Origin: Synechococcus sp. PCC 7335
GTDB lineage: Bacteria > Cyanobacteriota > Cyanobacteriia > Phormidesmidales > Phormidesmidaceae
Length of the DNA stretch: 60,931 bases
Direction of reading: 5' to 3'
Assembly (NCBI RefSeq): GCF_000155595.1
Contig: NZ_DS989904.1
Location: 133,446-194,376 of the forward strand
Under the pieces are notes generated by a model that saw nothing but the letters and a program-made list of their open reading frames with translations, did no database searches and was not told the DNA's origin. The first letter of the stretch is position 1, and the number at the start of each line of letters is the position of its first letter. Below are positions 1 to 60,931 of this stretch, in pieces. Position numbers and translations under genes: made by a program.

Positions 1-1107
1 GCTGCCACTAATTCTGGCTCGCCTGGTTAGCAGCTTTCCACCCAATGCTCTGATCGCTAGGGTCACAGCTAGCCCTAGCGCAATAAAGCTCAAGGAGGTA
101 TTGACAGGTAGGCCTACGTAGATATCAGTAAAGCTTGCTCCATAGCTAACGCCTTGCCCAGAGTAGAGCAGCTCATAGCGACGAATCCAGTTGCCTAGTG
201 CAGTAACGACTAATAGACCGGAGGCAATTGCCGATAAGTGTCGCTGCTGCCCTGTCGAGAATCCAGCAAAACGACCTTGACTAAACGTATTACCTGCTAG
301 CAAATACTCTAGAGTTGCTGCTGCCAACATGAAGACAAGTATCCCAGAAAGCCAAAATTCAATTAGCTCCCACAGCGGCAGCCGAAAGATATAAAAGCTC
401 AGTTCTTCTTTAAAGACTGGATCGACTTGGTCAAAAGAAGAAGGGTTGAGTGCAGGTAGAACACGCGCCCATTCTTCTACCGCGATGATGCTAAAGCAAA
501 CACTTAAGACAACGCCAGCAACGCGAAGTAGGCTCAGCGGAAAGGCAATTAGAGCGATCGCTCCTACGACGACCAATACCAATAGAATCGGCTGGGCCGC
601 CAAAGAAAGCACCAGTTCCCAATTTTCATTGAAGCTTAGACCCAGCGGCGTTGGAATCGCTGCTCGCGTTGTCAATAGTTCAGTAATTGCAATTCGGCTA
701 TGGTGAAGCAGGTTACCCCCGATCACTAAACCTAAAAAGAAGAGAATCGGCAGTAGCGTTCTAAGCCCTAGACCAACACTTAGATTTGCTTGGTTGGGTA
801 GCAGGCAATTGCGATTGAACTTGAGCCTTTCTGCAGCGTTAAAGTTAGAGAAAATAAAGCCTAAGCTGCCGAATAGAGTGACCGTCCCAAGGAGAATTTG
901 AGTGCGCGATCGCAGCAAAAACTCAGACAAAAAGCCTAGCTCATCAAACCACAGCCCTTCCGCCCAGTAGTCCGTTGCCACATAAACCAGCAGCAGCGTT
1001 AAAACGCCCACCACAAGCGTTCTACTACCTGATTTAGGCCACCCCTTTCGCCGAATAACCGGATAGTCCAAGCTCCTACCGATGAAGTTGCCTCGCGCTC
1101 GGTTCAT
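1..1107 (-). CDS. UPF0182 family membrane protein (N-terminal part)
   Basis: The reverse strand is open from an ATG at 1107 to the left edge, 369 codons without a stop, so this is the N-terminal part of a longer protein. The translation is very hydrophobic, with repeated long membrane segments, and carries W-F-D-E-L-G-F about 50 residues in, followed by a stretch like VFxxR. This matches the N-terminus of UPF0182 (COG1615), large bacterial and cyanobacterial membrane proteins of unknown function, usually around 900-1000 residues. It starts 3 bp after the Maf stop codon on the same strand, so the two genes are probably cotranscribed, Maf first. No function is established for the family. Confidence 0.8.
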   Translation of the reverse strand, partial: MNRARGNFIGRSLDYPVIRRKGWPKSGSRTLVVGVLTLLLVYVATDYWAEGLWFDELGFLSEFLLRSRTQILLGTVTLFGSLGFIFSNFNAAERLKFNRNCLLPNQANLSVGLGLRTLLPILFFLGLVIGGNLLHHSRIAITELLTTRAAIPTPLGLSFNENWELVLSLAAQPILLVLVVVGAIALIAFPLSLLRVAGVVLSVCFSIIAVEEWARVLPALNPSSFDQVDPVFKEELSFYIFRLPLWELIEFWLSGILVFMLAAATLEYLLAGNTFSQGRFAGFSTGQQRHLSAIASGLLVVTALGNWIRRYELLYSGQGVSYGASFTDIYVGLPVNTSLSFIALGLAVTLAIRALGGKLLTRRARISGS

Positions 1108-1110
1108 GGC

Positions 1111-1704
1111 CTACTGCCCCCAAAAATCAATCGCCCGGTAACCTAGCTCAGCCATCATATGCCGCAGCATTGGAACACTTAAGCCCACCACATTCGTATG
1201 GCAGCCCTCAATTTTTTCTACGAACATACTGCCCTTGCCATCCGTGGCAAACGCCCCTGCACAGTGCATTGGCTCGCCAGTTGCAATGTAGGCTTCGATC
1301 TCTTGATCAGAGGGATTAGCAAAGAACACCCGGGTCATGCGATGTCGAACTAAGGGCGCTTGTCCAGGGGCGATTAGCGCATAGCCGGTAAGCAGTTCAC
1401 CCGAGCTACCTCGCATAGACCGCCACCGATCAATTGCTTCTTGCTCACTTTCAGGCTTTCCGTAGGGGATATTGTCAATTGCCAAAACAGAATCGCATCC
1501 TAGCACTAATGCACTCTTAAACTGTGGTGCTACTGCCTCAGCCTTACCCAGCGCTAGTACTTCTACCAGTTTTCGAGGATCGCTAATCACCACAGCGTCC
1601 TCATCAAAGTTACTAGGACAAACAAACGGCTGGATACCTGCTTCTATCAATAGATTTCGACGGGCAACAGAGGCAGAGGCCAGCACGAATTGAATATCAG
1701 CCAT
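1111..1704 (-). CDS. maf: Maf family nucleotide pyrophosphatase
   Basis: A 197-residue protein with the Maf N-terminal signature S-x-S-x-x-R-x-x-L-L (residues 10-19, ASASVARRNLL) and the later blocks GCDSV and GKP. Maf proteins hydrolyse non-canonical or modified nucleoside triphosphates to monophosphates in the cytosol, and some influence septum formation. The length is normal for the family. In the motif usually written GADT this copy has GCDS. The gene lies 3 bp upstream of the UPF0182 gene on the same strand, which suggests an operon. Which nucleotide it prefers (dTTP/UTP or m7GTP type) cannot be decided from the sequence alone. Confidence 0.9.
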   Translation of the reverse strand: MADIQFVLASASVARRNLLIEAGIQPFVCPSNFDEDAVVISDPRKLVEVLALGKAEAVAPQFKSALVLGCDSVLAIDNIPYGKPESEQEAIDRWRSMRGSSGELLTGYALIAPGQAPLVRHRMTRVFFANPSDQEIEAYIATGEPMHCAGAFATDGKGSMFVEKIEGCHTNVVGLSVPMLRHMMAELGYRAIDFWGQ

Positions 1705-1998
1705 GGGGGTGCTCTAGGATGAAATGTATAGCAATCTGCGCTTAGCTCGCATCTTCAATAAAGGCAACAGTCCTCATTCGGCGACGCTAAGTGCTTAGCA
1801 ACTCGCCATCGACCTAAACCTTCTCGCTTAAACCTTCTCTCGGAGTAGCATTTGGCGAATTGCAATATAGGAAACTAGCGTAACAAGAAACCATGCAAAA
1901 AGACGCACTCACAGCAGGAAAGAACTCAATGAGCGCGCCTTTAATACCTTTAATACAGACGTCATGCAGAATAGATGTAGCTACCAATAAGAGAATAT
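1705..1998. other. Intergenic stretch with a possible decayed small membrane ORF
   Basis: No intact gene is visible between the PsbP-like gene and maf. On the reverse strand, just below the PsbP stop, one frame reads a hydrophobic stretch like GLLNILLLVATSILHD, and a second frame farther on (about 1830-1900) reads AWFLVTLVSYIAIRQMLL. Together they look like two halves of one small membrane protein separated by a frameshift. No start codon or ribosome binding site supports translation, so this is only a suggestion. Confidence 0.25.
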
Positions 1999-2556
1999 TT
2001 AGTAGACCGAGAAAGAGGCCACTGTTTGTTTCATCGTGTCCTTCATCTTCTCCCAGCGATTCTCAGGAATTGAGGCATTGAACGTGTAGAGCTGACCACG
2101 TCGAATGATGACACTAGCAAGGTCATGGCGCTGGCCTGAGGGCAGATTAGCGATGTATTCAAGGATGTAATAGAGCTTGTCACCAGCTTCAAAAGATTGA
2201 GCGTTGACCAGTTCCACGTTGCGATCATCAGGAGCTAGAGAGGTGATGCTTTTAGATAGGGTATAGCCAACTTCTGAAGGAGTGCCGAGATCAGGTAGGG
2301 TTTTGCCACCAGAAACAGGACTGACAACAACGCTAACGTTCTCGCTAGCTCTGATAATGTCGTGAAATACGGTATCAGGACCATTTTCTACCTGTGCAGG
2401 CACCCAGCCAGTGGGATATTTGAACTCATAGCCTTCGTAGCTATCGTTATAGGATTGCAGACTAACCCCAGGTGAGCAACTTTGTAGTCCCAGGGCAAGC
2501 ACCATCACAAACAGCAAGGCAAACCGCTTTAGCATCTTAAATACGTCTTTCATCAT
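1999..2556 (-). CDS. PsbP-domain lipoprotein (CyanoP-like)
   Basis: 185 residues with a lipoprotein signal: a basic start (KMLKRF), a hydrophobic run, then the lipobox L-Q-S-C with Cys27 as the likely acylated residue. After it comes a PsbP-type domain (Y-x-G-Y-x-F-x-Y-P-x-G-W near residue 40; F-x-D-I-I; T-F-N-A near the end). CyanoP is a lumen-facing thylakoid lipoprotein that assists photosystem II assembly. The first two ATGs are adjacent and a GAGAG sequence lies just upstream, so I keep the longer start; Met8 is also possible. It is separated from the downstream maf gene by about 290 bp. Confidence 0.87.
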   Translation of the reverse strand: MMKDVFKMLKRFALLFVMVLALGLQSCSPGVSLQSYNDSYEGYEFKYPTGWVPAQVENGPDTVFHDIIRASENVSVVVSPVSGGKTLPDLGTPSEVGYTLSKSITSLAPDDRNVELVNAQSFEAGDKLYYILEYIANLPSGQRHDLASVIIRRGQLYTFNASIPENRWEKMKDTMKQTVASFSVY

Positions 2557-2663
2557 CTGGTCTCTCTATCCTCTGGCTCTACTAATTGTGCCATGGGGCG
2601 GGAACCTTCAGACTGAAACTCACCATTGGCATGATTTCGGTGGCTGTCTTGCTAAACAATTTT

Positions 2664-3320
2664 TCAAAAGGAATCTTTTACCTTAGGCACTTCAGAAGGA
2701 CTGTTTGCCGAGTCCTGTACCCCAAAAATCTCTAGAATCTCATTACCTACCGTTTCGTAATCTTGCCAGCAGGCCTCCGCCCGCGGATCTTTAACCATAT
2801 AGACAGGTACCCCCTGTAGGGCCGCCTTTTGAAACGCTGCGAATCGTCGAATGCCTTGCTCAAAGATAGGTAGATTAGCTCCCTGTAAAAGTTCTTTGAC
2901 TTCCTCTCCGGCTTTGCTGGGTTTAGGCGGAATAGAAGTAAGCAGAATGCGGTAGTGACAGGTACCGATTGCTTTAAGGTATTCAATAGTGAGTACCAAA
3001 GCATCTAGCGCTAATACATCTGGGGTTGTTGGTAGTACTAGCAGATCGCAGGTACTCGCAAGGGCTGAGAGATCCTCTGGAATTGGCCTAGCTGGCGTAT
3101 CTATCACCACATTACTACTCGGGTTTATAGTTTGCTCTGCCGTCCACTGATCGACCACATTAAACGGCAAATCGCCTCTACTAGCCCAGCCTAACGCTGA
3201 ACGGTTTGGGTCGGCGTCAATCAGCACTGTTTCCCCTTGTCCCTGCAAGAAGGCTGTCAGGTGAATAGCGCTTGTCGTTTTGCCAACACCTCCTTTAAAG
3301 CTAGCTACTGTGATGATCAT
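2664..3320 (-). CDS. ParA family ATPase
   Basis: 218 residues beginning MIITVASFKGGVGKTTS, a deviant Walker A motif (KGGVGKT, residues 9-15) with the signature lysine of ParA/MinD ATPases. LIDADPN follows at about residues 33-39, then VVIDTPA as Walker B. These ATPases dimerise on ATP, bind DNA nonspecifically and position plasmids, chromosomes or protein cargoes. No parB or other partner is adjacent; the only ParB in the window is about 54 kb away. Without a partner the cargo is unknown. It is transcribed divergently from tsaE across a 79-bp gap. Confidence 0.9.
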   Translation of the reverse strand: MIITVASFKGGVGKTTSAIHLTAFLQGQGETVLIDADPNRSALGWASRGDLPFNVVDQWTAEQTINPSSNVVIDTPARPIPEDLSALASTCDLLVLPTTPDVLALDALVLTIEYLKAIGTCHYRILLTSIPPKPSKAGEEVKELLQGANLPIFEQGIRRFAAFQKAALQGVPVYMVKDPRAEACWQDYETVGNEILEIFGVQDSANSPSEVPKVKDSF

Positions 3321-3399
3321 TGAAGGCCTAGACCTGATCCCAATGTATATAGTTTATACAGCAGGATCACGTTGACGTCAGGGAACCAGGAGCAGACAG

Positions 3400-3843
3400 A
3401 TGATAATTGAGCTGCCAAATAGTCAGGCAACGCAGGCGTTAGGGCGATCGCTGGGCGATCAACTACCCGCAGGCAGCATACTGCTTCTAAAGGGCGATCT
3501 AGGCAGCGGTAAGACGACGCTAGTACAAGGCGTGGGAACTAGCTTAGGGATTAAAGAAATTGACAGCCCTACCTTCACACTTATCAACGAATACACAAAA
3601 GGACGAGTGCCGCTCTACCACATAGATTTGTATCGGCTTTCTGTAGCTGAAGCAGATAGTTTGTACTTAGAAACCTATTGGGAAGGCATTGAGGTAGAGC
3701 CAGGAATCGTAGCAATTGAATGGGCTGAGCGGCTGAGCAACCTACCCCCAAAGCCAATTGAGCTAGAGTTAAGCTACTCAGATGAAGGGCGACAGGCCAG
3801 TATCAAAGTTCCTTGTTCGCTGACTTTAGATTTAGCTATTTAG
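3400..3843 (+). CDS. tsaE: TsaE, tRNA t6A biosynthesis ATPase
   Basis: 147 residues, the usual size. Walker A is GDLGSGKTT (residues 32-40), then the family block SPTFTLINEY and H-x-D-x-Y-R. TsaE is the ATPase subunit that works with TsaB, TsaC/Sua5 and TsaD to make N6-threonylcarbamoyladenosine at position 37 of ANN-reading tRNAs, in the cytosol. It is a single gene here, divergent from the ParA gene, with no other tsa gene in the window. The ATG at 3400 gives a family-typical N-terminus. Confidence 0.95.
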   Translation: MIIELPNSQATQALGRSLGDQLPAGSILLLKGDLGSGKTTLVQGVGTSLGIKEIDSPTFTLINEYTKGRVPLYHIDLYRLSVAEADSLYLETYWEGIEVEPGIVAIEWAERLSNLPPKPIELELSYSDEGRQASIKVPCSLTLDLAI

Positions 3844-3913
3844 AGATACTGGCCTGAAGTAACGCCGTACAAATTGCTACTTTAAGCTGATGAGTCTTCA
3901 GGGGTGCTTTGCC

Positions 3914-4576
3914 TTAGTTCAGTAGCTGGTACGGTAGCTGCAGGGCAGATTCTGAGACTATTCCTATCATCATCCCCCAGTTGATCAATGTTCGGTAAGC
4001 CATCTGCAACGTTTTACCAAAAGCAACTACGCCGTCTTCGTGCCCTGCCATCACAAAGATTCTCTGTTGCAATAAAGGCGTTTCTTTAAACAGTTGCTGT
4101 GTCGCGGCTGCCATCTCAGGCGTACCGTATGGAACGTCAGCGCTCGTCGTTGGTACCTGATAGAGCAGCTGTTTCCACAGTTGAGCATTATGAACGTGGA
4201 TGATCGCACCAATGCCTGGATGAACGCTATAGATGGTGCCGTGGGTCAAAGATTCAGAAGAGGCCTTGCTTAAACCCTGGCATCGAAGCGTATTTTGGGC
4301 CGGATTGAAGTCAGTGACAAGGGCGTAGTCGGTGGCGCTAAGCGTAGAAAGGTGGCCAGTCTGAGTCCCAGTGATGACAAAGGTAGGGATGGGGGAAGAA
4401 GGAAGTCCTGTTTTTTGAGAGATGTTGCCAAATCCAATGCCACTGGGATATTCGCCAATCAGATGAAGCTGGTGAAGGGCGTTTCTATATCGGGTGAGAT
4501 CGGAGACTGTATGGAAAGCGATCGCGTCTTCCTTGATCCACTCACACTGATATTTAATATAGCCTTCGTCGATCAT
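3914..4576 (-). CDS. Class II aldolase/adducin family protein
   Basis: 220 residues with the class II aldolase fold: G-x-G-F-G-N-I-S near residue 48, the zinc-binding pair H127-x-H129 in IIHVHN, and GHEDG at 178-182 carrying the third metal histidine. Relatives are fuculose- and ribulose-phosphate aldolases and the methionine-salvage dehydratase MtnB; the substrate cannot be assigned. Its ATG directly follows the stop codon of the upstream hydrolase gene (stop and start are contiguous on the reverse strand), so translation is probably coupled. Confidence 0.85.
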   Translation of the reverse strand: MIDEGYIKYQCEWIKEDAIAFHTVSDLTRYRNALHQLHLIGEYPSGIGFGNISQKTGLPSSPIPTFVITGTQTGHLSTLSATDYALVTDFNPAQNTLRCQGLSKASSESLTHGTIYSVHPGIGAIIHVHNAQLWKQLLYQVPTTSADVPYGTPEMAAATQQLFKETPLLQQRIFVMAGHEDGVVAFGKTLQMAYRTLINWGMMIGIVSESALQLPYQLLN

Positions 4577-5584
4577 CTAGCGTTCGCCTAGCCAGTCTAA
4601 GATCATTTTATTCACGACTTCTGGTCGCTCATCGTGCGGGCAGTGTCCCGTATCCGGAATAGCATGAAACACGACATCTTTATCTTGATCGTCCGCTAGT
4701 TCTTGATAGATGCCCGCTGCTTTGATCGGTGTCCAAGGATCTTTTTCTCCCCACAGCACGAGCAACGGCTGAGTCACCTGTGGCAACAGTTCACTAGGAC
4801 GAGGACCCGGCGGCGCGCTCAAAACAGACGCGAAGACTCTTTGCGCTCCTGGCTGACAGGCCGGACCATGTAGAATGTCGACAAGCTCGGGGGTAATCGC
4901 TTTCCGGTTGCCGTATACCTGCTTTAGAGAGCCGCGGATTCGACCTTTTGTACGGACCTGATTAAATAGCAGTGGACCCGTCAATCTAGAATTCACTAGC
5001 TTAGCGAATACGCCCATGACAAAGCTCAAACCGCCCGGCAAATCTTCTGGTCGGTGGTTCAAGCTACCCGCACAGTTTAGCAGCACACCGCCGCTCGCTG
5101 TGTCAGGATAAGTCACTAGGGTCATCAGCGCCATCAGCGCCCCAATCGAATTTCCGACAAAGACAGCAGGTTCTTTGACATGCGTTTTCCAAAAGTCATG
5201 AATCAGCTTCACCCAGAACTCTAGGCTATAGCTAAGATCTGGCTTATCTGAATCGCCAAAGCCAAGTAGGTCTATAGCATAGACACGATGACCTGCTACC
5301 GCCAGCTCAGGAATATTTTTACGCCAGTGCCCAATAGAGGCACCAAATCCATGTAGCAATACAATCGGTGAACCCTCGCCATGGGCGACGTATTTGATGT
5401 CATAGCCGCGCCAGTCCCAGGTGAGTTTTTCTCCAGTGTAGCGATCGCCAGATGCTGAGACGACTGTTTCTTCCTGGCTCTGTGCTAGATCAGTCAAATC
5501 ACTCGTCGAGTTGTCAATGGATCTAGCGATAGAATCGTCGATAGAGAGGGGAACTGGGAGCGAGCTAGTAGATTGGGCCGTCAT
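4577..5584 (-). CDS. Alpha/beta-fold hydrolase
   Basis: 335 residues. An N-terminal extension of about 55 residues rich in Ser, Thr and Asp precedes a standard alpha/beta-hydrolase domain: LLHGFG oxyanion region (76-81), nucleophile elbow G-N-S-I-G with Ser146, acid Asp282 in G-E-K-D-P-W, and His314 in D-T-G-H. The triad is complete, so it should be an active esterase or related hydrolase. Cyanobacterial relatives include esterases annotated near chlorophyll metabolism, but I see nothing that fixes the substrate. It is first in an operon with the class II aldolase gene directly downstream. Confidence 0.87.
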   Translation of the reverse strand: MTAQSTSSLPVPLSIDDSIARSIDNSTSDLTDLAQSQEETVVSASGDRYTGEKLTWDWRGYDIKYVAHGEGSPIVLLHGFGASIGHWRKNIPELAVAGHRVYAIDLLGFGDSDKPDLSYSLEFWVKLIHDFWKTHVKEPAVFVGNSIGALMALMTLVTYPDTASGGVLLNCAGSLNHRPEDLPGGLSFVMGVFAKLVNSRLTGPLLFNQVRTKGRIRGSLKQVYGNRKAITPELVDILHGPACQPGAQRVFASVLSAPPGPRPSELLPQVTQPLLVLWGEKDPWTPIKAAGIYQELADDQDKDVVFHAIPDTGHCPHDERPEVVNKMILDWLGER

Positions 5585-5779
5585 CCTAATCGTAATTATG
5601 AAAAGTCTATATTGCCTATGATAGGGCGAATCATAGCGGTTCGCGGATACATTCTCAGCAATAAGCTAGGTAGCCAGAGTGATTCACTCAAGGCTAATTA
5701 ACAGTCGATAGCACCATGAAAAGTAATCACCTTGTAAACTAATGGCCTTGAATGTCATTGAAACTGCTGCACGTATCTT

Positions 5780-6223
5780 ATGGAAGCTTCTAATTTGCTA
5801 CCAGCTTTGCTGCCGAATCTATTAGTCTGGATAGCTGTTGTGTTTGGGATTGCAGGCTTTGCCATCTTTTCTATGGTTAGAGCCTATCGCCGACCAATTG
5901 AGCGGCCTCCTTTTCCAGAGCTAGTCGTCGAAACATCCTCTATTCCCTTATCTCCAGCGGCACAGACGCTATATGTGGCGGGCGTTGGCACTTACAAGGC
6001 GGGAGACTTTCGTGGCGCTATCGAGCAATTTACTGAGCTATTGAACCAGGAACCGAACTGCGCTGAAGCGTTTCACAATCTAGGACTAGCATACGCAAAC
6101 GTTGGCGATAACAACAAAGCGGTCAGAAGTCTGCTCAAAGCGGGAGATGCCTACGACCAGCAGGATACGAAGGAAGGATTAGAACAGATTAAACAAGCAT
6201 TAGAAAAGTTGAAATCTCTGTGA
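5780..6223 (+). CDS. TPR protein with N-terminal membrane anchor (Ycf37-like)
   Basis: 147 residues. A hydrophobic segment near residues 14-34 (LLVWIAVVFGIAGFAIFSMV) is followed by a basic stretch and then two to three tetratricopeptide repeats (GVGTYKAGDFRGAIEQF, AFHNLGLAYANVGDNNKAV). The layout, one N-terminal membrane helix plus a short TPR domain, resembles Ycf37, a thylakoid protein that helps photosystem I assembly. The resemblance is architectural, so I give the PSI role only as a possibility. It stands alone between the hydrolase (opposite strand) and HU. Confidence 0.75.
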   Translation: MEASNLLPALLPNLLVWIAVVFGIAGFAIFSMVRAYRRPIERPPFPELVVETSSIPLSPAAQTLYVAGVGTYKAGDFRGAIEQFTELLNQEPNCAEAFHNLGLAYANVGDNNKAVRSLLKAGDAYDQQDTKEGLEQIKQALEKLKSL

Positions 6224-6609
6224 GTTGTGACGGCCGCAGCTATGACAGCAGGAGCTGTGACGACCCTCTAGCTTCCAGATTGCGTAGTTTCACCTGGACT
6301 ACTGAGAAAATTTGCACGCGATCAGGCGGCTACGAAGGGAAAAGTGAATTAAAACATTAATTAATCTAAAAGATAACATTCTTAATCGATTGACTGCGAA
6401 TCTAGAAAGAAAGCTTATTTCTGAACAAAAATAAGCAACAAATGGAAGAAAAACGATTGATTTTTCAGTTTTCGCTAGTCAAATAGCCCAAGAGAGAGGA
6501 TAATCTTCGTTTTTTCCCGGAAACACGGGTTTTATAGCCCTATAGTACTTGTGATCTATTAAGTTCTTATGCTACAAATACTATCGAAGTTTTTAAGGTA
6601 CTCACTTTT
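6224..6609. other. AT-rich gap upstream of HU
   Basis: A 386-bp gap. Its second half (about 6340-6600) is clearly AT-rich and presumably contains the HU promoter. A short hairpin CCCG-GAAACA-CGGG followed by TTTT sits at 6516-6533 and could be a weak terminator or leader structure. No coding sequence is seen. Confidence 0.4.
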
Positions 6610-6888
6610 ATGAACAAAGCTGAACTAATTGATATGGTCGCAGAGAAGGCAGATGTCTCAAAGAAGGACGCCGATGTCGTTTTGACAGCGGTTATTGATT
6701 CAATCATGGAATCTGTCGCAAAGGGCGATAAGGTTAGCTTGGTAGGGTTTGGTAGCTTTGAGCCTCGCGATCGCAAAGCTCGTGATGGCCGCAACCCTCA
6801 AACAGGTGAGACTATTAAAATTCCAGCGACAACTGTTCCTGCCTTCTCAGCAGGTAAGGGCTTTAAGCAGCTTGTAGCGGATGCTTAG
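6610..6888 (+). CDS. hup: HU-type DNA-binding protein
   Basis: 92 residues, MNKAELIDMVAEKADVSKKD at the start, the conserved GFGSFEPRDRKARDGRNPQTG beta-arm region at residues 47-67, and PAFSAGKGFK near the end. HU dimers bend and compact DNA. The length and proline of the DNA-binding arm are typical, and this is most likely the main chromosomal HU. It follows a long AT-rich leader and is monocistronic. Confidence 0.97.
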   Translation: MNKAELIDMVAEKADVSKKDADVVLTAVIDSIMESVAKGDKVSLVGFGSFEPRDRKARDGRNPQTGETIKIPATTVPAFSAGKGFKQLVADA

Positions 6889-6992
6889 CCAATTAACTAA
6901 CTAAACTATCAGCGATCGCCTTCACCTAGTCCCCAACTAACTAATCAGCAATCAACCGAGCTATAAATCCTCTATGGCTCGGTTTCTAGATT

Positions 6993-8801
6993 CTATGGCT
7001 CGGTTTCTAAATCTAGAAGCTGCCAGCTGTGATCTTCTGCCAAACGTAAGAGAGACTGATGATAGTGCTTTAAAGACGCTCTGTGTCCAACGCTCAAGTA
7101 AGCCGCCTTTGTCTTAGCTAGCTGATCATATAGCTGTTCTTCATTCGCGGTGTCCAAAGCGCTAGTCGCTTCGTCTAGGATCACGTATTTGGGCAGATGA
7201 ATCAGTACGCGGGCAAAGCTGAGTCGCTGCTGCTCTCCTAAGGAAAGCACATCACTCCACTCAGCCTCTGCCTGCAATCCAAACTGTGCCTCTAGATTAG
7301 GCAAATTCACTCGCTGCAGGACTTCAGTTAGCTGCACATCCCTGATATCTGCCTCAGGGTAGGGATAGAGCAACTGCTGACGCAAGCTGCCTAGGATCAT
7401 GTAAGGCTTTTGGGGTAGAAACAGGAGATCTTCTAACTTTGGCCGTGTGATTGTGCCTTCGCCCGATGTCCAAAGCCCAGCGATCGCCCGCATCAAAGAA
7501 CTCTTTCCACACCCGCTAGGACCCATCACCAGTAAAGAGCTCTGAGCCTCTACTGCTAAAGATAGATCTTCAATTAGCGTGCGTTGATAGTTGGGCGTTT
7601 GCAAAGTCAAGGATTGCAGTGCTAGTTCGCGAGCGGTCTTGAAGCTGATTACTGGCTGGCTATTCTGGTCATCGGCTTTACTAGCTGTCTTACTTTCTAT
7701 CTCACTTTCAGCGCGTTCACCGCTACCTTCGTTCATCGCCTTCGTTTCGACGACTTCCTCGACTACTGCGGTTTTATCTCCTGCTTCTGTTGTATCGTAG
7801 CCAATCGCTTCAGAGAATTCGTATAGACGATCAATACCCGCACCAAAGGCAGTCAGAGATTGGAGGCGAGCGACAATCACATTGAACGAAAAGAAGACTC
7901 GAATAAACGCACCCTGCGCTTCGCTAACTTTGCCCACTTCAAGTTCACCGCTAAACACACCAGGAGCGACTACAATCGCTGGTAATACAAAGGGAATAAA
8001 TTCGTAGAAATTGGTCAGTCCGTTCAGGCTTAGCTCCCAAATCAGCAAACTTTTATAGTTGTTGAAAGCGGCTAGAAAGCGTTCTTTTATTTGATTGGAC
8101 TCTTGTTCTTCCCCCTGATAGAACGCGATCGCCTCGGCATTCTCTCTCACTCTTACGAGGCTAAAGCGAAAGTTTGCTTCTTTCTTCAACTGTTCGAAGT
8201 TTAGCTTTACTAACGGCTGGCCAAAAATTCCGACCGTCAGCACAGTCCCTACTACCGCATAGGCGACTAAGAACAGCACTAGCTCTCGAGAAATTCCCCA
8301 CAGCACACCGCTAAAGGCAATCACTTCTAGAACAGAATCGGTAACCACAAGTGCCAGCGTCAAAGATTCCTGAGTGAAACTTTTAACATCTTCTGCAATT
8401 CGCTGGTCGGGGTTGTCAATTTCTGGATTGAACTGATTGATCTGATAGAACGACCGCTTTGCAAAGTAGCGTTCGACAAAGTTGTCGGTTAGCCAGCGTC
8501 GCCACTCCAAACCCAAGCGATCACGCAAATAGGTATAGCCTGCTAGCAGCGGCGCATAAACGACTAGCACCCCGATGAATATGCCTACCGTCGTCCAAAA
8601 TCGGCTTTCGCTTTTTGCAGACAGCGCTGAGATCAGCTCTCCTCGCTGGTTGTTTAGCACTACACTTAGACCGGTATAGCCTAGCAGCAACACTACAATT
8701 AGCAGCAAAAGTCCCCTAGCTTTCCATTTCTCATCACCGATCCAATAGGGACGTGCGATCGCCCAGAATCGTCTGAAAACCTTGAAGTTAAACCGCTCCA
8801 T
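6993..8801 (-). CDS. ABC transporter, fused permease and ATPase (SbmA/ABCD-like)
   Basis: 602 residues. The N-terminal half is an ABC_membrane_2-type permease with about six hydrophobic segments and the family block LEWRRWLTDNFVERYF near residue 95. The C-terminal half is the ATPase: Walker A GPSGCGKSS, signature LSLGEQQRL, Walker B YVILDEATSAL. A charged low-complexity linker (about 330-370, rich in Glu, Lys, Ala) joins them. This group includes YddA/SbmA-type and peroxisomal ABCD transporters; cyanobacterial members are usually annotated only as ABC transporters, and the cargo is unknown. It is divergent from the Rieske-FAD gene. Confidence 0.9.
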   Translation of the reverse strand: MERFNFKVFRRFWAIARPYWIGDEKWKARGLLLLIVVLLLGYTGLSVVLNNQRGELISALSAKSESRFWTTVGIFIGVLVVYAPLLAGYTYLRDRLGLEWRRWLTDNFVERYFAKRSFYQINQFNPEIDNPDQRIAEDVKSFTQESLTLALVVTDSVLEVIAFSGVLWGISRELVLFLVAYAVVGTVLTVGIFGQPLVKLNFEQLKKEANFRFSLVRVRENAEAIAFYQGEEQESNQIKERFLAAFNNYKSLLIWELSLNGLTNFYEFIPFVLPAIVVAPGVFSGELEVGKVSEAQGAFIRVFFSFNVIVARLQSLTAFGAGIDRLYEFSEAIGYDTTEAGDKTAVVEEVVETKAMNEGSGERAESEIESKTASKADDQNSQPVISFKTARELALQSLTLQTPNYQRTLIEDLSLAVEAQSSLLVMGPSGCGKSSLMRAIAGLWTSGEGTITRPKLEDLLFLPQKPYMILGSLRQQLLYPYPEADIRDVQLTEVLQRVNLPNLEAQFGLQAEAEWSDVLSLGEQQRLSFARVLIHLPKYVILDEATSALDTANEEQLYDQLAKTKAAYLSVGHRASLKHYHQSLLRLAEDHSWQLLDLETEP

Positions 8802-9023
8802 CCAAAAACTCTAGCCGTACTTACACTGTAGTCACAGTACTATCATTCAAAGGGCTTTGAGGACTATCTGGAGAACAGTTCGAGCGTATCTCATTTTTCT
8901 ACTCATTTCTGGGTACGCAAAACAGATTTTGACTCCCTCTGATGAGAGATGTTAGCACCTAAGCTTTTGCTTACGCTCAGATACGCACGGCAATTCAGAA
9001 AAGCGATCAAAAGGGTTACTGTC

Positions 9024-10613
9024 ATGGGCGTTCAGCGAGTATCAGTATGTCAGGTCGGTGACCTTGAAGTAGGAGAGATGCGGCAGTTCACAGTCGCTGA
9101 CAAAGAAATTTTATTGGCAAAAACTGAGAATGGAGTCAGCGCGATCGCTCCTCACTGTTCCCACTACGGTGCCCCTCTAGAAAAAGGCGTCTTGCACAAT
9201 GGCCGAATCGTCTGTCCTTGGCACAACGCCTGCTTTAGCGCCGATACAGGAAAGCATCTGAGCGCACCAGGCCGCAACAACCTTGCTAAGTTTCCGGTTC
9301 ATATTGAAGCCAATACTGTCTACGTTGAGCTGCCAGAAGAAATCACCGAACACGTTACACCCGAGCTAGTTGAAGCAGACTTTGAGGCAGACAAACGTAC
9401 CTTTGTGATCGTGGGCGGCGGTGCGGCTAGCGACATGGCAGCCCAAGCGCTGCGGCAAAACAACTACCAGGGCAAAATCATCGTTTTGACTGCTGAGAAC
9501 GCGATTCCATACGACCGTACCAAGCTGAGCAAAGCCTACTTACAGGCGGATGAAGTTGGTGAGGTCTCACAGCTTCGCTCCGCTGACTTCTACAAGCAGC
9601 ACAATATTGAAATTAAGACCTCCGCCAAGGTAACTAGTTTAGACGTAGAGGCAAAACAGCTTACCTTTGGCGAAAATGAAACGCTTGGCTACGATGCGCT
9701 TTTGCTCGCTACTGGTGGCGCTGTCAAACAGGTGCCCGTCGACGGGAGCGAACTAGACAACGTTTTCACGCTACGTAAAGCAGAAGATGCAAAAGCCATT
9801 CTGAAGGCAGCAAAGCAGTCTAAAAAAGCGGTGATTATTGGCTCAGGGTTTATTGGCATGGAGGCCGCTGCTAGCCTGAAGCAACAAGGGCTAGAGGTGA
9901 CTGTTGTTTCTCCTGACAAAGTCCCCTTTGAAAAAGTACTCGGAGAATCTGTCGGCAAACTCTTTCAGCAGGTTCACGAGTCTAACGGCGTAGAGTTTAA
10001 GCTAGACGAAAAGGTGAAAGCTCTAAAAGGAAACGGCAAAGTAGAGACCGCTGAGCTAGAAAGCGGTGAGATCTTATCTGCCGATATGGTAGTGGTGGGC
10101 ATCGGGGTAAAACCTGCCACCGACTTTGTAGAAGGGTTATTGATGGACGAAAAAGACTGCAGCATTCTTGTCAATCAGTATCTACAGGCAAAACCAGATG
10201 TCTATGCGGCAGGTGACATTGCTCGGTTCCCGCACTTCATCACCGGTCAGCCAACCCGTATAGAGCACTGGCAGCTAGCAATGCAGCAGGGTCGAATTGC
10301 GGCTTGCAATATGGTCGGACAGCAGGTGATGTTCGAGGCGGTCCCTTTCTTCTGGACCGGGCAGTTTGATCTAAAGCTACGATACATCGGTCATTCGGAG
10401 AACTATGACGATATCGTGATTCAAGGCAGCCTAGAAGACAAATCCTTTCTTGCTTTTTACCTCGAAGATCAGCAGGTGATGGCAGTTTCTGGAATTGGAC
10501 GCGATCACGATATCGCTGCCATCTCAGAGCTGATGCGTCTACGCAAAATGCCTGAAGCAAACGCTATAAAAGATAGAGATATTGACTGGCTTGAGGAATT
10601 GAAAGCTGTCTAG
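9024..10613 (+). CDS. Rieske-FAD oxidoreductase (AIFM3-like)
   Basis: An N-terminal Rieske [2Fe-2S] domain is fused to an FAD/NAD(P)H-dependent reductase. The Rieske ligands are C-S-H (C70, H72 counted from the ATG at 8949) and C-P-W-H (C89, H92), followed by the nucleotide-binding FVIVGGGAASDMAA, a second Rossmann motif IIGSGFIGMEAAAS, the FAD block YAAGDIARFP and a reductase C-terminal domain. I prefer the ATG at 9024: an AAAGGG sequence lies about 8 bp upstream and MGVQRVSV fits the usual start of a Rieske domain. The ATG at 8949 would add 25 basic residues. It probably feeds electrons from NAD(P)H to an acceptor not shown here. Confidence 0.88.
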   Translation: MGVQRVSVCQVGDLEVGEMRQFTVADKEILLAKTENGVSAIAPHCSHYGAPLEKGVLHNGRIVCPWHNACFSADTGKHLSAPGRNNLAKFPVHIEANTVYVELPEEITEHVTPELVEADFEADKRTFVIVGGGAASDMAAQALRQNNYQGKIIVLTAENAIPYDRTKLSKAYLQADEVGEVSQLRSADFYKQHNIEIKTSAKVTSLDVEAKQLTFGENETLGYDALLLATGGAVKQVPVDGSELDNVFTLRKAEDAKAILKAAKQSKKAVIIGSGFIGMEAAASLKQQGLEVTVVSPDKVPFEKVLGESVGKLFQQVHESNGVEFKLDEKVKALKGNGKVETAELESGEILSADMVVVGIGVKPATDFVEGLLMDEKDCSILVNQYLQAKPDVYAAGDIARFPHFITGQPTRIEHWQLAMQQGRIAACNMVGQQVMFEAVPFFWTGQFDLKLRYIGHSENYDDIVIQGSLEDKSFLAFYLEDQQVMAVSGIGRDHDIAAISELMRLRKMPEANAIKDRDIDWLEELKAV

Positions 10614-10635
10614 AGTCAGGAAAAGTTGCCTCGAT

Positions 10636-10688
10636 CTCCGACCTTTGCTATGCCAACGGGATTAACCGAGAACTAAGCAAGGTCGGAG
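10636..10688. terminator. Hairpin between convergent genes
   Basis: Imperfect inverted repeat CTCCGACCTTTGCT (10636-10649) and AGCAAGGTCGGAG (10676-10688), a 13-bp stem with one bulged base and a 26-nt loop. It lies between the ends of the Rieske-FAD gene and arsM, so a bidirectional terminator role is likely. There is no long T run, so it is not a textbook intrinsic terminator. Confidence 0.45.
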
Positions 10689-10753
10689 TCAATACCTACC
10701 AAAATACAGAAAGATAGATCCTGCTTGCTCGCATCTCGTTGTCAATTTCAGGT

Positions 10754-11716
10754 TCAACAACAGCCACCACCGTCATAATGCCAGGTAGAGCTAGTAACTA
10801 CGATGTCATCGAATTTCTCTAAGTTTCTGGCGGTCTTGTCACAGATTGCCAGGGGCACTCCTGGCTGTAAAATATGCCCAGCATTGTCGTCGAAATAGTC
10901 TTGCTCGCCTGCATAAACAGCCATCTTTCCGGTGAAAATACAGGCTCCATCGTCAGCGATAGGAACCTTGAAAGATACACAGTCTAAGCTTTCTAGCATC
11001 AGGTGCTGATCTAACTGATAGTTCTTAGCATTCAGCAATCGGTAAGGACGCCGCGCTCTAACCTCAACTTGACCAAAGCCTGCGTCAACAATCTTTTGAG
11101 TGTACTCTTTGTAAGTGAGCGCACCTGACAGACACATCGCTCTAAGACGATCGTCTTCGCGCAGATGCTCGGGAATCTCTCTAGTGGTAATTGGATCGCT
11201 CATCACCAATCGGCCATTGGGTTTGAGAACTCGGTAGGCTTCTGCCAAGGCTTTCTTTAAATCTTCTGGCTCGAAGATATTGAAAAGACAGTTTTGAGCC
11301 ACCACATCAACTGAATTATCTGGCATCGGCAGGCTAAAAGCATCCCCCTCTCGAATGCTGACGAAGCTAGCGTCAAACCAGTCATTTTGTTCGTCTGCTG
11401 CTAGCAGGTTTTGCTGAGCCGCAGTCCGCATCGACTCTACCGGGTCTACAGCAATCACGGCCTTTGGTCGACGCGAGAAATAAGCAAACTGTAAAGCTTC
11501 TAGTCCACCGCCAACACCTATGTATAGAACGGTTGGCTCGCCAGCCAATTCAGCCGGATGAACGGTTGTACCACAGCCATAGTTCATGTCCTGCATCTGA
11601 CTTGGAACGCGAAGTCCGGGCATTTGTACAGGCGTGCTTTGTACGCAGCAAAGGCCGACATCTGGGGTTTCGGCAACTTCTGTGTAGAAATCAGCAACAG
11701 CTTCTAAATAGCTCAA
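10754..11716 (-). CDS. arsM: ArsM, arsenite methyltransferase (arsenosugar type)
   Basis: 320 residues. It has a SAM-binding motif LYIGVGGGLE (64-73), NYGCGT with Cys48, AQNCLFN with Cys143, MCLSGAL with Cys195, an N-terminal Cys pair (C23, C24), and the C-terminal GGGCC tail typical of cyanobacterial ArsM. Cysteines at these places bind As(III). The enzyme methylates arsenite with SAM, detoxifying it and supplying precursors for arsenosugars. The usual partner, the radical-SAM protein ArsS, is not next to it. It diverges from an MFS transporter across 343 bp. Confidence 0.93.
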   Translation of the reverse strand: MSYLEAVADFYTEVAETPDVGLCCVQSTPVQMPGLRVPSQMQDMNYGCGTTVHPAELAGEPTVLYIGVGGGLEALQFAYFSRRPKAVIAVDPVESMRTAAQQNLLAADEQNDWFDASFVSIREGDAFSLPMPDNSVDVVAQNCLFNIFEPEDLKKALAEAYRVLKPNGRLVMSDPITTREIPEHLREDDRLRAMCLSGALTYKEYTQKIVDAGFGQVEVRARRPYRLLNAKNYQLDQHLMLESLDCVSFKVPIADDGACIFTGKMAVYAGEQDYFDDNAGHILQPGVPLAICDKTARNLEKFDDIVVTSSTWHYDGGGCC

Positions 11717-12059
11717 AATATCCTCGCAGTAAGTGTTTTAGCTTGACTTTTGATGGTTGGTGCTAGCTAATGGGTAGCCGCTATAGCTTTTGTCGAATTG
11801 CTTAGGACAGTCCTATCGGCTCAAACCGTTATCTATCAGCAGGCAACTCAACTCGCAAAGTAAGAATGCATCCTTATTTTCGCTATACCTACCTCTATCT
11901 TAATTTCTGTAGCTGAATTTTGAATGAGAAGGAACGAGTTAGAAAAGATAAGCGTAGGTGATAGAGCCAGAACTGATCTTGTCGAATAAGACCGTTCCTT
12001 CTTTAGAGGGTTTGGAATACTAATGATCGCGCAATATGCTGGGCAAATATTTTTGATCT
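11717..12059. promoter_or_regulatory. Divergent promoter region, arsM / MFS
   Basis: A 343-bp gap between the divergent arsM and MFS starts, so it must hold both promoters. I see no clear ArsR-type palindrome and no open frame. The MFS gene starts with GTG at 12060. Confidence 0.4.
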
Positions 12060-13532
12060 GTGAAACGACTAGTGTCTAATCCTTCTATCGCTGCCGACGA
12101 GCTGACCGATGAGTTGGAACCTAATGATTCCTCATTCTCCCTGCAGTCAAAGTTTCAGACTGAATTAGATAGCTCACCTTTGACCCGTCCGATGTGGATG
12201 CTGTGGGTGCTCTCGGCTGGTTTGATTGCCCTAGATGGCTTTGACTTTTTTATCATCGGCGTTGCCATGCCCTTCATTCAAAGAGACTTTGGTCTGAATG
12301 CTGGCTGGGTCGGTGCGATCGCCACGGCTGCTCTAGTCGGTGCGCTAATCGGCTCACTGACGCTTGGGCCAGTCACCGACCAGGTCGGCCGTCAGCGCAT
12401 GCTGGTTATCGATATTGGTCTGTTTATTGCAGCGTCTTTGGGTAGCGCGTTGGCCTGGGATGCTTGGTCTTTGCTGTTCTTTCGTTTTTTAGTCGGAGTT
12501 GGAATCGGCGCAGACTATCCGATCAGCGTTTCATACATTACTGAAAATATACCCGCTAGACTGCGCGGACGCATGGTGATTGGCGCTTTTAGCTTTCAAT
12601 CGATTGGCGCTTTGCTAGGGGCTCTGATAGGGTGGCTGACAATTTGGCTATTCCAACAAACCGTCCCCGAGCTGGCGATCGCTTATGCTTGGCGTTGGAT
12701 GCTAGGTGTCGGGGTGGCCCTATCTGTTCTAGTGGGTGGACTAAGACTGTTGTTTCTATTAGAAAGTCCTAGCTACTATCTGGCAAAAGGAGACTACAAA
12801 GCCGCTTCTGAAGCCGCCTCTGAACTACTCGAAAAGCCCATTCTGCTCGAACCGAATGCTTCTATTAAAGCAACAGACGCTGACGAGGCAAAAGCAACCC
12901 TAGGTTACTACGATCTCTTTTCAAAAGCCTATATTCGTCAAACGGCGTTGGCTTCTATTCCTTGGTTCTTACAGGACATCGCAACTTACGGTATCGGCAT
13001 CTTCACGCCGACTATCATCGCTACCCTTGCTTTCTCTTCAGCCGAGAACTTACTAACTCAGGAGATGGCGTCAGCTAGAGGTGCGGCTGTGGTGAACGTG
13101 TTTTTGGTGTTGGGTTTTGTGATTGCAGTTCTATCAATCGATCGCATTGGCCGCATTCCTTTGCAGGTCGCTGGCTTCATCGGTATGGCCATTGGTCTGG
13201 GCCTGCTCTCTTTCTCGGGCTCTACCACTCAGATCGGGCTGTTGTTCACCGGCTTTATTCTGTTCAATCTCACCATGAACCTAGGACCCAATTCAACGAC
13301 ATTCTTACTGTCGGGCGAAGTCTTTCCGCCTGCGATTAGAGCCAGTGGAGCGGGTTTAGCAGGTGCGATCGCCAAATTAGGCGCAGTCCTCGGCGCGCTC
13401 AGTCTTCCCGTTTTACAAGAAAGTCTTGGCATCAGCAATTTACTCAGGCTACTAGCCGCCGTCTGTGTCTTAGCGGCGCTAATCACCTACAGCCTACGCA
13501 AAGCAGCATCAACAGCCATTAGTTCGCCTTAA
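12060..13532 (+). CDS. MFS transporter (sugar/organic acid:H+ symporter type)
   Basis: 490 residues with a GTG start, a 35-residue cytosolic N-terminus and about 12 membrane segments. The loop 2-3 signature is D-Q-V-G-R-Q-R, the N-terminal block is DGFDFFIIGVAMPFI, and there is a repeat of the signature (DRIGRIP) in the second half. The DGFD motif places it near the metabolite:H+ symporters (aromatic acid, phosphate, sugar-acid porters). The substrate is unknown; the divergent arsM might hint at arsenic metabolism but this is only position. The end overlaps the clpB end by 4 bp (convergent). Confidence 0.87.
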   Translation: MKRLVSNPSIAADELTDELEPNDSSFSLQSKFQTELDSSPLTRPMWMLWVLSAGLIALDGFDFFIIGVAMPFIQRDFGLNAGWVGAIATAALVGALIGSLTLGPVTDQVGRQRMLVIDIGLFIAASLGSALAWDAWSLLFFRFLVGVGIGADYPISVSYITENIPARLRGRMVIGAFSFQSIGALLGALIGWLTIWLFQQTVPELAIAYAWRWMLGVGVALSVLVGGLRLLFLLESPSYYLAKGDYKAASEAASELLEKPILLEPNASIKATDADEAKATLGYYDLFSKAYIRQTALASIPWFLQDIATYGIGIFTPTIIATLAFSSAENLLTQEMASARGAAVVNVFLVLGFVIAVLSIDRIGRIPLQVAGFIGMAIGLGLLSFSGSTTQIGLLFTGFILFNLTMNLGPNSTTFLLSGEVFPPAIRASGAGLAGAIAKLGAVLGALSLPVLQESLGISNLLRLLAAVCVLAALITYSLRKAASTAISSP

Positions 13533-16354
13533 TCTGGCACTGTAGCCACTATTTCTTTTTCTGTTTCGCTTTCAGGTTCACTTTCAAGGCTACCTGCTGC
13601 GCTGACTGTTTCAGCCGCTTCTTCAGCCATCCCCTCAGCCTCCAGCTCCTCAGCTACCGTTTCTTCAGTCCCTGACGCTTCCGCAATTTCTTCAGCCGGT
13701 TCCGCCACTGGCTCAGGCTTAGCAGCTTTGACTTTAAAGGTAAGACCGTTCGCTTTTGACGCACTGATTCTGAGTGTGCTGCCTTCAGTAAACGTATTTT
13801 CTAGAATCATGGTGGCGATTGGATTTTCTAGCTCTCGCTGAATTGCCCGCTTCAAAGGTCTGGCGCCGTAGGTCGGATCGTAGCCCTGATCAGCGACATA
13901 GTCGATAGCAGGTTCTGACATTTCGAGGCTAATCTTTTGATCGGCTAGCAGGCGATGAATTCGCTGAAGCTGGATAGTGACAATACTACGAAGCTCTTTC
14001 TTACTCAGAGCATGGAAGAGAATAGTGTCATCAATCCGGTTGAGAAATTCTGGGCGGAAGTGCGATCGCAATGCGCCCATTACCAAAGTCTCCATCTCAG
14101 AAAACTTAGCATCATCGCCAGACACATCGAGAATATACTCACTGCCAATATTGCTAGTCATCACAATTACGGTATTGCGAAAATCAACCGTACGGCCTTG
14201 AGAATCAGTAATTCGACCGTCGTCCAATACTTGCAAAAGAATATTGAACACATCGGTGTGTGCTTTCTCTACCTCATCTAAAAGGACAACAGAATAAGGG
14301 TGACGTCTAACCGCTTCAGAAAGCTGACCACCTTCTTCATAGCCAACGTAACCGGGCGGAGCACCCACCAGACGAGAGACTGAGTTCTTCTCCATATACT
14401 CAGACATATCTAGCCGAATCAAAGCTTCTTCTGTATCGAATAAGAATGACGCTAAAGCGCGGGCGAGTTCTGTTTTACCCACGCCAGTTGGTCCCATAAA
14501 CAAGAAAGAACCAATTGGACGGCCAGGGTCTTTCATCCCAGCTCGAGCACGGCGAATAGCCGCAGAAACAGCAGTCACCGCTTCGGACTGACCAATCACG
14601 CGCTCGTGTAGATGGCTTTCTAGCTGCAACAGCTTTTGACGTTCTGATTCCAGCAAGCGGTTGACCGGAATGCCCGTCCAGCGAGCGACAATCTCAGCAA
14701 TATCCGCTTCGGTGACCTGCTCACGCAGCATCGTCAACCCTTTTTCTTGTAGTGCCTGCTGACTGACTTCTAAAGCTTCTAACTCTCGCTGAATCTCTTC
14801 TAATCGACCGTATTTTAGTTGAGCGGCGCGTTCTAGATCATTCGCTCGCTCAGCCTGGTTCATCCGTAGGCGAGTGCGTTCCTCTTCTTCTTTTAGCTCA
14901 GTGACCGCATCTAGCGTCTCTTTTTCAGTGTGCCACTGCTGGTCAAGGACTTGTTGTTCTTTTGAGAGTTCTTCAATTTCTTTTTTAATTCCTGCTAGCC
15001 GCTGGTTTGACGTACGGCTTGAGGAGCCAGCGGCTTTCTCACTTTCTAAAGAAAGTTTCTCCATTTCTAGCTGCATCAGGCGGCGATCGATAATCTCTAG
15101 CTCTTCCGGCTTAGAATCGATCTCCATCTTCAGCTTAGCTGCGGCTTCATCGATCAAATCAATGGCTTTATCTGGCAAGAAGCGATCGCTCACATAGCGA
15201 TCCGACAGTGCCGCCGCCGCCACCAGCGCTGAATCTAAAATAGTTACGCCATGATGCACTTCATAGCGCTCTTTGAGACCGCGCAAAATCGATACGGCAT
15301 CTTCCACGCTAGGTTGATCAACATACACTTGCTGAAAGCGTCGTTCTAGGGCCGTATCTTTTTCTATGTGCTTACGAAATTCATCGACAGTACTCGCCCC
15401 AATACAGCGCAAGCCGCCACGAGCTAGTACCGGTTTGAGAATATTACCGGCATCTACATTGTTAGCACCCGCACCTGCCCCGACAACGGTATGCAGCTCG
15501 TCAATGAACAAAACGACCTGACCGTTAGAATCAGTGACCTCGGCTAAAACAGAGCGCAAGCGTTCTTCAAATTCACCTCTGTACTTGGCTCCAGCAATCA
15601 GGCCACCTACGTCAAGTGAGATCAAAACGCGATTCTTGAGCGATTCGGGCACATCCCCATTGATGATGCGCTGGGCTAAGGCTTCGGCGATCGCAGTTTT
15701 ACCCACCCCGGGTTCGCCAATCAGCACCGGATTATTTTTCGTCCGCCTAGAGAGTACATGAATCACCCGGCGAATCTCTTCATCTCGTCCAATCACAGGA
15801 TCGAGCTTGCCTGCTCTAGCTTCTGTAGTCAGATCGCGCCCGTACTGATGCAGCGCCGGATACTCGTCATCATCGGTGACTGTAGCGGTCGCTGGCTTAC
15901 TTTCTTCAGGCGATCGCAGTGCCTGAATTGCCTTCATGATATGAGACGTATCTACATCAAAACCGCGTAATAGCCGTCTGCCAATTCGCTCATCTTCAAC
16001 AAAACCAACCAGCAGATGTTCAATCTTGATCAGCTCATCCTTTAGATTGAGCCGTGCGCCTTCTGCGGCATCTAGCATCCGATCGAGGCTTTGACCTAGA
16101 TACAAGTTGCTATCAACCGCAACTCTCACCCGCGACTGACGCTTAGCAAAAGTCTCTAACTCTTGTAAAATCTGCTCTGGTGACAAGCCAGCCTTTGATA
16201 GCACGACATCAGCTTGTCCCGCCTGCTCCAGCATAGCTAGGGTGACGTGCTCAACCTCTAGATACTGCTGCCGAAATCGACGTGCTACGTCCTGCGCCTC
16301 GACAATAGCGTCCCAGGCTTTGGCGGTAAATTTGTCAGGATCGGTTGGCTGCAT
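13529..16354 (-). CDS. clpB: ClpB disaggregase with acidic C-terminal extension
   Basis: 941 residues. Clp N-domain repeats (about 5-145), first ATPase domain with Walker A GEPGVGKT (213-220), a coiled-coil middle domain (about 405-530), second ATPase with GPTGVGKT, and the D2-small domain ending near residue 870. With DnaK it resolubilises aggregated proteins after heat. The usual length is about 870; here some 65 extra residues, rich in Ala and Glu with almost no aromatic residues, follow the D2 domain. The ATG at 16354 gives the standard start [10 protein letters not shown]. Its stop and that of the MFS gene share the sequence TTAA. Confidence 0.96.
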
Positions 16355-16737
16355 AGAAGCTATGGAAGTAGGGGGCTATGGAAGTAGAAAGCTATGGAAG
16401 AAGTGGCTACAGGCACAGGGTTTTTAGTATAGCAATGGAAGGGTGGCTAGCATTAGCGCAATCTTTGGCCTTGGCCATTTAGCTCACAGCATTCTCACTA
16501 CAATCGCACGCTGACCACCGCCATACCATTGGCCCGCATTCAACAACAATGCTGATGACTCGATCTGTCTGGTTAACCATCGATTGGCAAAATACTAATC
16601 CGCTTGGCCCTCGACACCAGCACAATTCGACGGCTGAGCAAAGTCGTAGGCTGTGCCTTGCAGAGTAGCTAGGCCCTATCAGCATCTTAAGAACGCTCTT
16701 TCTCCTCTTCTCCAATATTCGTTCTTTCTTCTGTTTC
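16355..16737. other. clpB upstream region with short repeats
   Basis: A 383-bp gap. Directly upstream of the clpB start lies a run of the 12-mer GCTATGGAAGTA at 16359-16370 and 16375-16386, plus an 11-base partial copy at 16391-16401. No heat-shock CIRCE element is seen. The rest (16440-16737) shows no convincing gene; it borders the decayed Uma2 genes and may itself be decayed sequence. Confidence 0.4.
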
Positions 16738-17239
16738 TTAATCTAGAAAGACACTTTTCACAGCGCACTCAAACTCAGGCAGCAACGGTGAAGTCAACCA
16801 ATCTGTGACTAACAAAGTGGCAACCTTCTGTAATCTAGACTCTTCTCGTCTATAAACTTCGATCTCCTTAAGCCGCCAGTTCACAATCCAATATTCTCGA
16901 ACCCCGTGTAGAGAATACAGCTTCAGCTTAAAAGCCCTATCGCGCTGCTCATTTTCTTTTCCCGCCGACAACACCTCCACCATCAGTAAAGACAACGCCA
17001 GGCGTCTCAAGAGCATTACCAAGCCCCGTCTCTTCTGACCAGGTCTCCAAGCGAACATGGATTTTACTAGCCGCACTTTGATGGCGAATATGAGGTGCGC
17101 GAGTCACCAGTAACTCTCCACCGATAATCTCATAGCGCTTCCAGCCGCCATCGTCAGGAATGGCAACGAGGTCTTCAGTTGTCCAACGAATAGAAGCAGA
17201 AGCCATAATAGCGACGCGGTGCGATTGATAAGCTGGCAT
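16738..17239 (-). pseudogene. Uma2 (DUF820) nuclease-like gene, internal deletion
   Basis: Two overlapping frames carry the two ends of one Uma2 protein. The upstream frame (17239 down to 16949) reads RWTTEDLVAIPDDGGWKRYE and ends GVVFTDGGGVV before an early stop. The other frame (down to 16738) resumes with VEVLSAGKENEQRDRAFKLK and the family's REYWIVNWR block. The segment normally between GGGVV and VEVLS, which contains the PD part of the catalytic PD-(D/E)xK site, is gone, and the frames do not match. Uma2 genes are multicopy putative endonucleases in cyanobacteria. The junction sequence codes plausibly in both frames, pointing to a deletion between short repeats. Confidence 0.85.
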
Positions 17240-17341
17240 GCCTATAGTCTAGGCGATGCTAGCCAACGATAGCTTGTATCACTAGTAGAGCTGGGCGTTT
17301 AGTATGTAAAGACGTAGCGTACGGTCGAAGGGGACTCAACA

Positions 17342-17911
17342 ATGGTTCAAATTCAGTCTAGACCGATGACCTTAGAAGCATTTCTAGCACTGCCAGAGAC
17401 AGAGCCTGCTAGCGATTCATCAAGGGCCAAATTATTCAAAAGCCAATGCCCCAGGGAAAGCACAGCCGACTTCAAAATAAGTTTGTGAACGTCATCAACG
17501 GTATCGTTGAACCAAACAAAACGGCTTGTGCTTTCCCTGAACTGCAATGTATCTGCGGAACAAATGCTGTAGTCTCAGATATCTCCGTTTTTACACGGGA
17601 GCATCTTCCCATTGATGAAAACGGAGAAATTGCAAACGTATTTGAAATAGCACCGGACTGGATAATTGAGATCCTATCGCCAGGGCAACGCTACGCAAAA
17701 GTGATAAAGAAGATTCAGTGCTGCTTGCGACACGGTACTGGCATGGGCTGACTCATCGGACCCCAACGATAGAGCCGTTTTGATTCACCGACCTCACAAA
17801 GAAGTTCAGGTCATCCTGATCGATGAACATAATACCGTTCTGCCCATACCAGATTTTATGGGCGAGCTATCCTACCCCATTGAAGATTTGTTCAACTTGC
17901 TGAAAGCCTAG
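17342..17911 (+). pseudogene. Uma2 (DUF820) gene with two frameshifts and a stop
   Basis: A second Uma2 copy, of a different subgroup. Frame one starts MVQIQSRPMTLEAFLALPET and loses frame near 17415, where one base is missing. Frame two continues QIIQKPMPQGKHSRLQNK through VSDISVFTREH and IEILSPGQ to a TGA at 17749-17751 where tryptophan is expected (MGW). After one extra base near 17759 a third frame reads DPNDRAVLIHRPHKEVQV and ends ELSYPIEDLFNLLKA at the TAG at 17909. All family blocks remain recognisable, so decay is recent. Confidence 0.88.
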
Positions 17912-17917
17912 ATATCG

Positions 17918-18304
17918 CTAACTCCGCCCCTCAATCAGCTCAATCTTGTAACCGTCGGGATCGGTTACAAAGGCGATCACTGTTTTGCCATGCTTCATTG
18001 GGCCAGGTTCGCGAGTAACGTTGCCGCCCTGCTGCTTGATCGCTTCGCAGGTCCCATAGATGTCATCGACCCCTAACGCAACATGGCCATAGCCAGTACC
18101 CAAATCATAGCTATCGGTCTCCCAGTTGTGAGTTAGCTCTAGGACGGTGTGCTCTGATTCATCGCCGTAGCCAACGAAAGCATTGGTAAACTTACCGCCT
18201 GGATAGTCTTTCTGACGGAGAAGCTTCATCCCTAGTACATCACAGTAAAAGGCAATGGATTTCTCTAGATTGCCGACTCGGAGCATGGTGTGTAGCATAC
18301 GCAT
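17918..18304 (-). CDS. gloA: Glyoxalase I (lactoylglutathione lyase)
   Basis: 128 residues, the normal size. The four metal ligands of bacterial glyoxalase I are in place: His5, Glu56, His74 and Glu122, with numbering identical to the E. coli enzyme, which is nickel-dependent. It converts the methylglyoxal-glutathione hemithioacetal to S-lactoylglutathione. It is divergent from enolase, an interesting pairing because methylglyoxal arises from glycolytic triose phosphates, but shared regulation is only inferred. Its 3' end lies 6 bp from the Uma2 pseudogene. Confidence 0.95.
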
Positions 18305-18309
18305 TGTAG

Positions 18310-19689
<1,380 letters not shown>

Positions 19690-19811
19690 GATTGAACTCT
19701 GCGCCAAGATGCCACAGCCCCAATCTTGTAACTCTTATAGGAGATAATTTGCCTTAGCTACGTGTTTTGAGAAGATCCAATTGGGGCGATCGCTTCAATC
19801 TCCTAGCCTGT

Positions 19812-19834
19812 TAGGCAAGCCTGCGGCTTGCCTA
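19812..19834. terminator. Perfect hairpin between eno and glgA
   Basis: TAGGCAAGCC, loop TGC, GGCTTGCCTA: a perfect 10-bp stem with a 3-nt loop, between convergent eno and glgA. It may stop both transcripts, though no T run follows. Its sequence is also of a type seen as short dispersed hairpins in cyanobacterial genomes. Confidence 0.5.
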
Positions 19835-19838
19835 GGTC

Positions 19839-21308
19839 TCATGCTCGAATAAACTCATACGCTTTTAGATAGTGCTCGCATGGCTTCTTCCAAGAATAGT
19901 CACAGCGCATTCCCTGCTTTGCCAACTTTTCAAACAGAGCCGGCTCATTTCGATACAAGTCAAAAGCTCTTCCTAAGGCCGACTCTAGAGCAATGCTGTC
20001 ATTCTCATAGAAAACAAAACCATTGCGCTCTTCCTTTGGTCGCTCGTCATAATCCCAGTCAGAAACAGTATTTACTAGCCCGCCTACACCGCGCACTACA
20101 GGCACCGTACCGTATTTCAAGCTAATGATTTGCGTTAGGCCACAGGGCTCATAATTGCTGGGCACGATAATAATGTCTGCTGCTGCATAGATCAGATGGG
20201 CTAGCTCTTCATAGAAGCCAATTTCCAGATGACAGTCTACATTGTCATTCAAAAAGTGTTTCTCGTGCCAGAACCAGTCGTTGATTGCTTGTTCGGTTGC
20301 AGAACCTAGCATGACAAACTGTGCGCTCTGCTCTAGGCAGTAATAGAGCGCATGGTGCACCTGGTGCATTCCCTTCTGCTGATCTAGTCGACCAATAAAA
20401 GCAACAATGGGCTTATCATAGGCCGCTAACAACAACTTCTCTCTTAGTGCCTTTTTAACCAAAGTCTTGTTTTCAAAATCTTCGACAGAGTAGTTCACCG
20501 GAATCTTGCTATCGACTTCCGGGTTCCAAATTGTGTAGTCAACTCCATTCAAGATGCCGCCAAACTTGTCTTGATGAACAGCTAAGGTGGGTTGCAGCCC
20601 ACAGCCGATATCTGTAAAGCGGGCTTCCCAAGCGTGATGTGGCGATACTGTATTGACGTAGTTGGCATAGACGATGCCACCTTTCATAAAATTGATAGCA
20701 AAGGGGTTGCCGTTATCTAACAAGCGAGCGGCGTTGAAGTAGTATTCGGCGCGGTTGAGTCCGGTGGCTTTGAGGATATCCACTCCCCACGTACCCTGAT
20801 GCTTGAAGTTATGGATGGTGTAGCAGACGCGCTGTCTTTCCATTCCATGGTGCTGATACATCTCGAAAAGCATCACCGGGACAAGTCCAGTTTGCCAGTC
20901 GTGGCAATGGAGAACATCTGGGCGCTTGTTGCTTTTTAACAAGAATTCTAGAGCGGCTTTGCTAAAGAAAGCGAAGCGGACTTGGTCGTCCCAATCACCG
21001 TAGACTTTGCCCCGATCGAAGAAGCGATCGCCCGAATGAGGTTCAATAAAAAAGCAAAGCCGTCCATGAACCCAGCCACACTGAACAGAGCAGTGAATTT
21101 CGCCATCATACCAAGGCACATAGAGATCACGGTAGGCTTCGTGCATACCCCATACGTGGTCGTAGCGCATGCAGTCGTACTTTGGCAGAATCAGTTCTAC
21201 GCAATGATCTTGGCGCTCTAGCTCACTACTGAGGCCGTAGACCACGTCGCCCAGACCGCCCGCTTTGATTACTGGCGCACATTCAGAGGCAATCTGCACT
21301 ATGTACAT
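19839..21308 (-). CDS. glgA: Glycogen synthase
   Basis: 489 residues, GT5 family. The ADP-glucose binding motif K-A-G-G-L-G-D is at residues 15-21, DVLHCHDWQTGLVP near 130, and the C-terminal PSNYEPCGLTQI contains the catalytic E-x7-E. It adds glucose from ADP-glucose to glycogen. Cyanobacteria often have two GlgA isoforms; this one, starting MYIVQIASECAPVIKAGGL with a long aromatic-rich N-domain, looks like the GlgA2 type. A short GAAGGT-like context is absent and an AAGGAGT sequence lies just upstream on the reverse strand as a good ribosome binding site. Confidence 0.94.
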   Translation of the reverse strand: MYIVQIASECAPVIKAGGLGDVVYGLSSELERQDHCVELILPKYDCMRYDHVWGMHEAYRDLYVPWYDGEIHCSVQCGWVHGRLCFFIEPHSGDRFFDRGKVYGDWDDQVRFAFFSKAALEFLLKSNKRPDVLHCHDWQTGLVPVMLFEMYQHHGMERQRVCYTIHNFKHQGTWGVDILKATGLNRAEYYFNAARLLDNGNPFAINFMKGGIVYANYVNTVSPHHAWEARFTDIGCGLQPTLAVHQDKFGGILNGVDYTIWNPEVDSKIPVNYSVEDFENKTLVKKALREKLLLAAYDKPIVAFIGRLDQQKGMHQVHHALYYCLEQSAQFVMLGSATEQAINDWFWHEKHFLNDNVDCHLEIGFYEELAHLIYAAADIIIVPSNYEPCGLTQIISLKYGTVPVVRGVGGLVNTVSDWDYDERPKEERNGFVFYENDSIALESALGRAFDLYRNEPALFEKLAKQGMRCDYSWKKPCEHYLKAYEFIRA

Positions 21309-21459
21309 AGGAACTCCTTAGAATCCTTGTTATGAAAGGTCACGTATACGGAATATATAAGCAGATATAGAAAGGAATTTCGAGGGGTGAGCGGTAAATC
21401 TCTATGAATAGAATATCTTTTAGAAATGAAGTTGTTTCTTCTAACGAGGTAGGGAGCTT

Positions 21460-23082
21460 CTACCATTCGCTATCAAGCGTAGAAAGGTCCTTGTTTGCAT
21501 AGATTTTGAGCCCTTCAATATCGTGAATGAAGGTGTAATTCTGATCAAGTGCAGCTTCCAAAAGCTCAACTGTCTTTGGTTGCTCTTTTAGATAAAAAGG
21601 ATCTGCCTGCTTGACAATCAATTCGGGTTTGAGATCTAACAGTCGCCTCATTTCTCGAGGGCTAGACCAGCTAGGTCCATACAGAATTTGCAGCAAATAG
21701 TCTTTCCCAATTGTTGAAGGGTGCGCTATCGAGGGGATGAGCGGATAGGTATTTAGATACCAGTAAGCTAGATGTTCATCCATCAGGTAGATTGAGTGCT
21801 CTTCGAGGCCTTGATCGAATAGATAATTGGCGATCGCTCTAGCAGGTGAGTAATCTATCGGCGCGCCCGTGAGCAAGCCAGATGTGATGGATGCATATTG
21901 ACCAAAAATCGGATAGGCACCCAGGCACAAGAGAAGAAGCACTGCAATAAAGAACTGCCGACCTTGCTTGATCACCGCTTCAACAAAGATACCCGAAAGG
22001 ATAGCAAAGAAAGGAACCAGCTGAATTAGATAGTGTGGATGGGCTGAACCGCTCCCCAAAATAGAGAACTGAATAGTCAAGATAAAAGCAATCACCAGCG
22101 CCCAGCCAGATGTTTGCTGTGGCTGTAGCTGCATTCGGCGCTTTAGAATCAGTCTGATGCCCCCAATCGTACCCAACCAAAATAAGATATGTAGACCGAA
22201 CCCAGGCCAATTCCAGATATAGTCCAATATCTTGACTAGTAAAACCACGGCAACTTCGTAGCTTTCTAAATCAGCATTAGCCCGAGAGAAAGAAGCAACC
22301 ACTACCGAAGTCCACCAGGCCTGCGAAATGCCTGTGATCCAGTAAGGGAGAAAGCCTAAGAAGACCGGAATCACGACGCCGAGACCATAGATCAATCCAG
22401 TGCGAACCTGCTCAACAGTACGAATCCGCTTAACAGTGCGAACCTGCTGAGCTAGCGGTTGCCTAAGTCCTGCAACCGGTAGATAGAGACCCATACCGAC
22501 GGCCACATAGACTAGATTCAGTCGCATCATCATCGCAGCCGAGATTAGCAAACCGCAATAAAACAAAGTTGGTGTAGTTGCCCCTCGCACCACCAGTAGC
22601 CAAAGCGCTAGCGTTAGCGGCAAGACGGCGATATGTTCGCTCATGACAGGCTGTCCTCCAGCCACAACCGACATCATTAAAATAAATAGACCCCCTGCTA
22701 TCCACCCAGCTCGAACCGTCCATAGTCGCTGCGTGATGCGATTCACGCTAAAGGCCGTTAGCGCAACGACTAGTGCCCCAGCGAACCGAACTGAGGCAAT
22801 CGTTTTACCAAACAACAAGATAGCCAGTGAGAAAAATCCAAACAAGAATGGGGGCTTGAGGTCCCAAAGCCGCGTATAGGGCAAATGACCATCCAAAAGC
22901 GACTGGCCCATAAGAATAAAAGTACTCTCATCCCAATCAATCACCGATTCAAAGAAAAAGGGCGCTCGGCAAAACAGCGTCAGCAACGTCAGCAGCAGTA
23001 GCTCTAAGGCAACCCCTCTAGGCTCTACTTGCTTAGCAGACCTATCTAGCGGTTCCTTAGTATGGCACCAGGTGATTTTCAA
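21460..23082 (-). CDS. GT39-like membrane glycosyltransferase
   Basis: 540 residues with about ten to eleven hydrophobic segments. Near the N-terminus it has D49-W-D51-E52, matching the first-loop acidic motif of PMT/ArnT-type (GT39, GT-C fold) transferases, followed by GQSLLDGHLPYTRLWDLKPP. The C-terminal region is soluble and likely faces the periplasm. Such enzymes move a sugar from a polyprenyl carrier onto protein or lipid; the acceptor is unknown. It is a single gene, with its start next to the long gap at 23083-23669. Confidence 0.8.
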   Translation of the reverse strand: MKITWCHTKEPLDRSAKQVEPRGVALELLLLTLLTLFCRAPFFFESVIDWDESTFILMGQSLLDGHLPYTRLWDLKPPFLFGFFSLAILLFGKTIASVRFAGALVVALTAFSVNRITQRLWTVRAGWIAGGLFILMMSVVAGGQPVMSEHIAVLPLTLALWLLVVRGATTPTLFYCGLLISAAMMMRLNLVYVAVGMGLYLPVAGLRQPLAQQVRTVKRIRTVEQVRTGLIYGLGVVIPVFLGFLPYWITGISQAWWTSVVVASFSRANADLESYEVAVVLLVKILDYIWNWPGFGLHILFWLGTIGGIRLILKRRMQLQPQQTSGWALVIAFILTIQFSILGSGSAHPHYLIQLVPFFAILSGIFVEAVIKQGRQFFIAVLLLLCLGAYPIFGQYASITSGLLTGAPIDYSPARAIANYLFDQGLEEHSIYLMDEHLAYWYLNTYPLIPSIAHPSTIGKDYLLQILYGPSWSSPREMRRLLDLKPELIVKQADPFYLKEQPKTVELLEAALDQNYTFIHDIEGLKIYANKDLSTLDSEW

Positions 23083-23669
23083 AATATCTGATCTCGTAGG
23101 CGCATTGTCAGTTCAGGTCTACGGTACTATGCTCAATGGAGTGTCTTGATGTCTTGTAAGCGCACTAAACGGCCTGAATCAGAAATAGAACTCCCTTGTT
23201 CTTACCTTTCTGCTCTTAGATTAGATAGATACTAAAGATACGAGAGCTTTCAACTAAAAAAACCATAAAGCATAAAAGCTTATAGAAGAAGGAAGACGCT
23301 AGCAGCGTAACGGTAGTGGTCGATCCCCAACTCGCGGATACCGCCTTAACAATCCTTCTTTATGCTGCTAGCGTTCGACTGCTCAATCTTAGACACCTGC
23401 TTATGAACTGATGAACTGAGCAGTTCAGACTGCGTACACAACCAAATCACTTTATGAATCAGTAATCTGGCGCATCTTTTGTGAGGATAAATTGGTCACT
23501 ATAAGACAGATATGCATTCTTTGGATAAAGTAATTCAAAATTTTGCATATCTAATTTCGCAATCTTCAAAAATCGATTACTGTTAGGATGTATTCTCGAA
23601 TTGTGAGGATTTTCTTCACAATTATTGCGCTTAATCGAATTGATTATTGGCCTCAGTGAAGCCTTTCAA
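23083..23669. other. Long gap with promoters for two divergent genes
   Basis: A 587-bp gap between the divergent GT39-like gene and the hypothetical gene at 23670. Besides the candidate structured element at 23286-23374, it becomes AT-rich from about 23500 to 23640, presumably the rightward promoter. No other gene is visible. Confidence 0.4.
23286..23374. ncRNA. Candidate structured RNA element (pseudoknot-like arrangement)
   Basis: Three sets of complementary arms are nested in the order A-B-C-C'-A'-B': A AAGAAGGA (23286-23293) with A' TCCTTCTT (23353-23360); B ACGCTAGCAGC (23296-23306) with B' GCTGCTAGCGT (23364-23374); C CGGTA (23311-23315) with C' TACCG (23339-23343). A and B cross, as in a pseudoknot. 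I recognise no known RNA family. It could instead be a plain dispersed inverted repeat; strand and expression are unknown. Confidence 0.35.
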
Positions 23670-24116
23670 ATGAACTACAATTCCTCTGGCAATTTTCTTG
23701 CACCGTGTATTATCGATAACGGCATCGTCGTTCGTAAAGCGGATATGCTCCGTCTGCTAAAAGACCTTCGCCATGTTCGCTACATTCACCGTCAAGACAA
23801 CGAAATTATTAATACTGGAGAGGGTTGCATCATGGAAGCCTTCGCCGATCCTCACAGCGCAACGCTAGTCGCCAACCATAGCCTCTATCTTAATGTCCAT
23901 AGCTTCGACTACATGGAGATAGTGAGATCTGAAGCAGACACCAGCTTTGTCCTTGTTCAGGATAATCGCTGTTTGTGTCTAACGCCTGTTTCTAGAGTAT
24001 CTAGTGACCGGTCTAATCGAGAGATTGATGTTGCAGCCCTAGAAGCTATTGTCACTGAAGCACTATCTGCAAGCTGGGATGCTTCAATCGATGACGAACG
24101 GAATAACTTCTATTGA
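23670..24116 (+). CDS. Conserved-looking hypothetical protein
   Basis: 148 residues from the ATG at 23670 ([18 protein letters not shown]); an in-frame TTG at 23625 would add 15 residues. The protein is soluble, mixed alpha/beta in appearance, with short blocks [19 protein letters not shown] and [24 protein letters not shown] do not recognise a domain. It resembles small proteins found only in cyanobacteria, but no function can be given. Its stop TGA overlaps the TTG proposed as start of tgt, so the two are probably translated together. Confidence 0.65.
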
Positions 24117-25273
24117 TCACTCCATCGGCCAGTAGTTCTAGCGCTTTTAGAGCTGGTAATTCCAAAGCGCCTAGCCCTGAAGCATTTGCTTATCAGCTCC
24201 AAGCAAGATGTAGCCATACCAAAGCGCGTGCTGGCGTGTTCCATACGCCTCATGGTCCTGTTCACACGCCTAGGTTTATGCCGGTTGGCACCCTGGCCAA
24301 TGTCAAAACGGTCACCCCTGCACAGCTCAAAGCGTGTAATGCACAGATGGTGCTGGCAAATACCTATCATTTACACTTGCAGCCAGGTGAAGCGCTAATC
24401 GCCGAAGCGGGTGGGGTTCATCGGTTCATGAATTGGGATGGACCGATGCTGACTGATTCTGGTGGCTTTCAAGTTTTCAGCCTCAGCGAAATGCGAACGG
24501 TAACTGACGAGGGTGCAACCTTTCGCTCACCTCGCGACGGTAGAATCATTGAGATGACTCCAGAGCACTCTATAGAGATTCAGAATGCCCTAGGTGCTGA
24601 TGTGATTATGGCCTTTGACGAGTGTCCGCCGTATCCTGCAACTAGAGAGGCGGTTGTCAATGCAACAGATCGAACCTATCGGTGGCTGAAGCGCTGTATT
24701 AGTGCTCATGACAGAGCAGACCAGGCACTGTTTGGCATTGTGCAAGGTGGTACCTACCTAGATTTGAGAGCGACAGCAGCCAAGAACCTTGCAGCACTTG
24801 ACTTACCAGGCTACGCGATCGGTGGAGTTAGCGTAGGTGAGCCGCCTGAGCTAATTGAGCAGATTGTGCAAGCAACGACTCCCCTACTGCCAGAAGACAA
24901 GCCACGTTATCTCATGGGTGTTGGCACATATAGAGAGATGGCTCAGGCGATCGCAGCGGGCATTGATCTATTTGATTGTGTAATTCCCACTAGGCTAGCG
25001 CGTCATGGCGCAGCGCTAGTCAAGGGAGATAGGTGGAATTTGAAGAACGCTCAGTTTCGCCGAGATCTAAACCCACTAGATGCAGATTGCCCCTGCTACA
25101 CTTGCCAAAACTTCACAAGAGCCTACCTTTGTCATCTGATCCATGCTAAGGAAATGCTTGCCTACACACTTATCTCAATTCATAACATCACTGAACTCAT
25201 TAGGTTCACAACAATGATCCGCAGTGCTATTTTGCAAGACAGCTTTACAGCCGAGTTTGCAGCTTGGCTGTAG
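24113..25273 (+). CDS. tgt: Queuine tRNA-ribosyltransferase
   Basis: 386 residues if started at TTG 24113. Hallmarks: [33 protein letters not shown] with the catalytic Asp region, GIVQGG, the second Asp in [10 protein letters not shown], and the zinc site C-x-C-x2-C plus His (CPCYTCQNF, then HLIHAKE). It exchanges guanine 34 for a queuine precursor in GUN-anticodon tRNAs. No ATG precedes the conserved core, so a TTG start overlapping the upstream TGA stop is the best choice, adding a nonconserved 25-residue Ser-rich leader. Confidence 0.93.
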
Positions 25274-25430
25274 ACTCTAGTCTCTTTTAATTAGCAAGTT
25301 GGATCAGCAAGCTTTAGGTAGCGAAGAGCCTTCTGAATGAATATAGACCCGGCTAGCTGTATTAAGATGACCTCACATATCGTGATAAAATATCCTTAAT
25401 ATTACACAAGTATTTGGAGATGTTTGGTAT

Positions 25431-25568
25431 ATGGATGTTGCCTTTCTAGTAGCAGAGCTACCCGAAGCCTACCGCGCCTTTGGCCCTCTCATTGACGTTT
25501 TGCCCATTCTGCCCATCTTCTTTTTACTGTTAGCGTTCGTATGGCAAGCTTCTGTCGGGTTTAGATAG
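25431..25568 (+). CDS. psbK: Photosystem II protein K
   Basis: 45 residues in a single short frame: ATG at 25431, TAG at 25566. The sequence reads [20 protein letters not shown] followed by [16 protein letters not shown], the conserved single-helix PsbK. A short N-terminal presequence (MDVAFLVA) is removed in other PsbK proteins; the mature protein usually begins KLPEAY, whereas this copy has Glu at that lysine. PsbK is a peripheral low-mass subunit of the photosystem II core next to CP43. GGAGA about 11 bp upstream is a good ribosome binding site. A strong terminator lies 210 bp downstream. Confidence 0.95.
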
Positions 25569-25779
25569 ATTAGAAGCTGGTTCATAGCGGGTGGATCACA
25601 ACCGATAACAGTGCTGGTTTTTTAGGCTAAACCTGAAATTATCGAAACTAGTCGTTAGGTTCTCATTCCTTACTAGCTTAGAGAGCTCGATTCATTTGGA
25701 CTTACTTAAGTAGTCTTAGGCAGCATCTCTAGTTAGCCTATGTACGATAGCTAAAGATATTTAATTAAGTTAATCAAGT

Positions 25780-25819
25780 AAAAAGGGCCAGTTCTGTATC
25801 TTCAGAACCGGCCCTTTTT
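25780..25819 (+). terminator. Strong intrinsic terminator
   Basis: AAAAAGGGCCAGTTCTG (25780-25796), loop TATCTT, CAGAACCGGCCCTTTTT (25803-25819): a 17-bp stem with one A-C mismatch, ending in a T run. It is the evident end of the psbK transcript, leaving a 3' UTR of about 210 nt. The A run on the left arm makes it potentially bidirectional. Confidence 0.85.
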
Positions 25820-26063
25820 ACTGTTTGCCAATAGAAAGTCTTCAAAAGATAAATAATTTCTTAATAATTAAATAGGAAGGTGGTCGATAAGGATACTTCA
25901 ATCTCCGTTGCTTCAAGTGCTTACACGTACATATCAACTTTATCTAATAAGCATCGACATTATCTTTACGTTCTTTCCCAGTTTATATCTATGTAGGCCC
26001 ATGAGATTATTACAGTCAGCTGTTCGAGCAAGCTGACTCCACATGTTGCTAGTTCAAACGGCA

Positions 26064-26102
26064 TCTGTTGGTTTTATCTGTTGGTTTTATCTGTTGGTTT
26101 TA
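26064..26102. repeat. 13-nt tandem repeat, three perfect units
   Basis: TCTGTTGGTTTTA occurs three times back to back at 26064-26076, 26077-26089 and 26090-26102. It lies in the noncoding region about 360 bp upstream of the TPR gene. The perfect identity suggests recent slippage or a repeated binding site. Confidence 0.9.
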
Positions 26103-26464
26103 AACAACTCGTTTTGCTGAAATCACCGTGAAAACTACGGTGGTTTCCACAGTGGAATCATTAGGTATCACTCCTATAGCTTTGGGCTCTTAGCTTACAA
26201 CACTTGTAACCGCTAGCGACTCTATGTACATCCAGGCTAAAAGACGCACAAACGTCGTAGGCGTAGATTTCTCATAGAGCATGCAATCCGACGCTTGCTA
26301 TACCTGGACTTTAGAGGTGTTTCAATCGACGTTAGATAGATGAAGTGAAGGATATCTTCTTCTCATTTTGCTAGTCGGGTCAAGTGATGTCATTTGAGGC
26401 TTTTAGAGATATCTACTGTCTCAGCTAATTTAGCTAGCAAAGTAATCTGTAGGAGACCCGGTCA

Positions 26465-27211
26465 ATGACATATTCAAAGTCCTTTAGATCTCAAGCTAAC
26501 TATCTAACGACGTTGCGCGCTCTCGTTCCTAGATCTCGTCAGAGTAAGTCGGGACAAAAGCCCGTGCGCTCTACCTATCATCCCAATGCCGATAGCTGGC
26601 TATCTTCTACAGATACTACTTTGCTGCTGCGAAAGCAGGCTGGGGATGAAGCTAAAAAAGGTAACCATATCACCGCTGTCAAAATTCTTAGTCATTTGAT
26701 AGTCCGTGAACCAACTAACCCAGAGAATCTCGTCAATCGAGGACTCATGTATAGCAACCTGGGACGCGGCGACGACGCGCTAGCTGATTACAATCGGGCT
26801 ATAGAATTAAACCCCAAGTTCGATCGAGCCTTCAGCAATCGGGGCAATCTACACGCGATCAGGCACAATTGGCAAGATGCGATCGCCGATTACGACGAGG
26901 CCATCGATCTCAACCCTTTGAACATCCGGGCTCGGCTCAACCAAGCGGTTACCTTTAGAGAGATGGGTAACTACGAGGAAGCGCTAATATGTCTAGATAT
27001 TGCTCTGTTCTTTAGACCTAAAAGTGCCGTTCTCTACGCAGAAAGAGGGCGAACCTATCATCTACAGGGCTATAGGAATCGAGCGATCGCAGCGTACACA
27101 ACCGCCTGTCATTTAGCAGAAGATAGCAGCCTCAAAGATATTAGTAGTCCAACAAAAGTTATCCGTAGAGTACTCAGTTGGACTAATAGCCTAAACTCAT
27201 GCTCGCAATGA
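26465..27211 (+). CDS. TPR-repeat protein
   Basis: 248 residues. A basic N-terminal region of about 50 residues is followed by four to five tetratricopeptide repeats from about residue 55 to 220 (for example LVNRGLMYSNLGRGDDALAD, AFSNRGNLHAIRHNWQDAIA, ALICLDIALFFRPKSA, LYAERGRTYHLQGYRNRAIA). TPRs form a protein-binding solenoid. There is no signal peptide or membrane segment, so it is probably a cytosolic adaptor; the partner is unknown. A GTAGGAGA ribosome binding site precedes the ATG. It is monocistronic. Confidence 0.85.
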   Translation: MTYSKSFRSQANYLTTLRALVPRSRQSKSGQKPVRSTYHPNADSWLSSTDTTLLLRKQAGDEAKKGNHITAVKILSHLIVREPTNPENLVNRGLMYSNLGRGDDALADYNRAIELNPKFDRAFSNRGNLHAIRHNWQDAIADYDEAIDLNPLNIRARLNQAVTFREMGNYEEALICLDIALFFRPKSAVLYAERGRTYHLQGYRNRAIAAYTTACHLAEDSSLKDISSPTKVIRRVLSWTNSLNSCSQ

Positions 27212-27296
27212 CAATCTGCACTCAGCTAGCGCTATTGGCGCTGTTCGTGGATCAATCACCATCAAGGTATCTGTATCTAAGAAGACGCTATGAGGC

Positions 27297-27515
27297 CTAG
27301 TCAATATCGATTGACTGCGGCCCCTTTGGATTAGAGGTATTGATTCCACCCGCCGTATCATTAGCAGTCGGCACAGCCCCTTGTTTATTCAGCCAGCTCC
27401 TGACCGGATCTTCTGTCAAGTCTAGTCGAAATAAACCAGAGAAAAAGCCACCACAAAAAGCTACTGGCTGCTGGGCAAGTTCCTTTATGAACGGGGTCAG
27501 CTCATCAACAAACAT
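27297..27515 (-). CDS. Small conserved cyanobacterial protein
   Basis: 72 residues from the ATG at 27515 (MFVDELTPFIKELAQQPVAF); a TTG two codons earlier is possible. The first 45 residues, with GGFFSGLFRLDLTEDPVRSW, have the look of a small protein family widespread in cyanobacteria; I recall very similar sequences without assigned function. The C-terminal 27 residues are Asn-, Gly- and Pro-rich and probably disordered. An AAGGA sequence lies about 11 bp upstream of the ATG. The gene is alone, between a TPR gene and a kinase gene. Confidence 0.75.
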   Translation of the reverse strand: MFVDELTPFIKELAQQPVAFCGGFFSGLFRLDLTEDPVRSWLNKQGAVPTANDTAGGINTSNPKGPQSIDID

Positions 27516-27639
27516 AGTCAAAACTTTCCTTCTACGGCAACTAGAGCTAGTGTAACGGTCTCAGCCAAAAATTTGCTTGTTATCTCGATCAAGAATCTTT
27601 GATTGAAACCTTCGCGCTAAGCGCTTACTCAAACTTTAC

Positions 27640-29223
27640 TCAAAAAATCTTCTGTAGCAGACTTCGGCGTCCATCAACTTGAATAGTCGACCAGTTAGTC
27701 AGCGCAGTGGCTAATTGAGCATCGCTAAGCGTGGCTCCAGTCAAATTGGCCCCACAAAGATTAGCACCGTCTAGTTTCGCAGAGTCTAGGTTAGCTTTGC
27801 TGAGGTTGGCACCCCGTAAGTCAGCCCCCTCTAAATTGGCATCGGCTAAATAAGCACTCACCAACTTCGCATTTTTGAGGATGGCTCTAGTAAGATTTGC
27901 CTGTCCCAAATTGGTATTAGAAAGATCAACGCTGGTTAGATTTGCCTCGCGCAAGTTGGCTTTGGCAAACCTAGCGTCTGCAAAGGTTTGTTTGTAGAGA
28001 TCAAGCTGTGTAAGTATTTGATCAGAAAAGTCGCGATAGCCTTTTGCGTAAGCATCAATTAGAGATTGTGCTGTGTATTTTTTGCGTCGCCGCCGCTCTA
28101 CGCCCTTGTAGTGAGTACTGCTATTCAGACGGCGTTCTTTTCCCTTGTAGTGAGTACTGTTGTTCAGACGGCGTTCTTTTCTAGCTCGAATAGTCGCGGC
28201 TATGCGAGCAGAGCGCGATGTTCGCGTCGTAGGCTGGGTGCTTTTCGTAGGTTGGGTGCTTGGTTGGTTATTCGTATCAGGTCCTGGTGTTGCAAAAGAT
28301 AGGTTTTGAGCCAAGCTATCTAGATACGGCTCAACTTCAAGATCCCGTATAATCTCTTCTGCCATTTGATAGCGCTTATGCACTGAGATATCGAGCATTT
28401 TCACTAGGACTTGAGAGAAATGACTACTCACAGAAATACGCTCTTGCCAAAGAAGCTCGCCAGTTTGAGCATTATAGGGAAGATCTTTCGGTGGGATACC
28501 TGTGAGCAGGTAGATGCAAGTAACGCCAATAGCATACAGATCGCTAGCATATACAGGACGCATGGCCATTTGTTCTGGAGGCGCGTATCCAGGAGTACCA
28601 ATAGCGTAGGCAGTCAGTGCAGCTTGATCCGTTGGATCAACCGTGGGTTGACTGACCTTGTCTTTGACTGCACCAAAGTCGATCATGACAAGCTGCTGAT
28701 CTTGTTCGCGGCGGATAAGGTTAGCCGGTTTGATATCTCTGTGAATGATCTTGTGGCTGTGAATATATTGGATAACGGGCAGAATCTCTTTGAGAAATTG
28801 TTTGACGCTCACTTCTGTAAAAAGGCCTGATTCTTTGACCTCTTTTTGAAGTGTGGAACCGCTGACGTATTCCTGCACTAGGTAGAATTCCTTAGCCATC
28901 TCGAAATAGTCAAGTAGTCTAGGAAGCTGAGGGTGATTTCCAATCTTGCCGAGAATTTTGGCTTCTCTTTGAAAGAGATTACGGGCCATATCTAGCAGAT
29001 TAGGAACATCTGTAGTGGGTCGGAGCTGTTTGATAACGCAGGCGGGATAGCCAGGCAACCGCTGATCACGGGCAAGGAAGGTGGCACCAAACCCCCCTCG
29101 ACCTAAAGCACCTATCACTCGATAGCGATCGCGTATCCACAGCTTACTGCCGCAGCTTTTGCAAAATCTAGCGGCGTTGTCATTCTTAGGATCGAGGCAA
29201 CCGGTCTTAATGCAGTAGGTCAT
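27640..29223 (-). CDS. Ser/Thr protein kinase with pentapeptide repeats (SpkB-like)
   Basis: 527 residues from the ATG at 29223 (MTYCIKTGC). A short Cys cluster (C4, C9, then C-K-S-C) precedes a Hanks-type kinase: glycine loop GRGGFGATF, VIKQL lysine, HRDIKPANL, DFGAVKD. A basic linker of about 60 residues contains a 13-residue unit repeated twice, then about 15 pentapeptide units of the A(D/N)LxX type. Synechocystis SpkB has this same Cys-kinase-pentapeptide order and acts in oxidative stress, so I infer a related role. The ATG at 29301 adds 26 unconserved residues and I reject it. Confidence 0.88.
   Translation of the reverse strand: MTYCIKTGCLDPKNDNAARFCKSCGSKLWIRDRYRVIGALGRGGFGATFLARDQRLPGYPACVIKQLRPTTDVPNLLDMARNLFQREAKILGKIGNHPQLPRLLDYFEMAKEFYLVQEYVSGSTLQKEVKESGLFTEVSVKQFLKEILPVIQYIHSHKIIHRDIKPANLIRREQDQQLVMIDFGAVKDKVSQPTVDPTDQAALTAYAIGTPGYAPPEQMAMRPVYASDLYAIGVTCIYLLTGIPPKDLPYNAQTGELLWQERISVSSHFSQVLVKMLDISVHKRYQMAEEIIRDLEVEPYLDSLAQNLSFATPGPDTNNQPSTQPTKSTQPTTRTSRSARIAATIRARKERRLNNSTHYKGKERRLNSSTHYKGVERRRRKKYTAQSLIDAYAKGYRDFSDQILTQLDLYKQTFADARFAKANLREANLTSVDLSNTNLGQANLTRAILKNAKLVSAYLADANLEGADLRGANLSKANLDSAKLDGANLCGANLTGATLSDAQLATALTNWSTIQVDGRRSLLQKIF
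28103..28180. repeat. 39-nt tandem repeat inside the kinase linker
   Basis: Two in-frame 39-nt units, 28103-28141 and 28142-28180, differ at two bases and encode a 13-residue unit (S-T-H-Y-K-G-K/V-E-R-R) rich in basic residues. A third partial copy follows in the protein as GVERRRRK. The repeat sits between the kinase and pentapeptide domains. Confidence 0.9.
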
Positions 29224-29516
29224 TGCAAAATCTGCGTCTGGGCGTATTTTGAGTATGCCCGTCTGTATAGCAGAGTGAGGATGCAGGCTTACTTTGCACA
29301 TCGATCTGCCTGACCTCGTACAGCGGTTCTAGCCAAATAGACTGTCCTAAGCAGCTCAGCACCAGCAATAGGCGCAAGCGTGGGATTCTAGACAGGAAAC
29401 CGTAGTACCATAAGTCGAGGCTGGCTCTCCAATATCACTTGGAAATTTCTTTGAAGCGTACTCAAGACTATTGACAGCCTGATTTCTTAAAAAAGCGCCT
29501 AAGCGTCGATTTCACA

Positions 29517-31985
29517 ATGCGTGTTTCTGTTAACTGGCTCAAAGAGCTTGTCGAGTTTGACTTTTCGCCGGAGGCACTAGCTGAAGCGCTAACAATGGCG
29601 GGATTCGAGGTCGAAGAAATAGAAGATCGGCGCAGCTGGGCAGAAGGCGTGGTAGTAGGTCGGGTATTAGACACATCGCCTCATCCAGATGCAGCCAAGC
29701 TGAGTGTCTGTACGGTTGATATTAATCAAGGCCAGACTTCAACTATTGTCTGTGGAGCGGCGAATGTTGGTGCGAATACGTGTGTGCCGGTAGCCACGGT
29801 CGGCAGCTATCTACCTAAAGTAGATTTGAAAGTTAAGCCGCGCGAGTTGAGAGGAGTCGCATCGGCAGGAATGATCTGCTCTCTAGCGGAGTTAGGGTTA
29901 GCTCGAGACTCTGAAGGGATCTATATCTTCGATGAGCAGCAATTTGAGCAGGGAGAGATTTCGATTGGTCAAGACGTGCGACCTCTACTTGGCCTAGATG
30001 ATTTTGTCTTGGATGTGACCTCTACAGCGAACAGAGCCGATGCCCTAAGCATGGTAGGCATCGCCAGAGAGATTTCAGCTATCACTGGAAACCCTTTGAA
30101 GCTACCAATCTCTGACGATCTGCCAGGAAGTAAAACAGCCTTAGACAAAGTAGATATCACACTGAGCGAGCCTAAGATCTGTCCTATCTATATGGGAAGT
30201 GTTTTAGAAGGGATTAGGATTGGGCCATCTCCAACTTGGCTACAACAGCGCTTAATTGCCGCCGGGACCCGGGCAATCAATAACGTAGTCGATGTCACCA
30301 ACTATGTTTTGTTAGAGTGGGGCCAGCCGCTACATGCTTTCGATTTAGATAGACTCATGGCAGTAGGTGAGCAAGATTCACTCTCAGTAAGTGTTCGCTA
30401 CGCAACAGAGTCTGAATCATTAGTGACATTAGACGATCAAGAGCGGCAGCTAGCAGCGCAGACAGTGTTGATTACCGCGAACGATGTGCCAGTGGCCTTA
30501 GCTGGTGTTATGGGTGGGGCCAAGACGGAAGTTATCGATACGACAGAAAGGGTATTCCTAGAGGCGGCCTATTTCGACTCGGCGGTAATTCGCAAATCGG
30601 CTAGGTCCCAGGGACTGCGTACTGAAGCCTCGGCTCGGTATGAACGAGGAGTAAACCCGGCCGAGCTGAAATTAGCTCGCGATCGCGCCCTTCAGCTTTT
30701 TATCGAAACCGCAGGCGCAACGCTAGTTGGACAGGGCGAAGATCGCACTGAGATAGGCAATATCTCACCGACTAGAGAAGTTTCGCTGCGCTTGAGCCGG
30801 GTTCACCAAATCCTAGGCGAGGTCGTCGAGCAGGGAAGCACCAAGGCACTAGACAAAGCAACTGTTGAAACGTTATTGAGCAAATTAGGCTGCAAGGCAA
30901 CTGCTACCGATGAAGACACTTGGACAGTAGAAATCCCGCCTTATCGCTATCGTGACTTAGAGCGCGAAATTGATCTGATCGAAGAAGTCGCTAGGCTCTA
31001 TGGCTACGACCGCTTCGCCAACACGCTACCAAGCCAGACCTCACGCGGCTATCTTTCTCAAGCGGCAGCGTTGTCTAGGCGGCTACGAGCAGCTTTTCGA
31101 GGAGCGGGATTAACAGAGGTCATTCACTATTCTTTAACTAGCCCAAGCTCTGATCGGCAAGTAGTCATCGCAAATCCTTTGTTCACCGAGTACTCAGCGC
31201 TGCGAATTGATTTACTAGATGGGTTGATTGCAGCCTTTGAGCTCAACATTAATCAAGGAAACGGGCCACTCAACGCTTTTGAGATCGGTACTGTTTTCAA
31301 TCAGCCTGACGACGATCCAGAGGGCGATCCGATCGAATCGATTAAGGTCTCAGGAATTGTCGGTGGAGATGCTCGCCAGGGACGCTGGGAAAATAGCAAT
31401 CAAGAGAGGCCGCTCACCTGGTATGAGGCAAAAGGCATTCTAGAGTGCGTGTTTGATAATCTAGGACTAGCTGTGGACTATCGGGCTGAGGCTAGGGATG
31501 AGCGACTCCATCCTGGACGAACGGCGGGTCTGTTTGTGCGAGGTCGTACGCGGCTAGGGACTTTTGCGCAGCTACACCCAGAGCTACGCCGCGAGAGAGA
31601 CTTGCCGGAGGCGGTGTATGTCTTTGAGCTAGATTGGGCCGTATTAGAAATGTGTTTGACTGGAAAGCGTGGTAAGGCCGTTAAGTTTGAGGCCTTCTCT
31701 AGGTATCCAGCTTCTGATCGAGATCTCGCATTTTTTGCCCCAATTGAGGTAAACGTCGCTGAGCTGCAAAAGGCAATGAATAAATCGGGCGGCAAACTGT
31801 TAGAGTCAGTGACTCTATTTGATGAGTATCGTGGGCAAGGCGTACCGGAAGGCAGTCGCTCTTTGGCGTTTAGGCTAGTTTATCGAGCAAGCGATCACAA
31901 CCTTACCGACAAAGATATCGATCCTATTCACCAAAAGATTCGCGCCACTTTAGAAAAAACCTACAAAGTTAGTCTGCGTAGCTAG
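29517..31985 (+). CDS. pheT: Phenylalanyl-tRNA synthetase beta subunit
   Basis: 822 residues. Domains in order: N-terminal region, EMAP-like tRNA-binding domain (about 39-155, with HPDAAKLSVCTVD), B3/4 editing domain (about 210-400, with RAINNVVDVTNYVLLEWGQP), B5 (about 425-500), a catalytic-like core and the C-terminal FDX anticodon-binding domain (FSRYPASDRDLAFF). With PheS it forms the alpha2beta2 enzyme that charges tRNA-Phe and edits Tyr-tRNA-Phe. pheS is not adjacent, as usual in cyanobacteria. The gene converges on dnaX with only 2 bp between stop codons. Confidence 0.96.
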   Translation: MRVSVNWLKELVEFDFSPEALAEALTMAGFEVEEIEDRRSWAEGVVVGRVLDTSPHPDAAKLSVCTVDINQGQTSTIVCGAANVGANTCVPVATVGSYLPKVDLKVKPRELRGVASAGMICSLAELGLARDSEGIYIFDEQQFEQGEISIGQDVRPLLGLDDFVLDVTSTANRADALSMVGIAREISAITGNPLKLPISDDLPGSKTALDKVDITLSEPKICPIYMGSVLEGIRIGPSPTWLQQRLIAAGTRAINNVVDVTNYVLLEWGQPLHAFDLDRLMAVGEQDSLSVSVRYATESESLVTLDDQERQLAAQTVLITANDVPVALAGVMGGAKTEVIDTTERVFLEAAYFDSAVIRKSARSQGLRTEASARYERGVNPAELKLARDRALQLFIETAGATLVGQGEDRTEIGNISPTREVSLRLSRVHQILGEVVEQGSTKALDKATVETLLSKLGCKATATDEDTWTVEIPPYRYRDLEREIDLIEEVARLYGYDRFANTLPSQTSRGYLSQAAALSRRLRAAFRGAGLTEVIHYSLTSPSSDRQVVIANPLFTEYSALRIDLLDGLIAAFELNINQGNGPLNAFEIGTVFNQPDDDPEGDPIESIKVSGIVGGDARQGRWENSNQERPLTWYEAKGILECVFDNLGLAVDYRAEARDERLHPGRTAGLFVRGRTRLGTFAQLHPELRRERDLPEAVYVFELDWAVLEMCLTGKRGKAVKFEAFSRYPASDRDLAFFAPIEVNVAELQKAMNKSGGKLLESVTLFDEYRGQGVPEGSRSLAFRLVYRASDHNLTDKDIDPIHQKIRATLEKTYKVSLRS

Positions 31986-31987
31986 GT

Positions 31988-34225
31988 CTAGAACGGAACA
32001 TCTGGGCCAGGTGCAGAAGATTTGGGTCCTTGGTTAGAGTCTGTTTGTTCGGTCGATCCTGGTAGTGGAGGATCAGCATCGTCATCTAGATTAACAATCT
32101 GACCGTTGAAGAAGCTAGCAAATCGCTTTATCTTCTCTTGTTCTTGGTCAGCAAGCTGTCGATTAACAGACGCATCTAGCCTCGGATTAGATGGAGTACT
32201 CAGTTGCGTAACAGGTTTATGAACGTTGGGCACAGAGATATTTGAGCTATCTGACAGTTCGATATCTGCGCCACTGCTAATTTCTAGATAGCTGTTATTG
32301 GTAGATTGTCCATTCGATTGGTTACCTGGTTGATTGGTTGGCGGATTAGTCGGTTGATTTCTTTGTAGAGTCGAAGGCTGTGAGTGAGGCGAAAGGCCAG
32401 TGGATGAACTAGCAGATGACTGGGCAGCAGGATCTACTGGCTTTGACGTGTCGACAACTTCCAAAGATATTTTGATGGGTCGCTGAAAAACTGTTTGGAA
32501 AGCAGCTTCTAGATTGGGAATGCGCTCTCTAGCTGCTTTTTGAAGGGGAGCCGAACGAAATCCAACTTTTGCACCTACCCCATCAAAACCGAGTAGCATT
32601 CCCTGCTGAGACATCAACATCTGCGTCCCACGAGGTTGCAGCACCGCTAGGATCTGTTTCCACAAATCACTTAGATTACCGAAGGCAACAGCTATTGGCT
32701 TTTCTGGGGCTGCCGGCTTTAAGGGAGTGGGCTGTGTAGCAGAAGCAGCAGACGGATCTGATAACACTGCTGCCTTGGCTGGGTCTAGATTATTAGAAGA
32801 GGCAGAACTATCAGATAGTTCTGCTTTAGGTTCATTCGGTTCGCCTGGAATAGCTGGTAGTGATACGGGAGGCTCTGTTGGAGACTTGGAGGCACCGGTA
32901 GCAGCCGTCTGTGCTGGCTGATCTACCGAGGGCGGCACTGGATGCTGAATAGTTGATGCGATCGCAGGCTTAACGATTGGCGGCGTGATGCTAGGTGCAA
33001 TCTTAGGCTTAACACTAGAGGTGATATCAGTCGCTGCTGTTGTCTCGCGCGCATTATCGACAGCGGCACTGTTAGCCCTGTTAGTAGCTGGGTTCGTAGC
33101 AGCGTTACTAGCAGGAGTACGCTTGGCCATCACCTCTAGCGCACTAGGTAGTAGTCCGGTCAGCGTAATTTCTAACCACAACCGTGGCTGAGTTGTATTT
33201 TTGATCTGAACTTCTGCGCTTTGGAGTTTCTGTTGGCTAGCAAGCAGCGCAGCAGCAGATAGCTTTTGCGCAAAAGGAATCATCTCAGCCCAGGTAGGTG
33301 AGGTAATTGCCACAAGATCGACGCGTTTGGGCGCACGTTTGGCAATTAGCAAATCGCGGTAGAACCCCACCAGGCTTTGCAGCACAATCAAAGGCTCTCT
33401 GCCCTTGTCCATTAGATGGCGAACGCGCTCTAGCAAGGCGGTGCTATCATCGGCGGCGATCGCTCTTACCAGATTCAGCAAATCTCGCTCAGGAACGGCC
33501 CCCACCAAGTCCCAAACCGTCTCAACCGTAATTTTATTGGCTTGCAAACTCAGCTGATCTAGCAGGCTTTCAGCATCACGCAATCCACCTTGAGAGATCT
33601 GAGCGACTAGCTGAATCGCGGATGGTTCAATTTGAATAGCCTCTTCAGCCGAAATATAGCTCAAATGTTTGATCATAGACGGCAGCGGAATGCGGCGAAA
33701 ATCAAACCGCTGACAGCGAGAAATAATCGTCGGCAGGACCCTTTGAGGATCGGTCGTAGCCAGTACAAACACTACTCTGCTCGGTGGCTCTTCTAGCGTT
33801 TTAAGCAGCGCATTGAACGCAGCCGTACTCAGCATATGAACTTCGTCGAGCACGTAAAGCTTGTACCTGCATTGTACGGGTGCGAACTGCGATCGCTCGA
33901 TCAGCTCGCGAATATTATCCACACCAGTATTACTTGCCGCATCGATTTCGACGACATCTAGCGCAATCCCTTGGATCACTGCTTGGCAAACGTCACACTG
34001 ACCGCAGGGCTGAGCTGTTGGCACCTCTGAGCTAAGACAGTTGAGCGATTTTGCTAGGATCCGAGCACTAGACGTTTTGCCAGTGCCTCTAGGACCACAA
34101 AATAGATAAGCTGGAGCAATCCGCTTTTGCTCTAAGGCATGCGTGAGGGTTTGAGCGATCGCATCTTGACCCACTAGCTGAGAAAACGTTTGCGGTCGAT
34201 ACTTATGGTGAAGAGGTTCGTACAA
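31988..34225 (-). CDS. dnaX: DNA polymerase III subunit gamma/tau
   Basis: 745 residues. AAA+ clamp-loader domain: Walker A GPRGTGKT (44-51), zinc-binding cysteines C63, C74, C77, C80, Walker B LYVLDEVHML, SRCQRFDFRRIPL. After the gamma core (to about 365) comes a low-complexity region rich in Pro, Ala, Thr and Gln interrupted by a folded block near 500-590 (LWKQILAVLQPRG). It loads the sliding clamp in the replisome. Some cyanobacterial dnaX genes carry an intein; none is present here. Confidence 0.96.
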   Translation of the reverse strand: MYEPLHHKYRPQTFSQLVGQDAIAQTLTHALEQKRIAPAYLFCGPRGTGKTSSARILAKSLNCLSSEVPTAQPCGQCDVCQAVIQGIALDVVEIDAASNTGVDNIRELIERSQFAPVQCRYKLYVLDEVHMLSTAAFNALLKTLEEPPSRVVFVLATTDPQRVLPTIISRCQRFDFRRIPLPSMIKHLSYISAEEAIQIEPSAIQLVAQISQGGLRDAESLLDQLSLQANKITVETVWDLVGAVPERDLLNLVRAIAADDSTALLERVRHLMDKGREPLIVLQSLVGFYRDLLIAKRAPKRVDLVAITSPTWAEMIPFAQKLSAAALLASQQKLQSAEVQIKNTTQPRLWLEITLTGLLPSALEVMAKRTPASNAATNPATNRANSAAVDNARETTAATDITSSVKPKIAPSITPPIVKPAIASTIQHPVPPSVDQPAQTAATGASKSPTEPPVSLPAIPGEPNEPKAELSDSSASSNNLDPAKAAVLSDPSAASATQPTPLKPAAPEKPIAVAFGNLSDLWKQILAVLQPRGTQMLMSQQGMLLGFDGVGAKVGFRSAPLQKAARERIPNLEAAFQTVFQRPIKISLEVVDTSKPVDPAAQSSASSSTGLSPHSQPSTLQRNQPTNPPTNQPGNQSNGQSTNNSYLEISSGADIELSDSSNISVPNVHKPVTQLSTPSNPRLDASVNRQLADQEQEKIKRFASFFNGQIVNLDDDADPPLPGSTEQTDSNQGPKSSAPGPDVPF

Positions 34226-34333
34226 GCGCTGCTAACCTGAGTACGGCTATCGCTACTAAGATATCGTCTCAGTGAAAAGATTGTCTAAACTATTGCATCT
34301 GATACTTGTTCGGGCAGTACCTATGCGCCGAAA

Positions 34334-35167
34334 CTACTGCACTTCGGAAATTACTACAGAGAGCGGACTGCCAACTTCAGCCACACCTTGAAGTGTTTTA
34401 GCAGCGTTACCACAGCTACAGGCTATCTCTATCCACCCGTGGCTACCAACTACTGCACACAGCCTACCTACAGGGACATCAGCGTATGTGCTTACACCCG
34501 TAAATTCAAACTGACGATGGGGCGTTTCGAGCGCAACTTGCCAGGACCGGTTAGAGACCACCTCACCAGGAATGTTGCTTATCAGGTTGCCGAAACTGTC
34601 TATGTACTGCAGACTGCCAACGTATTGGAGCGTACGCTGATCAAGCGACTTGCTGTTGACGGCTTGCAGGGGTAGCAAATTCGGTTGGACTAGTGTGGCC
34701 GGATCGATACGTTCACCCAACGACTCAATCGGCACACCGTTAGCCAGATGTGCAGCGACAGGAGCGAAGATATCTCTTCCGTGAAACGTATGGCTAGGCT
34801 GCTCCACTCGCCAATACTGAGGATTGGTTAGACTGACGGCTGTAATCGATGGGCCGTGCTGCGCTTGGTCGAAGAGGTTGCCGAGCAGACCGTTGTCTGG
34901 AGCCACAAAAAATCCGTTCGGATGCTGCAAGGCGATCGCCCGTCGATTAGAGCCCACCCCCGGATCTACTACTGCTAGATGCACAGTCCCTTTTGGAAAA
35001 TGCGGATAGGCCATCGTCAGGTTAAATCTAGCTGCCAAGATATCTTGCGGTGGTATCTGATGCGTCAGGTCCCACATCAGCTTTCCTGGAGCGATTGAGG
35101 CGATCACCCCCTTCATCACCGCCACATAGGCATCTTGTAAGCCAAAGTCGCTTAGTAATGTGATCAT
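34334..35167 (-). CDS. S-adenosylmethionine hydrolase family (DUF62)
   Basis: 277 residues. The N-terminus reads MITLLSDFGLQDAYVAVMKG, with the Asp of D-F-G-x-x-D that binds the adenosine ribose, then VVDPGVGSNRRAIA and APDNGLLG, and FHGRDIFAPVAAHL. This is the fluorinase/chlorinase fold, but members of this subgroup hydrolyse SAM to adenosine and methionine instead of halogenating. The family is cytosolic. It is monocistronic; a physiological role is not settled for most members. Confidence 0.9.
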   Translation of the reverse strand: MITLLSDFGLQDAYVAVMKGVIASIAPGKLMWDLTHQIPPQDILAARFNLTMAYPHFPKGTVHLAVVDPGVGSNRRAIALQHPNGFFVAPDNGLLGNLFDQAQHGPSITAVSLTNPQYWRVEQPSHTFHGRDIFAPVAAHLANGVPIESLGERIDPATLVQPNLLPLQAVNSKSLDQRTLQYVGSLQYIDSFGNLISNIPGEVVSNRSWQVALETPHRQFEFTGVSTYADVPVGRLCAVVGSHGWIEIACSCGNAAKTLQGVAEVGSPLSVVISEVQ

Positions 35168-35274
35168 GTCTAAAGCAACGCCACGAGGCGCCTACTATCA
35201 CAACACCAATCCAAAAGCGAGCAAACGAATGATTCAAGCACGCTCAATTGAAGAAATGCAGTCGCGGACTATTT

Positions 35275-35315
35275 GACTATATGTAGTGGCGACTATATGT
35301 AGTGGCGACTATATG
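35275..35315. repeat. 16-nt tandem repeat
   Basis: GACTATATGTAGTGGC occurs at 35275-35290 and 35291-35306, followed by a 9-nt partial third copy to 35315. It lies just past the stop codon of the small gene at 35319. Confidence 0.85.
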
Positions 35316-35318
35316 AGC

Positions 35319-35525
35319 TTAAGCGGCCATTGACAAATACTGATAATACCGCTGATTAGTTAACTTTTGTTCAATACAACTTGCCTGGGTGATTTCATCC
35401 AACATTTTGGGAATAGTTGATATAGAAAATTGATAGGCTAACGCTTGCGCAACCACGCTTCTGTATGCTAGCTGAAGGACTGCTACATTAGTTCCATCAG
35501 TTAAACGAGACCAAATGCTGTTCAT
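35319..35525 (-). CDS. Small hypothetical protein
   Basis: 68 residues from an ATG at 35525, 15 bp from the divergent GTG at 35541. The composition (regular Leu/Ala helices, IPKMLDEITQASCIEQKLTN then RYYQYLSMA) looks like a real folded helical protein, but I recognise no family. It may share a promoter with the divergent response regulator. Conservation in related genomes would decide whether it is a gene. Confidence 0.5.
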   Translation of the reverse strand: MNSIWSRLTDGTNVAVLQLAYRSVVAQALAYQFSISTIPKMLDEITQASCIEQKLTNQRYYQYLSMAA

Positions 35526-35603
35526 TCACCCTATATACCCGTGCAAACATCAGTACAAACATCAGTGCAGACCTCTCCTCAGTTCAGATTACGGACAAAC
35601 GGC

Positions 35604-36236
35604 ATGAAAGAATCCAATCCGGGAGAACAAAAAAAACTTTTACTCATCGATGACGATCCTAATCTCATCTTGCTCGTAAAGGACTATTTAGAATTTCGTG
35701 GCTATCAGGTAGTGACCGCCGGTAACGGCAGAGAGGCACTCACGATGCTTCCTGAGCTATCGCCAGATATGATCATCTGCGATGTGATGATGCCAGAAAT
35801 GGACGGCTACGCCTTTGTCGAACAAATTCGTCAGGATCCTAGTAAGAGCTGGATTCCAATCTTGTTCTTATCCGCTAAGGGACAGAGTCAAGATCGCGTT
35901 AAAGGTCTGACCACCGGCGCTGACGTCTATATGGTTAAGCCTTTTGAGCCCGAAGAACTCGTTGCCCAAGTAGAGTCTTCTTTGAAGCAGGCGAATCGCT
36001 TGATCCACCATCAAAACAAAGGGTCGAGTTCGATGCCGACCATTCAGGTACCTTTTGACGTAGAGCTAACGCCTACCGAGCTGAAGGTGGTGCAGTTTGT
36101 CGCCAGGGGCATGGCCAACCGTCAAATCGCTGACGAGCTAAGAGTTAGCCAGCGTACAATTGAAAGCCATGTGAGCAACATGCTAGGCAAAACCGGACTC
36201 CATAACCGCACTGAGCTGGCTCGCTGGGCAGTATAA
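35604..36236 (+). CDS. NarL/LuxR-type response regulator (Ycf29-like)
   Basis: 210 residues from the ATG at 35604. Receiver domain: acidic cluster LLIDDDPN, phosphoacceptor Asp in IICDVMMPEMDGY, Lys in MVKPFEP. A short linker leads to a LuxR-type HTH (LTPTELKVVQFVARGMANRQ, then SQRTIESHVSNML). This arrangement and the ICDVMMPEMDGY block match Ycf29/NarL-type regulators of cyanobacteria and red-algal plastids. An in-frame GTG at 35541 would add 21 residues made of repeated QTSV units; this repeat is unlike regulator N-termini. No histidine kinase is adjacent. Confidence 0.9.
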   Translation: MKESNPGEQKKLLLIDDDPNLILLVKDYLEFRGYQVVTAGNGREALTMLPELSPDMIICDVMMPEMDGYAFVEQIRQDPSKSWIPILFLSAKGQSQDRVKGLTTGADVYMVKPFEPEELVAQVESSLKQANRLIHHQNKGSSSMPTIQVPFDVELTPTELKVVQFVARGMANRQIADELRVSQRTIESHVSNMLGKTGLHNRTELARWAV

Positions 36237-36431
36237 AATAACAAGGCCTAGGCTTGGTTTGATCAACTCAGTTTAATTGAGACGGGCTTTGATGGTACTA
36301 TGCCAAAGCGATAAGAAAGGCTGGCTCGAAACGGGTCGGAGGAAGGACTGAATATCAGGTCAGTGCTTCGCAGATCAAGATCGACTCAGCCTATCAAAAT
36401 CGTTTCGATGTTTGATATAATCAAGCCTCTT

Positions 36432-36504
36432 GCTGGTGTAGCTCAGTTGGTAGAGCAGCTGATTTGTAATCAGCCGGCCGTCCGTTCGAGTCGGATCACC
36501 AGCT
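36432..36504 (+). tRNA. trnT-UGU: tRNA-Thr (UGU anticodon)
   Basis: 73 nt. Acceptor GCTGGTG pairs with CACCAGC, the D arm GCTC-AGTTGGTA-GAGC, the anticodon arm GCTGA-TTTGTAA-TCAGC with anticodon TGT, and the T arm GTCCG-TTCGAGT-CGGAT with one G-T pair. Discriminator T; CCA is not encoded. It reads ACA and, through wobble, ACG. Confidence 0.97.
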
Positions 36505-36528
36505 TTTTGAACAAACTAATGGTTCTCC

Positions 36529-36562
36529 AATCCCTGTAAAGGCATAAGCCCTTATAGGGATT
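36529..36562 (+). terminator. Hairpin downstream of tRNA-Thr
   Basis: AATCCCTGTAAAGGC (36529-36543) with GCCCTTATAGGGATT (36548-36562): 15-bp imperfect stem with a 4-nt loop, 24 nt after the tRNA. It probably ends the tRNA transcript; a weak T-rich stretch follows. Confidence 0.55.
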
Positions 36563-36724
36563 GTCTTTGAGAGATTGCTTGAGACCTCGTTTCGGCATCA
36601 ATGAATACTTTTCAGTATGGCCTCAGTATGGGCATAGAGTCGTACGCAGTTGTGGAATAAAAAGCGTCAGTACAAAGTACCCATAAGGGGACTTACCCAG
36701 TGCTAGCCTACAAGCTTTTGTGGT

Positions 36725-36750
36725 AACGTTCTAACATTCACTTGAACGTT
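36725..36750. promoter_or_regulatory. Candidate operator upstream of the CDF gene
   Basis: Inverted repeat AACGTTC (36725-36731) and GAACGTT (36744-36750), separated by 12 bp and lying 17 bp upstream of the CDF start. The position suggests a repressor operator; the sequence is unlike the nearby Zur-type boxes. The regulator is unknown. Confidence 0.4.
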
Positions 36751-36767
36751 GTATTGAAGAGCAAATT

Positions 36768-37379
36768 ATGAGTGATAGCTGCTGTCAGAACAAGGGTTGT
36801 GAGTTAACGAAGCTGAAGAAGAATCAGACTCAGGTGCTGTGGGCTGTGCTGTTTATCAACCTAGTGATGTTCGTGGTCGAATTCGGTGCGGGCATTCGAG
36901 CCGCCTCGCTTTCTCTTGCTGGAGATTCCTTGGATATGCTGGGAGATGCGTTGGTGTATGCAAGTAGCCTATACGTGGTGAATAAAGGACGTAAAGCCCA
37001 GGCGGGATCTGCTTTTTTAAAGGGCATCTTGATGTTTTTGTTCGCGATCGCCCTCTTCGCTAAAGCCCTCTATCAACTCTCTGCTGGCATCACACCGACA
37101 GTGAGCGTTATGAGTACAGTTGGTCTGTTAGCATTACTTGCTAACCTTATTTGTCTGATGCTGTTGTCTAGACACCGAAAAGATAATTTGAACATGTCTT
37201 CGGTATGGCTATGCTCTAGGAATGACATCATTGCCAATACATCGGTGTTGGTAGCAGCAGGACTAGTGTTTATCACGCATTCTGGACTACCCGACTTGGC
37301 TGTAGGTTTTCTGTTAACGTTTGTGTTTGCTAGGTCAGCCGGACAGGTACTCACGCAATCATGGCAAGAGATGCAGTGA
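36768..37379 (+). CDS. Cation diffusion facilitator-type metal transporter
   Basis: 203 residues with five to six hydrophobic segments. The N-terminus has a Cys pair and Cys (SCCQNKGC), a possible metal-binding hook. Membrane metal-site motifs: D-S-L-D-M-x-G-D in helix 2 and R-N-D-I-I-A-N in helix 5, as in CDF proteins, but no C-terminal cytosolic domain, so this is a short CDF. It presumably exports zinc, cobalt or another divalent cation. It is followed at once by a broken ABC permease and stands in a metal-homeostasis block. Confidence 0.85.
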   Translation: MSDSCCQNKGCELTKLKKNQTQVLWAVLFINLVMFVVEFGAGIRAASLSLAGDSLDMLGDALVYASSLYVVNKGRKAQAGSAFLKGILMFLFAIALFAKALYQLSAGITPTVSVMSTVGLLALLANLICLMLLSRHRKDNLNMSSVWLCSRNDIIANTSVLVAAGLVFITHSGLPDLAVGFLLTFVFARSAGQVLTQSWQEMQ

Positions 37380-37402
37380 TCGCACAGCAATCACTGTTCC
37401 CT

Positions 37403-37600
37403 ATGCATACTCACACTATGAGCCGGCTGTTAGATTCCTTGAACTTTGAGTTTAGGCGATTAGGTGCGACGGCAGGCGTGATGATGAGTGTTCTACGCCC
37501 GATTATAGGTACTTACCTAATTGTTCAGCACATGGGAATCTTGGGCGATGTGACGCCTCATGTGGTGCTACCGGGACTAGCGATCACTTTCTCTTTCTGA
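37403..37600 (+). pseudogene. Truncated metal ABC transporter permease (ZnuB-like)
   Basis: The frame reads LLDSLNFEFRRLGATAG, then RPIIGTYLIVQHMGILGDVT and HVVLPGLAITFSF before a TGA. This is recognisably the first 60 residues of a ZnuB/MntB-type permease, which is normally about 270 residues with eight helices. No clear continuation appears in any frame down to 37808. It is therefore a remnant. It lies opposite in orientation to the ABC ATPase gene that would be its partner. Confidence 0.78.
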
Positions 37601-37808
37601 GCCTACTATCATACTTAACCTTCTCTACCTGCTTTCTATTGGCTCTATTGTTGAGCTCAAGGTTTAGCTCCAGCCAGAAGATTTTGACGTGCGATCACAG
37701 ACGACTGAGCGTATGTACGAATTTACTCCAGTATCAGAGCAGAGAATGAACCTATTGTGTTTGGATCTGCCCGACCGGAATGCAGCAGCAAGCAGGTAAA
37801 AACAACAG

Positions 37809-38552
37809 CTAACAGGCAAAAGGAATGACGTTCTGATTGTGCAAAGCTGATTGAATATTCGCGCCGTAAGCCTGTTGAATATTTTCCATCGTCATCACCG
37901 CTCGAGGGGTATCGTTGGCCAAAACGCGGCGATTGAGTAATAGCAATCGATGATAGCGATTGAGCGCTTCGCCCCACTCATGACTGCAAACTAGTAGCGT
38001 TTTGCCTTGCTCGCTGAGGTCGGCGAAAATGCTTAGCATAACGGCTTCGGTTTTCTTATCAATGCCACTAAAGGGTTCGTCTAACAAAAATAAGTCAGGA
38101 TGCTGTGCTAAAGCGCGAGCCAGAAAAATTCTTTGTTGCTGACCACCCGAGAGCTGACCGATGGGACGATTTCTGAAGGGCAACATTTCCACCCGATCGA
38201 GCGCAGCACTCACTAGCTTCTTGGCTTGGACATCGGGAGAGCGCCCCCAGCCAAGCGCTCTTGTCTGCGCCATCATCACCACATTCCAGGCTGTGATCGG
38301 ATAGTCCCAGTCAATTTGCGATCGCTGCGGTACATACGCTACCCGCCGCCGCTGCCGTTTCAGTGAAGCTCCATTCAGTAGAATCTTTCCCTGATAAGGC
38401 ATCAGTCCCAAAATAGCTTTGACCAAGGTGCTTTTCCCGGCACCGTTAGGTCCGATCAGGCCTACCCACTCACCCGGGTACAAAGTCAGTGAAACTGCTG
38501 TCAGTGCTTCGATTCCCCGATAGTTGACTGATAGATTCTGAACCGCTAGCAT
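37809..38552 (-). CDS. znuC: Metal ABC transporter ATP-binding protein (ZnuC-like)
   Basis: 247 residues: Walker A GPNGAGKST, Q-loop in VPQRSQIDWDYPIT, signature LSGGQQQR, Walker B LFLLDEPFSG, and the switch His in VCSHEWG. The block RSQIDWDYPIT is typical of zinc/manganese uptake ATPases. A Zur/Fur-like box lies 9 bp upstream of the start. Neither a full permease nor a substrate-binding protein is adjacent; only a truncated permease remains nearby, so it must pair with subunits encoded elsewhere or be orphaned. Confidence 0.85.
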   Translation of the reverse strand: MLAVQNLSVNYRGIEALTAVSLTLYPGEWVGLIGPNGAGKSTLVKAILGLMPYQGKILLNGASLKRQRRRVAYVPQRSQIDWDYPITAWNVVMMAQTRALGWGRSPDVQAKKLVSAALDRVEMLPFRNRPIGQLSGGQQQRIFLARALAQHPDLFLLDEPFSGIDKKTEAVMLSIFADLSEQGKTLLVCSHEWGEALNRYHRLLLLNRRVLANDTPRAVMTMENIQQAYGANIQSALHNQNVIPFAC

Positions 38553-38560
38553 ACTCTAGA

Positions 38561-38577
38561 AATGATAATCATTATCG
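38561..38577. promoter_or_regulatory. Zur/Fur-like box 1 (ABC ATPase side)
   Basis: AATGATAATCATTATCG. The core TGATAATCATTATC matches the 7-1-7 palindrome of cyanobacterial Zur and also Fur. It lies 9 bp upstream of the znuC-like start. Given a neighbouring COG0523 GTPase, Zur (zinc) is more likely than Fur (iron). Confidence 0.8.
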
Positions 38578-38638
38578 CATATGCAAAAGCTTAGCAGATT
38601 ATTTCTATGCAACGTGATTTAGAGTGTAAGATCCTGAG

Positions 38639-38655
38639 AATGATAATCATTACTG
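38639..38655. promoter_or_regulatory. Zur/Fur-like box 2 (COG0523 side)
   Basis: AATGATAATCATTACTG, one half-site identical to box 1 and the other with one change. It ends 4 bp before the ATG at 38660 of the COG0523 gene, so binding would cover the ribosome-binding region or the transcript may be very short-leadered. Confidence 0.78.
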
Positions 38656-38659
38656 CTCT

Positions 38660-39664
38660 ATGGCGTCAGCATTCAAAGATGAATTAGTCGAAGATCACTC
38701 AGCGATCAGGATTCCTAAGCAAGGAATGCCTGTCACGATCATCACCGGCTTTCTAGGGAGCGGTAAAACTACCCTGCTTAACCACATTTTGAATAATGCC
38801 GAGGGCCTCAAAGTCGCTGTACTGGTGAACGAGTTTGGTGATATTAATATTGATACTCAGCTCTTGGTTTCAAGCGATCAGACGATGGTGGAGCTCAGTA
38901 ATGGCTGCATTTGCTGCACGATTAACGAAAGTCTGGTAGATGCGGTCTATCAGGTATTAGAGCGAGAAGAGCGGATAGATTATCTGGTGATAGAAACCAC
39001 CGGCCTAGCTGATCCGCTGCCGATTATGATGACATTTGTTGGTACAAGCCTAAAAGACTTGACTCGGCTCGATTCTGTCATCGGTGTGGTGGATGCGGAT
39101 AACTTTGGTGCGGATCTCTTTAACAGTTCGGTATACACCAATCAGCTTATCTACAGCGATGTCATCTTACTCAATAAAACTGATCTGGTAAACGATGACC
39201 GTATTTTGGCTGTAGAAGCTGAAATACATAGACTAAAAGCCCAGGCACGGCTGCTGCGATGTAGCTTAGAAACTTCTGCTGCACTGCCGCTCTCCGCCAT
39301 TCTAGATGTGGGGCTATCCGACGCTGAGACCTATGTTCTTTCAGAGCAACAGATTTCCAATCACATCGTGAGCGATCGCTTTGTATCTGTTCCGTTCCGC
39401 AGCGATCGCCCTTTCGACTTTACTAGGTTTGAACATTTTCTGATGCATCAATTGCCCGAGAATATCTTTCGGGCTAAGGGCATTCTATGGTTTGAAAATC
39501 AGCCACAGCGATATATTTTTCAGCTAGCAGGCAAGCGATGCAGCCTTTCTCCAGATACTCAAACGCCCCCTATGCAAAACCAACTCGTGTTCATTGGCCA
39601 CAAGCTCAACCCGTTACAAATCCACCAATATCTAGGCAATTGTTTAACCGGTCAACCTATTTAA
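38660..39664 (+). CDS. COG0523 GTPase (CobW/ZagA-type metallochaperone)
   Basis: 334 residues. Walker A GFLGSGKT (30-37), the metal-binding C-x-C-C motif C83-I-C85-C86 in GCICCTI, ETTGLADP, LNKTDL (NKxD) and a C-terminal CobW_C domain (FVSVPFRSDRPFDFTRFE). COG0523 proteins deliver or conserve zinc and other metals. The Zur-like box immediately upstream supports a zinc-starvation role. If the true start is Met23 (38726), the box would lie in the leader instead of against the start codon. Confidence 0.9.
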   Translation: MASAFKDELVEDHSAIRIPKQGMPVTIITGFLGSGKTTLLNHILNNAEGLKVAVLVNEFGDINIDTQLLVSSDQTMVELSNGCICCTINESLVDAVYQVLEREERIDYLVIETTGLADPLPIMMTFVGTSLKDLTRLDSVIGVVDADNFGADLFNSSVYTNQLIYSDVILLNKTDLVNDDRILAVEAEIHRLKAQARLLRCSLETSAALPLSAILDVGLSDAETYVLSEQQISNHIVSDRFVSVPFRSDRPFDFTRFEHFLMHQLPENIFRAKGILWFENQPQRYIFQLAGKRCSLSPDTQTPPMQNQLVFIGHKLNPLQIHQYLGNCLTGQPI

Positions 39665-39752
39665 TGCTTACCAGAGGCGATGAAGACTTCAAAGTAAGTG
39701 ACTTTTGTTAAAGACGATACAATAGCCGCGTCATCGCTTTTGTGAGCAGTAG

Positions 39753-41477
39753 ATGTTCAAGGTTTGTCAGCTCAGCTCTTTTGCTTTGTGGTGCTCTCGC
39801 CTGAGTGCACTGTTTTTTGTCTTTGTGCTGGCTTTGCTGATGGCTATCATTCCAGCCGCGCCGGTAAGGGCTCAAGAGGCAATTAGTTGGGACGATTTGC
39901 AGGCCCACTCAACGCACTTGCGCAATCCTTACGAGCACCTAAGTGAAGCACAAACCTATCGTCTTTCTAGTTTGTATCAGCTGAAAGAATGGACAAAGGA
40001 GAATCCATCTGCGCCTGAGAGCATAGAGGCTAAAGAAATTCAGCGGCTAGAGCAAACCTTAGCTGCTGAAGGGCTCGACACGGACGCACTGTTGGTTCAT
40101 GCGGATGAAGCTCGGGCCTACTGGCGGTCGCAATCACAAATCACTAACCCCGATTTGGAAGAACAATCTGTTCAACTCTCGGGCTATATTCTGCCATTGG
40201 GCAATGCTCAAGCCGATAGCCGAACGCAGACAGTAAGCGAGTTTTTGCTAGTGCCTTATGTGGGTGCTTGTATCCACGTTCCAACGCCGCCGCCCAATCA
40301 GATGGTCTATATCAAGCCAAGGGTAGCGATTGAGAATCCTGGTTTGTTTTCAGCGGTGCAGATTACTGGCAAGCTGCGATCGCGCTCCGGCAGATACGAG
40401 CTGTTTCGAGTAGATGGTAGCCGAACGATCGAGGTGAGCTATGCGATGGATTTGGAGGCGATCACACCAGCTCCAGATACCAACTCATTAGCGTTTGCTA
40501 GGCAAATTACAGGGCCATGGTGGCGCACCTTACCAGCGAGGGTTTCCAATGTGCTAACGGTGTCTCTAGGAAATCTGTCGCGGCAAACATCGCCGCGTAC
40601 GCTGATAATGGCGATGCTGCTGTCATTTAGCTATGGGGTGCTGCACACATTAGGACCTGGGCACGGAAAGGCGGTGATTGTTTCCTACTTTGTCGGCAAT
40701 GGTGGTAGCATGCGGCGCGGCATTGTAATGGGCATACGAATTGCTCTTTTCCATGTGCTCTCTGCAGTTGTTATTGTTGTTTTTACCGATCAACTGGTAC
40801 AGCAAGTGGGCGGCAGCAGTGCCAGTAGTTACCGGGTGGTGCAGTTGATTAGCTATGGGGCGATCGCGCTCATTGGTGGTTGGATGTTGCGACAGGCGCT
40901 GAAAAAGCGAAACACTGTCCATTCCGCTTCCTATGCTGCGTCCGGAGACAATGCGACGGTAGAAGCGATGCTATATCCCAGTTTGACTCAGCAGCTCGCA
41001 CTATCAGAAACTGGGCAATTAGATAGGTTACGAGAGACCGTGCCGCAAAAGACTGCGCCGCCAGGAAATAGCGCTGTTTTGGCGGACTGTAGCTGTCTGA
41101 CTTGTGAAGATCCCCAAGGCATTGGTGGCTGGCTCGCCTTGGCGGTCGGCGCTGTACCTTGTAGCGGCGCATTGCTCGTGTTGCTGTATGGACTGGCAAA
41201 TGACTTGCTGTGGCCAAGTGTGGCAATGGTTATTTCTATTTCTGTGGGTATGGCTTTTACCCTGGCCTGGATTGGTGCACTCGCTATTTTAGGAAATCGG
41301 TACGGGCATCAAGCGGCAGCTCGCCAGCAGCAAAAGCGACTCTCTTGGAAAGAGGCAGTGCCAAGTAAACCAAATCTGCTCTCTAGGTTCTCATTGGTGC
41401 AATTAGGCCAGGTTGCGGGCGCTAGCTGTGTCTTGTTGTTAGGTGCAAGTCTTTTTTTGTTGACCCTAACTGAATGA
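39753..41477 (+). CDS. DUF3299-NicO fusion metal transporter
   Basis: 574 residues. A signal peptide or first helix ends near residue 40 (PVRA). Residues about 140-230 match DUF3299 (VQLSGYILPLG, FLLVPYVGACIHVPTPPPNQ), a periplasmic domain. From about 285 a NicO/RcnA-type permease follows with H-T-L-G-P-G-H-G-K (298-306) and later VPCSGALLVLLYGLAN. The variable loop that is often His-rich in NicO proteins here contains D-C-S-C-L-T-C. It probably moves a divalent metal across the inner membrane. It sits 88 bp after the COG0523 gene on the same strand. Confidence 0.83.
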   Translation: MFKVCQLSSFALWCSRLSALFFVFVLALLMAIIPAAPVRAQEAISWDDLQAHSTHLRNPYEHLSEAQTYRLSSLYQLKEWTKENPSAPESIEAKEIQRLEQTLAAEGLDTDALLVHADEARAYWRSQSQITNPDLEEQSVQLSGYILPLGNAQADSRTQTVSEFLLVPYVGACIHVPTPPPNQMVYIKPRVAIENPGLFSAVQITGKLRSRSGRYELFRVDGSRTIEVSYAMDLEAITPAPDTNSLAFARQITGPWWRTLPARVSNVLTVSLGNLSRQTSPRTLIMAMLLSFSYGVLHTLGPGHGKAVIVSYFVGNGGSMRRGIVMGIRIALFHVLSAVVIVVFTDQLVQQVGGSSASSYRVVQLISYGAIALIGGWMLRQALKKRNTVHSASYAASGDNATVEAMLYPSLTQQLALSETGQLDRLRETVPQKTAPPGNSAVLADCSCLTCEDPQGIGGWLALAVGAVPCSGALLVLLYGLANDLLWPSVAMVISISVGMAFTLAWIGALAILGNRYGHQAAARQQQKRLSWKEAVPSKPNLLSRFSLVQLGQVAGASCVLLLGASLFLLTLTE

Positions 41478-42013
41478 AGGCTGTTGTCAGGCTAAAAACA
41501 GTCACCCTGACAGATGCCATAGGTAATCAACTCAAGCGTCAATCTCGTGAACATTATTCTAAGTTGGCTGTAGGATTGTCTATTTTGAGCAAACTATCAC
41601 TTTTATGCACTGTCTTATCAAGCAGCGACCTAAGAAAATGGTTATTCGTGTTACTGTTTTCACAAAAGAAGTGTGCATAGAAGCGTGAGGACTTCAGTTT
41701 GAGTACACCCGAGAAGTCTTTCTCAGCGCATCTGAAAGAATTCTACAACCGCGGTAAGTGGAGGCTTTGCGGCTGAGTGCACAATACTTGTACCTGGGGT
41801 GAGAAACACTCGTCCTTGATCACTAAAATACTAGTGCGCCTACCTTGAATAAATCCACGAGGCTCTCTAGCAAGAGGGTACAGCGTTTGAGTGCAGGCTT
41901 AATAGTTCTAGTAAATTCGGATGGGTCGGTGGCGATAACCTCGTAAAAACGCGGTTGCTATAAACGAACAAACAAAGTTCTTTACAGCGGTCATCTGGTC
42001 GACTACCCGAATT
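41478..42013. other. Gap between the metal block and the nif-accessory block
   Basis: 536 bp. A possible 68-codon frame at 41474-41680, overlapping the previous stop as ATGA, has no recognisable content. The rest presumably contains the promoter of the cysE-led operon; the last 60 bp are AT-rich with CGGTTGCTATA near 41950, slightly like the TTGTTATACCT box of the cnfR upstream element, though weakly. Confidence 0.35.
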
Positions 42014-42742
42014 ATGTTTCCCTCCTTCAAGAGAGCCTTTACTTACTATCGGCGGCAGTTGACTGACCTAGTGCGATCACAATGGCCTATAGCATCAGAC
42101 TTTGCCATCATCTTTGAGCGAGATCCGGCAGCTCGCAACTGGCTAGAAGTACTGTGTTGCTATCCTGGGTTTCATGCAATTACGGCTCACCGTCTAGCTC
42201 ACTGGCTACATTACCGGCATATTCCTTTCTTTCCTCGTTTTATCTCGCATCTAGCACGCTGTTTTACTGGCATTGAAATTCATCCTGGAGCGCAGCTAGG
42301 TGTTGCAGTATTCATCGATCATGGGATGGGGGTCGTCATTGGAGAAACTGCCGTTGTGGGTGACTATAGTTTGATCTACCAGGGTGTCACCTTAGGAGGC
42401 ACGGGTAAAGAGACGGGCAAACGCCATCCCACCATAGGCAAAAAAGTTGTCATTGGCGCAGGTGCGAACGTATTAGGCAACATCCATATTGGCGATCATG
42501 CCAGAATTGGCGCTGGTTCGGTAGTCCTGCATACAGTCCCGGCTCACTGCACTGCTGTCGGCGTTCCTAGCCGAAATGTCTGCGAATGTAATACAACTGC
42601 GGCCCCATTAGAACACGGCAATCTACCTGATGTTGAGGCCGTAACGATACATCATCTATGGGCTCACATTCAACAGCTCGAAGAACAGCTACACACGCTC
42701 AAACGCTCTACCCTCTCATCTTTAACTACGCTGGAGTCTTAA
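42014..42742 (+). CDS. cysE: Serine O-acetyltransferase (CysE/NifP)
   Basis: 242 residues, left-handed beta-helix acetyltransferase. Hallmarks: [20 protein letters not shown], the active region [16 protein letters not shown], and hexapeptide repeats to about residue 190. It makes O-acetylserine for cysteine. Located upstream of Asr1405-family, dps, nifV and nifT genes, it probably plays the NifP role, boosting cysteine supply for nitrogenase iron-sulfur clusters. That it is nif-specific is inferred from context. It is the first gene of a likely operon. Confidence 0.93.
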
Positions 42743-42744
42743 TC

Positions 42745-43059
42745 ATGGACCAATACACATCTGTTGCTACTTCTCATTTAGATCACGCAGGCGATCACGC
42801 TGACGCAAACTCTAACAACTTGGGTTATGTTGTTTCTGTTTCTCAGGTTGATCGCTGGTCAATCAATCTTCGCCTACGAGAACTCAACATTCCCTGCACC
42901 TGTCCGGCGGATGGCACCTTGCGCGTCAACGCCAATCACCCGATCGCCTTGCTGCTAGTGAATAGCGTAGTGCGACGGTTCAAGGTTCCTCGTCAAACCA
43001 GTGTGGACTGGCTAGAGCGCTGCTGGAGCAGCCGTGTTGCCTGTTCTGTAGTCTTCTAA
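42745..43059 (+). CDS. Asr1405/Asl0597 family protein
   Basis: 104 residues from the ATG at 42745, 2 bp after the cysE stop. The core, VSQVDRWSINLRLRELNIPC followed by CPADGTLRV and SVDWLERCW, matches a small protein family that I know from cyanobacterial nif clusters as Asr1405/Asl0597 family. The function is unknown. Cysteines in IPCTCPAD and near the C-terminus might bind a metal or cluster, but this is speculative. A longer in-frame start inside cysE is unlikely. Confidence 0.8.
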   Translation: MDQYTSVATSHLDHAGDHADANSNNLGYVVSVSQVDRWSINLRLRELNIPCTCPADGTLRVNANHPIALLLVNSVVRRFKVPRQTSVDWLERCWSSRVACSVVF

Positions 43060-43186
43060 AAGTTTCATCTAAAAGTTTCACTTTAAGGTACGACTTTCTC
43101 TCAGATTTTTAGCTCAGATCGATTTTCACCAGACCACTTTTCAAATTTTCAAAGTTTGTTCAATCTAAGTTATTTGGAGTAATCAT

Positions 43187-43744
43187 ATGACCATTCAATC
43201 TGTTCAATCTGTTGAAAACCTAGTTCAGGCTTTTGGCGATGTCGGCCCTAACCCAATTCGTCTTGAAAGAGACGTTACTATTCCGGTTTGCGAAGGATTA
43301 AACCTAGCCTATGCCAGTTTTCAGGGTCTATACCTTCAGTATCAAAAGCAACACTTCGTTACCGAAGGCGCTGAATTTTATTCTATTCACGAATTCTTTC
43401 AAGAGAGCTATGGTCAGACCCAGGAACATGCCCACGATATCGCTGAGCGGTTGAATGGACTAGGGGGTGTTCCTGCAGGTTCTTTCGCTCAGCTTTCAGA
43501 TCTCTGTTGTTTTGAGCCCGAGCCCGAAGGCATCTACGTTTGCCGACAGATGATTGAAAACGATTTGGCAGGAGAGCAGGCGGTAATCTCTCTGTTGCGT
43601 AGATTGGCCACCCAGGCAGAAAGCGTAGGCGATCGCGCTACCCGCTATCTCTATGAGCAAATTCTGTTGACTACAGAAGATAGAGCTTTCCATCTCGATC
43701 ACTTCTTAGCAGAAGACAGTCTCACCTTTGCCTTTTTGAAATAA
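43187..43744 (+). CDS. dps: Dps-type miniferritin
   Basis: 185 residues with the ferritin-like four-helix bundle of cyanobacterial Dps/Dps[15 protein letters not shown], then H56-x11-H68 and [20 protein letters not shown]. Aligned by spacing to the Listeria site (H31, H43, D58, E62), the ligands are H56, H68, H83 and E87, so the usual Asp is His. A His-type ferroxidase centre is known from some cyanobacterial Dps proteins. Dps stores iron and removes peroxide, useful next to oxygen-sensitive nitrogenase genes. A 127-bp gap upstream allows its own promoter. Confidence 0.9.
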
Positions 43745-43758
43745 TACTCGAGGCTGCT

Positions 43759-44910
43759 ATGACGCTTTCATCTCTCACTTCACCTCAAACTGACCCAGCC
43801 CATATCTATATCAATGACACCACTTTACGAGATGGCGAACAGGCCGCCGGTATTGCCTTTGGTCTAGAAGAGAAAGTGGCGATCGCCAAATTCTTAGATG
43901 CTATCGGTGTTCAAGAATTAGAAGTGGGTATTCCAGCGATGGGACAAGCCGAAGCCCAGTCGATTCGAGCGATCGCCAATTTGGGACTCAATGCCAAAAT
44001 CCTAGGCTGGAACCGCGCGGTCATCGCCGATATTCAAGCCTCCTTGAACTGCGGACTACAGCGAATCCATATTTCTATCCCTGTCTCTGATGCTCAAATT
44101 CAGGTCAAGTTTCAGGGCCGCTGGAATGCGATGCTGCTGCAGCTACGCGATGCCATCAACTTCGCCAAGGATCACGGCCTAGAGGTGAGTGTGGGCGGTG
44201 AAGACAGCTCACGCGCGGACGAACAGTTTCTGGTGGACGCGGCTCAGTTTGCTCAAGAGTGGGGAGCATTCCGCTTTCGCTTTTGTGACACGGTCGGTAT
44301 TCTCGATCCGTTTACCACTTTTGAAAAAGTGCAAAAACTCGTTGCCGCGCTAGAAATTCCAGTTGAAATGCACACGCACAACGATCTTGGACTAGCAAGT
44401 GCGAATGCACTAGCCGGTGTTCGCGCTGGCGCTAGTTCGATCAATACCACCGTTAACGGATTAGGGGAGCGGGCCGGAAACGCGGCTTTAGAAGAAGTGG
44501 TGATGGCGCTAAAACACATCTATGGTATCAAGCTAGGTATCCGTACCCAGCACTTACTAGAGCTATCGCGCTCTGTCGCTAAAGCCGTCAACTGTCCGGT
44601 TCCTCCTTGGAAGGCGATCGTGGGTAGAAATGCATTTGCCCACGAATCTGGCATCCACGCTCACGGCGTCTTAGCTAATCCCAGCACTTACGAACCTTTT
44701 GACCCAATAGAAGTAGGGCGAGAGCGCCAGCTCGTTGTAGGTAAACATTCAGGCCGCCATCTATTGAATCAGGTGATGCAAGGGGCAGGCGTAAGCGTTG
44801 AGCCAGGAAGGAGCCAGTCAGTGCTACAGGCGGTACGCGACCAGGCCACCGAACTCAAACGCAGCCTCACCTTGGATGAACTGCTTGTCCTCGCTGCCAA
44901 GACGCAATAA
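43759..44910 (+). CDS. nifV: Homocitrate synthase
   Basis: 383 residues. Start of the domain: NDTTLRDGEQAAGIAFGLEE, with the catalytic acid/metal blocks (D-T-T-L-R-D), later METHTHNDLGLA-like EMHTHNDLGLASANAL (His-x-His metal ligands), GLGERAGNAALEE and AHESGIHAHG. It condenses acetyl-CoA with 2-oxoglutarate to give homocitrate, the organic part of FeMo-co. It is only 14 bp after dps. In other cyanobacteria nifV is followed by nifZ then nifT; here nifZ is missing. Confidence 0.95.
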   Translation: MTLSSLTSPQTDPAHIYINDTTLRDGEQAAGIAFGLEEKVAIAKFLDAIGVQELEVGIPAMGQAEAQSIRAIANLGLNAKILGWNRAVIADIQASLNCGLQRIHISIPVSDAQIQVKFQGRWNAMLLQLRDAINFAKDHGLEVSVGGEDSSRADEQFLVDAAQFAQEWGAFRFRFCDTVGILDPFTTFEKVQKLVAALEIPVEMHTHNDLGLASANALAGVRAGASSINTTVNGLGERAGNAALEEVVMALKHIYGIKLGIRTQHLLELSRSVAKAVNCPVPPWKAIVGRNAFAHESGIHAHGVLANPSTYEPFDPIEVGRERQLVVGKHSGRHLLNQVMQGAGVSVEPGRSQSVLQAVRDQATELKRSLTLDELLVLAAKTQ

Positions 44911-44918
44911 AAAATCTG

Positions 44919-44948
44919 CAACTCTACATTCTGCAACTCTACATTCTT
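44919..44948. repeat. 15-nt tandem repeat between nifV and nifT
   Basis: CTGCAACTCTACATT occurs twice in direct succession in the 73-bp gap where nifZ would be expected in other cyanobacterial clusters. It may be a leftover of a deletion or simple slippage. Confidence 0.75.
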
Positions 44949-44983
44949 CAATTCCAAAGTCCTTATAATGCCAGGAATCAGCT

Positions 44984-45187
44984 ATGAAAGTAATGCTTCA
45001 CACAGACCGCGCTGGAAAGTTAATGGCCTACGTAGCCAAAAAAGACCTAGAACAAGAGGTGACTCAGAAAGCCCGAGCAGACGAAGACCATGTTTTGACG
45101 TTAGCAAACGGTTGGGAACTACAGATAGCTGGACTAGATGATCCCATCCAAACGCCTCAAACGGTGCGAGCCAAACGAGTGAAGTAG
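44984..45187 (+). CDS. nifT: NifT/FixU family protein
   Basis: 67 residues with the family features: MKVMLH start, VAKKDLEQEV, and VLTLANGWELQIAGL. NifT is a small conserved nif-cluster protein whose role is unknown and which is often dispensable for nitrogen fixation. The length is normal. It follows nifV by 73 bp on the same strand. Confidence 0.9.
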   Translation: MKVMLHTDRAGKLMAYVAKKDLEQEVTQKARADEDHVLTLANGWELQIAGLDDPIQTPQTVRAKRVK

Positions 45188-45249
45188 GTAGCGAATCTTT
45201 CAATTGCCTTCCCCTATTAGTTACTCAGCCCTTGCAAGAGGAAACCCGC

Positions 45250-46002
45250 ATGTCGAATAATCTTTCGGTTGCTGTATCGAAAAGCATGTCAGAGGCGATC
45301 TCTAATATTTCCTCTGATATCAGAGACGATATGAGTTTGATTAATCAATCAAACACTCAGGCGCCTACCGCGCTGCCTTGGATATTCAATCTAACCGGTA
45401 CCTTCCTAGGACTACTCGGCGAGGCGCCTAACAACGTGAAGTCAATTGTGCTGGCCGTTGAAGTATTGACCGAGGATAACCAAGTTGGTGAACTAGAGAC
45501 GATTGGTATTGAGCTGCCTAAAAATCTACAGGCTGCTGTCAAACAGTCGCTTAGGCAACGCTCTCTTCGGCTAGGCGATCGCGTTCGCTGTATTGGTCGC
45601 AGTCGGCTTGACTATGCGGCAAACGTCATTCAGCTCAAAGCCTACTGTCTTTTTTCTGAAACGGCGAGCGTTTTGCCCATAGCTACTTCGACAGCTACTT
45701 CGACAGCCACTTCGACGATGCCGGTAGCTGCCTCTAGGCCAGCTCGGCAGAAGCAAAGAATTTTAGTCTGTCACAAATCAGGCTGTAACAAGCGCGGTGG
45801 ACGACAGCTCGTTTCGGCGCTAGAGCAGGCACTGCAGACATATCAGCTTCAAGACCGAGTAGAGATTCAATACACGGGCTGCCAAAAGTGCTGTTCAAAA
45901 GCACCCGGTCTGACAATTATGCCTGGCAAACACCGCTATTATGGTCTGAATCCACAGGATCTACCTTCCCTGATTGAAAAACACTTTTGCGAGCTGTCCT
46001 AA
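45250..46002 (+). CDS. Thioredoxin-like [2Fe-2S] ferredoxin domain protein
   Basis: 250 residues from the ATG at 45250, chosen because GAGGAAA lies 6-7 bp upstream; a TTG at 45232 is possible. The N-terminal half (about 35-145) resembles an OB-like or SWIB-free beta domain (VKSIVLAVEVL, LGDRVRCIGRSRLD). A Ser/Thr/Ala spacer leads to a C-terminal thioredoxin-like [2Fe-2S] domain: RILVCHKSGCNKRGG and IQYTGCQKCC supply the cluster cysteines. Position after nifT suggests electron transfer or regulation in nitrogen fixation. It is 10 bp upstream of the next gene. Confidence 0.82.
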   Translation: MSNNLSVAVSKSMSEAISNISSDIRDDMSLINQSNTQAPTALPWIFNLTGTFLGLLGEAPNNVKSIVLAVEVLTEDNQVGELETIGIELPKNLQAAVKQSLRQRSLRLGDRVRCIGRSRLDYAANVIQLKAYCLFSETASVLPIATSTATSTATSTMPVAASRPARQKQRILVCHKSGCNKRGGRQLVSALEQALQTYQLQDRVEIQYTGCQKCCSKAPGLTIMPGKHRYYGLNPQDLPSLIEKHFCELS

Positions 46003-46012
46003 GTGCTGAGCT

Positions 46013-46546
46013 ATGTCATCTTTTGAACGCCTAATCACTGAACATCCCGCCTCTGAGCACTTCCCTGGTGAATCCTACTTTCACTATTTTGCCTACGGCT
46101 CATGCATGTGCCCAGTCGATTTGAAGCGATCGCTCAAAGAAAATACCCATCCTTATGTGGTAGGCCCTGCCACTCTAAAAGGCTATCGCTTGGGGTTTCA
46201 CTATTATTCGTCTCAGCGGCAGTGTGGCGCGCTCGATATCTCTCCGCAGCTAGGTAGTGAGGTGCAAGGTGTCCTTTACCGGCTGCCTTGGCGATTTAGC
46301 GATCTCCTCGACCGGCGTGAAGGCGTTGAGCAAGGTGGCTACCGTCACGAACGCGTTACCGTCAGCAGCGGTGGCCGCTCCTACATCCAAGTACGCACCT
46401 ATGTCGTTGTCAAGAAAATGCCTGTAGAAGTTCCGCCCAATGACTGGTACTTCTCTGTGGTAATGCGAGGCGCGACTACCTGCAAGCTGCCAGAGCACTA
46501 TTGCTGGAGTCTGTTCGAGCACATGCGCGGCCTACAGAGTGCTTAG
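46013..46546 (+). CDS. Gamma-glutamylcyclotransferase-like protein
   Basis: 177 residues of the GGCT fold: substrate loop F-A-Y-G-S-C-M (usually YGSNL), GYRLGFHYYSS, VLYRLPW and the acidic region DRREGVEQGGYRHERV, which probably includes the catalytic Glu. Family members cyclise gamma-glutamyl amines to 5-oxoproline, often acting on glutathione. The Cys in place of Asn is a notable departure. It is translated 10 bp after the [2Fe-2S] gene, likely last in the nif-accessory operon. Whether it acts on glutathione or something else is unknown. Confidence 0.8.
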   Translation: MSSFERLITEHPASEHFPGESYFHYFAYGSCMCPVDLKRSLKENTHPYVVGPATLKGYRLGFHYYSSQRQCGALDISPQLGSEVQGVLYRLPWRFSDLLDRREGVEQGGYRHERVTVSSGGRSYIQVRTYVVVKKMPVEVPPNDWYFSVVMRGATTCKLPEHYCWSLFEHMRGLQSA

Positions 46547-46669
46547 CCTCTTGAAGAGAAGTTAGGCTTACTTCTCTATTAGGTCTCTATATAGGCTTAC
46601 TTCTCTATCAACGGTTTTCAGGCTTACGATTAAGGCAAGCTAGTTTTGCAATAAAGGAACCTCATTAGC

Positions 46670-47782
46670 TTGCCACGTCAGCCATTCATTCAAGCACCAG
46701 AGGCGCGAGATCGCTACTATACGGCTCTGCAAGAAAGATATCGAAAGATGCAGCGAGAGCTTTTTCGAGGACTTTCGGCAGTGCTTGGCATTATTCTGAT
46801 AGGGACCCTTTGGTATTGGCTTGTGGAGGGCTGGCACTTTGCCGAAGCCCTTTATATGACTGTCATTACCTTAACGACCGTAGGCTTTTCAGAAGTTCGG
46901 CCACTGGGCGATCGCGGCCGGGTGTTCACAACGGTACTGATCTTTCTAGGAATTGTAGCGGTTGGGTATATGGCCAATCGATTTACAGAAGCGATTGTCA
47001 AGGGCTACTTTCAAGAAGGCATCCGCTTGAATCAACGCCGTAAGCTTATGCAAAGTCTTTCTAATCACTATATTTTGTGTGGATTTGGTAGAACCGGCCA
47101 ACAAATTGCCGAAGAACTTTCTTTGCAAAAGATTCCATTTGTGGTTGTCGATACAGAAGCAGGCTTGGTAGAGCAGGCCCAAACGCTAGGCTTTGTAGCG
47201 GTGCAAGGAGATGCCACCTCAGATAATACACTTCACTTGCTCAAAGTTGAATCGGCGGTTTGTTTAATCTCAGCGTTGACCTCTGATGCAGAAAACTTAT
47301 ACACCGTACTCTCGGCTAGAACGCTTAATCCTGGCGTGAGGATCGTCGCTCGAGCCAGCAGCAGTGAGGCTATTCAAAAATTACGGCGAGTAGGCGCAGA
47401 TGCAGTGATTTCGCCATACATCACCGGGGGCAAACGCATGGCCGCGGCTGCCTTGCGACCTCAGGTAATGGACTTTATGGATGGCATTGTTTCGAGCGGC
47501 GATCGCACCTACTACATGGAAGAGTTCTTTCTTGATCCTTTGGTTTGTGCTCAAATTGGTCAAACGCTCAAAGAATCTCAACTAAGAGCGCTCACCGGGG
47601 TTTTGATTGTTGCGATTCGACGCAACCAGGGCGAGTTGATTATTGGACCGACAGCCGACATTCAACTGCAGGCAAAAGATTTTCTTATTTGCTTAGGAAC
47701 AGCAGAGCAGCTACAAATTATGAACCGTCTTCTCTCTCCACTAAATGCAAAGCCACTGCAAGAGCCTAATCAAACGCCTTGA
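46670..47782 (+). CDS. Potassium channel with RCK (TrkA-N/C) domains
   Basis: 370 residues. Two membrane helices (about 32-55 and 82-102) flank a pore helix and filter T-T-V-G-F-S-E (canonical TVGYGD). A TrkA-N NAD-binding domain follows (YILCGFGRTGQQIAEEL), then a TrkA-C domain. This is a MthK/Kch-type two-helix channel gated by cytosolic ligand. The start is TTG at 46670 after an AAAGGAA site; a downstream ATG at Met27 would retain the channel. It begins 123 bp after the GGCT gene. Confidence 0.9.
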   Translation: MPRQPFIQAPEARDRYYTALQERYRKMQRELFRGLSAVLGIILIGTLWYWLVEGWHFAEALYMTVITLTTVGFSEVRPLGDRGRVFTTVLIFLGIVAVGYMANRFTEAIVKGYFQEGIRLNQRRKLMQSLSNHYILCGFGRTGQQIAEELSLQKIPFVVVDTEAGLVEQAQTLGFVAVQGDATSDNTLHLLKVESAVCLISALTSDAENLYTVLSARTLNPGVRIVARASSSEAIQKLRRVGADAVISPYITGGKRMAAAALRPQVMDFMDGIVSSGDRTYYMEEFFLDPLVCAQIGQTLKESQLRALTGVLIVAIRRNQGELIIGPTADIQLQAKDFLICLGTAEQLQIMNRLLSPLNAKPLQEPNQTP

Positions 47783-47969
47783 ACACACTCTTCAGTTAGG
47801 CAAATGACTTGCGAGCATAACTCCTTTAGTCTAGGTCAAACAGTCTAGAGAAACCATAGCAAAGTGCAGATGCATTCGCGCATTGCGAGTCATTTAACCT
47901 GTTGAAACACAAGGGTTATAGCCAATGACTATGCCGTAAGCTAAGCGACCAAAGTTATAACTTGATAGA

Positions 47970-49217
47970 TCAGCTTAGATCGATCAGGTTAGACTTGTCG
48001 CGCTTCAACAAAGTACTGGCGGTTACGATGCCGATAAGAGACAGCAGTGCCATTAAATAAAATACATAGGTGTAGGAGCCTAGCCAGTCTCGGATCCTCC
48101 CAGTAACCAGGGTTCCACTCAAAGCTCCAATACCGTAAGCGGTGAACACAATGCCATAATTTTGGGCGTAGTGATTAGGATCAAAAAATCGCAGTGTCGT
48201 TGTCGGCGCGATCGCCAGCCACCCCCCTAAGCAAAACCAGAATAAACAAAAGGCCAGCAAGTAGGTTGTTACTTGTCCAGGCTGGGCACTGACCATCAGT
48301 ATGCAAGCAACCAGAATGAGCGCATAGCTAGCGATCGCCACATAGTGCGGCTCAAAGCGATCGCTCAGCCAGCCAAAAAGCGGCCTAGCAACACCATTGA
48401 ACACTGCAAATAAAGAGACGCTGCTAGCTGCTAAGCCAGGATTAATGTTGATCATTTCTTCGCCAACTGGGCTCGAAATGCCAATAGCGCTAAGGCCAAT
48501 TAGAGTGCCTAGCGCATAGCAAATCCACAATCCATAAAACGAACGACTCGTCAGTAAGTGTTTGGGATAGATACGGTCCTGGGTTGCTAGCGGGGCTAAC
48601 GCTGAGGCTTGGCTAGGATGCCAGTCCTTGGGGGGGAACCTGAGGGTGGTTGCGATCGCCGGAATCAGCAGGCCAAACGCCACTCCCAAAACCCGTAAGG
48701 CAATCCTGAGGCTGTAGGCACTCATCAAACTACTGGCAATCGGCGCACTAATTAAGGGGGAGAGTCCAAATCCTACGATAGTAATACCAACCGCCAATCC
48801 TTTTTTATCCGGGAACCACTGCGCCACAACCGCCATCGGAACGCCATAGGCAATACCAACGCCGGTGCCTGCGATGACTCCGTAGGTCAGTGTCATTGCC
48901 GTAATGTCCGAGGCAAAGCTAGAAAGAACATAACCTAGCCCTACCGCGAGCCCGCCGATTGTGGTGACCATCTGTGGTCCCATTCTAGGAATAAGAAATC
49001 CTGAAATCGGCATCAGGGCGGCATAAAAAACCAGTGCGATAGTGTAGGGCAATAGACTTTCGGTCGCACCAATGTTAAATTCTGATTCCAGAGGCTTACG
49101 AAAAACGCTCCAAGCATAAACGCTGCCTAGACATAGCAATACGCTCATACCCAGTAAAACCAGCAGCCATCTACCTCGCTCTGCTGACAATCCTAGAATC
49201 TTCACTTCTAAGGACAT
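47970..49217 (-). CDS. OFA-type MFS transporter (oxalate/formate-like)
   Basis: 415 residues, 12 membrane segments. The start has GRWLLVLLGMSVLLCLGSVY and AWSVFRKPL typical of the oxalate:formate antiporter family; the loop 2-3 motif is GFLIPRMGPQ and a second-half block is FGWLSDRFEP. OFA members exchange small carboxylates such as oxalate/formate or import lactate; the substrate is not predictable here. It is convergent with the K+ channel gene, 187 bp away, and has no obvious partner. Confidence 0.87.
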   Translation of the reverse strand: MSLEVKILGLSAERGRWLLVLLGMSVLLCLGSVYAWSVFRKPLESEFNIGATESLLPYTIALVFYAALMPISGFLIPRMGPQMVTTIGGLAVGLGYVLSSFASDITAMTLTYGVIAGTGVGIAYGVPMAVVAQWFPDKKGLAVGITIVGFGLSPLISAPIASSLMSAYSLRIALRVLGVAFGLLIPAIATTLRFPPKDWHPSQASALAPLATQDRIYPKHLLTSRSFYGLWICYALGTLIGLSAIGISSPVGEEMININPGLAASSVSLFAVFNGVARPLFGWLSDRFEPHYVAIASYALILVACILMVSAQPGQVTTYLLAFCLFWFCLGGWLAIAPTTTLRFFDPNHYAQNYGIVFTAYGIGALSGTLVTGRIRDWLGSYTYVFYLMALLSLIGIVTASTLLKRDKSNLIDLS

Positions 49218-49312
49218 AGTGACTCGTCGCTACAAGAAAAAGATCATCAAGCAAAACTGTATCAATCAAACTATAGAACAAACTTACAATTACTCATTGT
49301 TTGTCTATTTGT

Positions 49313-49618
49313 CTAATTGTTTATCCGCTCAGCTGCCACTACTTCAGCAATCCGGCTAGGAAACTCTGATAGATCTGCGTCCTCTCCTTTAGGCATAGGA
49401 GAGACGAAAGTGTAGCAAGGGTCGCACTGACCCGTATCAAACACCTGAAGTACCCACTTGTCGGGCAGTCCGGCCACACCAATTTCAACAACTGTCCAGC
49501 TACTACCGGTCTCTCTCGCCGAGATGACCAAGAAGAACGACTGATCTTCTACTGAAATTTCCAAATCATCCATGAGAAAAGTCATGGCTAGCTCTTCAGC
49601 TTCTGTAATAGTCACCAT
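49313..49618 (-). CDS. Conserved hypothetical protein
   Basis: 101 residues from an ATG at 49618. The central part, SWTVVEIGVAGLPDKWVLQV and FDTGQCDPCYTFVSPMP, reads as a conserved globular domain; I recall similar short cyanobacterial proteins without function. Two cysteines in C-D-P-C are a possible metal or redox pair. It lies alone upstream of the cnfR-1 region on the opposite strand. Confidence 0.68.
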   Translation of the reverse strand: MVTITEAEELAMTFLMDDLEISVEDQSFFLVISARETGSSWTVVEIGVAGLPDKWVLQVFDTGQCDPCYTFVSPMPKGEDADLSEFPSRIAEVVAAERINN

Positions 49619-49951
49619 TACCTTTTTTCCCTCTTAATGGCTGTTAGCACTTTATTATTTAAGACACCGTACAGAAGTTATCTTCCCGAGTATACCTCTG
49701 ATGAATATCAATTCGAGAATCTCTGTCTGCCTCTACGCATAGCCTCTGTCTACGCATAAATATCTCATATTAACGATGAATTGTTAAATGTGTGGCCAAG
49801 TCAAACGGTTTGTCAGGGAACGTGAAAAGAAATAGTAAAGAAAACATTAAACCGTATCCAATGTCATAGAACGCTTCGAGGCTCGGTTGTTATACCTGTA
49901 GCGGTTAGAACAAAGTTTTAGAGTTTTATAGAGGGGTTCGATTCTCGTAGG
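49619..49951. other. Upstream region of cnfR-1
   Basis: 333 bp between divergent genes. It contains the shared cnfR element at 49835-49897. Just before the cnfR-1 start, GGGGTTCGATTCTCGTAGGG looks like the 3' end of a tRNA (T-loop like), but its stem is mismatched and there is no matching 5' half. Confidence 0.4.
49835..49897 (+). promoter_or_regulatory. Shared cnfR upstream element, copy 1
   Basis: 63 bp from GTAAAGAAAACATTAAACCG through CATAGAAC to TTGTTATACCT. It matches the element upstream of the second cnfR gene at 31 of the first 38 bases and all 11 of the last 11, with a variable spacer between. The end of the conserved part, TTGTTATACCT, looks like a -10 region. It lies about 60 bp upstream of the cnfR-1 ATG. 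Confidence 0.65.
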
Positions 49952-49957
49952 GTGCCA

Positions 49958-51712
49958 ATGGCTTACACCATCAAGGACGGTTGTCACGACTGCGATCGCT
50001 GCTGGTCTGAGTGTCTTAAAGGGGCGATTAAGCCTTCGGAGCCACAAGCAGAATATCAGCAACCAGGTTATTGGATCGACCCAACACTTTGCGATGCCTG
50101 CCCAGATGTAGAGATTCCTTACTGTGTGCAAGTTTGCGACTCAGACACCTCTTTGAAGCCTTTGCCCTCTAGGAAGGGACGCTGTAAAAGTACGCTGCTG
50201 CCGCCTGCTATACCCGGTATTTTTCTCAATGGCAAAACAACACCTTTTGCTTCTTGCATGGTGATTTGGGAGGCTTGCACAGTATTCTCTAATCGGCAGT
50301 TACTCGCTTGGCATACAGATGCTAGCGGCAGGCTCTGCTACCACCGATCGGTCAATCGAGGGCGTGGAGAAATGCGATTTCGGCTGGCGGTTGATCCTGA
50401 AATCGCTCATCTTGAAAGGGGCAATGCTGATAGGGTCAATACCGATACAGTCAGCGATGGAACAGCTGATACTGCAGTAGACGCTGATACTGCTGATACT
50501 ACTGTTGCTGAAGTGCCTTTGCCAATGTCCGCAGATCTTGGTAGAGAGGCGATCGCTCGCTTTGATATTCGCGCCACCTGCATCCATCTCATCTTTGCGG
50601 CCTATGCAGCCACGCTCAATTGTCCTTGGGAAGAATCTTTTGAACTCAACGATCAACATATCGAAAAGTACCTAGGGCTTGATAAACGCAAAGACTTAAC
50701 TAAGCTGGAGAAACTTACTTTAATTAAAGAGCTGGTCTACCAGTCCTGTCGGCTGTTAGTTTCTTTAGACTGGCCTCAGCAGGGAAAGGTACGGCCCTTC
50801 ACGCTCACCGAGCAACCTGTTTGGCACTTACGCCACACGCAATACTACTTTGAAAAAGATGCTCAAGGCTGCCAACATTTGATTGGTTTGAGTTTTACGA
50901 TTAGAGCTGGCGGTTGGGCCCAGCGCTTTCTCAACAGCAGAGACTATCGCAACCAAACGGCTTTCTACCAGTATGGCACCTTGCCCCGGGCCTTGATTGC
51001 AGAAGTCATGAGTAGCTGGCAACAACATGAAGGCGCTGTTCGACTGTTACTATGGTTGTTGTTTAAGCTGCGTTTGGGAGGGGATCATCGACTTACGGTG
51101 CGTACTTTACTACGAGTAGCCTACGGCGAGCATCGGTTGCTAGAAGCGACAACTGTACGGGGGGCGCACAAGCGTTTGCTCAAAACCTTCGAGAACGATC
51201 TTCAAAGACTTTATTGTCACGGATTAGAGCCCATCTTTGATCCGGAAACCTATCCAATCGAGATTCAGCCGCTGTGGGCTAAGGCCGCAAGAATTCCTGA
51301 TGATGTGGATGAAGCGCTAGACTTTTGGGCCGATGAGGCTAATCGCGTTCTGACGGACAACGCGCCTAAAGACAAATGGCAGCGACTTTTGAACGCCCGT
51401 ATTTTAGGATTTGAGCTTTCAGATGAGTGGCAACAATCTGCTAGACGGCCTGTGTCCAAACGTCGCCGTCGCCCACCATCCAAGCACTATTATCAGTCTC
51501 GTTCTTCTGTTTCTAATCAGGGTGCAGGTTCTAGCCAGTCTCTATCTGGATTGGCTATAAAGGCAGCACGCGAGCAACAAAAGATTACTCAGCGGGCGCT
51601 AGCTAGTAGTCTAGGAAAAAGTCAGAGCTGGATTCGCGATGTTGAAAAGGGAAGATTTAGCATTAGCTTTGAAGATCAGGTAAGACTGCGTGAGGCGTTA
51701 GGAATTCAGTAG
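49958..51712 (+). CDS. cnfR: CnfR/PatB-type nif transcription activator, copy 1
   Basis: 584 residues from the ATG at 49958; this aligns with the paralog's start (MNYTIK versus MAYTIK) and leaves out an in-frame GTG two codons earlier. N-terminal bacterial-type ferredoxin: C9, C12, C15, C19 and C45, C48, C56, C60 for two [4Fe-4S] clusters. A long central domain and a C-terminal HTH (REQQKITQRALASSLGKSQS) follow. CnfR activates nif genes under micro-oxic conditions. Here residues about 150-195 carry an Asp/Thr/Ala-rich insertion missing from copy 2. Its stop overlaps selO's end by 7 bp. Confidence 0.92.
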   Translation: MAYTIKDGCHDCDRCWSECLKGAIKPSEPQAEYQQPGYWIDPTLCDACPDVEIPYCVQVCDSDTSLKPLPSRKGRCKSTLLPPAIPGIFLNGKTTPFASCMVIWEACTVFSNRQLLAWHTDASGRLCYHRSVNRGRGEMRFRLAVDPEIAHLERGNADRVNTDTVSDGTADTAVDADTADTTVAEVPLPMSADLGREAIARFDIRATCIHLIFAAYAATLNCPWEESFELNDQHIEKYLGLDKRKDLTKLEKLTLIKELVYQSCRLLVSLDWPQQGKVRPFTLTEQPVWHLRHTQYYFEKDAQGCQHLIGLSFTIRAGGWAQRFLNSRDYRNQTAFYQYGTLPRALIAEVMSSWQQHEGAVRLLLWLLFKLRLGGDHRLTVRTLLRVAYGEHRLLEATTVRGAHKRLLKTFENDLQRLYCHGLEPIFDPETYPIEIQPLWAKAARIPDDVDEALDFWADEANRVLTDNAPKDKWQRLLNARILGFELSDEWQQSARRPVSKRRRRPPSKHYYQSRSSVSNQGAGSSQSLSGLAIKAAREQQKITQRALASSLGKSQSWIRDVEKGRFSISFEDQVRLREALGIQ

Positions 51713-53364
51713 TCGCCAGACAATGCTTGATTGAAGTACTGCCAGTTGTCATCTTCTTCGATCGCCTGCCAGATATATGCGATCGCGCTTCGAGAGATTC
51801 TCTGGCGGGGATTGTATTGTTTTAGGCGGTGGGCGATCGCCACTATCTCATCCTCTGATTGTTGCTTTAATAGATGATGATAGAAGTCTTTCCAAGGCTT
51901 TAGCGCACCTACTCGATCGCCAATCTTGAGATCAGTAAACCCTGAGTTCTTGAGCTCTGTATCGGCAGCATGATGCTTGGAATACTTTGTAGGGTGATTG
52001 GTAGCATCGTCGGTCAACCTCAGACTAGCTGAGCCGAAATCAGCACCGCCTAAAAAGTTCAAGTCGGTAAAAATATTCGCTGAATCTTCTCGCCATCGAA
52101 CCGAAAACTGTTGTTGTAGGGCCTGAAAGAAATGGTGATAATTCACTTGACTTGCAAACAAAAATTGCAAAGTAAGATCGATTAGAGTTAGTGCATCTCT
52201 ATTCGACAGATTTTCAAACCCTAGCTTGCGCAGCATTCCTTGATGATAGGCATGTTCGTAAACTGTTGAAAACGAGGTCAGCGCGCTTTCCATGTCTTTT
52301 TTTGATATAGCCGATGCTAGGGGAACTTGCAATTTCTCTAGATTCCAACGACAAACTGTAGGCTGATTGCGATAGCTATAGCGACCTAGCCGATCAAAAG
52401 ACGCTGCTGTGAAATGAGGGCTATAGGCATCAATAAAAGCGTACGGGCCGTAATCAAACCCTTCACCAACAATGGACATATTATCGGTATTAAGAACGCC
52501 GTGACAAAATCCCGCCGCCATCCATCCGGCCACCAAATAAGCAGTTCGCTGCACTAGTTCTATATAGAATCGAATGTCTTGATCTGGAGTACGCCATAAA
52601 TGCTCGTAATGATGAGAGATTACATAGTCGAGCAACCGCCGGATTAAATCGGGGCGATCAAAATACTCTAGTCGCTCGAAGGTACCAAACCGGATATGTG
52701 AGCGACTAAGACGAACCATGACAGCTGAGCGAGTAGGGGATGGCTCGTCGGTTCGGATCAGTTCTTCACCTGTCTCTATCAGGCTGAGAACGCGTGAGGT
52801 AGGGATACCGAGTCTATGCAAAGCTTCGGCAGCAAGTACTTCTTTAATTCCACCTAATAGAGACAGCCGACCGTCGCGGCCGTGAGAGTGAGGGGTTTGC
52901 CCCGACCCCTTTGTTCCTAAATCAAAAAGCTGCCCATTGGCTGTGCGCACTTGCCCGTAGAGAAAGCCGCGTCCATCGCCTAGATAGGGGTTGTATTGGC
53001 CAAACTGATAGCCATGGTAGCGCAGGGCAAGTCCTAATTTCTGCGTATTTATTTCTGGTGTATTAACTCTTGGCGAGCGAGTCTTTGGGAGATAGGTTAG
53101 CTGTTGATGCGGCTTCTGTTGCGCTGGCTTCTGTAGTTGAGTCTGCTGGCCATGGTAAGCGTGAAACTTACCAAAGGCTTCAACAAAGTGTTGATCGGTG
53201 ACTAACTGAGGGGTTAAACCTAGCAAAGGAAGCAGACGACTGTTGCGAAACCGGAGCTGCGCTTTGGGAAAAGCCGCAGGTTGAACAATATCGTAGAAAT
53301 CCTCTCCTAACGACGCCAGTGCAGTTTCGTAGTGCAATCTAAAGAAGGGATTAGGGGCAGACAT
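51706..53364 (-). CDS. selO: SelO (YdiU) protein adenylyltransferase
   Basis: 552 residues. SelO is a pseudokinase that transfers AMP onto protein substrates and is linked to redox stress in E. coli. Hallmarks: LALRYHGYQFGQYNPYLGDG, LFDLGTKGSGQTPHSHGRDG, VMVRLSRSHIRFGTFE and GVLNTDNMSIVGEGFDYGPY with the metal-binding residues. It is 43 bp downstream of the thiol dioxygenase-like gene and cotranscribed with it, between two cnfR copies. Unlike many SelO proteins it does not end in Cys-x-x-U/C; it ends SGDY. Confidence 0.93.
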   Translation of the reverse strand: MSAPNPFFRLHYETALASLGEDFYDIVQPAAFPKAQLRFRNSRLLPLLGLTPQLVTDQHFVEAFGKFHAYHGQQTQLQKPAQQKPHQQLTYLPKTRSPRVNTPEINTQKLGLALRYHGYQFGQYNPYLGDGRGFLYGQVRTANGQLFDLGTKGSGQTPHSHGRDGRLSLLGGIKEVLAAEALHRLGIPTSRVLSLIETGEELIRTDEPSPTRSAVMVRLSRSHIRFGTFERLEYFDRPDLIRRLLDYVISHHYEHLWRTPDQDIRFYIELVQRTAYLVAGWMAAGFCHGVLNTDNMSIVGEGFDYGPYAFIDAYSPHFTAASFDRLGRYSYRNQPTVCRWNLEKLQVPLASAISKKDMESALTSFSTVYEHAYHQGMLRKLGFENLSNRDALTLIDLTLQFLFASQVNYHHFFQALQQQFSVRWREDSANIFTDLNFLGGADFGSASLRLTDDATNHPTKYSKHHAADTELKNSGFTDLKIGDRVGALKPWKDFYHHLLKQQSEDEIVAIAHRLKQYNPRQRISRSAIAYIWQAIEEDDNWQYFNQALSGDY

Positions 53365-53407
53365 AGATCTCCTGTTAGCCTAAGGAGGTATTATTAGTCG
53401 CTTTTGT

Positions 53408-54022
53408 CTAGTAATGTTTGGCTTGATGCGTGATCGCATCAAATTTAAACCGCTGCTTGCCCATAGTTTCTCCATACAGGTTAAAGGTCACTAGGGGATC
53501 TTTTCCAATCGCTTGTATGCGGTGGATTGCCTCTGGGAAGAAGCTGATTATCTCTCCATAACCTAACGTTTTTTCAGCCACACAAATAATCTTGTCAGGA
53601 AAGCTGGGCTCAGGCGATCGGCGCCAGAAAGTATGCTTTTCCTGACCTTGCAAAATTGCAACAACCCCCCAAGTTCCATGCGTGTGAATCGGAGAACTAG
53701 CACCCGGCATAAGTGCTTCGACTTGAATCGTTAAAGGATAGCCCGTTTCGTCGTAGAGATTCAAAAGCGCAGTTGGAGCCGTAGACGAAAGACTAGGCCG
53801 CCGAGTTCTGATCCAATAGGAATTGATGACGAGCTTGCGAACTAATCGTCGCAGCACTGGTAAACAATCACATTGATGAGTCGTTCTCGCCTGCTGTAGT
53901 GCGTTTTCTATTTCTGTCAGAAACCGATGAAAATGATATGGAGATTCTAACAAACTCCAATCTAGGGTTGTAGGGCACGGCTGACAGTGCCCATCTTCTG
54001 TAACTGACCAATCTTTATTCAC
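53408..54022 (-). CDS. Cysteine dioxygenase-like cupin protein
   Basis: 204 residues with a GTG start. The thiol-dioxygenase cupin: first motif S-S-P-I-H113-T-H115-G-T-W-G-V-V-A-I-L-Q-G and H167 in FFPEAIHRIQ form the three-His iron site. The crosslinking Cys found in mammalian enzymes is replaced by Gly, as in many bacterial members. The substrate could be cysteine, 3-mercaptopropionate or another thiol. The first 60 residues include C-Q-P-C and C-D-C motifs. It leads the selO operon. Confidence 0.85.
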   Translation of the reverse strand: MNKDWSVTEDGHCQPCPTTLDWSLLESPYHFHRFLTEIENALQQARTTHQCDCLPVLRRLVRKLVINSYWIRTRRPSLSSTAPTALLNLYDETGYPLTIQVEALMPGASSPIHTHGTWGVVAILQGQEKHTFWRRSPEPSFPDKIICVAEKTLGYGEIISFFPEAIHRIQAIGKDPLVTFNLYGETMGKQRFKFDAITHQAKHY

Positions 54023-54286
54023 AGTTTTTTTGAATGGATTATCTTTAAAATTCTAGAATTCTCACTCTCAACTGCTAAATCCTAACAATTAGAATTTCTT
54101 TCGACTATTTGACTATATTAATCTTTGCTTCTGCCTTTGTTGTTGATGCAGTGAAGCGATAGGAAAGTAATCGTATAATAAGCCCTTCAACCTAATTCAT
54201 ACTTTATCAAAGCGCTCTGACTTCGCAAAATCAAAGAGATAGAAACTTTATATAAGAATCTCTTTGGTAGCTATTAAAAATGAATT

Positions 54287-54348
54287 GTAAAGACAACATA
54301 AAACTGTATCATTTGACATAGAACAGACTATATTGCATTGTTATACCT
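54287..54348 (+). promoter_or_regulatory. Shared cnfR upstream element, copy 2
   Basis: 62 bp: GTAAAGACAACATAAAACTG, then GTATC, TTGACATAGAAC and TTGTTATACCT. It corresponds to copy 1 at 49835-49897. Here it lies about 710 bp upstream of the cnfR-2 ATG, so if it is a promoter, the cnfR-2 transcript has an unusually long leader or another RNA starts here. Confidence 0.6.
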
Positions 54349-54886
54349 AATACAGATGTAATCAAAGAAACAAATCTATTTAAGCTACTTTCTGACTACG
54401 GTTTGAGTTGACTACGGGTTAGTTTTATTGCTCATTAATTTAGCTCTTTAAGGCAGAGTAATTTGACGAGGCAAAACGCCAAGTCAACTATCACGAGCTG
54501 CTTGATTCTATTCGTTTATCTCTTTTGTCTGAATGCTAGGACTAAGACACTCTATCTTCAGAGCGAGAGAGGTATCAAGAAAGATGCGGTTGTCTCTAAA
54601 TATACCTCTATACAGGTCTCTGGCAATAAGCTAGGACTGTTGTTAGTACGTTTCTAGTGAACTCGTTTATCGCCATTCTCAATGCGAAGCCTCTCATTCA
54701 TCATAGTTTGCATAATCATCTAACAATTTAGCTTCGGTTTATTAGATGTCAAATTAACGGTTGTTTGTTTAGTTACGTTATCAAGTGCAGCTAACGGAAG
54801 CTCGAATGTAAGTAGACATTGAGAACTAAATCAAGCCCTACAATCTCGCTCAGCCAGTGGGAAACTTCGGCTATCAGAATTTTGTA

Positions 54887-54934
54887 TTGAACAGTACTTC
54901 ATTGACTAAGTTGAACAGTACTTCATTGACTAAA
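54887..54934. repeat. 24-nt tandem repeat upstream of cnfR-2
   Basis: TTGAACAGTACTTCATTGAC followed by TAAG occurs at 54887-54910 and again at 54911-54934 (last base differs). It ends 121 bp before the cnfR-2 start codon, a distance compatible with a duplicated regulator site. Confidence 0.85.
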
Positions 54935-55055
54935 TAGTTCCAATAAATAGCACTCACAAATAGCCTCATCCAAGCCACCCTTATCTGAGTAGTAATCTCT
55001 CTATCTACCCTATCAGCTGCAGTCTACCTAACTCCTTAACAGACCCGATTGCGTT

Positions 55056-56657
55056 ATGAACTACACGATTAAAGAAAACTGTATTGCTTGCGATGTTTGT
55101 CAGCCGCTATGTCCGCAAGATGCAATCAAACCGAATAGCGAAAGCGACGGCTACTGGATTGATCCTACGCTGTGCGATGGCTGCCCTGATTTGGAGATAC
55201 CTCTTTGTGTTTCAGCTTGTGATACCGGGGCATTAAAGCCTCTACCACCTAAAAAAGGACGGTGCAAAAGTAGCTTACTACCCGTCGCTATTCCCAGTAT
55301 TTTTCTCAACCGCAAAACGTCACCTTTTGCCTCTTGCTTAGTGATGTGGGAGACCTGTAATATCCTCGCCCAGCGGCAGGCACTGCCTTGGACACGAGAT
55401 GATGATGACCGAATCTGTTATCGTCGGCCAGTAAATCGCAATCGGGGAGAAATGAGATTTCGACTGGCGGCAGATGCTGAGACGAATTCTCCTAAGCCAA
55501 TGAGTATGGGCGCTGGGGAAGAGGCGATCGCAAACTTCGACATTCGTGCGACCTGCATTCACCTAATCTTTGCGGCCTATGTTATGACGATTGATTGTCC
55601 TTGGCAAAATGCTTTCGTACTAAACGATCAACATATTGCAAACTATCTAGGGCTCGATAAGCGCAAGGACCTCACTAAACTCGACAAACTTACCCTAATC
55701 AAGAATCTAGTGCATCAATCCTGTCAGGTTCTAGTCACTCTCAACTGGCCTCAGCAGGGCAGAGTCGGCGCTTTTCGCTTAGAGGAACACTTCGTCTGGC
55801 AATTGCTTGATACCCAATATCATTTTGAAAAGGATAGTAAGGGTCATCGGCATCTAATCGGACTGAGCTTTACTATAAAATCAGGACTATGGGCTAAACA
55901 CTTCTTGAACAAGCAGAAATATCGATCTCAAACCGCCTTTTACCAATATGGGACTCTGCCTCAATCATTACTCAGAGAAGTCATGGGCCGCTGGCAACAA
56001 CATCAAGGTGCCATCCGCATACTGTTATGGAGCTTATTCAAGCTAAGACTAGGCGGAGATCAGCGCGTGAAGGTTCGTACCCTAATGCGAGTTGCCTATG
56101 GAGAAGAACAATTACATCAAGCGGCTACCGTACGCGGTGCTCACAAGCGACTATTAAGAGCTTTCGAGAGCGACCTAGAAGCCATCTGTCAGTATGGGCT
56201 AAAGCCGCTGTTTGATCCTAAAACCTATCCACTTGATATTCAACCACTTTGGGTTAGAGTTGCTAGCATCCCTGACGATGTTGATGAGGAAGTCAACTTT
56301 TGGGCTGATGATGCTAATCAAGCCTTTGGCCTGACGGATAGTGCGCCCAGAGATAAATGGCAGCGCTTACTCAACGCCCGGCTGTTGGGCTTTGAGATTT
56401 CCGAGGAATGGCAGGAAAATATTCGACGACGCAAACCTAAAAAACGCCGTAAACCTTCCAAATCATGGACCGTCACTCAGACCGAAAAGCTCTCTGGCAG
56501 TGATATCAACTTGGCTCGCCAGCGGCAAAAGCTAAGTCAGCGATCGCTCGCTGAGCGTCTCGGCAAGAGCCAAAGTTGGGTACGTGATATTGAAAATGGA
56601 CGGTTCAAGGTTAGCCGGGACGACCAAGCACTGCTACGTAAAGAGCTAGATCTTTGA
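55056..56657 (+). CDS. cnfR: CnfR/PatB-type nif transcription activator, copy 2
   Basis: 533 residues. Same architecture as copy 1: cysteines C9, C12, C15, C19 and C40, C43, C51, C55 for two [4Fe-4S] clusters (CIACDVCQPLCPQDAIKP), a conserved central domain beginning GRCKSSLLPVAIP, and a C-terminal HTH (RQRQKLSQRSLAERLGKSQS). Unlike copy 1 it has the standard C-P after the fourth Cys and no Asp/Thr-rich insertion, so it is the more canonical copy. It is the likely master activator of nif genes at low oxygen. The close similarity of the two copies indicates a duplication. Confidence 0.92.
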   Translation: MNYTIKENCIACDVCQPLCPQDAIKPNSESDGYWIDPTLCDGCPDLEIPLCVSACDTGALKPLPPKKGRCKSSLLPVAIPSIFLNRKTSPFASCLVMWETCNILAQRQALPWTRDDDDRICYRRPVNRNRGEMRFRLAADAETNSPKPMSMGAGEEAIANFDIRATCIHLIFAAYVMTIDCPWQNAFVLNDQHIANYLGLDKRKDLTKLDKLTLIKNLVHQSCQVLVTLNWPQQGRVGAFRLEEHFVWQLLDTQYHFEKDSKGHRHLIGLSFTIKSGLWAKHFLNKQKYRSQTAFYQYGTLPQSLLREVMGRWQQHQGAIRILLWSLFKLRLGGDQRVKVRTLMRVAYGEEQLHQAATVRGAHKRLLRAFESDLEAICQYGLKPLFDPKTYPLDIQPLWVRVASIPDDVDEEVNFWADDANQAFGLTDSAPRDKWQRLLNARLLGFEISEEWQENIRRRKPKKRRKPSKSWTVTQTEKLSGSDINLARQRQKLSQRSLAERLGKSQSWVRDIENGRFKVSRDDQALLRKELDL

Positions 56658-56688
56658 TAGTACTGTATAGGTTAGAATTCTAGAATTT

Positions 56689-57744
56689 TCAACTCTGCTG
56701 GCGAAAGGATTCAATCTCTTCAATCAACCCATCTATCTGTGTTAATCTTTCTCTTACTTCTGGTTTCTCTAGCAGCGAAACTTGGTCTTTCAGACGCTGA
56801 ATTCGTCCATAGATCTGCTTTGCAATAGACGCCCCATGCAGAGTGCCTTCGATTGGCAAAGAAGCGTCTACGGACTGTTTAATCGGTTGTTCTTTAGTTT
56901 GTTCGGTCGGTTGTTGGGTAGGTGTGTTCAAAGAGCTTTTGTCCAGGGGTGGCTCTCTTGACTTCACCGTAGCCTTGATTAATGAAATAACATCTCCTTT
57001 AGTTTTTCCTTCAGCTTGAGAGATGAGCGGTACGTGAAATTCCTCTGGCTGACGATTAACGAGGACAGCATTTGTTGGCGATAGCCTACCAGCTTTCACA
57101 GACTCTAAAATTGGAGGCGATAGGTTGAGTAGAGGCAGTCGATTAGAAACAAAGCTCGCTAGCTTCATGCCAAACTCGCCTAATATTTCACCAATCACCG
57201 CCACTTGTTGATTGTCAAATTCACCTACATACTCGGTGCCGCGTATGTAAGAATTGTTGAGCTTATAAAGAGATGTTTTAATCACCTCATTAGATAGTCC
57301 CAACCTTAAAGACAATAAGCCAAGAATACTTTCAGTTTGTTCTATCAAAGAGATTTCATCACTCAGCAAGTGAGCAATCAGGGCCGCTTCTAGCGCGGTA
57401 GCATCGGACATTGGTCGGACAACAGCCTGTATGGTTGTCATACCCAGTGCTTGACAGCATCGCCAACGTCGTTCCCCGCTAATCACCTCGTATTTTCCAT
57501 CCTGCCTGGGTCTGAGTAAGATGGGTTCAAGCACCCCATGCTTTTTAATAGATTCTTTCAACAGCTCCATTTTGCCTGGATCAAAATACAGCCTTGGCTG
57601 CTGCATGTTGTTGGGTAGCTGCAAAGAAACGATACTATCGACTCGTATCTCTAATGAGGCAGATTGCGCTTTCAAGCTCTTTATTTCTTCCTTCAGATGC
57701 GGAATGGGTTCCATCGACTGGGCTGCTTGAGTACACCTATACAT
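56689..57744 (-). CDS. ParB/RepB/Spo0J family protein
   Basis: 351 residues from the ATG at 57744, preceded by AGGAG with 7-bp spacing; an upstream in-frame ATG at 57789 has no such site. A short coiled-coil start (LKEEIKSLKAQSASLE) precedes the ParB nuclease-like CTP-binding domain (ESIKKHGVLEPILLRP, ISGERRWRC), a helical DNA-binding domain and a Gln/Thr/Pro linker, then a C-terminal coiled coil. No parA is next to it and no Spo0J-type parS site is visible nearby. It resembles plasmid-type ParB and may be a relic or a nucleoid-binding regulator. Confidence 0.87.
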   Translation of the reverse strand: MYRCTQAAQSMEPIPHLKEEIKSLKAQSASLEIRVDSIVSLQLPNNMQQPRLYFDPGKMELLKESIKKHGVLEPILLRPRQDGKYEVISGERRWRCCQALGMTTIQAVVRPMSDATALEAALIAHLLSDEISLIEQTESILGLLSLRLGLSNEVIKTSLYKLNNSYIRGTEYVGEFDNQQVAVIGEILGEFGMKLASFVSNRLPLLNLSPPILESVKAGRLSPTNAVLVNRQPEEFHVPLISQAEGKTKGDVISLIKATVKSREPPLDKSSLNTPTQQPTEQTKEQPIKQSVDASLPIEGTLHGASIAKQIYGRIQRLKDQVSLLEKPEVRERLTQIDGLIEEIESFRQQS

Positions 57745-58125
57745 GGGAGTTCTCCTATGAGTTTCTCCGTTTATATATAGCAAGCACAATTCTAGAGAGG
57801 CGATCGCACTCCTCTATCGAGACTAACTAGAATAATTACCCTTGTACTCAGCAGCTCAAACGACGATATACCAGGAAGTCTGAATTGCTTGAAGGGTAGG
57901 GGGTGAGTATTTTAGTGCAAAGAGACGGGTGTTTTTGTAGCGTGGTACATCCATTATGTACTCACAACACTTTTTGCATCTCAGACGTCTACACTCCCCT
58001 TAGAAACCCAATAGCGCTGAGTGATTGGGCATAGATGAGCTACAGTTTGCCTATCAGCAGCTAACACTTCTGTACTCACAGACAACCTGCTTTGATGTAG
58101 TCGGACACTTGCTGTCGCTCATCGT
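57745..58125. other. Gap between parB-like gene and pyk
   Basis: 381 bp. It has an inverted repeat GTACAT-CCATT-ATGTAC at 57945-57961 and a HIP1 site near 57803. Both neighbours read leftward, so it contains the parB-like promoter and the end of the pyk transcript. No gene seen. Confidence 0.4.
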
Positions 58126-59580
58126 TCAGTTTGAGTCAATCGTGTGGATTTTGAGAAAATTAGTAGAGCCTGCCACCCTAAAGGGCAGTCCGCCTAACAG
58201 CAGCACCTTATCTCCCGGCTGCGCGAACTGCTCTTTTAGCAGGCAATCTTCCATCTGCTGAAACAGGACTTCTAAAGGGCCGTCTAGCTGCTCTAGCAGC
58301 ACCGGGTTGATACCCCAGACTAGATTGAGCTGGTGGTAGACTTTGAGATTTGGGGTCAGCGCCACGATGGGCGCTTTAGGGCGTTCAGCGGCGGCAAGGC
58401 GGGCCGTGTGTCCAGTCTCTGTGAAGGTAACAATACAGCGCAAATCAAGGACTTGATCAATCGCATTGAGGGCCTCACTAATCGCATGAGGATCGTCAAT
58501 GTTTGAAGGAGGAAAGTTGGCATACTCAATTCCCGGTTCAACATCACTGGCAATTCGCGATAGCATTTCAACGGCTTCTACCGGATACTGGCCTACGGCT
58601 GATTCGCCCGAGAGCATCACAGCATCTGTCCCATCGATAATAGCGTTAGCCACGTCGCTGGCTTCGGCTCTAGTTGGCCGAGGGCTGTGGGTCATGCTCT
58701 CTAGCATTTGCGTGGCGGTGATGACCGGAACGCCTTTCTGGTTACACAAGCGGATAATTCTCTTTTGGATCATGGGGACTTTCTCGGGCCGCATTTCTAC
58801 CCCTAAATCGCCTCTTGCCACCATGATGGCGTCGCATTCATTGATAATCGCTTCGAGGTTTTCAATTGCCTGTGGCTTCTCTAATTTTGCCAGTACCGAA
58901 ACGTCCGCATTGTGTTGTGCCAGCAATTTTTTCAAGACCTGTACATCCTCAGCTTGCCGCACAAAGCTCAAGGAAACAACATCTACGCCTTGCTGAGCAC
59001 CAAAGACTAGATCTTGTTTGTCTTTTTCAGTGATAGAAGGCATCCGCAGGTTGAGCGACGGCAAGTTCACTCCTTTTCGACTCTTCAGCAAGCCGCCAGT
59101 CACTACCTGAGCGCGCACCGCCGTACCCTCGACCGCCTCTATCCGCAGCTCTAGCAATCCATCGTCTAAGAGCACAGGTGTCCCTGCTTCAGCGTCTGTC
59201 GCCAAGTGAGGGTAGTCTATCTCTACTGTCTTTGAGGGCTTTGAGCATGGGTCGACTAGCTGAGGTGCGGCTCCTATCGGTACTAGCTTTAGCCAGTCTC
59301 CAGCGGCAAGCGATAGTCCCTCATCTGGCAGTTGACCGACTCGGACCTTTGGCCCTTGTAAGTCTTGTAGCAAGGTCAGTGGCCGCTGTAGTTCATGAGA
59401 AACGGCTCGAAGCTGCTGGATTTGCCGAGCATGGTCTTCATAGGAACCGTGAGAGAAGTTTAGTCGAGCTACGTTCATCCCGGCCTGCATGAGCTGCCTG
59501 ATTACGTCCGGCGAGCGGCTAGCAGGCCCAATCGTCGCCACGATCTTGGTGCGAGGGTGCAACAGACGAGAGCCATTCAT
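58126..59580 (-). CDS. pyk: Pyruvate kinase
   Basis: 484 residues. Hallmarks: TKIVATIGPASRSPD, ARLNFSHG, the catalytic MVARGDLGVEM, ITATQMLESM and a C-terminal domain with VTFTETGHTARLAA. It makes pyruvate and ATP from phosphoenolpyruvate. The length is usual for the short cyanobacterial form without the extra C-terminal PEP-utiliser domain. Its start overlaps the stop of the small upstream gene by 4 bp (ATGA), so they share a transcript. Cyanobacteria often have two pyk genes; this is one. Confidence 0.96.
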   Translation of the reverse strand: MNGSRLLHPRTKIVATIGPASRSPDVIRQLMQAGMNVARLNFSHGSYEDHARQIQQLRAVSHELQRPLTLLQDLQGPKVRVGQLPDEGLSLAAGDWLKLVPIGAAPQLVDPCSKPSKTVEIDYPHLATDAEAGTPVLLDDGLLELRIEAVEGTAVRAQVVTGGLLKSRKGVNLPSLNLRMPSITEKDKQDLVFGAQQGVDVVSLSFVRQAEDVQVLKKLLAQHNADVSVLAKLEKPQAIENLEAIINECDAIMVARGDLGVEMRPEKVPMIQKRIIRLCNQKGVPVITATQMLESMTHSPRPTRAEASDVANAIIDGTDAVMLSGESAVGQYPVEAVEMLSRIASDVEPGIEYANFPPSNIDDPHAISEALNAIDQVLDLRCIVTFTETGHTARLAAAERPKAPIVALTPNLKVYHQLNLVWGINPVLLEQLDGPLEVLFQQMEDCLLKEQFAQPGDKVLLLGGLPFRVAGSTNFLKIHTIDSN

Positions 59581-59894
59581 ACTTTCTCTGTGCTAGCGCT
59601 TAGCTTTGCTATATTCAGCTCTTCAAGCATGATGGCACTGTGCATCAAAATATCGACAATTGAAGTGGCATTGTTGAGGACATGGAAGTATTCCATCTTT
59701 TGATTGATGGTTCTAAGGTCTGTTTTGATAACAGATAGCTCTGTTTCGTCGGTGGCTTCATCGAGCTGACCTAGCAGATAGCCTTGAGCCATCTTGTAGT
59801 AGGACTGCATATCGCGAGAGTAGCAGTGAAGGGCAGTAGCGACTTCGACGAGGGAGTGGTCTTGAATGCCAAATTCTGGTTTTTTAACGTCCAT
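59577..59894 (-). CDS. Small hypothetical protein upstream of pyk
   Basis: 105 residues, predicted almost entirely helical (DHSLVEVATALHCYSRDMQS, then YYKMAQGYLLGQLDEATDET), with no signal peptide or membrane segment. I do not recognise the family. The 4-bp ATGA overlap with pyk implies translational coupling, so it may affect pyruvate kinase or share its regulation, but nothing in the sequence proves this. Confidence 0.65.
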   Translation of the reverse strand: MDVKKPEFGIQDHSLVEVATALHCYSRDMQSYYKMAQGYLLGQLDEATDETELSVIKTDLRTINQKMEYFHVLNNATSIVDILMHSAIMLEELNIAKLSASTEKV

Positions 59895-59975
59895 AAAGCA
59901 TATTTGATGGGTGAAGACTAATCGTAACTTCTCGGTAGGTTAGAGGGAGATTAGCGCTATGTTCTGTGGTTTGGG

Positions 59976-60931
59976 TTACCAACTGTTGGCAATTAAGACG
60001 ACCGCAGAGCGCGGGGCGATCGCATAGAAAGGTTGTTCAATCGTGACAGCTTGCTCTATAGGGCAAAAGTCTTGCGGGGCAGCTAGGGCGGTATCGACAA
60101 TTCGGCGCCAACGAGTTTGGGCATTCAGCGGCGGCAGCTCAAAGGTAAGTGGCTCCCAGTAGGCATTGAAGATAACGTGCAGTAGCTCGCCGTACTGTCG
60201 ATAGCGTAGGGTAAATGACAGACTGCGAGAATCTTCTGACCAATCGGGCTGGTTTAGAGTGATACCGTGCCAGCTAATTAGCGGTTCTAGTCTAGACTCT
60301 TCAGGATGAAAGGCAGTGACGATCAGCTGCTCGTCATGTTTGAAGAGGTGCAGGTTTTGAATCAGATGAATGAGCTGCTGCACGAATCGAAGAAAGTCCT
60401 GCTGGGTGGCGATGTCATCCCAGTCGAACCAGCTCAGCGTATTATTCTGACAGTAGGCGTTGTTGTTGCCATGCTGCGATCGCAACACTTCATCTCCCAT
60501 CAGCATCATCGGCGTCCCTTGAGAGAGCGCCCATAGCACAAACATATTTTTAGCCTGCTTTAGTCGCAGCACTTGAACACTTGGATCATCGGTGGGGCCT
60601 TCTATGCCGCAGTTCCAGCTCCAGTTGTCATTAGCGCCATCACGGCTATCCTCACCGTTGGCTTCATTGTGCTTGTGGTTGTAGCTGACGAGATCATTGA
60701 GCGTAAAGCCATCGTGACAGGTAACAAAGTGAATGCTGTAGTTCGGCCCCCGGTTGAGATGCGGATAGAGATCCGGGCTGCCCATAATGCGATGGGCGAT
60801 TTGTCCGCACAGACCGCGATCGCTGCGGACAAATCGCCGCACTTCGTCTCGATAGGGACCATTCCACTCGGCAAAGCGCTCTCCCGCAAAGGAGCCAACC
60901 TGATAGAGCCCAGCGGCATCCCACGCCTCCG
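59976..60931 (-). CDS. glgX: Glycogen debranching enzyme GlgX (C-terminal part)
   Basis: The frame is open to the right edge and ends at 59976, so this is the C-terminal 317 residues of a protein of usually about 700. It reads EAWDAAGLYQVGSFAGERF, VTCHDGFTLNDLVSYNHKHN (GH13 region with the catalytic-site His-Asp), QGTPMMLMGDEVLRSQHGNN and a beta-rich C-domain. GlgX is an isoamylase-type enzyme that removes alpha-1,6 branches from glycogen. Its usual short-chain preference is family knowledge. The catalytic domain begins beyond the window. Confidence 0.93.
   Translation of the reverse strand, partial: EAWDAAGLYQVGSFAGERFAEWNGPYRDEVRRFVRSDRGLCGQIAHRIMGSPDLYPHLNRGPNYSIHFVTCHDGFTLNDLVSYNHKHNEANGEDSRDGANDNWSWNCGIEGPTDDPSVQVLRLKQAKNMFVLWALSQGTPMMLMGDEVLRSQHGNNNAYCQNNTLSWFDWDDIATQQDFLRFVQQLIHLIQNLHLFKHDEQLIVTAFHPEESRLEPLISWHGITLNQPDWSEDSRSLSFTLRYRQYGELLHVIFNAYWEPLTFELPPLNAQTRWRRIVDTALAAPQDFCPIEQAVTIEQPFYAIAPRSAVVLIANSW

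Follow-up and report, generated by a model that had tools for sequence, protein, structure and literature searches.

A candidate promoter-operator conserved upstream of both cnfR paralogs of Synechococcus sp. PCC 7335 and of many orthologous cnfR genes

In cyanobacteria, the nif genes are under the master activator CnfR. The control of cnfR transcription itself is poorly described in the literature surveyed, and the nearest described systems are the nifB promoters, which are presented as an extended -10 without a -35 box (excerpts of PMC8510180), and the promoters of the nitrogen regulator NtcA, for which a class II layout is given (available sections of PMC3898017). The patB/cnfR gene is reported to go up after nitrogen step-down (excerpts of PMC3141674). 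No description of the element presented below, or of a cnfR operator, was found in the available sections of PMC8510180, PMC4284476, PMC5943405, PMC3898017, PMC7699953, PMC7377430, PMC3610870 and PMC3141674, a survey that lies outside the primary CnfR papers; the element may partly be in print already.

The window analyzed here is a 60,931-nucleotide stretch of the genome of Synechococcus sp. PCC 7335, in which the element occurs twice. Copy 1 spans positions 49835–49897 (63 bp) and copy 2 positions 54287–54348 (62 bp). The alignment confirmed the initial annotation as to the place of the two copies and their likeness, with 31 of 38 identical bases in the first block, 11 of 11 in TTGTTATACCT, and a spacer that differs in length by one base. 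Copy 1 lies 60 bp from the start codon of cnfR-a (ATG at 49958) and copy 2 lies 707 bp from that of cnfR-b (ATG at 55056), in agreement with the earlier estimates of about 60 and 710 bp. The likeness is far above chance: local alignment of the two intergenic regions yielded a score of 29, compared with a mean of 12.1 and a maximum of 20 over 2000 dinucleotide shuffles. A 23-base pattern of the first block, built from the two copies themselves, matched twice in the window with up to 3 mismatches (0.02 expected). With the same tolerance, a 32-base block pattern found only copy 1 and copy 2 in the 5.97-Mb genome, where the reversed control pattern gave 0 matches.

The genes downstream, cnfR-a (49958–51712, + strand, 584 aa) and cnfR-b (55056–56657, + strand, 533 aa), encode CnfR/PatB-type regulators that are 64% identical and share eight N-terminal cysteines and a C-terminal helix-turn-helix (HTH). 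All eight aligned cysteines are present in CnfR-a, whose HTH is of the XRE type (HTH_3) and in which Fer4 was not matched at 1e-3; CnfR-b matches Fer4 and HTH_31. They are called CnfR on the strength of these domains and of the literature. In a tree of 38 CnfR proteins, from which G004b was left out, the a-type (4 rows) and the b-type (3 rows) of the genus each form a clade (100/99), and the two types therefore predate the divergence of these species. Judging from the sequences, the element has been kept in both paralogs since the duplication. Since the tandem paralogs thus retained the same input, the core element is unlikely to be the source of any division of labour between them. The genome contains one full nifB and one nifD above the cut-off but two cnfR genes, whereas the two cnfR genes described in excerpts of PMC8510180 are tied to two Mo-nitrogenase clusters.

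From the CnfR matches in 58 relatives, 29 full-length cnfR genes were selected and their upstream regions read; the matches left unread were G043 (partial), G049, G055 and, besides these, the CnfR-like proteins of roughly 38–40%. The element core was present within 5 mismatches in 20 of the 29 upstream regions and absent from nine (G008x, G012y, G039, G033, G040, G041x, G041y, G048 and G038). A seed matrix was built from 19 of the 20, with G007 left out as weak (score 12.3). In a separate protein search this 19-site matrix scored at least 30 in 25 of 77 loci, 10 of them on seed contigs and 15 outside the seed, of which one (L099) is almost a repeat of a seed site. The non-seed loci at this level include Nodosilinea, Acaryochloris, Adonisia and Phormidium. 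Leptolyngbya sp. PCC 7375 and PCC 6406 and Nodosilinea nodulosa PCC 7104 are examples of cultured strains that carry this form. All 25 belong to the 31 loci whose CnfR identity is 55% or more, and the 46 more distant loci all stayed below 14. The element is missing from some close cnfR genes (score below 5; G008x, G012y, G033, G039 and L115) and weak in others (12–17; G007, L096 and L120). The orthologous elements have their -10 on the cnfR side, and the block lies 78–812 bp from the start codon.

The idea that noncoding conservation of this kind marks a real promoter and operator was borne out to the extent that a promoter/operator-type element is conserved upstream of many orthologous cnfR genes; far from being absent there, it is carried by 19 of the 29 upstream regions and by the 15 loci outside the seed. 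The same orthologs refute the alternative named in the initial annotation, that the likeness is residual duplication without function. The two copies do lie at paralogous loci, but the element also occurs in relatives with a single CnfR match (for example G021, G031, G034 and G057) and is kept while the leaders diverge, so that this reading has practically no probability.

The specificity of the element was assessed with R1, a sequence-only profile of 33 sites from which the weak sites L096, L120 and G007 and the repeated site L099 were excluded. Over 58 genomes R1 gave 19 matches with E < 1e-11, followed by that at the cnfR gene of G007 (0.002), and the remaining listed matches were at 0.02 or worse. 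A cnfR gene lies downstream at the 15 strong-match loci checked and at the G007 locus, and not at the four weak ones checked; the other four strong matches are further copies in G000, G001, G002 and G004, known from the upstream reading. In 291 genomes of the class, R1 gave 22 matches with E < 1e-8, all at cnfR and on the cnfR strand. Seven of these loci were new, with cnfR at all seven, and the other 15 were those of the 58-genome search. The next match (L265, 5e-4) is without cnfR, and G007's is the only one examined among the weaker matches. Within the genomes searched, the element is specific to cnfR. The strong matches are nearly all training sites or identical to these, and the searches used the stricter filters of Infernal, which lose weak matches; R1 therefore speaks to the specificity of the element and not to its spread.

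The element is composed of an A-rich arm, a half-palindrome GTATC-N4-GACAT, 22 or 23 bp, and a putative extended -10, TTGTTATnCCT. In copy 1 the predicted activator-binding block (49835–49872, + strand) consists of the arm AAAGAAA-N2-ATTAAA and the half-palindrome GTATC-N4-GTCAT, which holds an NtcA-like slot pair GTA-N8-CAT (49854–49867, + strand), where NtcA would require GTA-N8-TAC. The putative extended -10 TTG-T-TATACC-T (49887–49897, + strand) follows with 23 bp from slot to TATACC, and transcription is predicted to start at about 49902–49903. In copy 2 the aligned block (54287–54324, + strand), the slot pair GTA-N8-CAT (54306–54319, + strand) and the putative extended -10 TTGTTATACCT (54338–54348, + strand) are arranged with 22 bp from slot to TATACC, and the predicted start is at about 54353–54354. 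A TTGACA in copy 2 was rejected as a -35 box because it lies 23 bp from the -10, which is too far.

Over the 33 sites, 13 of the 38 block columns and the TTG and TA of the -10 are invariant. The left slot is GTA in 31 sites and GTG in 2, with the full GTATC in 24, and the right slot, eight bases on, is CAT in 29, TAT in 3 and GAT in 1. From the slot to TATnCC there are 22 bp in 29 of the 33 sites and 23 bp in 4, which is the spacing of NtcA-type promoters (~22 bp before the -10). With the first T of TATnCC taken as -12 and the start as predicted, the half-palindrome is centered at -41.5 or -42.5. TG-n-TA occurs in 33/33 sites, with the closing T one base further on than TGnTATnnT would have it (TATnCCT, 32/33). 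The NtcA-type -10 TAN3T is replaced by TATnCCT, whose sixth base is C in 31/33. GTAN8TAC was found in 0/33 element windows and the TAC half-site in 0/33. The glnA gene served as a control, with 23 of 30 loci examined in relatives, none from the genus of the window, where GlnA-family matches fell below the curated cut-off; GTAN8TAC with a TAN3T box was present in 19 of the 23 upstream regions, spaced by 22 bp in 19 of 19.

These features make it probable that the element is the promoter-operator of cnfR, of class II and activator-dependent. A dimeric activator would bind the half-palindrome GTATC-N4-GACAT near -41.5, the class II position, in place of a -35 box. The A-rich arm near -65 may offer a second contact, to the alpha subunit of RNA polymerase or to another protein, and the polymerase would begin transcription ~7 bp past the putative extended -10. 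The likeliest activator is an NtcA-type regulator of nitrogen starvation, which would act at a site other than the canonical NtcA box. Nitrogen status would then switch cnfR on, and the Fe-S protein CnfR would read oxygen. As to start sites, the transcription-start table of Nodularia holds none for PatB in the available sections of PMC3610870.

The distance between copy 2 and cnfR-b had suggested a long leader, a separate RNA or a displaced element. Displacement is contradicted by the cnfR-b orthologs of three relatives, in which the element lies 465–812 bp upstream. The predicted leader of cnfR-b (54349–55055, + strand, ~700 nt) is conserved neither in sequence nor in length in the orthologs. 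Alignment of four b-type leaders (~410–760 nt) produced no block common to all four, and conservation ended at the -10; a conserved small RNA or ORF within the leader was rejected on this ground, and a plain long leader is favored over a conserved separate RNA. That the element acts instead as an RNA leader element, as a separate RNA or as the promoter of a divergent neighbor is very improbable. The ~700-nt leader and the divergent genes found upstream of both copies would suit such a role, but a search of positions 49200–55200 against Rfam gave no match up to E 5, the 33-site alignment gave no consensus structure, and conservation stops at the -10. The neighbors, moreover, accompany only part of the loci (a 101-aa ORF at 10/32 and a 204-aa ORF at 3/32, with loci that reach different distances, some possibly cut off), and the strong matches are on the cnfR strand.

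Regulators often autoregulate, and CnfR itself might thus be the protein that acts on the element. A weak look-alike, AAACTGT-N7-GATACAGA, does occur upstream of nifB in the genus. It lies behind the nifB scores of the genus when the element matrix is applied to nifB upstream regions, where scores are low (G002 21.0, G038 7.2, G004 7.0, G001 5.0, G048 4.3, G000 2.2), and may be a separate distal nifB site. The motif TGAGTRC was found in 23 of 23 nifB upstream regions (mean 5.57, both strands), typically three times on the + strand at distances of ~73 and 115 bp and two to four times in each, in both lineages. By its position and by excerpts of PMC8510180 and PMC4284476, it is probably the CnfR site. 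In contrast, only 10 of the 29 cnfR upstream regions contain TGAGTRC, with a mean of 0.38 that is about the chance level in 1.5 kb on two strands by our own estimate and falls short of the three typical of nifB. Within the element windows TGAGTR occurs in 1/33. The HTH stretch KSQSW[IV]RD is kept between lineages although the element changes. Autoregulation of CnfR through the element is accordingly improbable. The initial proposal of CnfR or another low-oxygen or nitrogen regulator thus survives in its second half, through the class II, NtcA-like layout, and not in its first, which would act through nifB-type TGAGTRC.

An NtcA homodimer may bind the element directly, with a good left half GTATC and a poor right half CAT that is tolerated; this reading is a serious one, if short of even likelihood. 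The left slot (GTA 31/33, GTATC 24/33) and the 22-bp spacing, equal to that of the glnA NtcA promoters, agree with it. T and C at positions 4–5 are somewhat conserved in the 40 top ChIP regions, and NtcA is reported to be active at a strongly deviating site of devB (available sections of PMC3898017). Expression of cnfR2 requires NtcA in Anabaena variabilis (excerpts of PMC8510180), and a decrease of patB/cnfR in Nostoc was ascribed to inhibited NtcA (excerpts of PMC7699953). However, the right half is nAT in 33/33 sites and never TAC, while GTN10AC is highly conserved in 508 putative NtcA sites, and patB is unnamed in the main text of that ChIP study (PMC3898017, available sections). The homologous site in other families, described below, keeps neither NtcA half, though glnA keeps its canonical sites in 19/23 relatives. 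Canonical boxes do occur near cnfR, GTAN8TAC being present within 800 bp in 38 of 106 upstream regions, a set that contains some genomes twice, against 23.9 expected from mononucleotide shuffling. A fitting -10 accompanies it in 9 of the 106, seven of them in heterocyst formers, and NtcA boxes may therefore add to cnfR control in Nostocales.

The 19-site matrix also led to a diverged form of the element, R2, in other families, TTAAGAAA-N2-ATTTAATnGCTC-N4-TGAACAAAA, aligned from 17 sites after L127, L144 and L152 were left out of 20 listed. Among the training members are the heterocyst formers Mastigocoleus, Nostoc, Komarekiella and Iningainema. The first rows of the Nostoc type were chosen by loose matching (12/34 mismatches), and these members do not match the clade-1 matrix, that of the first form, on their own; the Nostoc-type sequence also appears in new genomes of family f32 (L209–L212, L214, L215 and L217). 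An R2 profile run over 242 genomes gave matches with E of at most 0.1 in 87 genomes, and a cnfR start lies downstream in 29 of the 30 loci checked, the exception being L216. Training genomes account for ten of the 29 loci; the other 19 lie outside them, and one of the 19 (L213) had been seen earlier. The best position of the clade-1 matrix in 1.4 kb coincides with the exact register in 11 of the 29 loci. Since R2 was first noticed through this matrix, the fair figure is that outside the training genomes, 5 of 19 against ~0.01 expected by our own arithmetic. Four genomes (G041, G106, G150 and G248) have tandem cnfR pairs in which each gene has its own R2 element, and in the 38-protein tree the tandem pairs of this second group make up a further pair of old clades. 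In R2 the register holds G(C/T)T...TGAACA, which is even less NtcA-like than the clade-1 form, and GTAN8TAC was found in 0/17 sites. From one family to the other both half-sites change, while the arm, the register and the spacing are conserved.

This pattern would suit a dedicated regulator whose specificity changed between lineages along with its operator, a possible reading that we hold with some doubt. The strong profile matches are confined to cnfR and the A-rich arm is kept outside the 14-bp core, which also agree with it. On the other hand, a private profile partly reflects its length, because any one promoter has its own context. A broader proposal, still more tentative, is a pan-cyanobacterial "cnfR box", a ~38-bp cnfR-only operator kept in register from Phormidesmis-type cyanobacteria to heterocyst formers and recognized by a regulator other than canonical NtcA or CnfR, with a half-site preference that shifted between lineages. 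If true, this box would supply the link that is missing between nitrogen (or oxygen) status and the master activator of nitrogen fixation. An operator kept across families points to the exact bases to mutate, and the question of which protein switches cnfR on is reduced to a pull-down with one fragment. The element would also provide nitrogen-fixation research with a native cnfR promoter.

Among known systems, the canonical class II promoters of NtcA (glnA, nirA, urtA) share with the element the GTA left half, the center near -41.5 (predicted for the element), the 22 bp to the -10 and the lack of a -35 box. The element differs from them in its right half, nAT instead of TAC, in its -10, TATnCCT with an upstream TG instead of TAN3T, in its long conserved A-rich arm, and in strong profile matches that occur only at cnfR. 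The CnfR-dependent nifB promoter (CS1–CS3 and an extended -10) has an extended -10 without a -35 box, a type that the element approaches, and belongs to the same regulatory circuit, but the element shows no enrichment in TGAGTRC, and its operator adjoins the promoter whereas that of nifB lies 300–600 bp upstream of the start. The cnfR1 and cnfR2 promoters of Anabaena variabilis also serve cnfR paralogs, the second of which needs NtcA (excerpts of PMC8510180). The heterocystous relatives that were examined have the diverged form GCTCA-N3-TGAACAAA.

The TGAGTRC motif was found at least twice on the plus strand in all 23 nifB upstream regions (for example, loci L069, L075 and L081), usually as three motifs spaced about 73 and 115 bp apart, and these are probably the CnfR sites CS1–CS3. 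An AAACTGT-N7-GATACAGA-like site is conserved ~780–995 bp upstream of the nifB match in loci L069, L072, L075 and L079, and GATACAGA or a near form of it is listed in 15 of the 23 upstream regions. This site is possibly a distal NtcA-type site.

In the window, a 101-residue open reading frame without a Pfam match occupies positions 49313–49618 on the minus strand and was recovered by tblastn in 10 of 32 cnfR loci. At 54887–54933, in the cnfR-b leader, a 23-base unit occurs twice without mismatch, the copies lying 24 bp apart.

The cnfR-b copy of genome G004 (G004:C75:18821–20419, locus L035) carries two TAG and one TAA in-frame stop codons, which reflect either a pseudogene or an assembly error; the element upstream of it is intact. 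The element copy associated with G008x (locus L037), the second cnfR of its genome, is located ~229 bp upstream of the gene and is decayed, with a matrix score of 0.5. Its TTGTTAT is still recognisable.

CnfR-like proteins, exhibiting about 38–40% identity over roughly residues 75–398, are encoded at G000:C3:121372–122343 and at similar places in other genomes, including four without nifB above the cut-off (G005, G010, G019 and G026). They form a family related to CnfR.

Two tandem cnfR genes lie in the window (49958–56657). The window genome nevertheless contains only a single full nifB and a single nifD that exceed the cut-off (G000:C1:249111–250418 and 243750–245159). It thereby differs from the published rule (PMC8510180) that two cnfR genes correspond to two Mo-nitrogenase clusters.
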